NCBI RefSeq assembly: GCF_003150675.1
Contig: NZ_QGGB01000008.1
Coordinates: 1 to 64,000 of the forward strand
Length of the DNA: 64,000 nt
Source: Rhodohalobacter mucosus
GTDB taxonomy: Bacteria; Bacteroidota; Rhodothermia; Balneolales; Balneolaceae
Direction: 5' to 3'
The translations under genes were made by a program, and so were the position numbers. Numbering within the stretch: the stretch's first letter is position 1; each line of letters begins with the position of its first letter. Below, piece by piece: positions 1 to 64,000 of this stretch. The notes beneath the pieces are model-generated. The model did no database searches. It was not told the DNA's origin and worked only from the letters and a program-made list of their open reading frames with translations.

Positions 1-125
1 ATCAACCCGACAATTTGTTTACGCAAGGTAGGTGAAAACTCCCGGCGTTGCCGAAGATATTTTTTAGACATAAAGAATCGGTTTATAAGTGATAATTTAT
101 GTCAACCTATTTTAGGCACCTACAT

Positions 126-162
126 CTCACAACTCAACACTAAACACTAAGAACTCAAAACT
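126..162. repeat. Low-complexity AACTCAAAACT-type repeat
   Basis: Degenerate copies of an 8-11 base unit (AACTCAACACT, AAACACTAAG, AACTCAAAACT) run directly up to the start codon of the next gene. Such A/C-rich micro-repeats are common between genes in Bacteroidota-type genomes. No function is claimed. The rest of bases 1-165 shows no gene that I can support. Confidence 0.45.
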
Positions 163-165
163 AAA

Positions 166-936
166 ATGTTCAGCCTCTTCCGCCGTATCCGCCAGAAACT
201 GATCGATTCGGGATCGGTAACAAGATACCTTCTCTATGCTGTGGGTGAAATCCTATTGGTGGTCTTGGGAATTCTCATCGCCCTGCAGATTAACAACTGG
301 AATGAACAGCAGAAACAGGATGAGCGGGAGCGACTTCTTTTGATCAACTTGCGTAATGACTTTCAGACACGGTTTACCGAACTGAAGGAGATCAATACCG
401 CCCGGGAGGAGGCCATTGAGCACATCCTGCTGCTAAACAGGATCATTGCAGACAGGACCCTTTTACCCGAAAATGACGAAATGGACCGTCTTCTCTCAAC
501 CATAATCAACTCATTCGGCTTTAACGAACAGTTCAATATGCTGGATGTACTTTTTAGTACCGGCATGATCAATGATCTGAGTGACGAGGAGCTGAAACAA
601 TTGCTGCTGCTTTGGCCACAGCAGGTAGAGGAGATGCTCGAGGAACAGCGCGGGTTGAACATTCTATACAATGACATACTTCGTCCCCTCTACTATAATT
701 ATCTGTCCATGAGAAACATCAATGAAGCCTTTGAATTCAGGGGTTACAATATCCCGAAAGGTGAGCCGGTTACTTTAACCCAGGATATTGGGGGGCTTCT
801 GGATGATCCAATGTTTGAAAACTATCTCGCAGACGCACAAACCTATCTAACCGTCAACATCATCGACGGCCGAATACTGATAGATTCGGCTGAACGCATA
901 ATTGAGCTGCTAAATCAAAATATTGATGCATATTGA
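166..936 (+). CDS. DUF6090 family membrane protein
   Basis: The 256-residue product has the hallmark start of the DUF6090 family: a basic RRIRQKL stretch, then YLLYAVGEILLVVLGILIAL as a single membrane helix (about residues 21-41), closed by QINNWNE. The rest (about 45-256) is acidic, leucine-rich and probably helical or coiled-coil. The molecular role of the family is not known. The C-terminal part is probably outside the cytoplasm, because the basic N-terminus should stay inside. It stands alone: upstream is repeat DNA, and the next gene lies on the other strand. Family assignment is confident from the N-terminal signature. Confidence 0.85.
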   Translation: MFSLFRRIRQKLIDSGSVTRYLLYAVGEILLVVLGILIALQINNWNEQQKQDERERLLLINLRNDFQTRFTELKEINTAREEAIEHILLLNRIIADRTLLPENDEMDRLLSTIINSFGFNEQFNMLDVLFSTGMINDLSDEELKQLLLLWPQQVEEMLEEQRGLNILYNDILRPLYYNYLSMRNINEAFEFRGYNIPKGEPVTLTQDIGGLLDDPMFENYLADAQTYLTVNIIDGRILIDSAERIIELLNQNIDAY

Positions 937-1118
937 ACAGCCGAATCATATTGAACTGACCGGTGCTTGTTTGTTTACAAAAAACCGGTGCAGGCAATGC
1001 TGAGCCGGCATTCCAGAATATGTTCAGTGTTATACAAAACAGGGCCGACCTATCAACTTACAACTTGCTATTTGACAGCTTCGACCCCGTTGATGTTCAG
1101 GTCTCAATTAATCGATAT

Positions 1119-1685
1119 CTATTCAGAATCGGATAGAATATTGGTGCCCATTGCACTAATAATAAGTGAACGATCATAATAGCTGTAATACCGGTCAATT
1201 TTATTTTCTTCATTGAAATGAACGGTAATATTCATGCGCAGATTGACCTTAGTACCATTAAAAACCATCTCATTCGACAAATAGCTAACGACATACGGCC
1301 CGGTTAAACCGGCGTAATTCGGAGCCTCCTGTGCAATAACAGGCAGGTAAACAGGTTCGCTAAAAGTCATGGATTCTACTCCGGTAGTGGCTTCCCAGTT
1401 TTTCCACCAATCTATCAGAGCTTCTTTGCCGGTAATCACTGTACGGGTTCCCGCATCGCCATCCGGAAAATAGTATTCAATGTCATCTGCCATCAGCTCA
1501 CCCCAGGCATCGAAATCCATATTCTGCATATGCATCATCCCCTCTTCCATAATCTCAACATACTCTGTTGAGCCTATATCCCAACTGTCATTCCCGTCAT
1601 TCATGTTCTGAACACACCCGTTCAGCAGCATCATACCCAGAATCAATAATCCGGTCAAATACTTTATATTATTGTGTATAATCAT
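1119..1685 (-). CDS. NTF2/SnoaL-like lipoprotein
   Basis: The 188-residue product begins with a lipoprotein signal: a hydrophobic stretch at about residues 8-20, then LLNGC with the lipidation cysteine at residue 24. The mature part has a SnoaL/NTF2-like outline: an early helix (YVEIMEEGMMHMQNMDFDAWGELM), DDIEYYFPDG as the hydrophobic strand, a GKEALIDWWKNW helix, then beta strands ending in HFNEENKIDRYYSYYD. This fold serves as a small-ligand pocket or enzyme scaffold, and no catalytic residue set identifies a substrate here. The same fold heads four kinases further right, although this one is on the cell surface. Its start codon faces the secreted protein at 2082 across a 396-base divergent gap. 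Confidence 0.8.
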   Translation of the reverse strand: MIIHNNIKYLTGLLILGMMLLNGCVQNMNDGNDSWDIGSTEYVEIMEEGMMHMQNMDFDAWGELMADDIEYYFPDGDAGTRTVITGKEALIDWWKNWEATTGVESMTFSEPVYLPVIAQEAPNYAGLTGPYVVSYLSNEMVFNGTKVNLRMNITVHFNEENKIDRYYSYYDRSLIISAMGTNILSDSE

Positions 1686-2081
1686 ATCTCCTATATCCCC
1701 TTATTTTATTTTTAAATGAAAAGAAAAGCATGTTTGAATCTCTGTAATCATTAATCAATTTGCCTTTTTGAAGGATAAATTCCAATAGTAAACTTTATGT
1801 AAATTTCATGATAATATTTACTATATACTTAATATCTGTGTGGCCTCACGGGTAATATATTATCATTAACGTTATATCAAAGTTCTATACCGGTATTTGC
1901 AATACCGAAAAATTTATTTTCATTTTTTTGAACAAAGGAAGATAATGCCGCATAAATTTATTACACTGAATTCTATCCACTTCTAAAATCAGTGAATCAA
2001 TAGGGCAGGATGAGTGGGACGCACTGTCAGCTACTGACAGGCTTATTCATACATAACTAATAAATAATAGGGGATAATGAC
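1686..2081. other. AT-rich divergent intergenic region
   Basis: This 396-base stretch separates two divergent genes and should hold both promoters. It is AT-rich, with small palindromes (TAATATATTA at 1853-1862 and an AACGTT core near 1867). No coding sequence is evident. A purine-rich AGGGGA about 10 bases before the 2082 start codon can serve as its ribosome binding site. I cannot place promoter boxes with confidence. Confidence 0.4.
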
Positions 2082-2837
2082 ATGACTCAACTCAATAAGC
2101 TGTTTCTGTTTGTTTTAATATCTATCATCGCGGTTGGCGTAAAAGCTCAGATGGTGGAAGATTCCAGGACGGAATTTATCATGTGCACGCTGAAAGAAGG
2201 CAAGACCTTTGATGATGTGATCGAATACGCTGAGAAGTACGGCGAGGAGATCGAAGCCAAAGAGCTCAATTACGCGCAATTTTTGATGCGGCCTATGATG
2301 GCAGGATCATTTTTGGAAGACTATACTCACGTAATTGTCGGGTCATGGCCCGACGGTGGTGCCATGTATCGTGAGTATGGAAATTACGCCAATAGCTTTT
2401 TGGATAATGACGATCGTGAATCACCGCATACATGTAACGCGGTTTATTCTACGATTAATTATATGGTCATGAATTCCATGAAACAGGATGAGCCTATGGA
2501 TGAACGGACTCCCCTTCAATTTGCAAGCTGTAATCTGAAGGAAGGTGTTAGCATGGAGTATGCCATGGAGGTTCAGGCGGAGTTCTCTGCCCGGCTGGAT
2601 GAGGCAGGATATGACGGGATGGTTGGCTGGTGGGCCACTCCCTATCTGGGTTTTGAAGATTTCGGATATGATTTTATGTCCATCGCCTGGTGGCAAAGCT
2701 TTGAGCATCGCGCACAGATTGCCGGCGATTTTTATACAATGGCAGAAGATCTGAACTCCATGATGAATTCGGTAACTACCTGCGAAAATCCACGTGCCTA
2801 CATGGTTGAAATGATCTTCGATCATCAGCAGGATTAA
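2082..2837 (+). CDS. Secreted protein with internal duplication, unknown function
   Basis: The 251-residue product has a signal peptide (residues 1-22, ending VKAQ). The mature part is two related halves. Half 1 starts TEFIMCTLKEGKTFDDVIEYAEK (about residue 27), and half 2 starts LQFASCNLKEGVSMEYAMEVQAE (about 147). Both then show W/G-rich strands (IVGSWPDGGAMYREYG against SIAWWQSFEHRAQIAG) and each closes with a TCN/TCE motif. Two ~100-residue ferredoxin-like halves suggest a fused dimeric alpha/beta-barrel fold; that is inference. I do not recognise a named family. The start is supported by AGGGGA upstream and by the signal peptide. It is a single gene closed by the terminator at 2867. Confidence 0.75.
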   Translation: MTQLNKLFLFVLISIIAVGVKAQMVEDSRTEFIMCTLKEGKTFDDVIEYAEKYGEEIEAKELNYAQFLMRPMMAGSFLEDYTHVIVGSWPDGGAMYREYGNYANSFLDNDDRESPHTCNAVYSTINYMVMNSMKQDEPMDERTPLQFASCNLKEGVSMEYAMEVQAEFSARLDEAGYDGMVGWWATPYLGFEDFGYDFMSIAWWQSFEHRAQIAGDFYTMAEDLNSMMNSVTTCENPRAYMVEMIFDHQQD

Positions 2838-2866
2838 TTGATTAACCGGCTGGTCTTATAATTACA

Positions 2867-2896
2867 AAAGGCTCATACGATGTATGGGCCTTTTTT
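2867..2896 (+). terminator. Rho-independent terminator
   Basis: A 12-base-pair stem, AAAGGCTCATAC with GTATGGGCCTTT (one G-T pair), closes a 3-base loop and runs into six T residues. It sits 30 bases after the stop codon of the secreted protein and isolates that gene from the kinase run. Confidence 0.85.
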
Positions 2897-3299
2897 ATTC
2901 CGTCAATAAACTGGATCGACTTACACTCCCGGTATAAAACTGTAGTTAAACCTATACACTGAGTGCAAATTGCTTTATTCTCGCAACTCAAATACATATA
3001 AACCGCAGTTCACTTCCGGCAGATTTTTCCTGAAAAAAACCCTCAAAAAAATAGGCTTTTTGCCTGTATGTGCTATATTAATGGCGGCTGTGTAGGTAAA
3101 AAGGCATAAGCGTATTTCTTATCTGTGATTAGTTTTAACCCGGATAAAAATATTTTTTTTCGAAGACGGGCAAAAACCTTTGTTTCGTAATAATTTACAG
3201 CTTTACCAATCAGTCTATTATGTATGGGGGTGCGCGCTTTTTCAATTCATCTCTGGGGGTTTCAACAATCATTTAGAATGCAGAGTGCAGTAATTGTGT
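2897..3299. other. Leader region before the signalling run
   Basis: About 400 bases between the terminator and the first kinase hold no gene that I can support. It has T-rich tracts and one weak hairpin (AGGC, five T, GCCT near 3053-3065). It is the only long gap before the 39-kb signalling run, so the main promoter probably lies here; I cannot identify its boxes. Confidence 0.35.
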
Positions 3300-6050
3300 A
3301 TGGATTCCGATAAGGAAAAAGCATTGAAAGAGGCTTATCAAAAGGTTATCGCTCTTAATTTCAATCAGGCTCCGATAGACCAAATAGAGTCTTATGTGGT
3401 TCCGGACGTGATGGTATTTGGCAGTACCGTCGACGAACAGGCACATGACCTGGAAGGATATATATCCATAATTAAGGGCCAGGAAGAGCAGACGAAATCA
3501 GAAGGCCTCTCCTTCCAGTTTGAAACGGAACCTATCCACAGGCGTATCTTGCCCGGCGAGGAATCAGCCCTCTTTGTGGATCTGGTAACGGTATCTTTCA
3601 AATCAGGCACTGAAGTTGTTCACCAGTCTGTATTCCGGTTGTCCTTGCTCATGGAAAAGATCGACGGGCAATGGAAGCTGGTTTACCTGCACGACTCCAT
3701 CCTTACCGACACGGAAGGCGACCCTTTTCATATCAACGAGTACAAAAAGGAGAAGGAGAGGCTTGAACAACAGGTCGCAGAGCAGACGGCCGACCTTCAG
3801 CTGATAAACAGGGAGCTCGAAATTGAGGCCGCTATCCAAAGGGTCAGAACCGTTGCCATGGGAATGCAGGAGCCGGACGATATCATGAAGGTGCTGAATG
3901 TGATCAAAAAAGAGCTCGCCGCATTTGAGCTGAATAATATCGGTACCTGGATCTGGATCTTCAATGATGAAGAAACCCTCACGCAGTGGGATATTTCTGA
4001 AATCGACCTCAAAGGCACTCTCTCCAGCGTAAATATCACAATGGACCTCAAGTCATCCCAGAGCGCCCGGCGCCACGCTCCCAAATGGAAACGGGACGAC
4101 TATTACACAATGTCCTGGAAGGGAGATCAGCTTCAGGGGCTTATTGATGAGGTAAAGACACTGGACGCTCAAAACGGGAAACTTTTCCAGGAAGCCGTCG
4201 ATGAGGGACGCATGACCACCTATTGGCAGGCCTGTGCTCCGTTTTCTAAAGGAGTTTTGGGACTGGATTATCCGGCAGAGCCCCCGGAAGAGGCAAAAAA
4301 CGTTTTGACCAAAATGGCCTCCGCTATCGATATGGCTTACCAGCGATTTGAAGATCTCCGGAAGGCGGAGCACCAGGCATACGAATCAAAAGTTGAAACC
4401 AGCCTCGAGCGGATACGCGGCATGGCATCAGCCATGAATCACAGCGATGATCTGATGCAGATCGCCGAGGCTATGTTCAGAGAGCTGGAAATCCTTAAAA
4501 TCAGGCCGCTTCGCTATGGCTTAGCCATGATCGACCGGGAAAAAATAGAAGCGGAACTATGGGCGTCCACCGTTAACGACGGACACTATCTGGATATGCT
4601 GGGCACCCTCTCCCTTACCTGGCACCCGATGCTTCTGCAGGCACTTGATGCATGGGATTCGCAACATGAGGAATTGATATACGAACTCAAAGGCCAAGAG
4701 CTCAGCAGCTACTATAAAAAGATTGGTCTGATAAATCCGGAGATACCCAACCTGGGAGAGCTTCAGGACCCTGAAACGGATAGCGTACAGTACACCAGCT
4801 TTTTCCCTTTCAAAACCGGCGTACTCTATGCCTTTACCGAGGAAGAGCCGGCTGAGGAAGGACGGTCCATCCTGAAACGTTTTGCGTCCGTTTTTGAACA
4901 GGCCCATATCCGATACAATGATCTGCAGATCGCCGAACAGCAGGAGCACCTGATCCGCGAAGAACGCGATCGTCTTGAAATAGCGCTAAAAGAACTGAGG
5001 GCAACCAAGGATCAGCTTGTACAGCAGGAAAAACTGGCCTCCCTGGGCCAGCTTACCGCCGGCATCGCCCACGAGATCAAGAATCCCCTCAATTTTGTGA
5101 ATAATTTCTCGGAGGTGAGCATCGAGATGGTGGAGGAAGCGATAGATGAAGTGAAAAGGCAAAAGGCAGAAGTGAAAAAGGAGGCGAAAAAAACTCCCCT
5201 CTCGCCCCGTAGGGATCCCGATGGGAAGAGGGACGGCGACCCGTCGTTAGACGGAAGCGCCAGGGGTGTGTCTGATGGGGCAAATGGTGAGGCAATCGAC
5301 ACAAACCTCCTCCTCGAAATTCTCGGCGACATTGAAGCCAACCTGCGCAAAATCCACGAGCACGGCTCGCGGGCCGACGGCATCGTAAAGTCCATGCTGC
5401 AGCACTCACGCGGCGGCGAGGGCACCTCTCAACCCACCAACCTGAATTCTCTGGTCAAAGAGTATGTCAATCTCTCCTTCCACGGCATGAGGGCCGGCGA
5501 CGACCCGATCAACGTGGAGATCGACCTCCAGCTGGATGATTCAGTCGGTGAGATACCGCTGGTGGCCGAAGATTTCTCCCGGGTGATTTTGAATGTATGC
5601 AACAACGCCTTTGACGCGATGAGGGAAAAGCTGAGTGCTCAGAGCAATAGCGTTTCCCGCGCAAGCGAAAAGGCAAAAGCACGCACTGAGCAAAGTCGAA
5701 GTGTGAAAAGTGAGAAGTCCCTCCCTCAGCCGAAGGAGGGAGGTGATCCGTCGGCTGACGGAGAACGGGGGGATGACACTGAACATAGCTACAGCCCAAA
5801 ACTCACAGTCCGTACACTTAGAAATAGTGGAGATGTCTCCATCCATGTTGAGGACAATGGAATCGGTATTCCGAAAGACATGAGAAGCAAAGTTCTGCAG
5901 CCGTTTTTCACGACAAAAAAGGGGACTTCAGGTACCGGACTGGGTCTCTCAATCACAAATGATATCATCAAGGCACACGGTGGTGATATCAGAATTGAAT
6001 CGGAAAAAGGATTTGGAACCAACTTCAAAATTTTACTGCGGAACAGATAA
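3300..6050 (+). CDS. HK1: SnoaL-headed soluble histidine kinase, 2 modules
   Basis: This 916-residue kinase has no membrane segment, so it is probably cytoplasmic. Order: SnoaL/NTF2-like domain (about 1-140), coiled coil, two copies of the module that opens with an ERVR/ERIR helix (about 175-365 and 366-555), a coiled coil, DHp with IAHEIKNPLNF (phospho-acceptor His about 591), and a HATPase domain with CNNAFDA (N-box), DNGIGIP and TGLGLSI. I chose ATG at 3300 over the upstream TTG at 3294 because MDSDKEKA resembles the start of HK7. Both kinase loops carry repeat-derived insertions (5193-5281 and 5631-5776). It opens the signalling run. The ligand is unknown. Confidence 0.93.
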   Translation: MDSDKEKALKEAYQKVIALNFNQAPIDQIESYVVPDVMVFGSTVDEQAHDLEGYISIIKGQEEQTKSEGLSFQFETEPIHRRILPGEESALFVDLVTVSFKSGTEVVHQSVFRLSLLMEKIDGQWKLVYLHDSILTDTEGDPFHINEYKKEKERLEQQVAEQTADLQLINRELEIEAAIQRVRTVAMGMQEPDDIMKVLNVIKKELAAFELNNIGTWIWIFNDEETLTQWDISEIDLKGTLSSVNITMDLKSSQSARRHAPKWKRDDYYTMSWKGDQLQGLIDEVKTLDAQNGKLFQEAVDEGRMTTYWQACAPFSKGVLGLDYPAEPPEEAKNVLTKMASAIDMAYQRFEDLRKAEHQAYESKVETSLERIRGMASAMNHSDDLMQIAEAMFRELEILKIRPLRYGLAMIDREKIEAELWASTVNDGHYLDMLGTLSLTWHPMLLQALDAWDSQHEELIYELKGQELSSYYKKIGLINPEIPNLGELQDPETDSVQYTSFFPFKTGVLYAFTEEEPAEEGRSILKRFASVFEQAHIRYNDLQIAEQQEHLIREERDRLEIALKELRATKDQLVQQEKLASLGQLTAGIAHEIKNPLNFVNNFSEVSIEMVEEAIDEVKRQKAEVKKEAKKTPLSPRRDPDGKRDGDPSLDGSARGVSDGANGEAIDTNLLLEILGDIEANLRKIHEHGSRADGIVKSMLQHSRGGEGTSQPTNLNSLVKEYVNLSFHGMRAGDDPINVEIDLQLDDSVGEIPLVAEDFSRVILNVCNNAFDAMREKLSAQSNSVSRASEKAKARTEQSRSVKSEKSLPQPKEGGDPSADGERGDDTEHSYSPKLTVRTLRNSGDVSIHVEDNGIGIPKDMRSKVLQPFFTTKKGTSGTGLGLSITNDIIKAHGGDIRIESEKGFGTNFKILLRNR
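5193..5281. repeat. Repeat B, left half, inside HK1 DHp loop
   Basis: In-frame insertion at the tip of the DHp hairpin. It keeps the left part of repeat B (CCCCTCTCG start, CCAGGGGTGTG inner arm) but lacks the right half. The first palindrome is interrupted by GTAGGGATCCCGATGGG. The stretch with GACCCGTCGTTAGACGGAAG is shared with the HK6 copy, so the two have a common origin. Translated PLSPRR...ARGVSDG. Confidence 0.75.
5631..5776. repeat. Repeats G and E inside HK1 ATPase loop
   Basis: In-frame insertion after the N-box helix. Bases 5631-5713 (repeat G) recur almost unchanged in HK2 at 9241-9323 and contain CACTGAGCAAAGTCGAAGTG, a palindrome-like unit. Bases 5718-5776 (repeat E) hold CTCCCTCAGCCGAAGGAGGG and CCGTCGGCTGACGG, and resemble insertions in HK3 and HK7. 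Confidence 0.75.
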
Positions 6051-6216
6051 AATTTTTCTGTCCGGCAAATAAAGCTTCATCGACAAAATGATAAAATTGA
6101 CCCAATTCATTGTGTCTTTTTTGAATCCTGGATTCTCAACAGGCGATCTGCATCAACTACCTGCGGATTGGCTGACCCGGAAATCCAATGCTCTGCCGGC
6201 TCCAAAATCTGCTTCA

Positions 6217-9200
6217 ATGATCCGGATCTCTATTTGGCTTATAATCTGCATTTTACTGGGAATCGAACCGGCCACCTCTCAAATCAAGCAGCACCCCGAA
6301 AAAGGCATCTACTATCATCAGCAATATCTACCCTCCGAGTTTAACGGGCATAATCAGAGCTGGTCAGTCCTTGAAAATAAGGACGGCCTGATCTATGTCG
6401 GAAACGGAAACGGCCTGATGGAATACGACGGCGTGCAATGGCGTATGATTCAGGTAGCCGGGGGGCAGGTTGCCCTATCACTAGCTCTAAGCGAGGATAA
6501 CCGGGTATATGTTGGAAGTGTGAATGATTTTGGAGTGATTGAGACTGATTCCTTGGGGTTGGCTTTTTACAGGTCCATTTCAGACAGTCTGCCCGATAAC
6601 ATGAAGGATTTTGAAGATGTATGGGAGACCAAAGCCCACTCCGGCGGAGTATTATTCAGAACCCGCAGTGCCGCCTTTTATGTGACCCCTGATGATTCGA
6701 TCGAAATTTTTCAACCTGTCGGGCAGTTCGAACGGGTCCATAAAGTGGGTGATACCTTGTATATGATTGACAAGGGCACAGGATTGATGAAATTCGGGGA
6801 AAATGAGTTTCGTCTTGTGCCCGGTGGTGAACAGTTTACGGATCTTTCAATCTGGTATATGGGAGGCCGGCCCGACGGATCCATTTTTATCGCTACCCGG
6901 GAAGGCACTTTTTTGCTGGATGGTGATGCTATAGAGCCATTTGAAACCGAAGTTTCATCCTTTCTGGGTAATCAGCTGGTCTATGAAGGCACCGAAGTGG
7001 GAGGCACGGGGTACGTATTTGCAACCATTGCCGGAGGTGTGGTAATGACCAACTATGACGGAGAAATCCTGGATGCTTTCAGCAGCGATGTTCTCACGAG
7101 TCCGCAGGCAACCAACGTATTTATCGATCGATTCGAAAACCTCTGGGTGACCACCACCAATGGGGTTAACAGAGTCGAAATTTCGAGTCCCCTCACCTAC
7201 TTTGATAACACTACCGGACTCATATCAGCTGTTCTGGATGTGGTGAGACATGATGGAACCCTCTTTGTTTCCTCATCCTCGGAAATCCGATACCTCAATG
7301 AGAACGATTCCGCCATCAACGCTCCTCAGTTTGAATCGATCCCTGTGACCTCATCAAGCTACGACGTATTTGAATCGACAGACAGAGGCTTACTGGTCAC
7401 ATCCGGCTTTGGAATGGAAGAGGTAACCCTGAGCGGTACCTCACCCATAGGGCCTGAGCTTGAAGCTCAGGACATCTTTATCCCCGAATTCGATCCGGAT
7501 CACCTTCTGCTGGGTCACAGGGGTGGACTGGCTCTGTACAGATATGAGAATGGAGAGTGGAATTTTTTGCGAAATTTGGAAGGAATAACAGAACAAATTT
7601 ACAGAGTGGTGCAGGACTCTGATAGCGTCATTTGGGCCGGAACTGACTTTCAGGGCTTGATCAGGATCTCTCCTGCCCAAAGTGAAGATGAAGGAGAAGA
7701 GAGGGAAATTACCCGCTTTGATTCTGAGGAATTTTTTGATGCCAGGGCTACCAAGGTTGGGATATTTGATGATAATGTTTGGATTATTACCAACTCCGGC
7801 CTGTTCAGACCATCCGATCCCTGGAATCCGGAGCAGCCTTTTATTCCGGATATAAATGATTTGAAGGAGGAAACGGACAATTCTGTCCAGGGTGTGTTCA
7901 ATGTCACAGAAGGTTTTGATGGCCGGTTTTGGGTGCTTACCGATCCGGGCCTCGGTTACGTTCCCGAACTGAGCAACCCTCTCGATTCACTTCGCAGAGG
8001 GGCCTTGGGACGCATTCCATCCTCCAATTTCGACTCCGTACATCCTGAAGAGGACGGAATCGTATGGATAGGAAGTGAAAATGGCTTAGTGCGTTATGAT
8101 AGCAACTCCGACTACCCTGCAGGCATATCATTCGACGCATTTGTCAGGGGTGTCACTCACGAGAATGACCTGTTATTTGGCGGGGCCGTTAATTCAGGTT
8201 TTGACGAACTTTCGATCCCCTATCAGCAAAACGACCTTAGATTCCGATTTGGCACCAACTTTTTTGAGGATGAAGAGAACACGCTCTATCAGGTCAGAAT
8301 AACCGGTTTTAACGAAGACTGGACAAGCTGGTCTGATGAAACATTCAGAGACTTTACCAATATCCCGCATGGAAGCTACACTCTGGAGGTCAGGGCTTTG
8401 AATACGTATGGCAACATAAGTACACCCGGTACTTTTTCTTTCGAAATATTACCACCATGGTGGTTCTCCTGGTGGGCCTACATATCCTATTTTCTGATAT
8501 TCGCAGGACTTGTTTTTGCTGCAGATCGTTTTCAACGTAAACGTCTGATCAAAAAAGAGAGAGAAAGATCAAGGGAAAAAGAATTGGCGCAAGCACGGGA
8601 GATAGAAAAAGCATACGAAGACCTGAAAGCTGCCCAGGATCAGCTGATTCAGCAGGAAAAACTGGCCTCCCTGGGCCAGCTCACCGCCGGCATCGCCCAC
8701 GAGATCAAGAATCCCCTCAATTTTGTGAATAATTTCTCGGAGGTGAGTATCGAGATGGTGGAGGAAGCGAGGGATGAAGTGCGACGGGGGACCGGAGACG
8801 GAAGACCGGGAGATTCAAAAAGAGAGAAGAATAATTCCCCCTTAACAAAGGGGGACAAAGGGGGATGTTCATCTCCGCAAAAGCAAGAAGTCTCGAATGA
8901 TGACTATGACTCGGGGTTAATCCTCGAAATCCTCGACGATATCGAAGCCAACCTGAAAAAAATCCACGAACATGGCTCGCGGGCCGACTCCATTGTTAAG
9001 TCGATGCTGCAGCACAGCCGGGGCGGATCCGGAAAGATGGAGTCGACCGATCTCAATGCATTGATTAAAGAATATGTAAACCTCGCGTTTCATGGAATGC
9101 GCGCCGGTAAAGACCCAATTAATGTAGATATCGACCTGCAGCTGGATGAGAGCGTTGGCGAGGTGCCACTGGTGGCAGAAGATTTCTCGCGGGTGATTTT

Positions 9201-9597
9201 GAATGTTTGCAACAACGCCTTTGACGCGATGAGGGAAAAGCTGAGTGCTCAGAGCAATAGCGTTTCCCGCGCAAGCGAACAGGCAAAAGCACGCACTGAG
9301 CAAAGTCGAAGTGTGAAAAGTGAAATGGGAGAAGACTTCAGCCCTACCCTTTATGCAAGGACTAAATTGACTAATGAGTCTGTAATCATAGAAATCGAAG
9401 ACAACGGTCCCGGGATTCCCGATGAAATGAAGGATAAAATCCTGCAGCCTTTTTATACAACCAAAAAAGGCACACAGGGAACCGGGCTCGGATTGTCGAT
9501 TACCAACGACATTGTGAAGGCACACGGCGGGGAACTGGCCATTGAATCCCGGGAAGGTGAGTTCACACGATTTTCCATTCAATTAAACCGTAAATAA
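6217..9597 (+). CDS. HK2: propeller-sensor transmembrane histidine kinase
   Basis: With ATG at 6217 the protein has 1,126 residues and a clean signal peptide (MIRISIWLIICILLG...TSQ). An in-frame ATG at 6088 would add 43 residues before it and is less likely. The outside part (about 25-660) has repeated propeller blades with D-G-x-x-W/Y motifs (WVTTTNGVNRV, WAGTDFQGLIRI, WIGSENGLVRY). A Y_Y_Y domain follows (about 665-745), then one membrane helix near 750-768, coiled coil, DHp with His at about 828, and HATPase (DNGPGIP, TGLGLSI). Such sensors often belong to hybrid regulators with receiver and HTH parts; here both are absent, and a separate receiver starts 8 bases downstream. Repeat insertions sit in both kinase loops. 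Confidence 0.93.
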   Translation: MIRISIWLIICILLGIEPATSQIKQHPEKGIYYHQQYLPSEFNGHNQSWSVLENKDGLIYVGNGNGLMEYDGVQWRMIQVAGGQVALSLALSEDNRVYVGSVNDFGVIETDSLGLAFYRSISDSLPDNMKDFEDVWETKAHSGGVLFRTRSAAFYVTPDDSIEIFQPVGQFERVHKVGDTLYMIDKGTGLMKFGENEFRLVPGGEQFTDLSIWYMGGRPDGSIFIATREGTFLLDGDAIEPFETEVSSFLGNQLVYEGTEVGGTGYVFATIAGGVVMTNYDGEILDAFSSDVLTSPQATNVFIDRFENLWVTTTNGVNRVEISSPLTYFDNTTGLISAVLDVVRHDGTLFVSSSSEIRYLNENDSAINAPQFESIPVTSSSYDVFESTDRGLLVTSGFGMEEVTLSGTSPIGPELEAQDIFIPEFDPDHLLLGHRGGLALYRYENGEWNFLRNLEGITEQIYRVVQDSDSVIWAGTDFQGLIRISPAQSEDEGEEREITRFDSEEFFDARATKVGIFDDNVWIITNSGLFRPSDPWNPEQPFIPDINDLKEETDNSVQGVFNVTEGFDGRFWVLTDPGLGYVPELSNPLDSLRRGALGRIPSSNFDSVHPEEDGIVWIGSENGLVRYDSNSDYPAGISFDAFVRGVTHENDLLFGGAVNSGFDELSIPYQQNDLRFRFGTNFFEDEENTLYQVRITGFNEDWTSWSDETFRDFTNIPHGSYTLEVRALNTYGNISTPGTFSFEILPPWWFSWWAYISYFLIFAGLVFAADRFQRKRLIKKERERSREKELAQAREIEKAYEDLKAAQDQLIQQEKLASLGQLTAGIAHEIKNPLNFVNNFSEVSIEMVEEARDEVRRGTGDGRPGDSKREKNNSPLTKGDKGGCSSPQKQEVSNDDYDSGLILEILDDIEANLKKIHEHGSRADSIVKSMLQHSRGGSGKMESTDLNALIKEYVNLAFHGMRAGKDPINVDIDLQLDESVGEVPLVAEDFSRVILNVCNNAFDAMREKLSAQSNSVSRASEQAKARTEQSRSVKSEMGEDFSPTLYARTKLTNESVIIEIEDNGPGIPDEMKDKILQPFYTTKKGTQGTGLGLSITNDIVKAHGGELAIESREGEFTRFSIQLNRK
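8791..8870. repeat. Repeats D and C inside HK2 DHp loop
   Basis: Bases 8791-8810 read ACCGGAGACGGAAGACCGGG (repeat D, also in HK3, HK7 and the 44.8-kb gap). Bases 8833-8870 hold CCCCCTTAACAAAGGGGG followed by a second AAAGGGGGAT (repeat C). Both are in frame (GTGDGRPG and NSPLTKGDKGG) at the same hairpin-tip position as repeat B in HK1, HK5, HK6 and HK7. Confidence 0.75.
9241..9323. repeat. Repeat G inside HK2 ATPase loop
   Basis: Near-identical copy of the 5631-5713 stretch of HK1, placed after the same N-box helix and read in the same frame (LSAQSNSVSRASE). Flanking kinase DNA is also very similar, so copying between HK1 and HK2 is the likely source. Confidence 0.75.
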
Positions 9598-9605
9598 AAC
9601 TCAGC

Positions 9606-9986
9606 ATGAAGTTACTTATCGTAGATGATGAAAAAGACGTAGAAATGCTCTTTCGGCAACGTTTCAGAAGGGAAGTCCGACAGGGGCTCATCGAGCTGGA
9701 ATTCGCCTTTTCGGGAGAGGAGGCACTGGACATTCTTCGAAGCAAAGAACCACCGGATATTGTATATATATTCTCCGACATCAATATGCCTGGTATGTCG
9801 GGCCTGGTACTGCTTGAAAGCGTGAAGACGCAGTTTCCGCAAATTCAGGTAAGCATGATTTCAGCCTATGGCGACACCGAGAACTATGAGAAGGCGATCA
9901 ATTCGGGCGCTAAGGAGTTTTTTACCAAACCGATCGATTTTACTTCCCTGAAAGAAGAGATCCACAAGATGCTGGAAGAAGACTAG
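9606..9986 (+). CDS. Single-domain response regulator (REC) paired with HK2
   Basis: The 126-residue product is one CheY-like receiver with no output domain. It shows the acidic pair in VDDEKD (residues 7-8), phospho-acceptor Asp58 in FSDINMPGMSG, the Thr/Ser switch region (MISAYGD) and the conserved Lys in FFTKPIDF. It starts 8 bases after HK2, so the two are probably co-translated. It is closely similar along its whole length to the receiver at 40596, and shares DINMP, SAYGD and TKPIDF with the receiver of the PP2C protein. With no effector it probably acts as a phosphate carrier or through protein contacts; that is inference. Confidence 0.93.
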   Translation: MKLLIVDDEKDVEMLFRQRFRREVRQGLIELEFAFSGEEALDILRSKEPPDIVYIFSDINMPGMSGLVLLESVKTQFPQIQVSMISAYGDTENYEKAINSGAKEFFTKPIDFTSLKEEIHKMLEED

Positions 9987-10079
9987 ATCCTTATGTAGAT
10001 AATAACAAAACCGTTAATCTCAGTTGTGGATAATGACAGTTAGTGCATCCGGCAACGACAACCATACATCTTATTCAGG

Positions 10080-13000
10080 ATGGGCACTCAATCATTACAT
10101 CATCGAAAAAACTATTCCGCAACGGGAAGTGGCCGAACTTTGCGCCAAACTTCATTTCCCGCATGTTTCAGACTCATCCTGCTTCTTTTAGCTTTGTCGT
10201 TACAAAACAGCAGATTACTTGCACAGGCTGAAGAAACTCCGCCATCACTGCTTTCTACCGAAGCCCCTACCCTTCGCTTCGAACATCTTAAAGTGGGCGA
10301 CGGCCTGGCACAGGGTAGTGCCAATACTATCACCCAGGACAGCCAGGGGTATATCTGGGTTACCACACAAAGCGGCCTGCATCGCTACAACGGGTATGAG
10401 TTTGAAGTGTATAACTATACCGCGTTCGATTCTACGTCACTTTCTGAGGGATGGGTATGGCACACGGAAGAATCCATGAACGGAGACATGTGGGTTACCA
10501 CCAATTCAAGCGGACTTAACCGGATGGACAGGGCAACCGGAAAATTTACCCACTACAGACACAACCCCGATGATTCCACGTCCATTTCAAGTGACTGGAC
10601 GAGGTTTCTCTATGAAGATAGCCGGGGTAATCTCTGGGTTTCAACAGATAATGACGGCCTGAACCGGATGCGAGCGGGTGAGGACGGTATTTTTAAACGC
10701 TTTTTGCACGAACACGATGATTCCACAACCATTTCAAGCAATACCATCTACTTCATAAATGAAGATGCCGATGGGTATATCTGGGCCGGCAGTACCAACG
10801 GTATGAGCCGAATTCATCCCGAAACAGAAGAAGTTACCCGCTTTTTATTTGATCCGGATGCTCAGGAACGATACGGACAGCCTGGAAATGTGTTTGATAT
10901 CATGCCTTATGATCAGGACCCGGATATTTTCTGGCTTGCTACCGGAAACGGCCTGGTTCGCTTTAACAAGCAAACCGGCGGCACCGAGCGGTTTATCATT
11001 GAACCCAATACAGATGGATTAAACCCACTCAATTTAATCCACCAGATTGTACCGGATCCGGATCTGCCCGGTGTTTTCTGGGTTGCAGGTCCCGGTACAG
11101 GCGTAGCCCGGTTTGATACACGGACAGAAGAATTCACAACCTATCGCAACGATCCGAGAGACCCCAACAGTCTTGCTGAGGATTATGCACAATCCATTTT
11201 TGCTGATCAGTCCGGCACCATCTGGGTCGGATATACGGCAGAGGGCATCAGCTCTTTCAACCCCGGAGCCGTCAATTTCTGGCATCTGCGCCACAATCCG
11301 AATGATCCGCTCAGCTTGTCTCCGGGTATTGTATGGGGCGTATATGAAGACAGCCGGGGCACCCTATGGGTGGGTACGGATGCAGGGCCTACAACCCGAT
11401 ACCTCACACAATACCATCCGGAAAAAGGAGCCATTAAATACCACCAGTTCGAACCCAATAACCCCAACTCTCTACTTCCGGGCCTCCATTGGAGATTCGC
11501 TGAAACCGATGACGGACGTTTTTGGGTGGCCGGAAATGTGGGCCTGAGCCGCCTCGACAGGGAAACCGGCGAAGTTACACGGCTGCGGCAACAGGAAGGC
11601 AACAATAATATCTTCAACATGATACCAACTCTTGGAAACAGAAATCAGTTCTGGATCGCAAATGGCGGGGGTTTAGACCTGTATGATACGGAGTCGGAAA
11701 CATATACAAAGATAAACGTTGCCCCTGAAGGACAGGATAATGAACCCATCGTTCTTGATGTTTATGAAGACCCTGAAAATCAGGTTTTGTGGCTTGGCAC
11801 ATCTACCGGATTGATTCGCTATAATATGTCGGCCAGAACCTCCGAACTGTTTTCATACAATCCGAAAGATACCACATCCATCAGTGATGATGTGATTTTC
11901 AGCGTTGTTCCCCAGGAATCCGAACCCGGCATTCTCTGGCTGGCAACCCAGAATGCCGGGCTGAACCGGTTTGATACCCGTACAAATACGGCCACACATT
12001 TCACAATGGCAGACGGTTTGGCCGATGATCATATCTATGGCATGCTCAAGGATGAAAATGGCACCCTTTGGATGAGTTCGAACGGTGGGCTGACCAATTT
12101 CGACCCCAAAACGTTTGCTATCCGCAATTATGGATTGGATGACGGTTTGATGGCGCTTGAGTACAACCAAAACGCCTTCTTCAAAAACACGAACGGCATT
12201 ATGTATTTTGGAAGCGCAAAAGGCGTTACCGCATTTGCGCCGGAACTGCTCAGGATCAATGAGACACCGCCCCGGGTTGCAATTTCCGATTTCAGGCTTT
12301 TTAACCGGTCGGTACCCGTAGGCCCCGACTCCCCGCTGCAGCAGGCGCTTTCCGAAACGGATACCATCACGCTGACCCACAAACAAAATGAAGTGGCGTT
12401 CGACTTTGTGGCACTGCACTATACAAACTCAAATAAGAACCGCTATCGCTACCAGCTTATCGGATATGATGAGGAATGGGTTGAGGCCGGAACCCAGCGA
12501 ACCGCAGCTTACACTAATCTTTCTTCCGGCGACTATACATTCCGGGTCATTGCAGCCAACTCCGACGGAGTATGGAATAATGAAGGGGCATCTGTAAACC
12601 TCTCCATACTCCCTCCCTGGTATGCAACCTTGTGGGCCTACGGCCTTTTTGCTGGAATGTTTGGGTTTATGGTATTTGGCGTAGACCGGATTCAGCGGAT
12701 GCGTTTAAGAAAAAAAGAGCAGGAGCGATCCGCACTGCGTGAAGCGGAATTACGGGCAGAAGCAGAAAACAAGCGGCGTTCTGACACCGAACAACTCAGC
12801 AAAATCGGACAGGCTATTACGTCCACCCTTTCTGTTGATGAAATTATTGAAAGGGTTTATGAGAACGTAAATGCACTTATGGACGCGGCCGTATTCGGTG
12901 TCGGCATTTATAACGAACATAAAAACAACCTTTACTTCCCCGCTACCAAGGAAAAGGGGGAGATGCTGCCATCATTCTCCTTCAGCCTCGATGAGGAGTC

Positions 13001-14183
13001 CCGGCTTGCCGTCTGGTGCTTTAAAAACAGAAAAGAGGTTGTAATTGGTGATTACGCAAATGAACACCAAAAGTATCTCAAGCAATATTTGAAGCCGGTT
13101 GAAGGAGGGGAACCTGTATCCGTTCTCTATCTCCCCCTGATTCAGCAAAATAAAGTGATCGGGGTGGTAACAACCCAGAGCTTTGAGAAAAATGCATATA
13201 CAGCCTACCATATCAACCTTCTCAGAAACCTGGCTACCTATGCCGCCATCGCACTCGATAACGCAGCAGCCTATCGCAAGCTGAATTCCACATTGGGTGA
13301 ACTGAAAGCAACTCAAAGCCAGCTCGTTCAACAGGAAAAACTGGCTTCCCTGGGGCAGCTCACCGCCGGCATTGCCCATGAAATCAAGAATCCGTTGAAC
13401 TTTGTAAATAATTTCTCGGAACTGAGTGTGGAATTGGTGGAAGAGGCAAGGGAGGAAGTAAAAGAAAAGCTGACTGCTGACAGCCATCAGCTGACAGCTA
13501 TTTTAGACGACATCGAAGTTAACCTGCGCAAGATCCATGAGCACGGCGGCCGGGCCGACGGTATCGTGAAATCAATGCTTCTCCATTCCAGGGGCGGAAG
13601 CGGTGAAATGGTAAAAACAAACCTGAATGCACTGGTACAGGAATACTCCAACCTGGCGTTTCATGGCATGAGAGCAGGAAAAGAATCTATCAATGTGGAT
13701 ATTGAGCTGGAGCTCGATGAATCCCTCGGAGATGTAAAACTGATCGCTGAAGACTTTAGCAGGGTGATTCTAAATCTGTGCAATAATGCCTTTGATGCCA
13801 TGCGTGAAAAGCATACGCAGACCGGTGACGGAAGACCGGGGACCGAAGAAAAGTCCCCCCGTCAGCCGACGGAGGGAAAGACCGGCGAAGCCGGACAGGG
13901 GGATGACGCTCTGCCCCGCTACAGCCCCAAATTGACGATACGAACCCGTAAAACCGCCAATGGTGTGTCTATCGACATTGAGGACAACGGGCCCGGAATT
14001 CCTGATGAGATGAAAGACAAAATTATGCAGCCGTTTTTCACGACAAAGAAAGGCAAGCAGGGTACCGGACTGGGTCTCTCCATAACAAATGATATTGTAA
14101 AGGCCCATGGAGGCACCTTGAAAATTGTTAACAATCAGGATCAGGGTACCACCTTCGTAATTATGCTACCAGAACATTCATAA
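10080..14183 (+). CDS. HK3: propeller-sensor histidine kinase with internal GAF
   Basis: A 1,367-residue transmembrane kinase. A basic N-terminus is followed by a signal-type hydrophobic stretch (about 29-47, ending LLAQ). The propeller region (about 65-760) has many blades of the form DSQGYIWVTTQSGLHRY. A Y_Y_Y domain (about 775-845) leads to a membrane helix near 850-872, then coiled coil, a cytoplasmic GAF domain (about 905-1060), DHp with His1100, and HATPase. Against HK2 it has an extra GAF, so it may combine an outside and an inside signal. Repeat pieces occupy both kinase loops. HK4 begins 12 bases after its stop, suggesting one transcript. The ligand is unknown; glycan-type ligands are usual for this sensor class. 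Confidence 0.93.
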   Translation: MGTQSLHHRKNYSATGSGRTLRQTSFPACFRLILLLLALSLQNSRLLAQAEETPPSLLSTEAPTLRFEHLKVGDGLAQGSANTITQDSQGYIWVTTQSGLHRYNGYEFEVYNYTAFDSTSLSEGWVWHTEESMNGDMWVTTNSSGLNRMDRATGKFTHYRHNPDDSTSISSDWTRFLYEDSRGNLWVSTDNDGLNRMRAGEDGIFKRFLHEHDDSTTISSNTIYFINEDADGYIWAGSTNGMSRIHPETEEVTRFLFDPDAQERYGQPGNVFDIMPYDQDPDIFWLATGNGLVRFNKQTGGTERFIIEPNTDGLNPLNLIHQIVPDPDLPGVFWVAGPGTGVARFDTRTEEFTTYRNDPRDPNSLAEDYAQSIFADQSGTIWVGYTAEGISSFNPGAVNFWHLRHNPNDPLSLSPGIVWGVYEDSRGTLWVGTDAGPTTRYLTQYHPEKGAIKYHQFEPNNPNSLLPGLHWRFAETDDGRFWVAGNVGLSRLDRETGEVTRLRQQEGNNNIFNMIPTLGNRNQFWIANGGGLDLYDTESETYTKINVAPEGQDNEPIVLDVYEDPENQVLWLGTSTGLIRYNMSARTSELFSYNPKDTTSISDDVIFSVVPQESEPGILWLATQNAGLNRFDTRTNTATHFTMADGLADDHIYGMLKDENGTLWMSSNGGLTNFDPKTFAIRNYGLDDGLMALEYNQNAFFKNTNGIMYFGSAKGVTAFAPELLRINETPPRVAISDFRLFNRSVPVGPDSPLQQALSETDTITLTHKQNEVAFDFVALHYTNSNKNRYRYQLIGYDEEWVEAGTQRTAAYTNLSSGDYTFRVIAANSDGVWNNEGASVNLSILPPWYATLWAYGLFAGMFGFMVFGVDRIQRMRLRKKEQERSALREAELRAEAENKRRSDTEQLSKIGQAITSTLSVDEIIERVYENVNALMDAAVFGVGIYNEHKNNLYFPATKEKGEMLPSFSFSLDEESRLAVWCFKNRKEVVIGDYANEHQKYLKQYLKPVEGGEPVSVLYLPLIQQNKVIGVVTTQSFEKNAYTAYHINLLRNLATYAAIALDNAAAYRKLNSTLGELKATQSQLVQQEKLASLGQLTAGIAHEIKNPLNFVNNFSELSVELVEEAREEVKEKLTADSHQLTAILDDIEVNLRKIHEHGGRADGIVKSMLLHSRGGSGEMVKTNLNALVQEYSNLAFHGMRAGKESINVDIELELDESLGDVKLIAEDFSRVILNLCNNAFDAMREKHTQTGDGRPGTEEKSPRQPTEGKTGEAGQGDDALPRYSPKLTIRTRKTANGVSIDIEDNGPGIPDEMKDKIMQPFFTTKKGKQGTGLGLSITNDIVKAHGGTLKIVNNQDQGTTFVIMLPEHS
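13466..13500. repeat. Repeat F inside HK3 DHp loop
   Basis: AGCTGACTGCTGACAGCCAT and CAGCTGACAGCTA form a run of overlapping CAGCTGAC-type units, in frame as KLTADSHQLTA. Related runs occur in HK4 and HK5, but in the other loop. Confidence 0.65.
13821..13906. repeat. Repeats D and E inside HK3 ATPase loop
   Basis: Repeat D (ACCGGTGACGGAAGACCGGG, 13821-13840) is followed by repeat E (CCCCGTCAGCCGACGGAGGG, then ACCGGCGAAGCCGG and a GGGGGATGAC end). It is read in frame as TGDGRPGTEEKSPRQPTEG. The same D-E order appears in HK7 at 33660-33722. Confidence 0.7.
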
Positions 14184-14195
14184 TTCATTTAAAAT

Positions 14196-17100
14196 ATGTC
14201 CAAATCCCAAGACAGTGAAGTAAAACTAAAGCAGCGTGAAGCTGAATTAGATCTGATTAGCAGGGTTCAGGAGGGTCTGCTTGAGAAAAAAGACATGCAG
14301 GAGATCTACGAGCTGATCGGGGAACAGCTTCGCGAGCTTTTTGACGCTCAGGTTACGGGTATTTATACATTCGACCATGATGCAGACATGGAGCATTTTC
14401 AATACCTCTATGAGGATGGCGAACGGCTTTACCCGGAATCCCGCTCACTGAATAAGCTCAGAAAATGGATAATTCAGAATGCAGATACCCTATTAATCAA
14501 TGAAAATTCCTTTAAAAGGATAGAAGAGATTACGGGCGTGGAAATTACACCCGTCCCCGGCACCCGATTTCCAAAATCGATGCTGTTTGTTCCACTCATT
14601 GTTGATGACAGGGTAACCGGCTGCCTAAGTCTCCAAAACCTGGACCGCGAACATGCATTTCAGGATTCCGACGTTCAGCTTCTGAGTACACTGGCTAACA
14701 GCATCAGTATTGCCCTGGAAAATGCACGCCTGTTTAACGAAAGTGAACAGCGAAATGCCGAACTGGCAGTGATTAATTCTGTACAACAGGGGCTGGTTGC
14801 AGAGATGGATTTGCAGGGTATTTACGAGCTTATAGGAGAGCATTTAAGAAATTTGTTTGATGCACAAGTAACCGGCATTTATTCTTTTGATCATGATTCA
14901 GGACTGGAACATTTTCAGTATTTGTTTGAAGATGGCGAAAGGTTACACCCTGAATCTCGACCATTAAATAATATCCGCAAATGGCTCATTGACAAAAAAA
15001 CCATTCTGCATATTCAGGAAAATGCTGATGATGAAATTTTTAAAATAACCGGTGAGGAACACATAGCCGTACCCGGAACACGCCTGCCTAAGACGCTTCT
15101 TTTTGTTCCTTTGATTATCGGTGATACCGTGATGGGATGTGTCAGCCTTCAAAATTTAGATCGTGAAAATGCCTTTTCAGTTTCAGATGTACAGCTCCTA
15201 AGTACCATTTCAAATAGTATGAGCGTCGCATTAGAAAACGCTCGTCTATTCAACGAAACCGAACAGCGAAATGCCGAACTGGCGGTCATCAACAGCGTGC
15301 AGCAGGGCCTGGTGGCCGAAATGGATATGCAGGGGATCTATGACCTTGTGGGCGACCGTATCCGGGACCTGTTTAATGCTCAGATCGTTGTAATTTCTAT
15401 GTTTAATCACGAAGAAGAAACAGAACACTTCCATTACTTTTTTGAAAATGGCAAACGTGTTTACCCTGATCCTCGTAAATACGATAAAGTTCGTCAGCGA
15501 TTAATCAAGACTAAAAAGTTAATCTCAATCCAGGAAGATTCTGTTCAGGCGATTACAAATATTACTGGTGAAGCACCGGAAGCAATACCCGGCACGAGCA
15601 TGCCGAAATCTATGGTATTTGTACCTTTAAAAGTAGGTAATGATGTGCGCGGATATGTCACCCTCCAGAATCTTGATCGAGATCATGCTTTTAGTGCTTC
15701 TGATATCCGTCTGCTGAGTACACTATCCAGTAGTATGAGTGTGGCTCTGGAAAACGCACGTCTGTTCAACGAAACCGAGCAGCGAAATGCTGAATTAGCG
15801 GTGATAAACAGCGTGCAGCAGGGGCTGGTGGCCGAAATGGACATGCAGGGAATCTATGATTTGGTTGGCGATCGTATTCGTGACCTTTTTGATGCCCAGG
15901 TTGTGGGTATCAACACCATAGATAATGATAAAAAGATTGAGCACTTCCATTACTTCTATGAGGACGGCGGACGAATTTACCCGGAATCGAGACCTTTGGA
16001 TAAACTCCGTGAGCATCTGGTCAAAACAAAACGACTATTACTTATCAACGAGAATCTCCTTGAGAAAACAGAAGAAATTACCGGAACCAAAGTAAAACCC
16101 ATTCCCGGTACGGTAATGCCTCAGTCCATTCTATTTGTCCCAATGGTTTTGGGTGACGAGGTACAGGGTTATGTGAGCCTGCAAAATCTCGACCGGGAGC
16201 ACGCCTTTAGCGAATCCGATGTACGACTGCTGAGAACCCTGGCAAACAGTATGAGCGTGGCCCTGGAGAATGCACGCCTGTTTAATGAAACCACGCGCTT
16301 ACTTGGAATTACCGAGCAGCGGGCCACGGAGCTACAAACAGTCAACCGGATCAGCCAGGCCCTCGTTTCACAGCTGGAGTTCGATGCACTGATTAAACTG
16401 GTGGGTGAATTAATGCGGGAAACATTCCGGGCGGATATCGTTTACGTAGCTCTGCATGATAAAGAGACGGATATGATCCATTTCCCTTTTGAATACGGCG
16501 ACAAGAACGAACCGCGAAAATTTGGAGATGGATTTACCGAACGAATCATTTCCAACAATGAACCCCTTCTCATCAACAAGGATGTTGCAGAAATTCGTGC
16601 ACAGCTGCAAGCCAAACAGATCGGACGGGTGATGTCCTCATTCCTGGGTGTACCCATACTCATTGGAAACGAGCCTATTGGAGTTATCAGCGTTCAAAGC
16701 ACCGAAGAAGAGGACCGCTTCAACGAAAACGATCTGCGCCTGCTGAATACGATTGCGGCCAATGTGAGTGTGGCCCTTCAAAATGCAGATGCATACCAAA
16801 AGATGAGCTCCGCCCTGAAGGATTTAGAAGATGCCCAGGAACAGCTGATTCAGCAGGAGAAACTGGCCAGCCTGGGTCAGCTTACCGCCGGAATCGCGCA
16901 CGAAATAAAGAATCCGCTCAATTTTGTAACCAACTTTTCAGATCTCTGTATAGAGCTGATCGAAGAAGTTGAAAAAGATCTAGAGGAAACATTTTCGAAA
17001 AACAACATTGAGAAACCGGAAATATTTGAGACTCTGGAAGATGTAGGCATGAATCTGAATAAGATTTTTGAGCACGGGAAACGGGCCGACGGAATCGTGA

Positions 17101-17642
17101 AATCCATGCTCCAGCACTCACGGGGCAGTTCCGGAGAGATGGAGCCAACCGACCTGAATTCTTTGGTGCGTGAATATGTAAATCTCACCTTCCATGGCAT
17201 GCGCGCCGGAAAGGAACCGATTAATGTGGATATTAATCTGGATCTGGATGAATCGATCGAAGAAGTAAAACTGATTGCCGAAGACTTCAGCCGTGTAGTT
17301 CTGAATCTCTGCAACAATGCGTTTGATGCCATGCGGGAAAAGCTGACAGCCGACAGCAATCAGCTATCAGCTAATCCTGATCAGAAGTATGAGCCCAAAC
17401 TTACAGTCCGAACGTTTTCAGAGGCAAAGAACATCATCATCAACATCGAAGACAACGGACCCGGAATACCTGCCGAAATGAAGGATAAAGTTCTCCAGCC
17501 ATTTTTTACCACAAAGAAAGGAACACAGGGAACAGGCCTGGGACTCTCTATTACCAATGATATTGTAAAAGCCCACGGAGGCTCGATGGCTGTTCAATCG
17601 GAGCCCGGGAAAACTGTATTCACGATTACGCTCAATGGATAA
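14196..17642 (+). CDS. HK4: five-GAF soluble histidine kinase
   Basis: A 1,148-residue kinase with no signal or membrane segment. Four tandem near-identical GAF-type domains (about 15-175, 188-348, 360-520, 532-695) each begin with a VQxGLxxxxDxQxIYxLxG helix and end with SDVxLLxTLxxSMSVALENARLF. A fifth, divergent GAF (about 712-865) follows. The DHp helix has His902, and HATPase has CNNAFDA, DNGPGIP and TGLGLSI. GAF arrays bind small ligands or cofactors; no chromophore cysteine motif is evident. Repeat units 2-4 are alike at DNA level, pointing to recent tandem duplication. This is the only kinase here whose DHp loop lacks a recognisable repeat insertion. Confidence 0.93.
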   Translation: MSKSQDSEVKLKQREAELDLISRVQEGLLEKKDMQEIYELIGEQLRELFDAQVTGIYTFDHDADMEHFQYLYEDGERLYPESRSLNKLRKWIIQNADTLLINENSFKRIEEITGVEITPVPGTRFPKSMLFVPLIVDDRVTGCLSLQNLDREHAFQDSDVQLLSTLANSISIALENARLFNESEQRNAELAVINSVQQGLVAEMDLQGIYELIGEHLRNLFDAQVTGIYSFDHDSGLEHFQYLFEDGERLHPESRPLNNIRKWLIDKKTILHIQENADDEIFKITGEEHIAVPGTRLPKTLLFVPLIIGDTVMGCVSLQNLDRENAFSVSDVQLLSTISNSMSVALENARLFNETEQRNAELAVINSVQQGLVAEMDMQGIYDLVGDRIRDLFNAQIVVISMFNHEEETEHFHYFFENGKRVYPDPRKYDKVRQRLIKTKKLISIQEDSVQAITNITGEAPEAIPGTSMPKSMVFVPLKVGNDVRGYVTLQNLDRDHAFSASDIRLLSTLSSSMSVALENARLFNETEQRNAELAVINSVQQGLVAEMDMQGIYDLVGDRIRDLFDAQVVGINTIDNDKKIEHFHYFYEDGGRIYPESRPLDKLREHLVKTKRLLLINENLLEKTEEITGTKVKPIPGTVMPQSILFVPMVLGDEVQGYVSLQNLDREHAFSESDVRLLRTLANSMSVALENARLFNETTRLLGITEQRATELQTVNRISQALVSQLEFDALIKLVGELMRETFRADIVYVALHDKETDMIHFPFEYGDKNEPRKFGDGFTERIISNNEPLLINKDVAEIRAQLQAKQIGRVMSSFLGVPILIGNEPIGVISVQSTEEEDRFNENDLRLLNTIAANVSVALQNADAYQKMSSALKDLEDAQEQLIQQEKLASLGQLTAGIAHEIKNPLNFVTNFSDLCIELIEEVEKDLEETFSKNNIEKPEIFETLEDVGMNLNKIFEHGKRADGIVKSMLQHSRGSSGEMEPTDLNSLVREYVNLTFHGMRAGKEPINVDINLDLDESIEEVKLIAEDFSRVVLNLCNNAFDAMREKLTADSNQLSANPDQKYEPKLTVRTFSEAKNIIINIEDNGPGIPAEMKDKVLQPFFTTKKGTQGTGLGLSITNDIVKAHGGSMAVQSEPGKTVFTITLNG
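14228..16300. repeat. Four tandem GAF-coding repeats (~516 bp)
   Basis: Four in-frame units of about 516 bases code for the first four GAF domains of HK4. The linker between units, coding EQRNAELAVINSVQQGLVAEMD, is almost identical at about 14746, 15263 and 15780. The pattern implies unequal crossing-over within the gene and predicts variable copy number between strains. Confidence 0.8.
17341..17373. repeat. Repeat F inside HK4 ATPase loop
   Basis: AGCTGACAGCCGACAGCAAT and CAGCTATCAGCTA form overlapping units like those in HK3 and HK5. They are read in frame as KLTADSNQLSA between the N-box helix and the next strand. Confidence 0.6.
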
Positions 17643-17747
17643 GTTGATGGTCAAATTACATGTATTAATTTTCAGGTCCTTGAGTAAACAACCGATTTCT
17701 TTGCCTGTATTCAGGTACATACCCAAAAGCAAACCGGTAATCAGATC

Positions 17748-20700
17748 ATGAAACTCACCCGGCAGCAAATCGATGAAGCCCGGCAGGTTTATGACCTTTA
17801 CTGGGACAGCTATGTAAAAGGGGATGTCGATACATTTGCGGGTACGCTGGACGAAAACTTTGAAATGATCGGTACTTCTGAAAGTGAGATTTGCCACTCC
17901 AAAGAGGAAGGCATTGAATTTGTCAAGAGCCAGGTGGACGAGCTGATCGGCATAGTGGAAATGAGAAACCGCCAGATAAAGACGGCCCCCCTGGAAAATT
18001 TTGTTCTGGTAAATGAGCATTGCGACATCTATACCCTTGCAGAGGGTGACTGGTCATTCTACTCAAAAATCAGAATTTCAACCCTTCTTCGGGAAACGCC
18101 GGAAGGATGGAAAGTTGTCCAGCAGCATGGCTCTTTTCCGGATTTACGTGTCCAGGAAGGCGAAACCCTCGCGATCGACAAAATTCACCGGGAGAACCTG
18201 GAATTGCGTGATGCGGTTAAGCGGCGTACTGCAGAGCTTGAAAACAAAAAACGCGAACTGGAGATTGAAGCAGCCATGGAACGAATTCGGGTGCAATCCA
18301 TGGCCATGCAGCAACCTGACGACCTTAACAAAGTAAATCAAGAGTTACTCAACCAGCTCAACAGCCTTCAGGTGGAGGGTCTGACAGGAGTAAGTATTTG
18401 GCTGATCGACAATGATGGTATAGTTACCGCCTGGGACCTTTCAAGTCCGGGAAATATGGGAGACCCGAGCAGCGCAACAGTTCATTACGATGCTGAAAAA
18501 TATGATATCCTGGGAGAGCCCTGGAGAATAATTCAGAAATCAGACGATGATTATTTTGTTCTGGATTATCCTGTAAAAAAGCTTCAGAAAGCAATTGAAG
18601 AATGGGATAAAGTAGATCCTGCTGTGGCAACAAACTTCAGGGAAGCATTAACCACTGGGAAGTTGACCCATCAGTGGAATCCGATGGCCAGACATTCTCA
18701 CGGCCTTCTAAGCATCGATTTAGTAAATCCTCCCCCTGCGGATACCAGGGAAATTGTAACAAAAATGGCAGGGGCGTTCAGCCTGGCATACAGACGTTTT
18801 CTTGACCTGCAAAAAGCCGAAGCCCAGGCTCGGGAAGCGCAAATTGAGGCAGCTCTGGAAAGAGTAAGAAGTAGTACGATGGGCATGCAGCATAGTGAAG
18901 ACCTTTCCAATGTGGCCTCCGTGATGTTTGATCAAATGAATGGTCTGGGGGGTGAACTGTTTGCCTTCGGTATTGTACTGTGCGATAAACAGAAAGACAC
19001 GGTAGAACAGTGGCATAATCTCGGCAATGAGGGCATGATCACCCCTTTCACGGTACCAATTGATCTGGACTATATCCATCGTTACAGATATGATCAATGG
19101 AGAGCCGGGAAGGAACTGTTTTCAATAGAAATTCCGGAAGACTACATCGAGGAGCACTTTGAGTTGATGTTTGAACTGCCCTCCGTAAAGTCTGCAATGG
19201 ATGAGGTGGCTGCGCGGGGTGTTCAGGTGGAAATCCCTGATTGGGAAATAGATTACTGCGCATCCTTTACACATGGATATCTTCTCGTTTCCTCCCTAAA
19301 GGAATTTGAAGAGGATCACATCTTCCCAAAATTTGCAAAGGCTTTCGATCAAGCATACACGAGATATCTGGATCTTCAAAAAGCAGAGGTACAAACGCGG
19401 GAAGCACAAATCGAAGCCTCATTGGAGCGTGCCCGAGCCCAGAGTATGATGATGCAGCATTCAGATGAAATAAACTTTATTTCGAATGCATTTCATGAGC
19501 AACTCATTTTGCTGGGTATACCCTCAGAATTTTCCTACGTATGGCTTCCTGATGAAGAGAATCAATCTCATCAATTCTGGGCCAGCTGGTCGGAAATGAG
19601 TAAAGGGGAAATCAGACTTCAAAGCAAACAGGTCACCTATCCCCTCGACAAATCGGAACCCTACACCGCAGCATGTTTTGAAGCCTGGTCTACTCCCGAT
19701 GTAGTATTGGAAGAATTTATCCCGCCAGAGGAAATTGCCGGTTTTTTTGATGTCTGGCAGGAGCTTCTGTCAGGAGCTGAAAAACTGAAAGCTGAACATT
19801 TCCCGGAAGGGATCTATTATTCAGAAGCCTACATGCGCTATGGGTGCTTTGGAATCAATATTCGGCGAAAACTCTCCGATGAAGAAAAGAGTATTCTCAA
19901 ACGGTTTTCAAAAGAATTCGAACGCGCTTATACCCGATTTCTGGATCTGCAAAAAGCAGAAGAACAGGCACGGCTGATTCGTGAAGAACGGGATCGACTT
20001 GAAATCGCACTTAATAAATTACACGCTACTCAGGAACAGCTCATTCAACAGGAAAAATTGGCCTCCCTGGGACAGCTCACCGCCGGTATCGCCCACGAAA
20101 TCAAGAACCCGCTCAATTTTGTGAATAATTTTTCGGATGTGAGCATTGAATTGGTTGAGGAGGCGAGGGAAGAAGTGTTGGCACAGAAGCAAACTTTAAG
20201 AAAGGAGACGGACCAAAATCCCCTCTTGAGAGGGGAAAGCAGCACCGAAGGTGATGCAAGGGGTGTGTTGGAAAAAGCAAGTACCGATGGTCAAACTCAA
20301 GATCCTGAAATTGAATCAAGTTCGACGAACACACCCCTCAATCCCCTCTCGAGAGGGGAAGCTGGATCGATCCCTCAAATGGATCTCATCCTCGAAATCC
20401 TAGACGACATCGAAGGCAACCTCCGCAAAATTCACGAACACGGATCACGAGCCGACAGTATCGTCAAATCGATGCTTCAGCACTCCCGCGGCGGGGACGG
20501 TAAAATGGAACCCACTCCACTCAATCCTTTGATCAAAGAATACGTCAACCTGGCCTTCCATGGGATGCGTGCAGGCAATGATCCTATTAATGTGGATATT
20601 GATCTGGATCTGGATCTGGATGAAAATGTGGGGGAAGTTTCACTGATTGCCGAAGATTTTTCCAGAGTGATCCTGAATCTTTGTAATAATGCGTTTGATG

Positions 20701-21023
20701 CACTGAAAGAGAAGCTGACATCCCGACAACAGTCGGGACGACAGCTATCAGCTGAGTCAGGCAATGGTTATAAGCCCAAACTTACCATCCGTACTTTGGC
20801 AGAGCCTAACACAGTCACCATCTCTATCGAAGACAACGGGCCCGGTATTCCCGATGAGATCAAAGACAAAATCATGCAGCCGTTTTTTACCACAAAAAAA
20901 GGAACTCAGGGCACGGGGCTTGGACTGAGTATAACGAATGATATTGTGAAAGCACATGGGGGGATTATGAATATTGATTCACAACCCGGACAAACCATTT
21001 TCACCATCAAATTTAATAGGTAA
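17748..21023 (+). CDS. HK5: SnoaL-headed soluble histidine kinase, 3 modules
   Basis: A 1,091-residue cytoplasmic kinase. The SnoaL/NTF2-like head (about 5-130) has YDLYWDSYVKGDVDTFAGTLDENFEMIGT and ends QQHGSFPD. A coiled coil (KRRTAELENKKREL) leads to three modules starting near residues 165, 358 and 545, each opened by an ERVR/ERIR/ERAR helix and closed by an FxxAYxRFLDLQKAE helix. DHp carries His783, and the HATPase has the usual boxes. Module 1 resembles module 1 of HK1. A full repeat B (20217-20360) sits in the DHp loop and repeat F in the ATPase loop. HK6 follows after 98 bases with a closely similar head domain, so the two are likely duplicates. Confidence 0.92.
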   Translation: MKLTRQQIDEARQVYDLYWDSYVKGDVDTFAGTLDENFEMIGTSESEICHSKEEGIEFVKSQVDELIGIVEMRNRQIKTAPLENFVLVNEHCDIYTLAEGDWSFYSKIRISTLLRETPEGWKVVQQHGSFPDLRVQEGETLAIDKIHRENLELRDAVKRRTAELENKKRELEIEAAMERIRVQSMAMQQPDDLNKVNQELLNQLNSLQVEGLTGVSIWLIDNDGIVTAWDLSSPGNMGDPSSATVHYDAEKYDILGEPWRIIQKSDDDYFVLDYPVKKLQKAIEEWDKVDPAVATNFREALTTGKLTHQWNPMARHSHGLLSIDLVNPPPADTREIVTKMAGAFSLAYRRFLDLQKAEAQAREAQIEAALERVRSSTMGMQHSEDLSNVASVMFDQMNGLGGELFAFGIVLCDKQKDTVEQWHNLGNEGMITPFTVPIDLDYIHRYRYDQWRAGKELFSIEIPEDYIEEHFELMFELPSVKSAMDEVAARGVQVEIPDWEIDYCASFTHGYLLVSSLKEFEEDHIFPKFAKAFDQAYTRYLDLQKAEVQTREAQIEASLERARAQSMMMQHSDEINFISNAFHEQLILLGIPSEFSYVWLPDEENQSHQFWASWSEMSKGEIRLQSKQVTYPLDKSEPYTAACFEAWSTPDVVLEEFIPPEEIAGFFDVWQELLSGAEKLKAEHFPEGIYYSEAYMRYGCFGINIRRKLSDEEKSILKRFSKEFERAYTRFLDLQKAEEQARLIREERDRLEIALNKLHATQEQLIQQEKLASLGQLTAGIAHEIKNPLNFVNNFSDVSIELVEEAREEVLAQKQTLRKETDQNPLLRGESSTEGDARGVLEKASTDGQTQDPEIESSSTNTPLNPLSRGEAGSIPQMDLILEILDDIEGNLRKIHEHGSRADSIVKSMLQHSRGGDGKMEPTPLNPLIKEYVNLAFHGMRAGNDPINVDIDLDLDLDENVGEVSLIAEDFSRVILNLCNNAFDALKEKLTSRQQSGRQLSAESGNGYKPKLTIRTLAEPNTVTISIEDNGPGIPDEIKDKIMQPFFTTKKGTQGTGLGLSITNDIVKAHGGIMNIDSQPGQTIFTIKFNR
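20217..20360. repeat. Repeat B, full copy, inside HK5 DHp loop
   Basis: A 144-base (48-codon) copy with nested inverted arms: CCCCTCTTGAGAGGGG on the left, AGGGGTGTGTT facing AACACACCCCT inside, and CCCCTCTCGAGAGGGG on the right. It is read as NPLLRGE...ARGVLEKA...NTPLNPLSRGE. The right two-thirds is almost identical to the HK6 copy, into the adjoining kinase DNA. Confidence 0.85.
20712..20756. repeat. Repeat F plus TCCCGAC palindrome in HK5 ATPase loop
   Basis: An AAGCTGACA start and CAGCTATCAGCTGA end (repeat F) are split by TCCCGACAACAGTCGGGA, a hairpin with 7-base arms. This looks like one small palindrome inserted into another. It is read in frame as KLTSRQQSGRQLSAES. Confidence 0.65.
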
Positions 21024-21121
21024 TTCCATGATGAAAGCCCTCCTGCATATAACCTTTGAATCCCGGATTTCCGTTTTAAAGCGAAAATTCATGATCAGAT
21101 TACTAAACTAATAGTCAGCCC

Positions 21122-24100
21122 ATGAAAATCACAAATGAACTTGAAGCGGAAATCAATACCATGATGGATGACTACTGGGGTTCCTATTTCAGAGGCGATC
21201 TGGAACATTGGCAAAGTTACCTGGTGGATGATTACCGAAATATTGGCGGGACGGAAGAAGAGATTTGGAACTCAAAACAGGAGATAGTTGAATACACCCA
21301 CCGCGTTATTGATCAAATGGCGGGGTTGACCGAACTCCGAAATGTGCAAAGGCAGATCATCCCTTATGATGGGTATCTAATGGTACATGAGTTCATGGAT
21401 ATATTTATCAGGATTGAAGAGAAATGGACGTTTTACGGAAAGTTCAGGTTGTCATCTTTAATTCAGAAGATCGCAGATACATGGAAGGTACTGCATCAAC
21501 ATGGTTCCTATCCGGATTCTCACACCGAACAGGGTGAGGCATTTGCTTTCGATACACTTAGAAAGGAAAATACCCAACTTCGCGAAGCGGTTAAACGCCG
21601 AACTGTTGAGTTAGAGAATAAAAATCATGAGTTGAAGATTGAAGTAGCCCTGGAACGGGTACGCTCGGCGTCTATGGCGATGCAGGGAAGCGAGGAACTG
21701 GCTACCGTTGCCCGCACTGTTTTTGAACAGTTAAGAGCCCTTGGAATCGATGTATACCGGTCATGGATAGATATTTTTCATATGGAGGAGGGATATGTAC
21801 TAACCTGGTCAACCGATTTTGAAGGAAACTTTCAGTCAATCCCCGCAACTTTCCCCCTGGAATTCGATGAGACAATGTCCGACTTCTATAGGGATTTTAA
21901 ATCCTCTTCCAAATTCATTGAACTCGAAGCTCATGGCGATGAGGTTAAGCAGTGGTTTGACTATCTGTATTCCGTGAGTTCAGATCCCATCTTCAAAATT
22001 CCTGACATACCAAATGATTTGTACCAGGTCTGGGCAAAACATCAATACGGGACGGTCGCAACAACAAAGCTAAGCCCCATAACGGAGAACGAAAAAGTCA
22101 TTCTGAACAGATTTGCCAAGGTTTTTGAGCAAGCCTACACCCGCTTTCTTGACCTTCAAAAAGCCGAAGCCCAGGCACGTGAAGCGCAAATTGAAGCAGC
22201 CCTGGAACGGGTACGATCCAGAACCATGGCCATGCAAAAGGGTGAAGAGCTGCAGGAAGTAGCCGTTTTGTTGTATAAAGAACTCATAGCACTGGGTGTA
22301 ACCAATTTTGTGACGTGTGGCTACGTCGAGGTCAATGAAGAAATTCAGAGGCAGCACACATGGGTCACCGCTCCCGGCGGAGATACCATGGGTTTATTTC
22401 ATCTTCCATTAACGGGTGATGCCACATTTGATGAACGATATGCGGCGTGGAAAAATCAGGAGACAGTCTTTCATCAATCGATTGCCGGGCAGGTGCGAAA
22501 TGATCACCTGGAGTATGCCATCACGACCTTCAATTCCAAAGAGGCCGAAGAGATGGTACGCAGCCAGTTTCCGGACCCGACCGTATTCTATTGTTTTAAC
22601 TTTCCCCATGGATATCTGCACACTGTAGGCGGTTCTTTGTTAGACAAAGATGAAGAAGAGTTACTGGCCAGATTTACCAAGGTTTTTGCGCAGACATACA
22701 CGCGCTTTCTGGACCTCCAAAAAGCCGAAGAACAGGCACGCGAAGCCAACATAGAGATGTCTCTTGAGAAGATACGTTCGCGCACCATGGGGATGCAGAA
22801 AAGTGAGGAACTGCCCGAAGCAGCCAATCTGATGTTTCTTGAAATACAGAACTTAGGTATCAACGCATGGAGCTGTGGATACTGTATTCTTGAAGAAGAC
22901 CGAAGGTCAAGTATGTGCATCACAAGCAGTGAAGGAACCATTCAGAAACCTTTCTTACTCCCTCATATCGGTGAGGAGTCTTTTGAAGAGTGGGATGACT
23001 TTGTTCATAGTGAAGAAATCTTTTTTATTCAGGAACTGAAAGGTGATGCTATTCAAAGTCACTATGACTTCATGTTATCTCTTCCCCAATTGAAACCAAT
23101 TTATCAGGAATTGAAGGGTGCCGGTCTGTCATTACCTACCTATCAGATCAACCATCTTTGCAAATTCAGTCACGGATTCCTGCTCTTCATCACTCATGAA
23201 CCGGTGCCTGAGGCTCATGATATCTTTAAGCGGTTTACGGCTGTATTCAATCAGACTTATACCCGTTTTCTCGATCTGGAGAAGTCGGAGCAGCGAGCGC
23301 GGGAAGCAGAAGTAGAGTTAGCCCTTGAACGGATACGATCTCAGGTAACCGCCATGCAGAAATCATCCGACCTTTTCGATATCGTGGTGAATATGAGGAA
23401 GGAGTTTATATCGCTGGGTCATAAGGCAGATTACTTCTGGCACATGAACTGGATGCCGGATTCTTATGAGATGTCCATGACCTCTGAGGATGGGAATCGT
23501 ATCGGAATGGTGATTCGTATACCCAAATTCGTTCACGATTCTATACCCGGCCTTGCAGATTGGGAAAAAGGCACTGATCCTGTTTACGTGATGCCACTGA
23601 ATGCGGATGATGCCTGGAGCTATATTGAAAACATGAATACCCATGGCCGGTACGAGCAGGCAGACCCGAATGCACCTGAAGAAAAGGATATCCAGGAGAT
23701 CGGCGGACTTACCTTTATCCTGGCACGTACGTCACATGGAGAGATCGGATACAGCCTTCCCGGAGAAGTGCCGGACCCTCCAGAGGACGCACTGGACACG
23801 CTGAAACGCTTTGCCGGTGTATTTGATCTGGCCTATCAGCGATTTGAGGATCTTCAGGAAGCCGAACAGCAGGCCCGGCTCGTTCTGGAAGAACGGGATC
23901 GCCTTGAGGCTGCCCTGAATGAGCTGCATGCCACCCAGGATCAGCTCGTCCAGCAGGAAAAACTCGCCTCCCTGGGTCAGCTTACGGCCGGCATCGCCCA
24001 CGAAATCAAGAACCCGCTCAATTTTGTGAATAATTTTTCGGATGTGAGCATTGAATTGGTTGAGGAGGCGAGAGATGAAGTGAAAAGGCAAAAGCATGCC

Positions 24101-25072
24101 CTGAGCAATGTCGAAGGGGCTAAAGTGAAAAAGGAGGCGAAAAAAACTCCCCTCTCGAGAGGGGACGGCGACCCGTCGTTAGACGGAAGCGCCAGGGGTG
24201 TGTTGGAAAAAGCAAGTGCCGGTGGTCAAACTCAAGATCCTGAAATTGAATCAAGTTCGACGAACACACCCCTCAATCCCCTCTCGAGAGGGGAAGCTGG
24301 ATCGATCCCTCAAATGGATCTCATCCTCGAAATCCTCGACGACATCGAAGCCAACCTGCGCAAAATCCACGAACATGGCTCCCGCGCCGACTCCATCGTC
24401 AAATCGATGCTGCAACACTCCCGCGGCGGGGACGGTAAACCGGAACCGACCGATCTGAATGCCCTCGTTAAAGAGTACGTCAACCTGGCTTTCCACGGCA
24501 TGCGCGCCGGAGCCGAACCGATCGATGTTGAAATCGAGATGGATCTGGATGACAGCATCGGGGAGGTCCCATTGGTGGCCGAAGACTTTAGCAGGGTGAT
24601 TTTGAATCTTTGTAATAATGGGTTTGATGCCTTGCGAGAGGGCCAAAAAAATCCCCTCTTGAGAGGGGAAGGCGACGGCGGAGCCGGAGCTAGGGGTGTG
24701 TCTGATGAGGCTGTGGATCGCGACCTACCTCAATATTCTGAGACAAATCCAGGATCGTCCAACACACCCCTCAATCCCCTCTCAAGAGGGGACGGAAACG
24801 CCAACCCAAAACTCACCATCCGAACCCGAAAATCCGATAACTCCGTCTCCATCGCCATCGAAGACAATGGTCCCGGCATCCCTGAGGAGATTAAAGACAA
24901 GATCCTCCAACCCTTCTTTACCACTAAGAAAGGGACTGCAGGTACCGGGCTGGGCCTGTCCATTACCAACGATATTATCAAAGCCCATGGCGGCAGATTA
25001 GAGATCGAAAGTGTTCCCCGGGAAAAAACTATCTTCATAATCCATTTAGAGAAACGGGGACAAGATGGATAA
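21122..25072 (+). CDS. HK6: SnoaL-headed soluble histidine kinase, 4 modules
   Basis: A 1,316-residue cytoplasmic kinase. A SnoaL-like head (about 5-130, with MDDYWGSYFRGDLEHWQSYL) is followed by coiled coil and four modules starting near residues 171, 350, 539 and 725, then DHp with His960 and HATPase. Module 3 (SLPTYQINHLCKFSHGFLLF) matches module 10 of HK7, and module 4 (FWHMNWMPDSY, HGEIGYSLPGEVP) matches module 2 of HK7, so modules have been exchanged and reordered. The N-box reads CNNGFDA rather than CNNAFDA. It carries two full copies of repeat B, one in each kinase loop. Its stop overlaps the start of HK7 by 8 bases, which suggests translational coupling. Confidence 0.92.
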   Translation: MKITNELEAEINTMMDDYWGSYFRGDLEHWQSYLVDDYRNIGGTEEEIWNSKQEIVEYTHRVIDQMAGLTELRNVQRQIIPYDGYLMVHEFMDIFIRIEEKWTFYGKFRLSSLIQKIADTWKVLHQHGSYPDSHTEQGEAFAFDTLRKENTQLREAVKRRTVELENKNHELKIEVALERVRSASMAMQGSEELATVARTVFEQLRALGIDVYRSWIDIFHMEEGYVLTWSTDFEGNFQSIPATFPLEFDETMSDFYRDFKSSSKFIELEAHGDEVKQWFDYLYSVSSDPIFKIPDIPNDLYQVWAKHQYGTVATTKLSPITENEKVILNRFAKVFEQAYTRFLDLQKAEAQAREAQIEAALERVRSRTMAMQKGEELQEVAVLLYKELIALGVTNFVTCGYVEVNEEIQRQHTWVTAPGGDTMGLFHLPLTGDATFDERYAAWKNQETVFHQSIAGQVRNDHLEYAITTFNSKEAEEMVRSQFPDPTVFYCFNFPHGYLHTVGGSLLDKDEEELLARFTKVFAQTYTRFLDLQKAEEQAREANIEMSLEKIRSRTMGMQKSEELPEAANLMFLEIQNLGINAWSCGYCILEEDRRSSMCITSSEGTIQKPFLLPHIGEESFEEWDDFVHSEEIFFIQELKGDAIQSHYDFMLSLPQLKPIYQELKGAGLSLPTYQINHLCKFSHGFLLFITHEPVPEAHDIFKRFTAVFNQTYTRFLDLEKSEQRAREAEVELALERIRSQVTAMQKSSDLFDIVVNMRKEFISLGHKADYFWHMNWMPDSYEMSMTSEDGNRIGMVIRIPKFVHDSIPGLADWEKGTDPVYVMPLNADDAWSYIENMNTHGRYEQADPNAPEEKDIQEIGGLTFILARTSHGEIGYSLPGEVPDPPEDALDTLKRFAGVFDLAYQRFEDLQEAEQQARLVLEERDRLEAALNELHATQDQLVQQEKLASLGQLTAGIAHEIKNPLNFVNNFSDVSIELVEEARDEVKRQKHALSNVEGAKVKKEAKKTPLSRGDGDPSLDGSARGVLEKASAGGQTQDPEIESSSTNTPLNPLSRGEAGSIPQMDLILEILDDIEANLRKIHEHGSRADSIVKSMLQHSRGGDGKPEPTDLNALVKEYVNLAFHGMRAGAEPIDVEIEMDLDDSIGEVPLVAEDFSRVILNLCNNGFDALREGQKNPLLRGEGDGGAGARGVSDEAVDRDLPQYSETNPGSSNTPLNPLSRGDGNANPKLTIRTRKSDNSVSIAIEDNGPGIPEEIKDKILQPFFTTKKGTAGTGLGLSITNDIIKAHGGRLEIESVPREKTIFIIHLEKRGQDG
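24098..24294. repeat. Repeats G-like and B inside HK6 DHp loop
   Basis: First a GCCCTGAGCAATGTCGAAGG unit (24098-24120, same type as the core of repeat G), then a full repeat B (24146-24294). Its left part matches the HK1 copy (GACCCGTCGTTAGACGG) and its right part matches the HK5 copy, so it looks like a mosaic of the two. Confidence 0.8.
24650..24792. repeat. Repeat B, full copy, inside HK6 ATPase loop
   Basis: A 143-base copy with both CCCCTCTTGAGAGGGG-type ends and the AGGGGTGTGT/ACACACCCCT inner arms, placed after the N-box. It has the same orientation and reading frame as the DHp-loop copies (NPLLRGE...NTPLNPLSRGD) but sits at a different site. Its interior resembles the HK7 copy. Confidence 0.85.
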
Positions 25073-28000
25073 GAAGAAGAAAAAAAACCTGGAAGAGTCG
25101 TTCGAACGCATCATCAATGTGGGATTGTGTGTCGTTCCCTATGAAGACTTATCCGAGATTGTTGTCCCTGAAGTGATGTTATTTGGCACCACCATCGATG
25201 AAAAGATTTACTCATGGGACGATCTGGACGCAATGGTCAAGTCGCAATACGTTCAGATGGGCGACATGGAGCCATCAATCGATCGAAAAAGGCTGCATAC
25301 ACGTATTTCAGAAGATGAAAAACATGCCTCTATCATCGAAGAGGTAACCCTTACCATGGCCTCTCCCGACGAAGTCAACTCCATACTGATACGCTGCAGC
25401 TGCATTATGGAATATATGGACAACCGATGGAAAATGACTCATTGGCATGCTTCATCACCGGTTGAAACCGAAAACGATCACTGGCATCAGGAAGAGTGGA
25501 AACGGGAAAAAGAAAAGCTGCAGGCACTTGTTGATCAGCAAACCGCCGATCTTCAGGGCAAGAACCGGGAACTGGAAATTGAAGCCTCCATCGAACGGGT
25601 GCGTGCAGTGGCAATGAGCATGGATAAACCGGAAGATATGCTGAAGGTTTGCCGGGTTATTTCAGACCAGCTCCAGCAATTTGGTGTGGAGCACATCCGA
25701 AACGTTCAAACAGTGATTATAAACGAGGAAAATGGCACCTATCACAACTACCAGTATTTCACACCTTACGATCAGGAGATCGTAGAAATATCGAAATGCG
25801 ACGAAACCCCGGTGGTCCTTGAAATGATTAACCGGATGCTGGAATCCCCTGATGCCTTTTTTACAACGACTTTAAAAGGTGATGATCTGGAAACTTTTCG
25901 ATCATACCGTAAACAGGAGAACCAGTTCCCTGATCCTCTTATGGACAAAACCGAATCCGCTGACGGCCATTTTTTCTCCATCGGTCCGGGAGGCCTGGGA
26001 ATAACCCTCTACCGGACCCTGAATGATGATGGGCTGAAGATTTTCAAACGATTCCACAACGTCTTTTCACTCGCCTATCGCAGATTCCGGGACATTGAGC
26101 TGGCGGAAGCCCAGGCTCGTGAAGCGCAAATCGAGCTCTCCCTCGAGCGGATCCGGGCTCAGGTTACCGCCATGCAGGAATCTTCCGACCTGCTCGATAT
26201 CGTGGTCACCATGCGCACCGAATTTGTAAATCTTGGCCATGAAGCGCACTACTTCTGGCATATGCGCTGGCTGCCGGACACCTATCAGAAAGCGATGACC
26301 TCGGGCGACGGATCCCGGATCGGAATGGTGATGACCCTCCCCCGTCACATTCATGGCGACATTGAGCCCGTTGCCGATTGGGAAAAAAGTGATGAGCCAA
26401 TCTACGTACTGTCCATGGATACCGACCTGGCCGTAGATTACGTAGACAAAATGATCTCACTGGGCGATTTTGAACAGGTGGATCCCCAGGCACCAACGCT
26501 TGATGACATTCGGCAGATTGGCGGATTAACATTCGTCATGGCGCGCACCACTCATGGAGAGATCGGGTACAGCCTGCCCGGTGTGGTTCCCAATCCGCCC
26601 CGGGATGCGGTCGATACACTGGTCCGTTTTGCGGGTGTTTTTGACCTGGCCTACAAACGATTTGAGGATTTAAAAAAAGCTGAAGCTCAGGCTCGCGAAA
26701 CACAGATTGAACTGGCTCTGGAACGGGTTCGCGCCCGGACCATGGCCATGCAGAAATCTGAAGAACTTGCGGATGTGGCTTCCGTCTTGTTTGAACAGCT
26801 CAGGGAACTGGGCGGAAATCTCTGGGGTACCGGTTTTGGCTTGTGTGAGGAGAAAGCTGAAGAGGATGAGTTCTGGTTTGCCAACAAAAATGGTGTGTTC
26901 CCGGCGGTTTCTATCCCAAATACCGAGGATCCTGCACATAAAAAGATGTTCGATGGATGGAAAAAAGGATTGGAGTTTCTCTCTTTAGAAGGAGATGGGA
27001 ATGACCTCAAAAAACATTATAAGTACATGATGTCCCTTCCGGAGGTCGAACCGTTTTTCCAGAAAATCCTGGATGAGGGTCTCTCCTTTCCCGAGTGGCA
27101 ACAGTGGAATGCGGCCTACTTTTCTCACGGTTACCTGTTAATTATCACCCTGGATCCCTACCCTGAACCGGATATTTTAAAGAGATTTGCCAGGGTATTT
27201 GATCAAACCTACACACGGTTTCTCGACCTCCAAAAAGCTGAAAAACAGGCACGGGAATCTCAGATTCAGCTTGCACTTGAAAGGGTCCGTGCCCGAACGA
27301 TGGCGATGCATAATAGTTCCGAACTGGGAGAAGTTGCTTCGGTTCTATTTGAACAGATCGGCTCGCTAACCTCTGCACCCGATCGATTCAACATTGGTAT
27401 TATCAATGAAGAAAAGGAATACGTTGAATTATGGATCACCGATCAAAAAGGTCATCAGATTGCGACAAAGTTTGTAGCACATCCAAAGGATTCTCCGGAG
27501 ATTGAAGAACTATTTCGGGTGTGGAAAAGCGATGCGACGGTCAGCGTCATGGACATTCACGGAGAAAGACTGGAAAACTACATTCGCTATATGGGCGGTA
27601 AATTGGGCATTCCATTTCGAAAAGACAGCGTAAAGGAACATCGATACATCACCAGTATCTCTTTTTCCCACGGATTGATCGGAATCACGACGCATCAGGA
27701 ACCGGACTCAGAATCCATACAGATACTTAAACGCTTTGGAAAGGTTTTCCAGCAAACCTACACCCGATTTCTCGATCTTCAGAAAGCAGAACATCAGGCA
27801 CGAGAGTCCGAAATCCAGCTGGCACTGGAACGGGTTCGTTCCAAAAGCATGGCCATGCATAAAAGTGAGGAGCTGGCCGATCTCTCCATGGAGCTGGTAA
27901 AGCAGGTGCAGGCTCTGGGAATCGAAACCTGGTTTTGCGCATTCAATATTTATGATGATCATCCGGATGGATCCCTCGAATGGGGCAGCAATGGGCAGGG

Positions 28001-31000
28001 CACGTTTCCAAAATACCGCACACCTCGAGAAGGAATCTTTTCACGCTATTATAAAGCCGGTCAGCGAGGTGAAAAACTCTTGATCAATGAGATCACCGAA
28101 GAGGAATGCCCCGCTCACTACAATTACCTGTGCAGCCTGCCGGGTGTGGGAGATCAGCTGCTCAAGATGAAAGATGAAGGAATCTCTTTCCCAACCTATC
28201 AGATTGACCACGTAGCCTACTTTAAATACGGGTATATCATCTTCATCACCTTCGAGCCGGTTCAGGAATCACACGACACGTTCAAACGCTTTGCCCGGGT
28301 TTTTGAGCAAAGTTATACACGCTTTCTGGATCTCCAGAAAGCTGAAGATCAGGCCCGCGAAGCAAAGATTGAAGCGGTATTGGAACGGGTCCGGGCACGC
28401 TCAATGGGAATGCAAAAAAGTGACGAACTCATCGAGGTTGTCAGAGAAATCGGCAAGGGCGCCCACGATTTGGGGATACAGCTCAACTATTCTCAAATTT
28501 TTACCGACTATACTCACGACCCGAAGACGGGAATTAATATCTGGGTGGATGCTGAGGAGCAAAATTACCTCGAAAAATTCCATATTCCTTATATCGACCA
28601 TGTAATCACAAACGGTTTTTATGGGCCGTTAAATGAAGGACAGACATTTTTTGCCAATCAATACTCAAAGTCAGAGAAAGACAGCTATTTCAAACTGTTG
28701 TTTGAACATTCTGATCTGAGGGAGATTCCCCTGGAAAGAAAAGAACTGATTTTTGAGGCATCCGGATGGACACGGTTTACTGTGGTATTGGACGAATCCT
28801 CCCTGAATTTTGGCCGGTATGGTCTGGATCATTTCACAGACGAAGAAAAAGAGATTTTCATTCGATTTGGAAAGGTTTTTGGACAAGCCTACACCCGATT
28901 CCTGGATCTGCAAAAAGCAGAGGAGCAAGTACGGGAGGCTGAAATTCAGCTAGCACTGGAAAGAGTGAGAGCGAAAACCATGGCCATGAAAACCCAGACA
29001 GACCTGTTTGGTGTTGTGGAGTTGTTCGGTGATCAACTGGATGCTGTAGGCGTGAGGTTTGATGATGTGACAATCATTGATGGCCCCATTACAAAAGACA
29101 GAGACTGGGACTTGTGGAGTCATATACCGGGTGAAGACGGTTTCACGCGTAAAGTGCACATTCCCTACATCGATACCCCATACTTCACGAAAACAGCTGA
29201 GGCTGTAGAGGAATACGAAAAGACCGGCAATCCCATACAGGTTAAATCCTTCACGAAGAGTGAAAAGAATGAATTCCTGGATCACTATTTCAAGCATGCT
29301 CCTGCCATACCTAACGGGATTACCGAATCAATTTATGCAAATCCCGGATCGGTCATCGTTGACGCATTTTTGAAAGAGGTAACCGTTTCTCTGGTACGAT
29401 GGGATCTTGAACCCTATACGGAAGAGGAACTTGAGATATTTGAACGTTTTGCTAAAGAATTCAGGCAAACCTATATCCGCTTCCTCGACATACAAAAATC
29501 TGAAGAACAGGCTCGCGAAGCGGAAATTGAAGCGGCCCTGGAACGGGTAAGATCCCGTTCACTTGCGATGCACAAACCCGATGAACTGCAGGACGTAGTG
29601 CGGGTAGTAGCTGAAGAATTAAAGAATACAGGTGTCATTCTTGACACGGGCGGTGCTGTAATATGTACATATTTTCAGGACTCTAAAGATGTAATACACT
29701 GGACCGCTACCGATGACTCCGCTCATCCATCCGTTCCCTATTTATTACCTTACTTCGAAGATGAATTATATGATGAAGCATGGGAATCCAAAAGCCGGGG
29801 AGACGACTATTTTGCGAAAGTATTTTCCCATGATGTAAAAAACGCATTCTTCAGTCATGCCTTTGAGCATTCTGATTACCGTCAGCTGCCCGATGAGTAC
29901 AAAAAGATCATTTTAGATAGTAAAAACCATGGCATTGCGTGGGCCTGGTCAGAAAACTCGGCTATAATGATTCCCTCTATTCAGGGAGATCTGCCTACGG
30001 AAGAAGAAAAGAAAACCCTGATTCGTTTTGCAAAGGTGTTTGAGCAATCGTTTATTCGCTTTCTTGACCTCCAAAAAGCGGAACAGCAGGCACGGGAGGC
30101 TGAAATTGAAGCCTCACTTGAACGTGTTCGTGCCAGGAGCTTGTCAATGCAAAGCACTGAAGATATTGAATCTGCAACCATCGTCGTATTCAACGAGCTG
30201 AGCAGATTGGGTATTGATATGCAAAGATGCGGGATCACCCTTCTGGATGATACCCTGATCGCAGAACTCTGGTCCACAACCTTATCACGCGAGAGCAACA
30301 AAGTCATCGATATCGTTACCGGCCATATTGACTTCAGAATTCATCCAATCCTTGAGAAAATTTACTGGGATTGGAAAGAAAATAAGAGCTCTTCAAGCTT
30401 TAAAATGGTAGGAGATGAAGTACAAAAATACTACGACATCATTGAAAAACAGCCGGACTACAATTTTCCAAAAGTAGACGACTATCCAGCTCAACAGGTT
30501 ATTCAAACATTCAATTTTAATGAAGGAGAGATATTCGTCTTTACCGAAACGGAGTTACCGGCTGAGGATAAAAAAGTGCTGCATAGGTTTTCCAAAGTTT
30601 TTGAACAAACCTATACACGCTTCCTTGACCTCCAGAAATCAGAAGCACAGGCCCGGGAAGCAAAAATTGAAGCCGCACTCGAAAAAGTGCGGTCCCGATC
30701 CATGGGTATGCAGTCGAGTGATGAGCTGCCCGAAGTGGCCAACCTTCTGTTTTTGGAAGTGCAGGGACTGGGTATCCCCGCCTGGAGCTGCGGATACAAT
30801 ATCCTGAATGAGGATCAAAAAACAGCTGAAGCCTGGATGAGCAGCGAAGGTGTACTACAGGAACCTTTCACTCTTCGATTATTTGGCGAGGCTTCTTTTG
30901 ATGAAATGGGTCAGTTTATCCTCGGTGATGACAGCATGCTGGTCCAGGAACTTGGCGATAAAGCACTGGAAGAGCATTATGAGCATATGAAATCCTTCCC

Positions 31001-33992
31001 GGATCTGGCTCCTACGTTTGAAAATATTGAATCACAGGGACTTTCACTACCCACCTATCAGATCAATCATCTGTGCAAGTTTACGCATGGTTTTCTCCTC
31101 TTCATCACCTATGAGCCGGTTCCGGAAGCTCACTCTATTTTCAAACGCTTTACGAACGTCTTCGACCAGACCTACACGCGCTTTCTGGATCTAAAAAAAG
31201 CAGAGAAACAGGCGAGAGAATCTCGTATTGAAGCGGCTCTGGAGCGAATCCGGTCCAGAGCGTTGGCCATGCAGTCTTCTGACGAATTAAAAGACGTGGC
31301 AAATGAGCTTCGCACTCAAATGGGACTGCTCGGCCAGAAAAATCTGGAGGTGTGTGCCATTCATCTGTATGACCTCCATGAGGACCACTTTGAGTCCTGG
31401 GGTGCCATGCATCCGCCTGGCAATGATGACAAAATCCTGCAGTCAATGGCTCTTTTCCCGAAAACCGGGAGCCTGATCGTTGAGGAGATGATGGATCTTT
31501 ATGCCTCGGATGAGACGGATTATGTCCTGGTCAATGAAGGTGAAAAATCAAAGCAGTGGCTTGAACTGATGAAAGAGCATGCTCCGGAGATATACCGGCA
31601 CCTTTTAAAAGGCTTGGCTGACATTGCCGCAGGCAAATTGAAAGCCTTTTGGGCCATGTCGGAGTTTTCCGGCGGAGCGCTGATCATGGTCACCTACTCC
31701 TATCCGGATGAGGATTCCAGAAACCTATTGCGCAGAACAGCGAGGGTGTTCGGCCTTGCCTACAAACGTTTCAAAGATCTTAAGAAAGCTGAAGAACAGG
31801 CTCGCGAAGCTCAAATTGAAAATGCGCTGGAGAAAGTACGGTCCAGATCACTAGCCATGCAGAGTCCCGATGAACTGGTTGACGTTGTTCAGCTGCTTCG
31901 GGAAGAGATGGGGAACCTGGGCGTGGAAGAACTGGAAACCAGCTCCATTTTTATTCATGACCAGGAAAGTGACAGCACTCAATGCTGGTTTACCATCAAA
32001 AACTCTGAGGATCCTGAAAAAGCCGTAACAGATCGGATTATCATCAACCTGAAAGATACCTGGGTTGGCAGCCAGATGGACCAGTTTTACCGGTCATCGG
32101 ATAATCAGACCTCCGTACTCATGAAAGGCGAGCAGCGCAGGGAATGGATCCAATACTGCGAGGAAAGATCCGAGCATTTTGAGACCATCGGCTTTTACGG
32201 GGAGTCCATTCCCGATCGAACCTATCACCTCTACAAATTCTCAACAGGGTTCCTGGGCGCCGCTTCACCCGGTGAAATTTCAGACGAAAGCTGGGACTTG
32301 TTGAGACGTGCAACCGGCGTGTTTTCTTTTGCCTACACCCGTTTCAGGGATCTTCAGAAAGCTGAGGAGAGCGCACGCCGGGCCCGGCAGCAGGCATCAC
32401 TGGACCGTGTGCGGGCCGATATCTCCTCCATGCGTTCGGCCGAAGACCTTAACCGAATCACACCTCTGGTCTGGAATGAGCTGAAGACCCTTGGCATACC
32501 CTTTATCCGGTGCGGCGTATTTATCATTCACGAGGATGAAAAACAGGTGGAGGTCTATCTCTCCAAACCCGACGGCACCTCTCTGGCGGTGATGCATCTC
32601 CCCTTCGACTCCAGTGAGCTTGCAAGCCAGACTGTAAGCGCCTGGCAAGAAAGAAGTGTATATACCAATCATTGGACACGGGAAGAGTTTCTCAGCTGGG
32701 GACGGTCGATGATTGAGCAGGGACAAGTCCCGGACCTGAAATCGTATCAGGGCGCAGAAGAAGCCCCGGAAACCCTGCATCTGCACTTTATCCCATTTAA
32801 TCAGGGAATGCTTTATGTCGGTTCGACCCGACCGCTCAACAATGATCATATCAGCCTCTCAGAATCGCTTGCCAAAGCTTTCTCCATCGCCTATGCACGG
32901 TACGAAGATTTTGTACAGCTGGAGAAAGCGAAAACCCGAATTGAAAAAGCTCTCGTCGAACTCAAGGCTACGCAGGAACAGCTCGTACAGCAGGAAAAAC
33001 TCGCCTCGCTTGGCCAGCTCACCGCCGGCATCGCGCACGAGATCAAGAACCCGCTCAATTTTGTGAATAATTTCTCGGATGTGAGTATTGAGCTGGTTGA
33101 GGAAGCGAGGGAGGAGATTTTGGCAAAGAAGACAAATTTAAGAAAGGAGACGGACCAAAATCCCCTCTTGAGAGGGGACGGCATTGCCGAAGGCGATGCC
33201 AGGGGTGTGTCTGATGGGGCTGAGGATCGTGACCTACCACAAAATCCTGAAATTGATTCAAATTCGTCGAACAAATCCCTCAATCCCCTCTCAAGAGGGG
33301 ATGCTGAATCCGGCCCCCAAATGGATCTTATCCTCGAAATCCTGGACGACATCGAATCCAACCTTCGCAAAATCCATGAACATGGCACACGGGCCGACGG
33401 CATCGTCAAATCGATGCTTCAGCACAGCCGGGGCGGATCCGGAGAGTTGGAACCAACTGATCTCAACTCCCTGGTAAAAGAGTATGTAAACCTGGCGTTT
33501 CACGGTATGAGGGCCGGCAAAGAGCCGATCAATGTGGAAATCGATCTCGATCTGGATGGGAATGCAGGTGAAATCCCTCTGATTAATGAAGATTTTTCAC
33601 GTGTACTTGTAAATCTCTGTAACAATGCATTTGATGCGATGAGGGAGAAGGAAAAGCTGACCGGCGACGGAAGACCGGTGACGGAAAAGTCCCTCCGTCA
33701 GCCGACGGAGGTGGGGGATGACACTGGGCCTGGCTACAACCCCAAACTCACTATTCGCACACGAAGATCAGCCAACTCCGTCTCCATCGAAATCGAAGAC
33801 AACGGTCCCGGTATTCCCGACGAGATCAAGGACAAAATCCTGCAGCCGTTTTTTACCACGAAGAAAGGCACTCAGGGTACCGGGCTGGGGCTCTCAATCA
33901 CCAATGATATTATAAAAGCACATGGAGGATTATTTGACTTGCGTTCCTCAGCGAACAGAGGTACAATATTCACAATCAAACTACCTGCATGA
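25065..33992 (+). CDS. HK7: giant SnoaL-headed histidine kinase, 13 tandem modules
   Basis: A 2,975-residue kinase with no membrane segment. The SnoaL-like head (about 1-140) resembles that of HK1. Thirteen modules follow, starting near residues 169, 349, 541, 727, 911, 1095, 1287, 1481, 1673, 1861, 2047, 2243 and 2434. Each has an opening helix of the ARExxIExxLERVRxRxMAM type, an alpha/beta body with a [F/Y]xHG strand in most copies, and a closing FxxVFxQxYTRFLDLQKAE helix that runs into the next opening helix. DHp (His2658) and HATPase end the protein. The body looks GAF-like; this is inference. It overlaps HK6 by 8 bases and FIST1 by 4. The open frame across 8.9 kb, with consistent modules, argues against an assembly artefact. 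Confidence 0.93.
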   Translation: MDKKKKKNLEESFERIINVGLCVVPYEDLSEIVVPEVMLFGTTIDEKIYSWDDLDAMVKSQYVQMGDMEPSIDRKRLHTRISEDEKHASIIEEVTLTMASPDEVNSILIRCSCIMEYMDNRWKMTHWHASSPVETENDHWHQEEWKREKEKLQALVDQQTADLQGKNRELEIEASIERVRAVAMSMDKPEDMLKVCRVISDQLQQFGVEHIRNVQTVIINEENGTYHNYQYFTPYDQEIVEISKCDETPVVLEMINRMLESPDAFFTTTLKGDDLETFRSYRKQENQFPDPLMDKTESADGHFFSIGPGGLGITLYRTLNDDGLKIFKRFHNVFSLAYRRFRDIELAEAQAREAQIELSLERIRAQVTAMQESSDLLDIVVTMRTEFVNLGHEAHYFWHMRWLPDTYQKAMTSGDGSRIGMVMTLPRHIHGDIEPVADWEKSDEPIYVLSMDTDLAVDYVDKMISLGDFEQVDPQAPTLDDIRQIGGLTFVMARTTHGEIGYSLPGVVPNPPRDAVDTLVRFAGVFDLAYKRFEDLKKAEAQARETQIELALERVRARTMAMQKSEELADVASVLFEQLRELGGNLWGTGFGLCEEKAEEDEFWFANKNGVFPAVSIPNTEDPAHKKMFDGWKKGLEFLSLEGDGNDLKKHYKYMMSLPEVEPFFQKILDEGLSFPEWQQWNAAYFSHGYLLIITLDPYPEPDILKRFARVFDQTYTRFLDLQKAEKQARESQIQLALERVRARTMAMHNSSELGEVASVLFEQIGSLTSAPDRFNIGIINEEKEYVELWITDQKGHQIATKFVAHPKDSPEIEELFRVWKSDATVSVMDIHGERLENYIRYMGGKLGIPFRKDSVKEHRYITSISFSHGLIGITTHQEPDSESIQILKRFGKVFQQTYTRFLDLQKAEHQARESEIQLALERVRSKSMAMHKSEELADLSMELVKQVQALGIETWFCAFNIYDDHPDGSLEWGSNGQGTFPKYRTPREGIFSRYYKAGQRGEKLLINEITEEECPAHYNYLCSLPGVGDQLLKMKDEGISFPTYQIDHVAYFKYGYIIFITFEPVQESHDTFKRFARVFEQSYTRFLDLQKAEDQAREAKIEAVLERVRARSMGMQKSDELIEVVREIGKGAHDLGIQLNYSQIFTDYTHDPKTGINIWVDAEEQNYLEKFHIPYIDHVITNGFYGPLNEGQTFFANQYSKSEKDSYFKLLFEHSDLREIPLERKELIFEASGWTRFTVVLDESSLNFGRYGLDHFTDEEKEIFIRFGKVFGQAYTRFLDLQKAEEQVREAEIQLALERVRAKTMAMKTQTDLFGVVELFGDQLDAVGVRFDDVTIIDGPITKDRDWDLWSHIPGEDGFTRKVHIPYIDTPYFTKTAEAVEEYEKTGNPIQVKSFTKSEKNEFLDHYFKHAPAIPNGITESIYANPGSVIVDAFLKEVTVSLVRWDLEPYTEEELEIFERFAKEFRQTYIRFLDIQKSEEQAREAEIEAALERVRSRSLAMHKPDELQDVVRVVAEELKNTGVILDTGGAVICTYFQDSKDVIHWTATDDSAHPSVPYLLPYFEDELYDEAWESKSRGDDYFAKVFSHDVKNAFFSHAFEHSDYRQLPDEYKKIILDSKNHGIAWAWSENSAIMIPSIQGDLPTEEEKKTLIRFAKVFEQSFIRFLDLQKAEQQAREAEIEASLERVRARSLSMQSTEDIESATIVVFNELSRLGIDMQRCGITLLDDTLIAELWSTTLSRESNKVIDIVTGHIDFRIHPILEKIYWDWKENKSSSSFKMVGDEVQKYYDIIEKQPDYNFPKVDDYPAQQVIQTFNFNEGEIFVFTETELPAEDKKVLHRFSKVFEQTYTRFLDLQKSEAQAREAKIEAALEKVRSRSMGMQSSDELPEVANLLFLEVQGLGIPAWSCGYNILNEDQKTAEAWMSSEGVLQEPFTLRLFGEASFDEMGQFILGDDSMLVQELGDKALEEHYEHMKSFPDLAPTFENIESQGLSLPTYQINHLCKFTHGFLLFITYEPVPEAHSIFKRFTNVFDQTYTRFLDLKKAEKQARESRIEAALERIRSRALAMQSSDELKDVANELRTQMGLLGQKNLEVCAIHLYDLHEDHFESWGAMHPPGNDDKILQSMALFPKTGSLIVEEMMDLYASDETDYVLVNEGEKSKQWLELMKEHAPEIYRHLLKGLADIAAGKLKAFWAMSEFSGGALIMVTYSYPDEDSRNLLRRTARVFGLAYKRFKDLKKAEEQAREAQIENALEKVRSRSLAMQSPDELVDVVQLLREEMGNLGVEELETSSIFIHDQESDSTQCWFTIKNSEDPEKAVTDRIIINLKDTWVGSQMDQFYRSSDNQTSVLMKGEQRREWIQYCEERSEHFETIGFYGESIPDRTYHLYKFSTGFLGAASPGEISDESWDLLRRATGVFSFAYTRFRDLQKAEESARRARQQASLDRVRADISSMRSAEDLNRITPLVWNELKTLGIPFIRCGVFIIHEDEKQVEVYLSKPDGTSLAVMHLPFDSSELASQTVSAWQERSVYTNHWTREEFLSWGRSMIEQGQVPDLKSYQGAEEAPETLHLHFIPFNQGMLYVGSTRPLNNDHISLSESLAKAFSIAYARYEDFVQLEKAKTRIEKALVELKATQEQLVQQEKLASLGQLTAGIAHEIKNPLNFVNNFSDVSIELVEEAREEILAKKTNLRKETDQNPLLRGDGIAEGDARGVSDGAEDRDLPQNPEIDSNSSNKSLNPLSRGDAESGPQMDLILEILDDIESNLRKIHEHGTRADGIVKSMLQHSRGGSGELEPTDLNSLVKEYVNLAFHGMRAGKEPINVEIDLDLDGNAGEIPLINEDFSRVLVNLCNNAFDAMREKEKLTGDGRPVTEKSLRQPTEVGDDTGPGYNPKLTIRTRRSANSVSIEIEDNGPGIPDEIKDKILQPFFTTKKGTQGTGLGLSITNDIIKAHGGLFDLRSSANRGTIFTIKLPA
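25569..32930. repeat. Thirteen tandem sensor-module repeats (~560-580 bp each)
   Basis: Thirteen in-frame units averaging about 190 codons. The helices at unit borders are strongly conserved, while the bodies have diverged into subtypes. Modules 2 and 10 are closer to HK6 modules 4 and 3 than to their neighbours. Divergence between adjacent units indicates an old array, not a recent slippage product. Confidence 0.85.
33159..33301. repeat. Repeat B, full copy, inside HK7 DHp loop
   Basis: A 143-base copy with CCCCTCTTGAGAGGGG and CCCCTCTCAAGAGGGG ends. The inner left arm AGGGGTGTGT is kept; the right one has changed to AAATCCCT. It shares the upstream flank AGAAAGGAGACGGACCAAAA with the HK5 copy, so the two DHp-loop copies probably descend from one insertion. 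Confidence 0.85.
33660..33722. repeat. Repeats D and E inside HK7 ATPase loop
   Basis: ACCGGCGACGGAAGACCGG (D) is followed by CCTCCGTCAGCCGACGGAGG (E, a near-perfect palindrome) and GGGGGATGAC. This is the same order and frame as in HK3 (TGDGRP...RQPTE). Confidence 0.7.
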
Positions 33993-35155
33993 AATCAATA
34001 TCCATCCATGGCACCTCTCCAGATGAAATCCGTTCCGCATTGAAACAATGCCTGTCTAATGGATTTTCACCCACGCTGGCATTTGTTTTTATGTCCATTA
34101 AACAAGACAGAAAAAAAGTCAGGCAGCTGCTTGGTCAGCACAACATTGACATTTTTGGGGTTACGTCATGCGGTGAATTTATAAATAATCATCAAAGTGA
34201 AGGCGAAATTGTGATCATGCTCCTGGATCTGGACCGGGACACCTATTCAGTTCTTTTTGAGGATATTGGCAACAGAACGATTGAGAGTGCAGCCAACATG
34301 TTGGCCGAAAAATCCCTGCAGACATTTTCCAATCCATGCCTGATTCTTTGCAGTACAGGCGTAACCGATAATGGGGAATTTTTTGACGGAATGACACTGG
34401 TTCACAGCCTGGAACAGGCGCTTGGTCCGGAACGAATCTTCTTTGGCGGGATGGCCGGAGATGATATGAGCTTGACGGGTACGCGGGTGTTCTCAAATGA
34501 GAGTGAAACAGACTACGGTATCATTGCCGCCGTACTGAATGCGGACCGCGTGTCGTTGACCGGAATGGCTATAACCGGCTGGCAGCCTATGGGTATTTCC
34601 AGGAAAGTGACAAAGAGTGAGGGGAAATTACTATATACCATAGATGATAAGCCCGCTGTTGAGATGTATCTCAAATACCTGGGTAAAGCCGATATGGCGA
34701 ATAACCGTGAATTTGAGTTGTTGGATGAACTTTCATTCAGCTATCCCTTTATTGTTGAGCGTGACGAAAGCGGTGAAACGCTGATTAAATCACCCATAAG
34801 TATTGATCACGATGAACGTGCACTGGTCATGGATATAGAGATGCAGGAAGGAGACGTATTTTGCTTTTCCATGCCTCCGGATCTGGATATCTCCCAAAGG
34901 ATTATAGATGAAGCTGAACAAATAAAAAGTGAAATGAATGCAGATCGTGCAGATTCCTTGCTTATATTTTCCTGTGCCGGAAGACCCCCCGTTCTCGGTC
35001 CGCTTGTAACAATAGAGAATGAAGGCCTGACAAATGTATGGAATAGTCCTATGGCGGGTTTCTTTACCTATGGAGAATTTGGAAGAGTCAAAAATGGGCG
35101 CCAGCACTTTCACTCCACTGCATGCTGCTGGGTGGCATTGAATGAGAAGACGTAA
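33989..35155 (+). CDS. FIST1: FIST domain sensory protein
   Basis: The 388-residue product matches the two-part FIST architecture: a FIST_N region (about 20-220, with TLAFVFMSIKQD, FGVTSCGEF and FFGGMAGDD) and a FIST_C region (about 225-385, with KPAVEMYLKYLG, FSCAGRPPVLGP and AGFFTYGEFG, ending HFHSTACCWVAL). FIST proteins are predicted small-ligand sensors that work with kinases or chemoreceptors. It has no membrane segment and no output domain of its own. Its ATG overlaps the HK7 stop by 4 bases (ATGA), tying it to the kinase transcript. It is the first of four paralogues. Confidence 0.93.
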   Translation: MKSISIHGTSPDEIRSALKQCLSNGFSPTLAFVFMSIKQDRKKVRQLLGQHNIDIFGVTSCGEFINNHQSEGEIVIMLLDLDRDTYSVLFEDIGNRTIESAANMLAEKSLQTFSNPCLILCSTGVTDNGEFFDGMTLVHSLEQALGPERIFFGGMAGDDMSLTGTRVFSNESETDYGIIAAVLNADRVSLTGMAITGWQPMGISRKVTKSEGKLLYTIDDKPAVEMYLKYLGKADMANNREFELLDELSFSYPFIVERDESGETLIKSPISIDHDERALVMDIEMQEGDVFCFSMPPDLDISQRIIDEAEQIKSEMNADRADSLLIFSCAGRPPVLGPLVTIENEGLTNVWNSPMAGFFTYGEFGRVKNGRQHFHSTACCWVALNEKT

Positions 35156-35196
35156 AAAAATTAAATCTTACCCTGAACATAATTTAACAGAAACCT

Positions 35197-35532
35197 ATGA
35201 AAGTGTTCATTGAACTGTGGAAAGCCAAAGATGCCTGGAAAAATCTGTCAATGGCCGAGCGACAGGATTATGTCGCACAAATAGGTCCTGTGATGGAGGA
35301 TCTGATCAGCAGAGGGGCTGTCATAGAAGCCTGGGGAATGAACGAAGACGAAACAGATTACAAATCAGAATACGATTTCTATGCGATAACCAAACTGCCC
35401 AATGATGAAATGTTGAAAGAATTTCAATCGATTGTAGAGTCTGCAGGATGGTACGACTATTTTGAACAGGTGAATCTGTCCGGATCAATAATGTCGCCCA
35501 ACGAGGTCATTGCTAAAATGCTGGAACTGTAA
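35197..35532 (+). CDS. Small alpha/beta protein, DUF6616-like
   Basis: The 111-residue product begins MKVFIELWKAKDAW and ends with GWYDYFEQVNLSGSI. A strand, long helix (ERQDYVAQIGPVMEDLIS), strand (VIEAWGMNEDET), strand (DFYAITKLP), helix pattern fits a one-domain ferredoxin-like or dimeric alpha/beta barrel. The AGWYDYFEQVN ending reminds me of DUF6616 proteins; I cannot verify that. No catalytic motif is evident. It lies between FIST1 (41 bases) and FIST2 (14 bases), so it probably belongs to the same transcript. Confidence 0.8.
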   Translation: MKVFIELWKAKDAWKNLSMAERQDYVAQIGPVMEDLISRGAVIEAWGMNEDETDYKSEYDFYAITKLPNDEMLKEFQSIVESAGWYDYFEQVNLSGSIMSPNEVIAKMLEL

Positions 35533-35546
35533 TTTCTTTTAATTAA

Positions 35547-36695
35547 ATGAAAGCAAAAACAATCACAGGAAATTCACCAGCGGAAATAGAGGCTGCTCTT
35601 GAAGAAAGCACAAAAGATGGGTTCAAGCCGACGCTTGTGATCATCACCCTGACAAACACGGATTACGCTGAAACCATACAGTCTTTATTCGACCTAAAGG
35701 GAATTGCCATTTTCGGGATTACTACATCCCAGAAGTTCACCTCGCATGGAATGCAATCAGAAGATCTCGTAGCCATGTTACTGGATTTAAAACCGGATTA
35801 TTTCCGTATAGTTTTAAACGATTACCGAGAATCACCTCCTTATGAAACAGGTTTTCAGACGGGAATAACCGGAAAAAACGTGTTTAATAATCCGGGCTTT
35901 ATCATATCCCCTATTGATTTTAAAATGTCAGGAGATGAACTGATCAGAGGATTAACAGATGCGGCAGGAAAGGATGCAACAATTATGGGCGGGGTTGCCG
36001 GAAATCCCGAAGATTTCTCAGGTGTTCTATTCACAAACGGCTCATCCAGCAAAGGTGGATTGCTGGCATTAATTATAGACCAGGATCAAATAACATTTAG
36101 CGGATTAGCTGTATCTGGGTGGAAACCGGTTGGAACAGCCAAAAAAGTTACCAAGAGCGAAGGCTCCTGGATTTTTACCATCGATGACGAACCGGCAATG
36201 AATGTCATCCGGAGATTTTTGGGTGATGAAATGATCAATTCCGAAAAGCTAGGTACCGGATTGTTGCCATCAGATCTGGGCTATCCCTTACAGTTTCAAA
36301 GAGCATCGGGGAGTGCCATCATGAAACCTGTGCTCTTCTGGAGAACTGCCGATCAATCCATCATGGTTGGTGGCGAAGTTAAGGAAGGAGAGCTTTTTCG
36401 ATTCTCTCTGCCGCCGGATTTTGATTCAATTGATACTGTAGTCGAAAGCACCCGAATCATCAAGGAGGAAAGTATGCCTGATGTAGATGCGGTGCTCATC
36501 TTTTCATGCGTAGGCAGGCTGGGTTCATTCGGGCCAATGATTACGACTGAAATTGAAGGAATTGCTTCTACTTGGAACAAACCCATGCTTGGTTTTTTCT
36601 CATTGGGTGAATTCGGAAAGCTGGATGAGGGGCCGTGTGAATTTCACGGTACAACTGTAAGTTGGGTCACATTAACCGAAAAACAACAATCCTAA
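35547..36695 (+). CDS. FIST2: FIST domain sensory protein
   Basis: The 382-residue FIST paralogue keeps the family landmarks: FKPTLVIITLTN, FGITTSQKF (GEF of the others is lost), MGGVAGNPED, VTKSEGSWIFTIDDEPA, FSCVGRLGSFGP and LGFFSLGEFG, with a CEFHGTTVSWVTL end. The usual double cysteine near the end (ACC in FIST1, FIST3 and FIST4) is replaced by TVS, so its binding pocket or redox behaviour may differ. It starts 14 bases after the small protein and ends 9 bases before the EthD-like gene. Confidence 0.92.
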   Translation: MKAKTITGNSPAEIEAALEESTKDGFKPTLVIITLTNTDYAETIQSLFDLKGIAIFGITTSQKFTSHGMQSEDLVAMLLDLKPDYFRIVLNDYRESPPYETGFQTGITGKNVFNNPGFIISPIDFKMSGDELIRGLTDAAGKDATIMGGVAGNPEDFSGVLFTNGSSSKGGLLALIIDQDQITFSGLAVSGWKPVGTAKKVTKSEGSWIFTIDDEPAMNVIRRFLGDEMINSEKLGTGLLPSDLGYPLQFQRASGSAIMKPVLFWRTADQSIMVGGEVKEGELFRFSLPPDFDSIDTVVESTRIIKEESMPDVDAVLIFSCVGRLGSFGPMITTEIEGIASTWNKPMLGFFSLGEFGKLDEGPCEFHGTTVSWVTLTEKQQS

Positions 36696-36704
36696 CAAAA
36701 AAAG

Positions 36705-37028
36705 ATGAAACCAGGTATGATTAAAGTAAGCGTATTTTATCCAAACGAGGAAGGCAAAACGTTTGATATGGCCTACTACCTTGACAAACATGTACCATTG
36801 GTGTCAAAAACGCTGGGGGCAGCACTCAAGGATTCAAGTTATGAAAAGGGACTTGCCGCAACGGAACCGGATACACCTGCACCATATGTGGCCATCGCCA
36901 GCCTGTACTTCGAGTCGATGGAAGAGTTCGGAAAAGCTTTTGAACAAGCTGCACCGACTTTGATGGCCGACCTGCCCAACTTTACCGATATCGAGCCGGT
37001 TGGCCAGATCAGCGAAGTGATGGGTTAA
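36705..37028 (+). CDS. EthD family protein
   Basis: The 107-residue product has the EthD layout: VSVFYPNEEGKTFDMAYYLDKHVPLVSKTLG (strand, YY-KH-P helix) and a second half with YVAIASLYFESMEEFGKAFEQAAPTLMADLPNFTDIEP. EthD proteins are small dimeric alpha/beta barrels. Some take part in oxidative degradation of ethers, but most have no known reaction, and here the setting is signalling. A second in-frame ATG at 36717 (MIKVSVFYP) could be the true start. It sits between FIST2 and FIST3. Confidence 0.88.
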   Translation: MKPGMIKVSVFYPNEEGKTFDMAYYLDKHVPLVSKTLGAALKDSSYEKGLAATEPDTPAPYVAIASLYFESMEEFGKAFEQAAPTLMADLPNFTDIEPVGQISEVMG

Positions 37029-37067
37029 AGAGCCTATTTTTAAATTTCACACAAAAAGTGAGTCTTC

Positions 37068-38207
37068 ATGATTGCAAAATCCATCAAAGGTAAATCACCT
37101 GATGAGATTCAGGTTTCTCTGGAAAAGAGCATGAGCGACGGGTTTTCACCCACTCTGGCGATTGTGTTTTTGTCTGTATCGCAAGACAGACAGGCCGTTT
37201 CCAAACTGCTGGACCAAAAAGGGGTTGCCGTTTTTGGTTCTACCACGAACGGAGAGTTTACCGACGAAACGCCGGAGTCAAAATCAATTGCCATACTGCT
37301 TCTTGATATGAAGCCTGAACAATTCCGTATTTATCATTGTGAGTTTGAGTCAGACAATTATCGGAAATCTGCAGGTAAACTTGCCAGGGAGGCAAAAAAC
37401 GAATTTTCTGAGGTCGGTTTTCTCCTGGCAATCAGTCACGCTGCAACGGACGGTGAACAGGTGCTGCTGGGGCTGCAGGATGTTGCCGGTGAGAATATCA
37501 ATGCATTTGGAGGAGCGGCCGGGGATGATTATCAATTTGAGGAAACGTTTGTTTTTACCAACGGCTGGGAAAGCAATAAAGGAATGGTCTTGATTGCAAT
37601 CGATGAGTCAAAAATAAAGATGAAAGGAATAGCCACATGTGGCTGGAAAGCTGTCGGTACGGAAAAGACCGTAACCAAAAGCGAGGGTAATCACGTATTT
37701 ACTATCGACGGATCTCCTGCACTCGATATTACCACAAAATATGGGGGACTTGAAAATGTCACGCCCGATAATAAAGACTTGCTCATGGAACTTGCTGCCA
37801 ATTTTCCATTGCAATTACAGCGTGAAATGGGTGATCCGGTGATGCGGCCTCCATTGGTAGTTGACTGGGATGATCACTCCTACTACACCAGCGGCACGGT
37901 ACCGCAGGGGTCGAAAATCCGTTTTTCCGTTCCTCCGGACTGGGATGTGATGGAAAAGGTGGTGAAAGGTGTACAAAACCTGAAGAACACAGAAATGCCT
38001 GAAGCTGATGCCCTTGTCGTGTTCAGCTGCGCTGGACGAATACTCTCATTTGGACCCATGATGAATGTCGAAATTGAAGGCATTAAGGAAGTCTGGAATG
38101 TGCCCTTGGCGGGCATGTTTTCAAACGCTGAACTGGGCAGGATGTCGGGCGGAAATCTGGAAATGCATAATCTGACAACCTGCTGCGTGGCATTAATGGA
38201 AAAATAG
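37068..38207 (+). CDS. FIST3: FIST domain sensory protein
   Basis: The 379-residue FIST paralogue shows FSPTLAIVFLSVSQD, FGSTTNGEF, AFGGAAGDD, GWKAVGTEKTVTKSEGNHVFTIDG, FSCAGRILSFGP and AGMFSNAELG, ending NLTTCCVALMEK. It keeps the terminal double cysteine. It is cytoplasmic by lack of signal or membrane helix. The order FIST1-small barrel-FIST2-EthD-FIST3-FIST4 suggests duplication of a sensor unit with different small partners between. Confidence 0.93.
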   Translation: MIAKSIKGKSPDEIQVSLEKSMSDGFSPTLAIVFLSVSQDRQAVSKLLDQKGVAVFGSTTNGEFTDETPESKSIAILLLDMKPEQFRIYHCEFESDNYRKSAGKLAREAKNEFSEVGFLLAISHAATDGEQVLLGLQDVAGENINAFGGAAGDDYQFEETFVFTNGWESNKGMVLIAIDESKIKMKGIATCGWKAVGTEKTVTKSEGNHVFTIDGSPALDITTKYGGLENVTPDNKDLLMELAANFPLQLQREMGDPVMRPPLVVDWDDHSYYTSGTVPQGSKIRFSVPPDWDVMEKVVKGVQNLKNTEMPEADALVVFSCAGRILSFGPMMNVEIEGIKEVWNVPLAGMFSNAELGRMSGGNLEMHNLTTCCVALMEK

Positions 38208-38286
38208 TTGAAAGACCTGCCGAATTTTATAAACATGAAACGGGTAATACGATTCATGGGATCACTACTTAACACCATCGGGTTAT

Positions 38287-39450
38287 ATGAAAGCTAAAAC
38301 CATAAAAGGGGAGTCCACAAAAAACATTCAATCAGCCCTGGATCAAATTATGGCAGACGGCTTCAGGCCTTCTTTAGCCATCGTATTTATGTCCGTTAAA
38401 CAAGACATTGAAGCTGTTTCCGGAATACTAGACGAAAAAAAAATACAGATTTTCGGTGCGACTACGGCGGGTGAATTTATTGATGGTGAAATCGAGGAAG
38501 GCAGTATCGCCATGATGTTAATCGATCTGAATCCGGCTTATTTTAAGCTGGAATTTATTGAAATAGACCAGGAAAATACCGTTGAAGACGCAAGAGAACT
38601 GGGTGTACTTGGGAAAAGTACTTTTCAGAATCCGGCCTTAATAATCGCCACCGGAGGTATATATATTGATGGCGATCACATTATGCACGGCATTACAAAA
38701 GGCTTCGGAGAACCTGTTTCGCCGGTTAAAGGAGAAGCAACCCTGTTTGGAGGTATGGCAGGAGACGATTTAATAGCTGAAAAACCCATTGTTTTTACCA
38801 ATGGGAAAAGTAAAGACAACGCATTGCTGGCTCTTATAATTGACGAAGACAAAGTAGATGTTAGAGGCATAGCCTCCTGTGGATGGAATGCCATTGGCAC
38901 GACGAAAACTGTGACAAAAAGCAAAGGCAATATTGTCTACACCATAGATGATAAACCTGCATTGGACATGCTAATGAAATATCTTGGAGTTGAGGTGAAA
39001 CAAGAAGATGAAAAGGGCATCGTTGCATTTCTTAATTCCTGGTATTATCCCCTGCAATTGGAACGTGACAATGGAGATACCGTGATTCGTGCCACCAGAT
39101 TTGCCAATAATGACGACCGTTCGCTGATTTGTACAGGAAGTGTGCCTCAGGGGTCCAAGATCAAATTTGCGTTTCCTCCGGATTTTGATGCCATAGAAAC
39201 CGTTGTTTCTGAATGTGCCGGTATCAAAGATGATGCAGAACAACAAGCCGATGCATTGATTATGTTCTCATGTGTAAGCAGACATTTATCCTTTGGAGAG
39301 TTAATTAAAGAGGAAATAGAACAGGTACAACATATCTGGGATGCACCTATGGCCGGTTTTTTTACATATGGCGAATATGGAAAATCAAAAATCGGCAACA
39401 ATGAATTTCATAACAACGCCTGCTGCGTGGTAGCGCTAAAAGAGAAGTAA
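38287..39450 (+). CDS. FIST4: FIST domain sensory protein
   Basis: The 387-residue FIST paralogue has FRPSLAIVFMSVKQD, FGATTAGEF, LFGGMAGDD, GWNAIGTTKTVTKSKGNIVYTIDDKPA, FSCVSRHLSFGE and AGFFTYGEYG, ending FHNNACCVVALKEK. Its TAA is followed without any gap by the TTG start of HK8, a kinase lacking its own sensor. The direct abutment is good evidence that FIST4, and probably all four FISTs, feed HK8. That functional link is inferred. Confidence 0.93.
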   Translation: MKAKTIKGESTKNIQSALDQIMADGFRPSLAIVFMSVKQDIEAVSGILDEKKIQIFGATTAGEFIDGEIEEGSIAMMLIDLNPAYFKLEFIEIDQENTVEDARELGVLGKSTFQNPALIIATGGIYIDGDHIMHGITKGFGEPVSPVKGEATLFGGMAGDDLIAEKPIVFTNGKSKDNALLALIIDEDKVDVRGIASCGWNAIGTTKTVTKSKGNIVYTIDDKPALDMLMKYLGVEVKQEDEKGIVAFLNSWYYPLQLERDNGDTVIRATRFANNDDRSLICTGSVPQGSKIKFAFPPDFDAIETVVSECAGIKDDAEQQADALIMFSCVSRHLSFGELIKEEIEQVQHIWDAPMAGFFTYGEYGKSKIGNNEFHNNACCVVALKEK

Positions 39451-40584
39451 TTGAATCCACACCTCAAACATATCATCGAACTTCTGGATAAAACAGAATC
39501 ACTTTCTGACGAACAGAAAGAAGAGATAGTTGGATCATTGAAAAGTGCCGATAAAGAGCTGACGATCCTGGAATTCAAGCTCGACCGCACGGAGAAAGTA
39601 AAGCGAACCACCGCCATTCTTCTGGAAGAGACCATCGAAGAGCTCGAACAAAAGCGAAGAGCGATTGAAGAGGCCATGTCTGAACTCAAAGCCACGCAGG
39701 ATCAGCTGGTGCAACAGGAAAAGCTGGCTTCTCTTGGACAGTTGACGGCCGGCATCGCGCACGAAATCAAAAACCCGCTCAATTTTGTGAATAATTTTTC
39801 GGATGTGAGTATTGAGCTCATTGAGGAAGCGAGGGAGGAGCTGGTTGAGGAAGTGAAAAGGCAGACGTCAGACGTGAGACGTGAGACGGGAAAGTCCCCC
39901 TTCGAAGGGGGAAGTGAGCAGGGGGAGGAAGAGGAGTCAACCGGTGACCAAAATCTCTCCACTATCCTCGAAATCCTCGACGACGTCAAACTTAATCTGA
40001 AAAAAATCCACGAGCACGGGACCCGCGCCGATTCCATCGTGAAATCCATGTTGCAGCACTCCCGCGGCGGGGATGGCAAGCCGGAGCCGACCGACCTCAA
40101 TGCCCTGCTAAAAGAGTACGTCAATCTCGCCTTCCACGGTATGCGTGCCGGCTCCGAGCCAATTAATGTAGATATTGTTCTTAATCTGGACGAATCCATC
40201 GATGAGGTCCCGCTGATTGCCGAAGACTTCAGCCGGGTCATTTTGAACCTGTGTAATAATGCATTTGATGCGATGAGGGAGAAAGAGAAGCAGTCAGCCG
40301 GCAGCGCTCAGCCGTCAGACACGTACACCCCTAAACTCACTATACAAACCCAAAAATCCGGCAGCTCCGTAACCATCGAAATCGAAGACAACGGCCCTGG
40401 GATTCCCCTCGAAATTAAAGACAAAATTCTTCAGCCGTTTTTCACCACTAAGAAGGGTAAGGAGGGAACCGGGCTGGGGCTTTCAATTACAAATGATATC
40501 ATAAATGCCCATGGCGGGTCCCTCCAAATTCTTTCGGAAAGAGATCAGTTCACAAAATTTATTATTACATTAATACTTAAATAA
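39451..40584 (+). CDS. HK8: sensorless soluble histidine kinase
   Basis: The 377-residue product is a short coiled coil (about 1-85, KSADKELTILEFKLDRTEKVKRTT..), DHp with IAHEIKNPLNF (His104) and HATPase (CNNAFDA, DNGPGIP, TGLGLSI). It has no sensor domain or membrane helix. The start is TTG directly after the FIST4 stop; no ATG lies earlier in the frame, and the next ATG would remove the coiled coil. The stop overlaps the receiver ATG by one base (TAATG). The layout FIST4-HK8-receiver suggests that a separate FIST protein supplies the input. The DHp loop has repeat-like DNA (39862-39927). Confidence 0.93.
   Translation: MNPHLKHIIELLDKTESLSDEQKEEIVGSLKSADKELTILEFKLDRTEKVKRTTAILLEETIEELEQKRRAIEEAMSELKATQDQLVQQEKLASLGQLTAGIAHEIKNPLNFVNNFSDVSIELIEEAREELVEEVKRQTSDVRRETGKSPFEGGSEQGEEEESTGDQNLSTILEILDDVKLNLKKIHEHGTRADSIVKSMLQHSRGGDGKPEPTDLNALLKEYVNLAFHGMRAGSEPINVDIVLNLDESIDEVPLIAEDFSRVILNLCNNAFDAMREKEKQSAGSAQPSDTYTPKLTIQTQKSGSSVTIEIEDNGPGIPLEIKDKILQPFFTTKKGKEGTGLGLSITNDIINAHGGSLQILSERDQFTKFIITLILK
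39862..39927. repeat. Repeat H and C-like palindrome inside HK8 DHp loop
   Basis: CAGACGTCAGACGTGAGACG units (39862-39889) are followed by CCCCCTTCGAAGGGGG and a second AGGGGGAGG arm (39894-39927). They are in frame as RQTSDVRRETGKSPFEGGS. The GACGT-rich part resembles the intergenic repeat at 45074-45109 on the opposite strand. Confidence 0.6.
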
Positions 40585-40595
40585 TGGGAAAAACT

Positions 40596-40973
40596 ATGAA
40601 ATTCTTGGTTGTGGACGATGAGCAGGATGTGGAGATGCTGTTCAGACAAAAATTCCGTAAAGAAATACGAAAGGGGCTGGTAGAGATTGAATTTGCATTT
40701 TCGGGGGATGAGGCCATTGAAATTCTAAAGAGCAACGATCCGCCTGAGGTAGTCTATATTTTTTCCGATATCAACATGCCGGGAATGTCAGGACTTGAAC
40801 TGCTTGAAAAAGTAACCGAAGAGTTTCCCAATATTAAAGTGAGTATGATCTCTGCCTACGGAGATCAGGACAACTACAACAGAGCAATAGAGTCCGGGGC
40901 CAAAGCATTTTTTACCAAGCCAATCGACTTTAATTCCCTGAAGGAAGAAGTATACCAGCACATCGATGAATAA
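40596..40973 (+). CDS. Single-domain response regulator (REC) paired with HK8
   Basis: A CheY-like receiver of 125 residues from ATG at 40596 (MKFLVVDDEQDVEMLF), or 129 from the upstream ATG at 40584, which overlaps the HK8 stop. I prefer 40596 because it aligns with the start of the receiver at 9606. Phospho-acceptor Asp58 lies in FSDINMPGMSG, and the conserved Lys in FFTKPIDF. It is strongly similar along its full length to the 9606 receiver, so the two probably accept phosphate from the same kinases. There is no output domain. The receiver-PP2C gene follows after 24 bases. Confidence 0.93.
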   Translation: MKFLVVDDEQDVEMLFRQKFRKEIRKGLVEIEFAFSGDEAIEILKSNDPPEVVYIFSDINMPGMSGLELLEKVTEEFPNIKVSMISAYGDQDNYNRAIESGAKAFFTKPIDFNSLKEEVYQHIDE

Positions 40974-40997
40974 TACCTCTTGTTAAACAAAGCAACC

Positions 40998-42194
40998 ATG
41001 AGACAACACAAAATTCTAGTAGTAGACGATGAGCCGGATCTGCAAATGCTGATGCTCCAAAAATTCAGGTCCAAGGTTCGCTCCCAGGAGTATGAATTCT
41101 TTTTTGCGGAAGACGGCCGTGAAGCACTGAACAAGCTGGAAGAAAATCCGGACCTGAACCTGATTCTTAGCGACATCAATATGCCCAAGATGGACGGGCT
41201 CACGTTGCTCACCGAGCTTCAGCAACTCGAACGATTCGACATTAAAACCGTTATGGTGTCGGCTTACGGTGATATGGAGAATATTCGAACAGCCATGAAC
41301 CGCGGAGCCTACGATTTTGTAACCAAGCCTATCGATTTTACGGATCTTGAAAAGACCATCGAAAAAACACTTCGGGAGGTGAACCAGTACCTTAAGGCAA
41401 AAGAGATGGAGGAACAGCTCGAATCCCTGAATTATGACCTGGACATGGCTGCCAGAATTCAGCAGAAACTACTTCATCAGGATTTTCCCGTTTTCCCCGC
41501 TGACAGCCGGTTCAATATATTTGCAAACATGATTGCCGCTAAACACGTTGGCGGTGACTTTTATGACTTTTTCAAATTTGACGATGATCATCTCTCCTTC
41601 TTTATCGGCGACGTGGCCGGAAAAGGGATGCCCGCAGCCATCTACATGGCTGTATGCCGAACCATGCTGAAAGCGATCGGATCGGAAGTGAAAGACCCGG
41701 CCGAGTGTATTACCAAGGTGAATAATATGCTCATCCCCGAAAGCGATATTTCCACTTTTGTGACCGTTTTTTACGGACTTCTGAATATTAAAACCGGAAA
41801 ACTGTCCTACTGCAACGGCGGCCATAACCTGCCCTATATCCTCCGCTCGGATGGAACCGTAGATGAGCTTAATAATGTTGGCGGACTGCTTTTGGGCAAA
41901 TTTGAGGATGCCCCCTACGATCAGGACAGCATTGATCTTCATCCGGGAGATAGCATTGTCACCTTTACGGACGGTGTAACCGAAGCGGAGAATGAAAATC
42001 AGGAGTATTACGACGAGGAACGGCTAATCAGGTACCTGGAAAACAAATCTTCCAAAAACCTTGGATCGCTTGTCAAAGGCCTGTTCCTTGAGGTAATGAA
42101 ATTCTCCGGGACAGCTATACAGTCAGACGATATTACCGTCTTATCTGTTCAGTACCAGGGTACGGAAGCGGCTGAAGAAGAAAAAGAAGACTGA
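40998..42194 (+). CDS. Receiver-PP2C (SpoIIE-type) phosphatase, RsbU-like output
   Basis: The 398-residue product starts at ATG 40998 (MRQHKILVVDDEPD); an in-frame TTG at 40980 is less likely. The receiver domain (1-125) has Asp59 in LSDINMPKMDG and TKPIDF. A linker helix with AARIQQKLL leads to the SpoIIE/PP2C domain (about 165-390), with metal-binding motifs GGDFYDFF, GDVAGKGMPAA, YCNGGHNLP and FTDGVTEAEN and a late SDDITVL. Such proteins dephosphorylate STAS-domain antagonists when the receiver is phosphorylated. A STAS gene lies 13 bases away, convergent, which makes it the likely substrate. This looks like the effector end of the kinase network. Confidence 0.94.
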   Translation: MRQHKILVVDDEPDLQMLMLQKFRSKVRSQEYEFFFAEDGREALNKLEENPDLNLILSDINMPKMDGLTLLTELQQLERFDIKTVMVSAYGDMENIRTAMNRGAYDFVTKPIDFTDLEKTIEKTLREVNQYLKAKEMEEQLESLNYDLDMAARIQQKLLHQDFPVFPADSRFNIFANMIAAKHVGGDFYDFFKFDDDHLSFFIGDVAGKGMPAAIYMAVCRTMLKAIGSEVKDPAECITKVNNMLIPESDISTFVTVFYGLLNIKTGKLSYCNGGHNLPYILRSDGTVDELNNVGGLLLGKFEDAPYDQDSIDLHPGDSIVTFTDGVTEAENENQEYYDEERLIRYLENKSSKNLGSLVKGLFLEVMKFSGTAIQSDDITVLSVQYQGTEAAEEEKED

Positions 42195-42207
42195 TTCGAA
42201 ACCCGGA

Positions 42208-42549
42208 TTAGTCCTGATACGCAGCAACGGCCTCGTCAACATTTTTGTAATGATCAAACACCGTGATCAGCTTGGTAACCATCAGCAGGCTCTCAATCCG
42301 GTCTGATGCTCCGCAGATTTTCAGGTCACCGCCCGCTTTTCTCAGGGTAGTCAGAGAAGTTATCAGAACGCCAAGCCCAGATGAATTCATAAACTTTACC
42401 TTGCTAAGATCTCCCACTACGTTGGTCTTGTCTTTCTCAATCAGGCTTTTTATTTCATCGTGAAAAGCCGTTGCAGCCGGCCCTCCCATCACATTCCCTT
42501 TAAGTGTAAGAATTACTGTATTATACCTTTCAGAAACCGAATATTTCAT
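42208..42549 (-). CDS. STAS-domain anti-sigma factor antagonist
   Basis: The 113-residue product is a single STAS domain of the SpoIIAA/RsbV type: VILTLKGNVMGGPAATAFHDEI, then VVGDLSKVKFMNSSGLGVLI with phosphorylatable Ser57, and ALRKAGG-like DLKICGASDRIESLL. Members are phosphorylated by an RsbW-type kinase and reactivated by PP2C phosphatases such as the neighbouring one. Neither the RsbW-type kinase nor a sigma factor lies in the window. It is convergent with the phosphatase gene, so it has its own promoter and can be expressed separately. Confidence 0.93.
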   Translation of the reverse strand: MKYSVSERYNTVILTLKGNVMGGPAATAFHDEIKSLIEKDKTNVVGDLSKVKFMNSSGLGVLITSLTTLRKAGGDLKICGASDRIESLLMVTKLITVFDHYKNVDEAVAAYQD

Positions 42550-42699
42550 GATGTACCCCTGTAAACCTTGGTGTTATGATTTTTTGAACCACATGAATCG
42601 TGCCTGAACTAAATAACAAAATATTTTTTCATATGCTCCTATAAATTCTTCCTTACTGAAAAATCCGCACCCTTTCCGAACTCATCAGACACCATCCCT

Positions 42700-43518
42700 T
42701 TGTTTCATCAGCTCTATATCAAATCCAGTATCCATGTCGCTTTGGCTGTTACTGCTTTTACAGTGATTACGATGCTGGAATTTAACCTCCCCATATCTGC
42801 AGCACTGCTCTTTTTTATCTTTTTTTGTACCGTTGTAGCATACAACGGGATCAAATACCTGTACATTCTCAAAAATCTCACCCGCCCGTTCAGCACCGGC
42901 ATGGTTTCCATTGGAGCCATTTCGCTTTTTTCACTTTTAGGTGCCGCCGTTTCAGCACGTTTTATCAATCCAGTGGCCCTGGCAGCATCAGTCATCCCCG
43001 GGTTTCTTTCAGTATCCTATGCCCTGCCGCTCCACCGCAGGCTTAAAGGACTTCGCCAGGTTTATGGGCTTAAAATTTTTGTGATCGGCCTGGTTTGGGC
43101 TTTTGTTACGGTTCTGCTTCCCTTTGCGCAAACACACGGATCTGCATTTCCGGATCCCGAAATCCTTGCTGCGTTTCTGCAGCGACTCCTGTTTGTTATT
43201 GCGCTGACTATTCCGTTTGATATTCGCGATAGAGCCAGTGATCCCGAGTCTCTTGGCACGATTCCCATGATCTTCGGCAACCGTAACGCTATCCTTTTAG
43301 GCAGTTCCCTTCTGTTTGTATCACTATTGATAGAACTGCTTTTTCGGGAAAACCCGTTACCCGAAGTGATGCTGCACACGCTGATAATTTTATTGACGGG
43401 TGGACTACTCTGGAAATCAATTCACCGCCATACGGATAATCTTGCCTCGTTCTGGGTCGAGGGCATTCCCATACTATGGGTTCTATTGTTTCTCTTGCTT
43501 CGTTTTCTCAATCCGTAA
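42700..43518 (+). CDS. UbiA-like polytopic membrane protein
   Basis: The 272-residue product has about eight or nine hydrophobic helices. The segment IALTIPFDIRDRASDPESLGTIPMIFGNRNA has the D-x-x-D layout of the second Asp-rich motif of UbiA-type prenyltransferases, and NGIKYLYIL sits near where the first motif would be but lacks the usual NDxxDxxxD. It is therefore a divergent UbiA-superfamily member; catalytic activity is uncertain. The ORF opens with TTG; no upstream ATG is in frame, and an ATG at residue 25 would cut the first helix. It stands alone, with a 164-base gap on its right. Confidence 0.75.
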   Translation: MFHQLYIKSSIHVALAVTAFTVITMLEFNLPISAALLFFIFFCTVVAYNGIKYLYILKNLTRPFSTGMVSIGAISLFSLLGAAVSARFINPVALAASVIPGFLSVSYALPLHRRLKGLRQVYGLKIFVIGLVWAFVTVLLPFAQTHGSAFPDPEILAAFLQRLLFVIALTIPFDIRDRASDPESLGTIPMIFGNRNAILLGSSLLFVSLLIELLFRENPLPEVMLHTLIILLTGGLLWKSIHRHTDNLASFWVEGIPILWVLLFLLLRFLNP

Positions 43519-43682
43519 TTTCAGAAATGATCGGATTGGGAATCTCAATGATGAGATTTTTGGTGCCGGTAATCAATAAGTTATTAGACTCACATCTTTA
43601 TAAATGCATGACAGCCGGTTTCAAAAGTTCTGCAATTTTGCTTTAATTGAATTCAAATACAGAACCTTTTTAAAGAACTGTT

Positions 43683-44336
43683 ATGCGGAAAAAAATTCTG
43701 ACCTACGATAATGATGAAATACGGGTTACCTACGACATCAAACGCTGCATCCATGCCGCGGAATGCGTGAAAGGACTGCCAACGGTTTTTGATCCGGATA
43801 AAAAACCGTGGATACAGCCGGAACATGAATCGGCGGAAAAAATCGCGAACGTAATTGAACGGTGTCCGACCGGTGCGCTTCACTATGAGATGAAGAAATC
43901 AGACCAAAGCGAAAAACCGTCATCCAAAAACAGGATCCGGCTGAATGCAGACGGACCGGTCTACTTTTTCGGTGATATTGAAGTACAGGATCATGATGGA
44001 AATGTAGTGCTCGAAGACACCCGCTTTGCCCTTTGCCGCTGCGGAGGCTCCGCCAATAAGCCTGCCTGCGACAATTCCCACAAGAAACTGGACTGGAAAG
44101 CAGATGCCGGTGCAGATAAATCAAAAATGCCCGAAGCTGAAAGTGATCAGCACGAAAGGCTCCTGGTAAAGCTGATGAAAAACGGACCCGCTATTCTAGG
44201 GGGTACTTATACGATGGAATCTAGTGAAATCGGGGAAGTAACATCCGATAGGGGCGTGGCACTTTGCCGCTGCGGGGCTTCATCAACCAAACCGTTTTGT
44301 GACGGATCGCATAAAGACGTAGGATTTGAAGGATAA
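43683..44336 (+). CDS. Iron-sulfur protein: Fer4_19 domain plus two CDGSH domains
   Basis: The 217-residue product combines three iron-sulfur modules. Residues 10-70 match the Fer4_19 mono-cluster type (RCIHAAECVKGLPTVF ... ERCPTGALHYE). Residues ~118-138 and ~197-213 are CDGSH-type: CRCGGSANKPACDNSH and CRCGASSTKPFCDGSH. In the first, DGSH is changed to DNSH, with the Cys3-His ligands kept. CDGSH proteins carry redox-active 2Fe-2S clusters, used in electron transfer or cluster handling. There is no signal peptide, so it is cytoplasmic. It stands between unrelated single genes. Confidence 0.92.
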   Translation: MRKKILTYDNDEIRVTYDIKRCIHAAECVKGLPTVFDPDKKPWIQPEHESAEKIANVIERCPTGALHYEMKKSDQSEKPSSKNRIRLNADGPVYFFGDIEVQDHDGNVVLEDTRFALCRCGGSANKPACDNSHKKLDWKADAGADKSKMPEAESDQHERLLVKLMKNGPAILGGTYTMESSEIGEVTSDRGVALCRCGASSTKPFCDGSHKDVGFEG

Positions 44337-44430
44337 GTCCATCGTATAACCGCATAGAGTAATGAGATGTTTAAGCCTTATGCATTGTTAGCATCAGCTC
44401 ATATGCACACAACATGATCAAGGGTTCAAA

Positions 44431-44820
44431 GTGAAAGCTAAAACTCAACTACTTACCGGAGCAGTATTGATGGCGCTGGCTGTTGGGTTTGGTGCATTTG
44501 GTGCACATGTGGTTGAAGGGATTTTAACGCCCGAACGTTTTGACGTTTATCAAACCGCTGTTCAGTATCACTTTTATCATGCACTGGGGCTGCTACTCAT
44601 CGGGGCCGTCTCACTCTATATCGGAGAATCAACATGGTTCTCAAGAAGCGGCTACTGCCTTCTGGCCGGAGTTTGCATCTTTTCCGGCACCCTCTACATG
44701 TTGACACTCACCGATACCGGTTGGCTGGGAGCCATTACACCCATTGGCGGAGTGGCATTTATACTGGGATGGGTTTTCTTTGCAATCGGTGTTGCCGCGG
44801 AGGCACGGAATCAAGTGTGA
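44431..44820 (+). CDS. DUF423 family small membrane protein
   Basis: The 129-residue product has four hydrophobic helices and the DUF423 signature GAFGAHVVEG...ERFDVYQTAVQYHFYHALGLL near the start. The family is widespread, small and of unknown function. Translation starts at GTG 44431 (MKAKTQLLTGAVLMALAVGFGAFGAH). Repeat DNA follows directly. Confidence 0.92.
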   Translation: MKAKTQLLTGAVLMALAVGFGAFGAHVVEGILTPERFDVYQTAVQYHFYHALGLLLIGAVSLYIGESTWFSRSGYCLLAGVCIFSGTLYMLTLTDTGWLGAITPIGGVAFILGWVFFAIGVAAEARNQV

Positions 44821-45189
44821 TAAGGAAAACTGACGGCAGACGGAGGACCGAAGACCGGGGAGCAGCCCCCTTTTACAACTCCACTGGGCTCTTGATTAAG
44901 GCAGGGGCCTTCTGCCTGTTCGCTAAGCTTCGGCAAACTCACAATGATTTCACTCTGGCACCACACTGCGCTCTCAGCGCATCCACCGCGCCCCCTGCGG
45001 TTATACCTGGTCGATATGTAGTTAGGGAAAAGCTGACGGCAGGCGGAGGATCGTGTCAATCACATCAAAATTCCGACGTCAGCCGTCTGACATTTGACGT
45101 TTAACGTCTTCCCCTTGCCTCCAGGGATTAATTGGACAAATCTTCCCAATTTGAGTTAATTGAAAGAAAAATGTCAAATCACCTGAATC
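44821..45189. repeat. Repeat-filled intergenic region (repeats D and H types)
   Basis: This 369-base gap has no gene but several pieces of the families that occur inside the kinases: a D-type unit (GACGGAGGACCGAAGACCGG at 44838-44857), an AAAGCTGACGGCAGGCGGAGG unit near 45030 similar to an AAAACTGACGGCAGACGGAGG unit at 44826, and an H-type stretch (45074-45109, GACGTCAGCC ... TTTGACGTTTAACGTC). It shows that these repeats are not confined to kinase genes. Confidence 0.6.
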
Positions 45190-45708
45190 ATGAAAAAATC
45201 AACCCTGTTTATTCTGCCTGTCATCTTTTTGTTCATTCCGAATCAGCTTCTTGCACAAAATGAAGTGGAGCGTGAGCGGCTTTCCCTGCAAGGCTTGCAG
45301 GAGTTCGGCTTTACGGCAAACATCGAAGGAAGCCGCGATGTGGCAGACAGTGAGGAGCTCACCCCCTCGGTAATCCGGCAGCAGTCTGTGAACCGGCTCA
45401 TCGAATCGGGTATCCGTTATGTTTCGGATGAGGAAGTACGCTCATCTGCCGACATCCCTTTTCTCTACATGCACATCAACACCATGCAGCTGGAGAACGG
45501 CCTGGTTCCCTTCTCAATACAGCTCAGGCTTTATCAGCCCGTAAAACTTTCTCTGAACCGCGACCTGCAGACTTCAGCCAGCACCTGGGAAAACGGGATG
45601 GTAGGGATTGTTTCATACGACAGGCTTGCTACCATAAACCGTGCGGCCGACGACCTGCTGCAGGATTTTATTGACGACTACAAGAGGGCCAATCCGGGGT
45701 TGCGATAA
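45190..45708 (+). CDS. Secreted hypothetical protein
   Basis: The 172-residue product has a signal peptide (residues 1-22, ending LLAQ). The mature part shows GLQEFGFTANIEGSRD, a helix (SVIRQQSVNRLIESGIRYVS), hydrophobic strands (PFLYMHINTMQL, LVPFSIQLRLYQPVKLSL) and a C-terminal helix (AADDLLQDFIDDYKRAN). It is probably periplasmic, and I do not recognise the family. The next gene, a DUF5916 outer-membrane protein, starts 56 bases downstream, so the pair may be expressed together. Confidence 0.75.
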   Translation: MKKSTLFILPVIFLFIPNQLLAQNEVERERLSLQGLQEFGFTANIEGSRDVADSEELTPSVIRQQSVNRLIESGIRYVSDEEVRSSADIPFLYMHINTMQLENGLVPFSIQLRLYQPVKLSLNRDLQTSASTWENGMVGIVSYDRLATINRAADDLLQDFIDDYKRANPGLR

Positions 45709-45764
45709 AATATTTTTACATACCGGGCATGTGCCGATAAATATCTACTCCCTACCTTATCTGC

Positions 45765-47999
45765 ATGAGCAATGTGCACAAAATTCTTTTCATTTTACTG
45801 ATTTCTTCTGCCTGGCTATCCGCCTTCACAGCTCTTCATGCAGAACAGGCAATACAGCCAGGTGAGTCCGATAGCGACTACACCATTCGGGCATACAGGC
45901 TCCCGGAAGATGAATCCATGAGGCTCGACGGATTGCTTACCGAGTCTTTCTGGAAAAATGTACCGGCTATAACGAATTTCACACAGCAGGACCCACAGGA
46001 GGGCGGCCAACCCACTCAGAAGACGGAAATCTATGTCGCATACGATGAGTCCAATCTTTACATCGGTGCCATGCTCTACGACAGCTCACCGGATCAGATA
46101 CTGGCCTATCAAAAGCGCCGTGATCAGGGACTGGGAGCCGATGACCGTTTTATGTGGATTTTGGACACCTTTAACAGTGGGCGGAATGCATATTTTTTTG
46201 AAACAAACCCGGCTGCGCTGAGAGGTGACGGCCTATTGACAGTTGGTCAGGGCAGAAACCTGAATAAGGCCTGGGACGGCATCTGGGACGTCAGAACAAA
46301 TATCAGTGATGAAGGGTGGTCGGTTGAAGTGGTTATTCCATTCAGATCCCTCGACTTTGATCCTCAGAATTCAACATGGGGCATCAACTTTCAGCGAACC
46401 GTTCGCAGGGATAACGAAGAAATCTTGTGGGCGGGGTGGAGAAGAAACCAGGGGCTCTTCAGGCCACAGAACGCAGGCTTGCTGACGGGAATAACAGGTA
46501 TTTCCCAGGGTTTGGGACTTGAAGTGAAACCATATTTTACCGCTAACAGGAACGTCTCTCAACCTTTAAATGAAGCCAAATTTACAGACTCATCCGCAGA
46601 TGCCGGATTTGATGTTTCATACAGCTTTACTCCCAGTATCCGGGCTTCATTAACCATCAATACCGATTTTGCTGAAACGGAGGTGGATCAGCGGCGGGTC
46701 AATCTAACGCGTTTTCCGCTTCGATTTCCTGAGCAGCGGGATTTTTTCCTGGAAGGATCCGGCATTTTCAGTTTTGCACCTGCAAGCGGCATCGAACCTT
46801 TTTTCAGCCGCCGCATTGGCCTTTCGGGGGGACAGCCTGTTCCTATAACCGGCGGACTGCGCATTTTAGGCCGTGAAGGAAATACAAATCTTGGTTTTTA
46901 TCAGATTCGCACAGCCGAGAATGATTTTACCCCAGCAGAAGATTTTACTGCTGCAAGAATATCGCAGAACATTTTTTCCGAGAGCTCGGTGGGCCTGATT
47001 TACACGCGCCGCGGTTCCTCAGATAATGGTGCAGGTGAAACCGGTCATACTCTGGGTACAGACCTTGAACTTGGCACATCATCATTTTTAGGAGATAAAA
47101 ATCTTCAGTTCCAGGCCTTTTTCGTATGGCATAACCGGGGAAGCCAGGTATCATCAAGTGATTTCCTGGATCGTACCAGTCGCGGAGTTCGGCTCAGTTA
47201 TCCAAACTTCCCATTTTCAGGTTCCGTCTCATACAGAGAGTTTGGATCTGCCTTTGACCCTGAAGTTGGTTTTACGCCACGCAACGGGTTCCGAAGGCTC
47301 CAGCCTAACGCAAACTACAGATGGGTGTTTCCGGATAACAGAATACTTAGACAGTGGGAAGTGGGAGTACGATATGAGTATCTTACAAACCTCGATTTCG
47401 AACCGGAAACCATTGTATACAGATTTACTCCTGTTGAGGTGGAGTTTGAAAGCGGTGAACAGATTCAATTCAGTGTTGAAAGAAATTTCGAACAGATCTT
47501 TGAAAGCTTTGATATTCTTCGCGATGGAACGGTGATCATTCTGCCGGGCGAATACACGAATTGGGGATTACGGACAGAATTCAACACAGCCAGGTTTCGA
47601 AAGATTTCAGGGGGCATCGAGTACAACTACGAGGGTTTCTGGACCGGTACACGTGATGGACTTCAGCTGCGGGGTACCGTTCGTCCCTACCGGGGATTTA
47701 ACCTCTCTGGCAGTTGGTCGCGAAGCCATGTAGAGCTTCCCGGCGGCACCTCTTTCACCACCAACCTTTTTGTATTTCGCAGCAATCTGGATTTTACGCC
47801 CGACATTGCCTTTACACAGATACTACAGTATGATGATGTCAGTGATCTGGTTGGTTTCTACAACCGGTTCAGATGGACGCTCACACCGGGCTCCGATCTT
47901 TTTCTTGTATATACAAGAAACTGGATCGATACCGGTAACCGGCTTCAGGCAATTGAATCCCGGGCAGCTGTAAAGCTCAATTACACACACCGGTTTTGA
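45765..47999 (+). CDS. DUF5916 outer-membrane protein with CBM9-like domain
   Basis: The 744-residue product has a signal peptide (about 1-26), a CBM9-like beta domain (about 45-230; RLDGLLTESFWKNVPAITNF, YVAYDESNLYIGAMLYDSS, WSVEVVIPFRSLDF) and a DUF5916 barrel to the end. NTDFAETEVDQRRVNLTRFPLRFPEQRDFFLEG is the family's typical junction. Alternating hydrophobic strands and a terminal AAVKLNYTHRF with C-terminal Phe fit an outer-membrane beta barrel. Such proteins are abundant in Bacteroidota; substrate and role are unknown. Hairpins follow the stop at 48051-48095. Confidence 0.92.
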   Translation: MSNVHKILFILLISSAWLSAFTALHAEQAIQPGESDSDYTIRAYRLPEDESMRLDGLLTESFWKNVPAITNFTQQDPQEGGQPTQKTEIYVAYDESNLYIGAMLYDSSPDQILAYQKRRDQGLGADDRFMWILDTFNSGRNAYFFETNPAALRGDGLLTVGQGRNLNKAWDGIWDVRTNISDEGWSVEVVIPFRSLDFDPQNSTWGINFQRTVRRDNEEILWAGWRRNQGLFRPQNAGLLTGITGISQGLGLEVKPYFTANRNVSQPLNEAKFTDSSADAGFDVSYSFTPSIRASLTINTDFAETEVDQRRVNLTRFPLRFPEQRDFFLEGSGIFSFAPASGIEPFFSRRIGLSGGQPVPITGGLRILGREGNTNLGFYQIRTAENDFTPAEDFTAARISQNIFSESSVGLIYTRRGSSDNGAGETGHTLGTDLELGTSSFLGDKNLQFQAFFVWHNRGSQVSSSDFLDRTSRGVRLSYPNFPFSGSVSYREFGSAFDPEVGFTPRNGFRRLQPNANYRWVFPDNRILRQWEVGVRYEYLTNLDFEPETIVYRFTPVEVEFESGEQIQFSVERNFEQIFESFDILRDGTVIILPGEYTNWGLRTEFNTARFRKISGGIEYNYEGFWTGTRDGLQLRGTVRPYRGFNLSGSWSRSHVELPGGTSFTTNLFVFRSNLDFTPDIAFTQILQYDDVSDLVGFYNRFRWTLTPGSDLFLVYTRNWIDTGNRLQAIESRAAVKLNYTHRF

Positions 48000-48011
48000 C
48001 AAACACCCTCA

Positions 48012-48095
48012 ACTTCATTCACAGTTCATCCTCATTCACAGTCCATCCTCATCCACAGTTCTACTGTGGATGATCACTGGGCAGCTCCGCTGCCC
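48012..48095. repeat. Short direct repeats and two hairpins after DUF5916 gene
   Basis: Three degenerate TTCATCCTCATTCACAG-type units (48012-48060) run into a hairpin with 8-base arms, ATCCACAG/CTGTGGAT (48051-48070), and a second one, GGGCAG/CTGCCC (48079-48095). No T-run follows, so intrinsic termination is not clear. They lie just upstream of the YjbR-type gene. Confidence 0.5.
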
Positions 48096-48124
48096 GGCTC
48101 CCAGTCCACCAGTAAGCCAGCACC

Positions 48125-48472
48125 ATGCACATAGAACAATTCCGAAATTTCTGCCTCTCCTTTCCAGGCACCACCGAAGAATTTCCATTTGATGAGCGTA
48201 CCCTGGTATTCAAGGTAATCGGAAAAATGTTTGCCCTTTGCGATGTAGACCAGTTCGAAAGCATCAACCTGAAATGCGACCCCGTTCAAGCCCTGGAACT
48301 GCGCGAAACGTATCCGGGCACGGTTATTCCCGGTTATCACATGAACAAAAAACACTGGAATACGGTATTCATGCAGCACAATCTCCCCGATGATCTGATA
48401 ATGGAGTGGATCACCGATTCCTACAATCTCGTTGTGGAAGGACTGCCAAAAAAGGATAGGGAGAAGCTATAA
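48125..48472 (+). CDS. MmcQ/YjbR family protein
   Basis: The 115-residue product shows the YjbR pattern: FRNFCLSFPGTTEEFPFDERTLVFKVIGKMFALCD, then INLKCDPVQALELRETYPGTVIPGYHMNKKHWNTV and a terminal helix pair (LPDDLIMEWITDSYNLVVEGLPKKDR). The fold resembles a CyaY-like/DNA-binding scaffold, and the biological role is unsettled. Full length for the family. Its TAA stop overlaps the first base of the AGACAT repeat array. Confidence 0.92.
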   Translation: MHIEQFRNFCLSFPGTTEEFPFDERTLVFKVIGKMFALCDVDQFESINLKCDPVQALELRETYPGTVIPGYHMNKKHWNTVFMQHNLPDDLIMEWITDSYNLVVEGLPKKDREKL

Positions 48473-48814
48473 GACATGGCATGTCTGTTCAACCCATTAC
48501 CACCCATTAAGCTCTAAACCCCGATTCGATCCAAAACGCAGACACACCCTGAGTAGACATACCTTGTCTCCTTAACTGGACTTCGACACCCCCAGACATG
48601 GTATGTCTATTCAACCCATTACCACCTGTCAAGCTCTAACCCCCGATTCGATCCAAAACGCAGACACACCCTGAACAGACATACCTTGTCTCCTTAACTG
48701 GACTTCGACACCCCCAGACATGGTATGTCTGTTCAACTCAATACCGCCCAATCAAACTCTAACCCCTGATTCGATCCATATCTCAGAGCAACATCGAACA
48801 GACATACCATGTCT
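48472..48814. repeat. AGACAT array 1: three 122-bp units
   Basis: Three tandem units begin at 48472, 48594 and 48716 (exact 122-base period). Each starts with AGACATGGTATGTCT (first copy GGC for GGT) and, about 75-85 bases on, has AGACATACCATGTCT or a one-base variant, the inverse of the first. Each 15-mer is also a near-palindrome itself. The array fills the space between two convergent gene ends. Unit 3 has diverged in its interior but keeps the ends. Confidence 0.85.
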
Positions 48815-48860
48815 TGTCACCTGCACCATGTACCCTGAACCCTGCAACCTGCGCCCTACC
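48815..48860. repeat. ACCCTGxACCCTG-type micro-repeat
   Basis: CACCTGCACCATGTACCCTG and AACCCTGCAACCTGCGCCCT are overlapping degenerate ACCCTG(A/C) units between the AGACAT array and the stop codon of the next minus-strand gene. No function is claimed. Confidence 0.45.
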
Positions 48861-49733
48861 TCAAACATCACAAATCTCAATTCCCTGTCTTAAGGAAGCA
48901 ATCGCATTGCCGCGCGAAGGAATGAATTCCTGGCCTACATACCCCTCAAATCCGGTCTCTGCGATGGCCCGCATAATCGCCGGATAGTTCAGCTCCTGGG
49001 TCTCGTCAATCTCATTGCGGCCGGGCACGCCCCCTGTGTGATAGTGCGCAAAATACTCCCCGAACTCCCGGATCCGGCGGATGATATCGCCCTCCATGAT
49101 CTGCATGTGGTAGATATCATAGAGAAGTTTAAAGTTTTCGGATCCGAGCCGCCTGCACAGCTCCACACCCCACTCGGTACTGCTGGCCATATAACCGGGA
49201 TGATCCACCCTTGTATTGAACAGCTCCAGGCAAAGCACCACCCCGTGCCTCTCTGCTTCGCGAAGCACCGGTTTGATACCCTGTTCGAAATTTCGCATGC
49301 CTGTTTCGGGGTCCATGCCGTTGGCGTTTCCGCTGAAGCAGATCAGATTTGTGAACCCGGCATCCGCCACCTGGGGGATGACCCGGTTGTAGCTTTCGGC
49401 GAGTGACGAATGAAGTCCGGGGTCAATAAATCCGACATCGATTCCCGGTTCGGCCCCGTTGCACATGGGGCAATGGAGATCATATTCTTTAAGTGTGGCC
49501 CAGTCGCCCGGGCCCACCAGCTCCAGGCCTTTGATCCCGATCTCATTGCAGACCGCACAGAGTTCATCCAGCGAAAGAGACCCGTATGGCCAGCGGGTAA
49601 CGGAGTGGTTGATGTTACCTTTCAACTGAATGGGAGATAATCCTTTGGTTGATAATGATATCACGCCGGGCAGTGAAGCCGTACCTGCGGCCAGTCCCAT
49701 TTTTTTGATCGCTTCGCGTCTTGAAATTCCCAT
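48861..49733 (-). CDS. Hydroxypyruvate isomerase-like TIM-barrel protein, Tat-type start
   Basis: The 290-residue product opens MGISRREAIKKMGLAAGTASLPG, a twin-arginine type signal, so export in folded form is likely. The rest is a sugar-phosphate isomerase/epimerase TIM barrel: VTRWPYGSLSLDELCAVCNEIGIKGLEL, LCLELFNTRVDHPGYM with a metal-site Glu, LLYDIYHMQIMEGD and YVGQEFIPSRG with the second Glu. This set matches the hydroxypyruvate isomerase (Hyi) branch. The exact substrate is unproven. It lies 87 bases downstream of the MFS gene on the same strand, so co-transcription is possible. Confidence 0.9.
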   Translation of the reverse strand: MGISRREAIKKMGLAAGTASLPGVISLSTKGLSPIQLKGNINHSVTRWPYGSLSLDELCAVCNEIGIKGLELVGPGDWATLKEYDLHCPMCNGAEPGIDVGFIDPGLHSSLAESYNRVIPQVADAGFTNLICFSGNANGMDPETGMRNFEQGIKPVLREAERHGVVLCLELFNTRVDHPGYMASSTEWGVELCRRLGSENFKLLYDIYHMQIMEGDIIRRIREFGEYFAHYHTGGVPGRNEIDETQELNYPAIMRAIAETGFEGYVGQEFIPSRGNAIASLRQGIEICDV

Positions 49734-49820
49734 AACCTGTTCCGTTTCCGTCTCTGTTCATTTTAAAATGGTAAGTAAACAGGTTTCGCGGTGAAAATCT
49801 ACTGAAGCATCCTTCGATTT

Positions 49821-51074
49821 CTATCCGGATTTTTTCATCAGTCCAAATCCGATCCAGATTGTAGCGGAGACAATCAGTGCGGTAGCTACAAACGGAAGTC
49901 CAAATGTTATGGCAAACAGGGCACCTCCCCACGTGGGACCAATCATCCTGCCCAAACCCGATAACCCCTGTGAAGCACCCATCACCGCTCCCACATTGTC
50001 GTCGTTAGCTTCCTTCGAGATCAGGCTTGTGATGGTTGGCGTATTCAGGCTCTTGCCCGCAGCCATCAGGCCCAGGAACAGGGCCAGCGTAAGCATGCTG
50101 TTTGCGAAAGGAATGAGCCCAAGCCCGATCACCATCATCACGTTCCCGGCAATGAACAGCTTCTCTTCTGAAAAGACGTTAGTCAGTGGTTTGATCAGGA
50201 ATCCCTGCACCACAACCGCAATGATCCCGATGTAGAAGAACTGGACGCCCACCTGTTCGGCGGTCATCCCCAGTTCAGACTCCGCAAACAGCGGAAATGC
50301 GCTGTAAAGACTCGACTCACCGAATGAAAGAAGAAAAAAACCGACGATGAGCGGAATCAGAAATCCACGCGCCGACTGCCCTTTCTGTTCCGATAACAGC
50401 CTCCAGAATCGCGGGGTAAACACACTGGGGCGCCGGAACTCACCCGTTCGCTCTTTGGTCGTATCAACCGTTTCAGGCAGCTTGAACAGCACCATCAGAA
50501 AGCTGCAAAAAGAGAGAAAAGCCGCAAAAAAACCGGGTAGAGCAAACCGGTTTGTGCTCATCCACTCTGCAAATTCCGTAAATCCAATGCTGGCAACAAA
50601 TTCATGAAAAGCGGGGTGTATCAAACCAGTGGCGGTTGCCGGACCGATGACAAAACCGATCCCGAAAGCAGCCCCGATCAGTCCCATACCCCTGGCGCGG
50701 TTCTCGCTGTCGGTGACGTCGGCGATATAGGCTTGGGCTGTGGAGATATTTCCCCCCATCATCCCGGCTACGATACGTGACAAAAACAGAACGCCCACCG
50801 ATTCTGCCAGTCCGAATATAATGTACGCAATGACTGCCCCAAAGGTACTCAACAGCATGATGGGGCGCCGGCCGATGCGATCGCTCCAGCTCCCCCAGAT
50901 GGGAGAAAAAATCAGCTGCATAAATGAATAGACGCTGTACAGCAACCCGATGGTCACGGCCGATGCGGCAAACTCCTTAGCGTAAAAGGGAAGCAGCGGC
51001 AGCACGATTCCGAAACCTAGGAGATCGATCATCACCACCAAAAAAACAGTTGCCAGGGCAGGTTTATTCATCAA
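49821..51074 (-). CDS. MFS transporter, TCR/Tet-like exporter
   Basis: The 417-residue product has 12 membrane helices and major-facilitator motifs: IDLLGFGIVLPLLPFYA in helix 1 (drug:proton antiporter type), GSWSDRIGRRPIML (motif A) in the first loop and GPATATGLI (motif C-like) in helix 5. The length and motifs fit the TCR/Tet and MdtG group of drug-type exporters. The substrate cannot be named. It could instead export a metabolite linked to the following isomerase-like gene. Confidence 0.92.
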   Translation of the reverse strand: MMNKPALATVFLVVMIDLLGFGIVLPLLPFYAKEFAASAVTIGLLYSVYSFMQLIFSPIWGSWSDRIGRRPIMLLSTFGAVIAYIIFGLAESVGVLFLSRIVAGMMGGNISTAQAYIADVTDSENRARGMGLIGAAFGIGFVIGPATATGLIHPAFHEFVASIGFTEFAEWMSTNRFALPGFFAAFLSFCSFLMVLFKLPETVDTTKERTGEFRRPSVFTPRFWRLLSEQKGQSARGFLIPLIVGFFLLSFGESSLYSAFPLFAESELGMTAEQVGVQFFYIGIIAVVVQGFLIKPLTNVFSEEKLFIAGNVMMVIGLGLIPFANSMLTLALFLGLMAAGKSLNTPTITSLISKEANDDNVGAVMGASQGLSGLGRMIGPTWGGALFAITFGLPFVATALIVSATIWIGFGLMKKSG

Positions 51075-51169
51075 ATGTATTGGATTAAAGACCCGACAAG
51101 ATAGAGCCTTTGAATGTACATTTCATGAAGAAGATGGAATACAGTTATCCAGACGTCCCAGACATTTCC

Positions 51170-51305
51170 AGACATGGTATGTCTGTTCAACACAAAACCA
51201 CCGATCTGACTCTAATCCCCGATTCGATACGAAACGCAGCATATCACAACACAGACATACCATGTCTCCTTAACCCGATCTCTACATCCCAGACATAGTA
51301 TGCCT
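51170..51305. repeat. AGACAT array 2: one full unit plus start of a second
   Basis: AGACATGGTATGTCT (51170-51184) and AGACATACCATGTCT (51253-51267) bound one full unit; AGACATAGTATGCCT (51291-51305) begins a second, 121 bases after the first. The interior shares CCCCGATTCGAT and CTCCTTAAC with array 1. The array lies between the MFS start and the hemL stop codon and ends 6 bases before hemL. Confidence 0.85.
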
Positions 51306-51311
51306 CCTCAA

Positions 51312-52616
51312 CTACGACATCACTTTCGCCTTCGCCACCTCAAGGGCTTCATCCGCAGCGGTCAGGGTCGCATCCAGCATCTCATAGGTAAGTGAATTGG
51401 CCAGAAACCAGCTTTCAAAAGGCGATGGTGGCAGGTATACACCCCGATTCAGCATTTCATGAAAGAAGATCCTGAACAGCTCCTGGTTCGTGGTGTTCGC
51501 TGTGCTAAAGTTTGTGACCGTTTCAGAAGTGAAGAAAATACTGGTCATTGAACCTACACGATGCATATCGTAATCAATTTCATGCTCATTGAGCAACAAA
51601 CGCATCCGTTTTTCCAGGTATTCGGTCTTTTCCTCCAGTTCCACATAATATTCAGGATGATTCTCAAGTGCTGACAACTGCGCAAGACCTGCACTCATAG
51701 CCAGCGGATTGCCTGAAAGCGTGCCCGCCTGGTAAACTGGACCCATTGGAGCCACCACATCCATGATATCTTTTTTGCCGCCGAAAGCTCCCACCGGCAG
51801 GCCGCCGCCAATAATTTTTCCGAAAGTAACCAGGTCGGCCCATACATCAAATCGCTCCTGGGCGCCGCCTCTTGCCAAACGAAAACCGGTCATTACTTCA
51901 TCAAATATCAGAACCGCTTCATGCCGGTTGCAAAGCTCTCTGAGGCCTTCCAGAAAACCCGGCTCCGGCGGAATACAGCCCATATTACCCGCAACGGGCT
52001 CCAGGATGATGGCGGCCACATCACCCTTGTTCTCTTTAAGCAGCTTCTCAACGCTTTCCAGGTTGTTATAATCCGCATTCAGAGTATCCTTTGCGGTTCC
52101 TTTCGTGACACCCGGACTGCTCGGCTGACCCAAAGTGAGTGCCCCGCTTCCGGCCTTGATCAGAAAGGCATCGCCGTGCCCGTGATAGTTCCCCTCAAAC
52201 TTGATGATTTTCTCCTTGCCTGTATATCCACGGGCTACCCGGATGGCGCTCATGCACGCCTCGGTACCCGAATTCACCATCCGCACCTTCTCCACATTTG
52301 GAACCATGCGCTGCACCAGCTCCGCCATGTTGATCTCAATTTCCGTTGGAGCCCCAAATGATGTGGAATTGAATGATGCATCCTGAACGGCTTTTACCAC
52401 CGGCGGATAGGCATGCCCCAGAATCATCGGCCCCCAGGAACCCACATAGTCGATATACTCATTGCCGTCCTCATCTGTAATTATCGATCCCTTCGCCTTA
52501 TTGAAGAAAACCGGAATGCCTCCAACCGATTTAAAAGCCCTGGCCGGAGAGTTCACCCCGCCGGGAATAAATTGCTGTGCCCTGTTGAAAAGAAATTCGC
52601 TTTTATTGAGAAGCAT
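51312..52616 (-). CDS. hemL: Glutamate-1-semialdehyde 2,1-aminomutase
   Basis: The 434-residue product is full length for HemL, the PLP enzyme that converts glutamate-1-semialdehyde into 5-aminolevulinate in the C5 haem pathway. It shows the class III aminotransferase features: [17 protein letters not shown] for cofactor phosphate, [33 protein letters not shown], and the PLP lysine (Lys267) in [18 protein letters not shown]. The product feeds HemB, encoded in the same cluster. It starts 47 bases after htpX on the same strand, so it is probably the last gene of a chaN-like/hemB/htpX/hemL transcript. Confidence 0.96.
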
Positions 52617-52663
52617 AGGTTATTTATAGTCTTGAGTATCAAGTAGTGAGAGATAATCCGCGA

Positions 52664-53554
52664 TCAATCGCTCATGTTCTGCAGAGCAGCAATCCGGTCT
52701 TCAAGCGGGGGGTGGGTCATAAACAATGCTTTGATGCCTTTCTTCTTACCGCCCGTAATGCCAAATGCCTGCATCGACTCGGGAAGCTGATTTGGGACCT
52801 GCGTCTCGGCTTTCAGCCTCTGAAGCGCACCAATCATACCCTGACGGGTGCCCAGACGTGCACCGGCCTCGTCTGCACGAAATTCTCGTCTGCGCGAAAA
52901 CCAAAAAACTATTGTGGATGCCAGAATGGCCAGTACGATTTCTGCCGCAATGGTTGTTATAAAATAACCAATCCCCAATCCCTGTTCATTTCGCAGAACA
53001 ATGCGATCTACTGCAAAACCGACGACTCTGGCCAGAAACATCACAAACGTGTTAACAACACCCTGTATCAGCGCCAGCGTGATCATATCACCGTTGGCCA
53101 CGTGGCCTACTTCATGCCCCAGAACGGCTTCAATTTCATCCTTATTGAATCGCTGCAGCATGCCTGTACTTACGGCGACCAGCGCCTTGTTTCTGCTGGC
53201 TCCCGTTGCAAATGCATTTGCCTGCTGCGCCTGAAAAACACCTACTTCCGGCATGCCGATACCCGCATTATCAGCTTGTCGCTCAATTGTTTTGAACAGC
53301 CACTCCTCATCTGAGTTTCGGGGCTTATCTATGATCTGAACCTTCATGGTCCACTTGGCAATCTTTTTCGAGAGCAGCAGGGAGATGAATGAGCCCGCCA
53401 TACCAAAGACAAAACAGAAAATGAGCAGTGCCTGAAGATCCAGTCCGGTACCCGTTTCATCCAGAAATGAACCCACACCCAGAAGGCTCAGGGTAATGCT
53501 GGCTACCACGATGATGGCCAGGTTTGTGCCAAGAAATAATAGTACTCGTTTCAT
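52664..53554 (-). CDS. htpX: HtpX membrane zinc metalloprotease
   Basis: The 296-residue product is an M48B protease of membrane quality control. Two N-terminal membrane helices (about 4-28 and 40-63) precede the catalytic HEVGH motif in [13 protein letters not shown], then two more helices (about 160-215) and the third zinc ligand region [13 protein letters not shown]. It ends with a TLPPLEDRI-like [12 protein letters not shown]. The length matches the E. coli enzyme. It has no known link to haem; its place between hemB and hemL may be chance. A repeat B copy separates it from hemB. Confidence 0.95.
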
Positions 53555-53596
53555 TTTTCGCTATTACGGTTTAGTTGATTCAATATTCTTTATAAA

Positions 53597-53796
53597 AATC
53601 CCCCTCTTGCCTAAGGCATTCCTACGGAGAAAAGGGAAAATGAAACCGAAAGCGCAAAGCGCTATTCGGTGAGCCAGGGGTGTGTTCGCAGCGTTGATCA
53701 AACTCAGTTTCATTTCAGATCAATCGACCTAACTTTACACACCCCTTTCCATAGGGATACCTACGGGGAAATACCCTCTGAAGAGGGGATTTTAAG
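53597..53796. repeat. Repeat B, intergenic copy between hemB and htpX
   Basis: The only intergenic copy seen of the repeat found inside HK1, HK5, HK6 and HK7. It begins AATCCCCCTCTTG, has the inner arm CAGGGGTGTGTT and its partner ACACACCCCT, and ends CCCTCTGAAGAGGGGATTTT. Each end palindrome is interrupted by a small CCTACGG-containing palindrome, as in HK1. In the frame used inside the kinases it meets a stop codon within six codons, so only the genic copies are kept open. Confidence 0.8.
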
Positions 53797-53802
53797 CCTA
53801 TC

Positions 53803-55694
<1,892 letters not shown>

Positions 55695-55862
55695 TTCTCT
55701 ATAAATAAATCTGGGAGTCAGATGAATAAGTACCATAACCGCATGCTGCCCCCGCTTCCAGATTGTCATGCACCTGGCCACATACCCGGTTCTTACCGGA
55801 TCCAGGCCAAATTAGCGGATGAAGGGTATGGTAAGCTGTTAATGTGAATCGGTAATAAAGAC

Positions 55863-57554
55863 TTACTCCGCATCTTCAAGCATTTCCATTCGTACGGCCT
55901 CGAATTCATCCCCCTCAACCCATTCCATTTTTTCATCCGCATTGATGATATAAAACGACGACCGGTAAAAGAGCCGCAAATCGTCTACCATTCCTTCGAT
56001 ATCCCAATACTCGTTAATTTCATCCGTAACAGCATGGTAATTGGCCGCATCCACACTGTCGATGGTTGCGCTCCAACCTTCGGGTTTGCCGATGTATTCA
56101 TTGCCCCGACGGGGAAAAACAGCCGGTATTCCCACACGGGCCATACTGAAATGATCTGACCTGTAGAAGTATCCCTGTTCCGGGCTGGGGTCCGGTTTAA
56201 CCGTTCTGCCCGCCTCCGCAGCAAATTGCTCGATAACATCCGTAATTGTGTTCCGCCCATAGCCTACCAGAACCACATCCTCCGTGGGACCGTAGGTCTG
56301 CATGCCGTCCATGTTAAGGTTCGCAGAGATCTTTCCGGGGTGTACCGTTGGGTTGTTTGCCCAGTAAAGCGACCCCAGCAGTCCCATCTCTTCAGCTCCA
56401 ACAAAAAGAAACACGGCGCTTCGTTTCAACTCTGTCTCCGTCTCTTTCAGCGCGTTTGCAAGATTTAAAACTGCGCTGACGCCGGCAGCATTATCCCTCG
56501 CACCGTTGTAGATGGAGTCTCCGTTCACCGGGGGAGCTGCGATACCCAAATGATCATGATGCGCTGTAAAAATGACGTACTCATCCATCAGGTCCGGATC
56601 ATTACCCTGAATCATTCCCACTACATTTCTTGATGCCAGGTCACTGTAGGATGCCTGCAGGTTCACATTCATGGTCACGCCTTCCAGCGGAACGGGTTCA
56701 AAATCCATGCTCTCTGCAGCTTCAAGCATATCATCGAGAGAAAGACCCGCAGCTTCAAAAAGGGTCCGGCTGCTCTCTTCAGTCAGCCAGCTGTTGAATT
56801 CAGGGTTATCCGACGCGTCTCCTTCACTTCTCAGCGCGAAACGCTCCCGTCCCCAGCTGTTGGCAACCACATCCCATCCATATCCAGCCGTCGGCGTGGT
56901 ATGAATAACGATTGCGCCCAGCGCACCCATTTCCGCAGCTTTTTCAAACTTGTAGCTCCATCGGCCATAATAGAGCCTGGATTCTCCATCAAAAAGCTCC
57001 GGGTCGTCCGATGGATCACTGTTTTTGAACACCAGAATTTTTCCCTCCACGTCTGTGCCTTTGTAATCATCCCAGTTAAATTCAGGTGCCTGAATCCCGT
57101 AGCCCACATATAGCACCTCTGCATTTTCAATCTCTACCTGATCCGCCTCATTGGAGGGCCATGCCATGAAATCCGTATTGTATGCAAGGCCGGCTGCACT
57201 TCGGCCGTTTTCTCTGATGGTCATCCCGGCGCTGCCGGCGTCTACGCGCTGACCCAGAAGCGGGAATTCCTGAATATAGCCGCCATCGTCCATTCCCGGC
57301 GCTACACCCATCTCTTCCAATTGAGCAACCAGATAGTCAACGGTAAGCTCTTCACCCCGCGATGCTGGTGCGCGCCCTTCAAATTCATCGGATGATAGTG
57401 ATTCAATATGTGCCATCAGCGATTCGCCGGTGATAGTCCGGGCGCCCCGGTCAGCCGGATCGCTGCATCCCGAAATTAGCAATAGCGTTAGAAAAAGAGC
57501 GGAGATTGATATGTATTTCATAGCCATTTCATTAACTGTTGAACGGTTTATCAT
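55863..57554 (-). CDS. M28 family metallopeptidase lipoprotein
   Basis: The 563-residue product has a lipoprotein signal (KYISISALFLTLLLISGC, Cys30) and so is membrane-attached outside the cytoplasm. A PA-type inserted domain (about 130-250, VLYVGYGIQAPEFNWDDYKGTDVEGKILVF) is followed by the M28 catalytic domain, with metal ligands in TAHHDHLG, NGARDNAAGVSAVL, FLFVGAEEMGLLGS, NMDGMQTYG and YFYRSDHFSMA. The family are Zn-dependent aminopeptidases. ATG at 57527 or 57521 is also possible and would still keep the signal. It diverges from the SDR gene across 119 bases. Confidence 0.93.
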   Translation of the reverse strand: MINRSTVNEMAMKYISISALFLTLLLISGCSDPADRGARTITGESLMAHIESLSSDEFEGRAPASRGEELTVDYLVAQLEEMGVAPGMDDGGYIQEFPLLGQRVDAGSAGMTIRENGRSAAGLAYNTDFMAWPSNEADQVEIENAEVLYVGYGIQAPEFNWDDYKGTDVEGKILVFKNSDPSDDPELFDGESRLYYGRWSYKFEKAAEMGALGAIVIHTTPTAGYGWDVVANSWGRERFALRSEGDASDNPEFNSWLTEESSRTLFEAAGLSLDDMLEAAESMDFEPVPLEGVTMNVNLQASYSDLASRNVVGMIQGNDPDLMDEYVIFTAHHDHLGIAAPPVNGDSIYNGARDNAAGVSAVLNLANALKETETELKRSAVFLFVGAEEMGLLGSLYWANNPTVHPGKISANLNMDGMQTYGPTEDVVLVGYGRNTITDVIEQFAAEAGRTVKPDPSPEQGYFYRSDHFSMARVGIPAVFPRRGNEYIGKPEGWSATIDSVDAANYHAVTDEINEYWDIEGMVDDLRLFYRSSFYIINADEKMEWVEGDEFEAVRMEMLEDAE

Positions 57555-57673
57555 TTGGTTCTCTATAAAGAAAATACGCGAAAGAGTCTTTCATCTACAA
57601 ACCGGCGTAAAGTACAGATTTGTACAATTTACACTTTTTACGGGAACGCATTTTTTGTAAGCTACCCTTAACG

Positions 57674-58492
57674 ATGAAATCATTCTACCAAAACAAAAAA
57701 ATTCTCATTACCGGAGCTGCCAGCGGTATTGGCAAGCGTTTTGCCGAAAAAGTGTCCCGGCTGGCCGATGTAGAACTTATTCTTTGGGATCTTAACAAAG
57801 AGCAGCTGGACGCATTGCGGGATACCCTGCCCGTTGAGGGACAAAAGAAACTGCATACAACCGGAATCGATATTACTGACCGGGAACATCTCTTTCTTGA
57901 AAGTGAGCACCTGAAAAAAGAAAATCTGCTGCCGGATGTCATCATCAATTGTGCGGGTGTGGTAACCGGTTCTTATTTTCACCGCCATTCCATGCAAGAG
58001 ATCTCCGATACCATTAATATCAACGTGTTGGGCAGTATGTGGGTGGTTCAGTTGTTTCTCAGCGATATGGTTGACCGCGGTTCTGGACATATTGTAAATA
58101 TGGCAAGTGCCTCAGGCTACATCGGCAACCCCCGCATGAGTGTCTATGCATCCAGCAAATGGGCTGTTTTAGGGTGGTCCGAATCGCTGCGGCTGGAGAT
58201 GCAGCAGTTGAAAACGGGTATCAGCGTCACAACGGTTATTCCAAGCTACGTAGATACCGGAATGTTCAAAGGAGTTAAAGCCCCGGCACTCACCCCGATT
58301 CTCACTACAGAGCAGATCGTGGACAAAATGCTGCGCGGAATCGCCTCCGGTAAAACCGAAATACGGGCACCCTTTATCGTTAACCTCACCCCGTTTTTAA
58401 AGGCCGTTCTGCCCAAAAAAGTGTTTGACTGGCTTGCAGGACGCGTTTTCGGCGTTTACCACTCCATGGATACCTTTGAAGGAAGAAAATAA
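57674..58492 (+). CDS. SDR family oxidoreductase
   Basis: The 272-residue product is a classical short-chain dehydrogenase. It has the NAD(P) motif ILITGAASGIGKRFA, INCAGVV, and the catalytic Ser-Tyr-Lys in NMASASGYIGNPRMSVYASSKWAVLGWSESLRLEM. I chose ATG 57674 because MKSFYQNKKILITGAA places the dinucleotide motif at the usual distance; the frame extends 18 codons upstream without support. The PFIVNLTPFLKAVLPKKVFDWLAGRVFGVYHSM tail is typical of lipid- or alcohol-type SDRs. It precedes an aldehyde dehydrogenase by 11 bases, suggesting that the two oxidise an alcohol to an acid in sequence; inference. Confidence 0.93.
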   Translation: MKSFYQNKKILITGAASGIGKRFAEKVSRLADVELILWDLNKEQLDALRDTLPVEGQKKLHTTGIDITDREHLFLESEHLKKENLLPDVIINCAGVVTGSYFHRHSMQEISDTININVLGSMWVVQLFLSDMVDRGSGHIVNMASASGYIGNPRMSVYASSKWAVLGWSESLRLEMQQLKTGISVTTVIPSYVDTGMFKGVKAPALTPILTTEQIVDKMLRGIASGKTEIRAPFIVNLTPFLKAVLPKKVFDWLAGRVFGVYHSMDTFEGRK

Positions 58493-58503
58493 GCTACCGT
58501 GTC

Positions 58504-59871
58504 ATGACTGTTTCTGATCTTATACAAACACAGAAGGCGGCTCACAAAAAAGGAGCCATGCATTCACTGAAAGCCAGAACGGATATGCTTTCCCGCTTGC
58601 GTACCATGATAAGCACCCATGAAAAAGAGCTCTGTGATGCCATAGCCACTGATTTTGGCAAGCCCTATGTGGAGTCGTATATCACCGAGATTTTTACTGT
58701 ACTGCAGGAGATCGATTTCCATCTCAAGCATTTGAAAAAATGGATAAAACCGGAATCCGCCGGAACACATGTCACGGTGTTTCCATCTAAAAGTGAAGTT
58801 CACCACAGGCCATTTGGAACGGTGCTGGTTATCAGCGCCTGGAACTACCCCGTTCATCTATCTTTGATGCCTGTTATCGGAGCCCTATCTGCGGGCAATA
58901 CGGTAGTTCTAAAACCCTCGGAACTGGCCGCGAATACATCAGCAACTCTGAAAAAGCTGATCGATCAATATTTTCAGAACCAGGTTTTCTCAGTTGTGGA
59001 AGGAGCTGTGGAGGAGACTCAGGATCTTTTAAAGCAGCCTTTTGATAAAATTTTCTTTACGGGCAGTTCTCGCGTTGGTAAAATTGTGATGAAAGCGGCG
59101 GCCGAGCAGCTCATACCGGTGTCCCTGGAACTTGGCGGTAAAAGCCCCGCCATTATCCACAGTGATGCAGATCTTGAAATTGCAACCCGGCGTATCTGGT
59201 GGGGCAAGACCATCAACGCAGGTCAAACATGCGTTGCGCCGGATTATGTTATGGTACATGAAACGCTTAAGAGTTCTTTCATTGAAACCAGCCGTGATGT
59301 TCTGTCATCTTTTTTTCAGGATGATTACCGCTGTGGAGAGAATTATACCAGAATTGTCAACGAGCAGCACTTTGAACGGCTAAAGGAACTTTTGAACAGC
59401 TCATTCGTACTGTTTGGCGGTACCGTTAACAGAGATCATTTGTTTATTGAGCCTACTTTAATTGAGTCCGAATGGACAGATCAAGTGATGCAGGAAGAAA
59501 TTTTTGGGCCCCTTCTTCCTTTACTTACCTATTCAGACCCGGACGAAATGGTAGAACAGATCAGGTCGAAACCTGCCCCCCTGGCGCTTTATCTCTTTAC
59601 CAACTCAGACCCGATTCAGCAAAAAGTATTTACGGGGATCTCTTTTGGAGGGGGATGCCTCAACGAAACCATCAGCCATCTTGGCAATCCCCATCTGCCA
59701 TTTGGCGGGATTGGCAACAGCGGAATGGGATCCTACCACGGCAAACACAGTTTTGATACTTTCAGTCACAAGCAGTCGATTTTAAAAAAACCGGTGTGGC
59801 CCGACCCTGATGTACGATATCCGCCATATGATCAGGAAAAGCTGAAGTGGGTTAAAAAGCTGTTTTCTTGA
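58504..59871 (+). CDS. Aldehyde dehydrogenase family protein
   Basis: The 455-residue product has all ALDH hallmarks: ISAWNYPVHL, TVVLKPSELA, FFTGSSRVGKIV, catalytic Glu209 in LELGGKSPAI, catalytic Cys243 in AGQTCVAPDY, and EEIFGPLLPL. Its short length and N-terminus (AAHKKGAMHSLKARTDMLSRLRTMI) fit the ALDH3 / coniferyl- and fatty-aldehyde dehydrogenase branch, and a C-terminal DVRYPPYDQEKLKWVKKLFS matches that branch too. It converts aldehydes to acids with NAD(P). It is probably co-transcribed with the SDR. Confidence 0.95.
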   Translation: MTVSDLIQTQKAAHKKGAMHSLKARTDMLSRLRTMISTHEKELCDAIATDFGKPYVESYITEIFTVLQEIDFHLKHLKKWIKPESAGTHVTVFPSKSEVHHRPFGTVLVISAWNYPVHLSLMPVIGALSAGNTVVLKPSELAANTSATLKKLIDQYFQNQVFSVVEGAVEETQDLLKQPFDKIFFTGSSRVGKIVMKAAAEQLIPVSLELGGKSPAIIHSDADLEIATRRIWWGKTINAGQTCVAPDYVMVHETLKSSFIETSRDVLSSFFQDDYRCGENYTRIVNEQHFERLKELLNSSFVLFGGTVNRDHLFIEPTLIESEWTDQVMQEEIFGPLLPLLTYSDPDEMVEQIRSKPAPLALYLFTNSDPIQQKVFTGISFGGGCLNETISHLGNPHLPFGGIGNSGMGSYHGKHSFDTFSHKQSILKKPVWPDPDVRYPPYDQEKLKWVKKLFS

Positions 59872-59996
59872 ATGAATACCGGATGCGATTTCGGCTCTTT
59901 CTCAACCTGCGGGGTGGGGGCTTGACAGGATGCATGACATAACATTGGGACGGTCTTCCCTCATCTAACTTACAAAGGTCACTATAGTATCTGTTT

Positions 59997-60995
59997 ATGA
60001 TTTCGAAAACCTATAAGGCTTTGGTTGCTGAAGAAAAAAGCGATGGAGAGTTCACCCAGTCAGTGAAGGAGCTGAAGACCGAAAATCTTCCGGATCATGA
60101 TGTCCTGATTGAGGTACATTACTCTTCCCTTAACTATAAGGATGCACTGTCCGCGTCCGGAAATCGCAGTGTCTCCAAATCCTACCCCTTCACACCGGGC
60201 ATCGATGCGGCCGGCATCGTCAGGAAAAGCCGCGATTCCAGATATCAGCCCGGAGACCAGGTAATTGTAACCAGCTATGATCTGGGCATGAACACACCCG
60301 GAGGATTTGGCCAGTACATCCGTGTCCCGGCCAGCTGGGTTCTTCACTTACCCGACTGCCTCAGGCTTAATGAAAGTATGATGATCGGCACCTCCGGCAT
60401 TACCGCCGCCTTTGGTGTGGAAAAAATTGACCGGTTAATGCCCGCCACAGAAGGCGACGTTCTGGTAACAGGGGCAACTGGAGGAGTTGGCAGCTTTTCC
60501 GTCGGGCTTCTTAATTTACTTGGATATCGGGTAATTGCTGCTACCGGAAAACCGGAACAGGCGCGTTTTCTCAAAAATATTGGCGCTTCTGATGTGATAG
60601 AGCGTGACGCCGTTTCTGACGTTCCCGATAAACCGATGCTGAGTTCACGGTGGAGAGCTGCTTTTGATACTGTTGGAGGGTCCATGCTTGATTCCGTGCT
60701 CAGGCAGATGGAACATAACGGTGTTGTAGCATGCTGCGGGAATGTTTTGGGGGGCGAACTGAAAACCAGCATCTATCCGTTTATTCTGAGAGGGATTAGC
60801 CTGATGGGAGTTGATTCAGGAATAGCGCATATGCAGGATCGTGTGCGTATATGGGACAAGCTTGCTACGGAGTGGAAAATCCCGCACCTGGAACAACTAT
60901 GTAAAACCCGAACACTATCGGATCTCCCCGACGAGATCGAAAAAATACTGAAGGGCGGACAAACGGGAAAGGTCCTGATTAGCTTGCGTGACTGA
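59997..60995 (+). CDS. YhdH/YhfP family quinone oxidoreductase (acrylyl-CoA reductase type)
   Basis: The 332-residue product is a zinc-free medium-chain dehydrogenase: NYKDALSASGNRSVSKSYPFTPGIDAAG, VIVTSYDLGMNTPGGFGQYIRVPASWV, TSGITAAFGVEKI and the NADPH motif VTGATGGVGSFSVGLL. This signature marks the YhdH/AcuI group, known to reduce acrylyl-CoA with NADPH. It ends in the family's GKVLI. Its last 17 bases overlap the end of the convergent receiver gene. Confidence 0.94.
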   Translation: MISKTYKALVAEEKSDGEFTQSVKELKTENLPDHDVLIEVHYSSLNYKDALSASGNRSVSKSYPFTPGIDAAGIVRKSRDSRYQPGDQVIVTSYDLGMNTPGGFGQYIRVPASWVLHLPDCLRLNESMMIGTSGITAAFGVEKIDRLMPATEGDVLVTGATGGVGSFSVGLLNLLGYRVIAATGKPEQARFLKNIGASDVIERDAVSDVPDKPMLSSRWRAAFDTVGGSMLDSVLRQMEHNGVVACCGNVLGGELKTSIYPFILRGISLMGVDSGIAHMQDRVRIWDKLATEWKIPHLEQLCKTRTLSDLPDEIEKILKGGQTGKVLISLRD

Positions 60996-61392
60996 TAAAG
61001 ACCTTCTCTGAATTTCTGTTCATGGCCTTATCGAGGGGAGCTTCAATATCCGACGGATTGATCGGTTTCACAAGATATTCTACATAGCCTGTTTTCTTTG
61101 CCCTCTCCTTGCTCAGCTTATCCCCGTTCCCCGATAGATAGATAACGGGTACATCTGAGAATGCCCGAACACGGTTCATTGCATCAATGCCGTCCATTTC
61201 GCCTTTCAGGGAAACATCCATGATGACAACATCTGGCTGATGCTTTTTGATTTTTTGAACGGCGTCTTCTCCGCTAATCGCCTTTGCCTTTACTTCATAA
61301 CCTAACTTTTCAACGATTCTGGTTTCCACCAGGGAAAGAAGCATGTCATCTTCCACGATGACAACCGTGCCTTTTGATATTCTATTACTCAT
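60979..61392 (-). CDS. Single-domain response regulator
   Basis: The 137-residue product is one receiver domain: VVIVEDDMLLS, phospho-acceptor Asp59 in VVIMDVSLKGEMDG, VIYLSGNGD and the conserved Lys in YLVKPINPSDIE. The MDVSLKG motif places it with receivers of the type that end hybrid kinases or precede PAS-kinases, not with the DINMPGMSG receivers of the main array. No kinase is adjacent. It ends inside the YhdH-type gene, convergent, overlapping by 17 bases. Confidence 0.93.
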   Translation of the reverse strand: MSNRISKGTVVIVEDDMLLSLVETRIVEKLGYEVKAKAISGEDAVQKIKKHQPDVVIMDVSLKGEMDGIDAMNRVRAFSDVPVIYLSGNGDKLSKERAKKTGYVEYLVKPINPSDIEAPLDKAMNRNSEKVFISHAS

Positions 61393-61985
61393 AGCAGCGT
61401 ATTTCTCTCAAAATATTAAAAATCTCTAATATTCAAAACAGATTGTAAAAAATAAATCGATCAGTCCTGTTGTGCGTCTCTGTATTATCTGATGTAGTAT
61501 CGCTTCTTCTTACCGGAAGCTGTGTCTTTCATTGAATCTATGAATTAAGAATCGAGTCTGCAATTGCATCTGCAAATACCGCATATTCATGTACTTTAGC
61601 AAAAAAGTCTGAACGCATTCAGTTCTCCGGATGCGCACTTGCCAATGCCGGTGCATCCATTTATGCCATCTCCGTTGCTGCAATTCGCTTCATACTTACT
61701 TAACCCGGACGGTACCCTGTTCTCTCCAGATCATTAAAAACCATTAACGCTCATAACTTTATCCTCTTGAGTAGACGCCGGAAGAATGGATCAAACAGAT
61801 ATCATTTTGCCCGAAGGGCGCGATACAAGTCAGTACGATTTAATTGGCGCAATACTGAACGGAAGAGTCTGTGTCGGGTAACAACCGGGTACAAAAAATA
61901 AAACCCGTTACCCGCTGCTTCAGGTTGCAGGATAATCAATCCGATTTGAAACCCGAAGTAATCGCTGCGCCGACAACGGCATCAA
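61393..61985. other. Long intergenic region, no gene supported
   Basis: About 590 bases between the upstream side of the receiver gene and the terminator of the DUF4914-like gene. No open frame has a convincing start and composition. A hairpin with a bulge (CGGGTAAC ... GTTACCCG, 61875-61914, inner arms GGGT/ACCC) stands out. The receiver promoter must lie near its right end (61393-61500). A regulatory RNA cannot be excluded. Confidence 0.35.
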
Positions 61986-62022
61986 TAAAAAAAACCCCTG
62001 AGCTTTACGCATGCAGGGGTTT
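61986..62022 (-). terminator. Rho-independent terminator of the DUF4914-like gene
   Basis: On the minus strand, AAACCCCTG and CAGGGGTTT pair as a 9-base stem around a ~13-base loop and are followed by a run of T (eight A on the plus strand at 61987-61994). It lies 25 bases past the stop codon at 62047. Confidence 0.88.
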
Positions 62023-62046
62023 CTTTAGTTCAAAGGTGAGTTATGC

Positions 62047-63927
62047 TTAATTGTGCATAAATTTCTCATAATCGTGAACGGTTCCGTTATCAAGACAGCA
62101 TTCAATGATTTGCCTGCCAAGGTCGTCAAGGTCGGGTGTAAGGAAATTCTTGAGCATTCTATGGAAGAACTCAAGCAGGATTTCAGCCCCGGCATCATAT
62201 CCTTCCTCCTGAACTTCTCTCTGAAGCTCAACCCTGAGCAGCCATTCCGGAATGGTGCGTCCCTCGAACGTCATGTGCTTAAGTGCATATCCCAATACGC
62301 TGCATCGGGCCGGTATAATTTGTTTGTCCGAGAAATTGGCATTTCCTTTTCTTGCCAGGTACTCACGGGTTACCCACTGAGACATAAATCCAACCTTCCA
62401 GGCTCCGATTGTTTGGTTAGGCGTAAGGATATACTGCACTTCAGGTGTTTTATTAATTTGCTCCAGCAGCAGATTGGCCTGTTTTACCTTCTTGCCGGTA
62501 GCGAAAGGCCAGTAACTTCCCACACCTTCACTGCTGATTCCCTGTGTTTGGATAATGCTCGGATTCGCGTGTCCGCGAGGAGCTACGAGTCTCCAGAGCC
62601 AGGCAAGAGCCGGAGGCAGCACATGCATGATGCCCACAATGCCATAGTTGGGCTCCTCCTGCGTACAGGGGGGGGTGCGCATACCGATACTTCGAATCTC
62701 AACCTGAACCGGTTCTTCAACAATATTGGGTACGATATCCCGGGGCAGAATCACCCTGGGATTCGGGCAGGGCACGCCGGGTTCATCCATTGTGTGATCC
62801 CATATCATCGCCCTGCCGCCCGGTACGGATTGGATGTTCAGAAAAAGAAGGGGTTTTGGCGGTACAGCCGTCATTTTTTCCAGTGAGGGATCCGTACCGT
62901 ACTCTTTAATGTGATCGACACGAACAAACCAGCCTTCCTCGGCATCTTCCAGTCCAAGCTTTCCATCATTTTTTTGAAGTGACGGGTGGCAAAGAGCCAT
63001 ATCATCAGCTACCGGCATCAGGTCACAAGTTTGTGCCAGGTCCAGATAGCGTTTGTCATCTTTGTAGAGGTTGTCGCCCAAAAGGAGCCGGCCATCCGCT
63101 AAACGGTGCGGCTGCTGCAACATTTCACTTTTACCGCCTCCGCTGGCCCCCTCGTGCATAAATGTTACGATGTTGTCGTACGGAGTTTTTACTTGCACGG
63201 AAGAGCAGTGAGCCGTTACCCAGCCCTCTTCTTCGCCCTGGCCGATAAGCATTCCGTATACACCTTTCTTGGCACTTGGCCCCGGATACAGATTGTAACT
63301 GAACATTTCGTAGTTGCCGGGTTGCCGGTTGTGTACAACCACCTGTTTGCCTTCAAAATGTGTATGCCTGAATGGCGGTGCAGTGTAGATGAAGGCGACA
63401 GGCTCAAAATCTTCATCAAGTTCGTCGGGGTTTATGATGCCCTGAAGCAGCGCCAGGCCCAGCCCAAAAAATCCCGCGTTGGCCGGAATAATGGCAGCAG
63501 CTTTGTAACCCATTCCAACTTTCCCTGCATTGAAATAAAACATGCCCAGATCCTGGCCTTTCAGCCATTCAAACGTTTCATGGCGCAGCTCCTGAAAATC
63601 GTAGTCGAATCGTTCATCAAATTTCGTCTTGTCTGTTGGAAAATCATCGGCAATCACCATACAATTCGGGTCTCTCCGCCTCATGTATGTTTCAAAATAG
63701 TTGGCGGCTATACCATTTTTTACCCGGTGAACGATCGCTTCTTTTTTAAATTCTCCGCCCGGTAGCTCATAAGAAACCTCACGTGACAGTCTGTTTTCTC
63801 CGCCCACGGAAAGGTTGACAAGGTCGTCGATATTTTTGGCTAATGTTACACTTTTGGCTTCATCCAGTAACTCTCTAAAATCAGCGTGCAGGTTGGAATC
63901 AAGGGAAAGCTCTGCAGTTTTATCCAT
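62047..63927 (-). CDS. DUF4914-like P-loop protein (HPr kinase/PEPCK-like)
   Basis: The 626-residue product is cytoplasmic by lack of a signal. A Walker-A-like stretch, HEGASGGGKSEM with Lys266, resembles the P-loop of HPr kinases (SGxGKSE) and of the PEP carboxykinase superfamily. Other landmarks are MRRRDPNCMVIADDFPTDK near 85, YNLYPGPSAKKGVYGMLIGQ near 210, PHRLADGRLLLGDNLY near 285 and WPFATGKKVKQANLLLEQI near 480. The length and pattern suggest the DUF4914 family, whose reaction is not known to me. Nucleotide binding is likely; a carboxykinase activity is not claimed. It is a single gene with its own terminator. Confidence 0.82.
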   Translation of the reverse strand: MDKTAELSLDSNLHADFRELLDEAKSVTLAKNIDDLVNLSVGGENRLSREVSYELPGGEFKKEAIVHRVKNGIAANYFETYMRRRDPNCMVIADDFPTDKTKFDERFDYDFQELRHETFEWLKGQDLGMFYFNAGKVGMGYKAAAIIPANAGFFGLGLALLQGIINPDELDEDFEPVAFIYTAPPFRHTHFEGKQVVVHNRQPGNYEMFSYNLYPGPSAKKGVYGMLIGQGEEEGWVTAHCSSVQVKTPYDNIVTFMHEGASGGGKSEMLQQPHRLADGRLLLGDNLYKDDKRYLDLAQTCDLMPVADDMALCHPSLQKNDGKLGLEDAEEGWFVRVDHIKEYGTDPSLEKMTAVPPKPLLFLNIQSVPGGRAMIWDHTMDEPGVPCPNPRVILPRDIVPNIVEEPVQVEIRSIGMRTPPCTQEEPNYGIVGIMHVLPPALAWLWRLVAPRGHANPSIIQTQGISSEGVGSYWPFATGKKVKQANLLLEQINKTPEVQYILTPNQTIGAWKVGFMSQWVTREYLARKGNANFSDKQIIPARCSVLGYALKHMTFEGRTIPEWLLRVELQREVQEEGYDAGAEILLEFFHRMLKNFLTPDLDDLGRQIIECCLDNGTVHDYEKFMHN

Positions 63928-64000
63928 AGAATTGAATTTTAAAAATGGAAATTATCTGGTGCTCCTGAAATATACGCTTCTTTGTGCAGATACTAAAGAC

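Follow-up and report, generated by a model that had tools for sequence, protein, structure and literature searches.

Bioinformatics analysis of a 64,000-nt stretch of the Rhodohalobacter mucosus genome (hereafter, the window) revealed a family of inverted-repeat elements of about 98 nt. With a probability of about 0.85, these are REPIN-like non-autonomous mobile elements, moved by a cognate REP-associated tyrosine transposase (RAYT) that is present among the elements in some species. Each element consists of the 15-mer AGACATGGTATGTCT, a core of ~67–68 nt, and the inverse of the 15-mer. Read in this way, the elements would represent a tag-less version of the REPIN–RAYT system in Balneolaceae, in which the ends and the length, and not the core, are kept across dozens of unlike copies and in two genera. 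The conserved features (end sequence, end-to-end pairing and spacing) can thereby be told apart from the free ones, and the elements offer a substrate on which target measurement by a RAYT can be tested.

Elements in the Window

The window contains four full elements and one lone end, which are found in two groups next to the following genes:

48125..48472, + strand, yjbR-family gene (PF04237), stop codon overlapping Element 1
48472..48569, Element 1, 98 nt, with ends at 48472–48486 and (inverted) 48555–48569 and the core between them
48570..48593, 24-nt spacer between Elements 1 and 2, second copy at 48692–48715
48594..48691, Element 2, 98 nt, 92% identical to Element 1
48716..48814, Element 3, 99 nt, ends matching over 19 bp with no mismatches
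51170..51267, Element 4, 98 nt, flanked by the start of an MFS gene and the stop of hemL
51291..51305, lone end AGACATAGTATGCCT, probably the remnant of one more unit
51312..52616, − strand, hemL-like gene, class III aminotransferase (PF00202), stop adjoining the second element group

A preliminary description of this DNA had proposed a unit of ~122 bases, repeated three times. Units do begin at 48472, 48594, and 48716, but the real unit is the inverted-repeat element of 97–99 nt: the 122-nt period is made up of an element and the 24-nt spacer and is a property of the array. The third array unit (48716) lacks the repeated spacer. The same description placed the first unit on the yjbR stop codon and a further copy at 51170–51305 near hemL, and both placements were confirmed. 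The yjbR ORF shares A48472, the final base of its TAA, with Element 1, while the second group comprises the element at 51170 and the lone end, six bases from the hemL ORF.

With up to three mismatches allowed, the 15-mer has 17 matches in the window, near-palindromes being scored on both strands; shuffled sequences gave a mean of 1.24. A chance origin of the repeats was rejected, as no shuffle exceeded four matches and the reversed 15-mer is absent from the genome.

Distribution in the Genome and in Related Bacteria

The genome-wide search suggested in the preliminary description was performed, and other copies were indeed found: the genome (3.9 Mb) contains 15 exact copies of the 15-mer and none of the reversed control, and 12 full elements of 97–99 nt are located at nine places. 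Lone ends include those at C2:125539, C8:51291, and C9:107152. Clearly similar cores are shared, within this genome, only by the four copies of the window.

A wider collection was made from GTDB r220 contigs using an exact gapped pattern with gaps of 56–80 nt, a search that passes over more diverged ends and other lengths. It returned 77 stretches, labelled Balneolaceae or Rhodohalobacter apart from four, which are labelled as Chitinophagaceae or Bacteroidetes MAGs. Full elements are present in 18 of the 28 genomes of the genus. In total, 172 elements (168 unique) were collected; the statistics given below for length, ends, cores, and placement are based on the loci of the window's own genome and those found by the gapped pattern, the second-genus genome G099 not being included. 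Unit number, for which a comparison of strains had been suggested, was compared between species and was found to differ: one unit in RECI vs. two in PWLN and SKKO, and one in REDS vs. two in JAFIES. In one array (G024:C67:8665–9053), the ends recur every ~47 nt rather than every ~82 nt, which corresponds to half-length units.

Carriage by phages was rejected, as viral contigs contained no full elements, and so was carriage by plasmids, as the array that was searched had no plasmid match. A known RNA family was rejected as well, since no Rfam family matched the element. Among titles and the beginnings of abstracts in the open-access literature on REPIN/RAYT systems or Balneolaceae repeats, no description of these elements was found.

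Length, Ends and Core

The length of the elements is nearly fixed: 170 of 172 measure 94–99 nt and have inverted ends. From start to start, the two ends are separated by 79–84 nt, mostly by 81–83 nt (mode, 82). The cores, on the other hand, fall into 56 groups at 62% identity among the 166 unique elements of 94–99 nt (which are not mutually independent), and 38 of these groups have a single member; shuffled cores show a mean identity of 0.39 and a 99.9th percentile of 0.50.

Across the family, the ends read ARACATGGTATNTCT. The variable positions 2, 12, and 14 define five main end types, and in 166 of 172 elements the two ends are of one type. End-to-end pairing at these positions amounts to 0.98, 0.99, and 0.99, compared with 0.54, 0.50, and 0.85 for shuffled partners, and from position ~18 onward it is no higher than chance. 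For the 33 sequences of the largest core family, the consensus fold consists of a 17-bp stem alone, with changes on both sides at two pairs and no conserved structure in the loop. At position 2, both the A type and the G type are present in this family and in one other, and in the largest family they are still matched at both ends. A long hairpin continuing through the core was looked for and not found. The sequence at 48716–48815 folds at −31 kcal/mol (z, −7.9 vs. shuffles), and folding and end comparison together agree with the mutual pairing of the two 15-mers that had been proposed. Of the further proposal that each 15-mer is itself a near-palindrome, little is retained at the family level: positions 2/14 or 4/12 are unpaired in the commonest end types, so that no local hairpin of the ends is conserved. 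This weakens the suggested alternative stems, the end-to-end stem being the conserved one. No conserved GTAG/CGTC tag was found next to the ends in 205 outer flanks.

The core is not entirely free: 30 of the 56 core groups have a degenerate central box no more than 5 nt from the midpoint, compared with 9.7 (maximum, 17) in shuffles, for a motif that was chosen after inspection of the data; a core search made independently of the box also exceeded shuffles (7.45 vs. at most 4.89 bits).

Such regular spacing would also be expected if the elements formed a double-stranded binding lattice for a chromosomal protein, in which ~41 bp, or four helical turns, would separate the ends from the central box and the array spacing would continue the rhythm. 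The narrow range of end distances and the midpoint position of the box are consistent with this, as are the neighbouring elements' ends in arrays, which are mostly 37–42 nt apart. Array spacings of 26–29 and 43–47 nt also occur, however, the palindromy of the ends is not conserved in the commonest types, and the sole candidate protein is the RAYT. A binding lattice is thus considered improbable, and REPIN-like mobile elements remain the preferred reading.

RAYT-like Transposase Beside the Elements

A protein of 195–196 aa is encoded between elements in loci L084 and L080. P0001 and P0002, sequences of this RAYT, both match the NCBIfam model of REP-associated tyrosine transposases, NF047646 (47.1 and 57.4 bits; E-values, 2.1 × 10−12 and 1.4 × 10−15), at scores below the 80-bit cut-off of the model. 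The HUH motif NHFHF and the tyrosine motif YIHRNP are invariant in four aligned proteins. At an E-value of 0.001, Pfam assigned no family to the RAYTs, and there was no Pfam Y1_Tnp match above the cut-off; no PHROGs family was matched, and a PDB sequence search had no hits. In a phage search, P0001 matched one place (26% identity), and its single-sequence structure prediction gave no reliable fold (pLDDT, 39.8).

RAYTs of this close clade are present in five genomes of the genus (G021, G024, G015, G017, and G002), and they always adjoin elements. The elements are found on both sides of the gene in the first four, one of which (G017) has a broken reading frame; in G002, the gene is cut by the contig end and the elements occupy its one available side. 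Each flanking element is a full two-ended unit of 97–101 nt. In G099, which belongs to another genus and has 23 elements in its genome, a RAYT 54% identical to P0002 is preceded by six elements and followed by five, with the ends 84–86 nt apart from start to start. Thus, the close-clade RAYT adjoins elements in all six genomes in which it was found. By comparison, 24 loci of the same survey whose best match is at most ~42% identical carry no element, except for one weak pair in L179, situated more than 1 kb away. The elements are absent from nine further genomes of the family, four of which have RAYTs of 44–48% identity.

Within the genus, the close RAYT is found in 5 of the 18 element-bearing genomes and is absent from the other 13. 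The joint presence of RAYT and elements is therefore weak evidence, and adjacency is the stronger. No close RAYT was found in the genome of the window (best match, 31% identity; none at an E-value of 10−25 with P0002). Its copies may therefore have been orphaned, or may be served by a different Y1 protein; this genome has nine Y1_Tnp matches. Nearly all RAYT-adjacent elements have T at position 12, whereas the elements of the window have G, an end type that therefore has no matched RAYT. One locus (L142) includes an additional group of G-type elements on one side.

Next to their RAYTs, G089 and G006 have other inverted 15-nt pairs, 81–83 nt apart (one pair in each genome), a hint that the geometry may outlive the end sequence across RAYT lineages. 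Tentatively, the transposase might read nothing but the paired ends and their spacing, aided weakly by the central box, so that nearly any core of ~67 nt could be carried as free cargo. The same geometry (15-nt ends ~82 nt apart) with other ends in other RAYT lineages is included in this proposal, which we regard as possible yet somewhat doubtful.

Evidence for Movement

Pairs of arrays with alike cores within one genome (n = 85) were compared in their outer flanks. The median flank identities were 0.36 and 0.34, close to the 0.32 of an unrelated-flank control, and unrelated flanks around alike cores indicate a mobile unit bounded exactly by the 15-mers. In some of the best-matching pairs one flank is common to both arrays, a sign of local duplication. 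In 16 comparisons of presumed orthologous sites, the ends are 0.83–1.00 identical and the cores 0.44–0.97. No clean pair of filled and empty sites was found among the orthologous loci, the sites compared being too diverged; one site without the element carries other sequence instead. Copies across the genome and genus, the exact boundaries of dispersed copies and the RAYT among elements in relatives support the mobile repeats offered as one option in the preliminary description.

Terminal inverted repeats are typical of miniature inverted-repeat transposable elements (MITEs), and they are found here at both ends. The elements could accordingly be MITEs moved by a double-strand transposase, of the DDE type or other, with the RAYT close by accident; a different transposase-like ORF does lie between two arrays in L126. 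This ORF was met at one locus only, however, no target duplication was visible in 67 single units, and the close-clade RAYT adjoins elements in 6/6 genomes, a second genus included. A MITE origin is thus regarded as very improbable.

For REPIN-like elements, transposition is what we infer from these data, and the action of this RAYT on these ends is suggested by its position. The putative mechanism is as follows. In single-stranded DNA (the presumed route), the two ends would pair into a 15–17-bp stem; the RAYT would recognise this folded end, then cut and rejoin it, leaving no target duplication. An enzyme that reads the ends and the total length would hold both constant, while the core would drift save for the degenerate central box. 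Copies would persist chiefly where they closely follow a stop codon, and arrays would expand by tandem duplication of element and spacer. The window's copies are presumably immobile now, since their genome has no close RAYT.

At one apparently shared site (L092:1949–2045, L136:2852–2947, and L142:1154–1250), one species carries a core that matches the cores of the other species in reverse-complement form (0.58 and 0.76), which would fit an inversion or a replacement of the element.

Placement Relative to Genes

The arrays are largely extragenic, with 4 of 104 overlapping an ORF of at least 100 aa. For the analysis of placement, ORFs of at least 100 aa were called mechanically, the 73 of 104 arrays with both neighbours were used, and random placement was obtained by shifting each array within its own gap (2000 trials). 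Stop codons facing an array lay within 15 nt of it in 39 of 96 cases, compared with a random mean of 21.4 and a maximum of 33, whereas facing start codons did so in 2 of 50 cases (5.4 at random). In co-directional gaps, the array is closer to the stop in 31 of 40 cases, and gaps between convergent genes hold 28 of the 73 arrays; of the 234 gaps without an array at these loci, 32 are convergent. The suggested preference for gene ends is thus supported, and placement relative to genes is not random.

This bias is shared by another explanation, in which the elements act at the 3' end of RNA: the transcribed 15–20-bp stem would protect, process, or terminate the mRNA of the preceding gene and be kept by selection. 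Besides the proximity to stops and the enrichment between convergent genes, this is favoured by stems that fold better than shuffles, as at 48716–48815, and by the hemL 3' side, where 10 of 20 genomes have element ends no more than 420 nt away (20 of 23 hits were used; L233 (G020), L237 (G010), and L238 (G026), with the hit at or near a contig end, were excluded). At the yjbR 3' side, by contrast, ends are found in just 3 of 17 genomes. A scan for intrinsic terminators (short G+C-rich hairpin followed by a T run) gave three sites in 48100–51500, none of them at the elements; an intrinsic terminator was rejected, and the proposed role in termination or 3'-end processing gains no support here. 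In addition, the loop has no conserved structure, no Rfam family is matched, and the adjacency to a transposase and the exact dispersed copies are left unexplained. The same bias could arise from avoidance of promoters and coding DNA. The placement fits either insertion tolerated where it is least harmful or a 3'-end role, and the data do not separate the two. A 3'-end role as the primary explanation is considered unlikely, although it is compatible with mobility and the two can coexist.

Comparison with Known Systems

The best-known REPIN–RAYT systems have GTAG-tagged repeats and occur mostly in Proteobacteria. The present elements share with them inverted repeats at a fixed distance, a RAYT flanked by copies in six genomes (the window's own not being among these), and extragenic dispersal. 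As outlined by Bertels and Rainey (2011, PMC3116915), REPINs have two inverted ends at 71 or 110 bp; spacer length seems important and is emphasised there together with the pairing of the ends, and in this respect the present elements resemble REPINs. Inverted conserved ends, a fixed distance, a less conserved spacer, an extragenic position, tandem clusters, and a nearby RAYT are all common to that outline and to the present elements. Unlike the REPINs of that outline, the ends here are not GTAG-type REPs, and 12 copies is a low copy number; REPIN spacers are described there as a long hairpin, whereas pairing here ends at ~17 bp. The inverted REP pairs of Escherichia coli BIMEs, with a variable linker and often in tandem copies, are similar in the account of PMC8266576, but the GTAG and the bulged local hairpin of the E. 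coli REPs given there are not conserved in the Balneolaceae elements. The latter thus depart from canonical REPs in two defining points, the tag and the local hairpin.

Among the reports considered, and as far as their text describes them, those that come closest describe the atypical structures next to RAYTs of subclass 2.6 (PMC6006769) and the TIRtrons (PMC3733652). TnpA subclass 2.6 of Bacteroidetes is presented as RAYT-linked, with "atypical secondary structures", a median length of 179 aa, and the motifs NH[LIV]H, WQ, and YIH[QN]NP (PMC6006769). The protein found here is an HUH protein of similar size with NHxH and YIHxNP motifs, and in both cases non-GTAG structures flank the gene and have copies elsewhere in the genome; it differs in having NHFH, YIHRNP, and FE at the presumed place of WQ. 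TIRtrons, with their TIRYT transposases, likewise combine RAYT-like genes with flanking inverted repeats unrelated to GTAG REPs, some of which form genomic dimers (PMC3733652). As described there, the TIRs bracket the gene, whereas here every flanking copy is a full two-ended element of 97–101 nt.

Other Repeats Next to Transposase Genes

Several further repeats were observed near transposase genes. In G006 (L173:467–527 and 1187–1330), several copies of the palindrome AGACTTCCGAAGTCT are found around a RAYT 36% identical to P0002, and one pair of them is ~81 nt apart. In the window's genome, another Y1 transposase gene (L052; G000:C8, 81138–81470, beyond the window) has repeats on both sides that contain the perfect palindrome GAGGGTTTCAACCCTC, three before the gene and three after it. 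With at most one mismatch, this palindrome has 12 copies in the genome, none of them in the window. A third Y1 transposase gene (G000:C3, 9870–10214) is bracketed by a 29-nt inverted repeat with 86% complementarity (L050:1400–1428 and 2022–2050). The genome may thus host several distinct RAYT–repeat systems. The ORF between two element arrays in L126 (3943–5241) encodes 432 aa and was found at this one locus; it resembles an IS110-type transposase, perhaps that of an insertion sequence inserted in an array.
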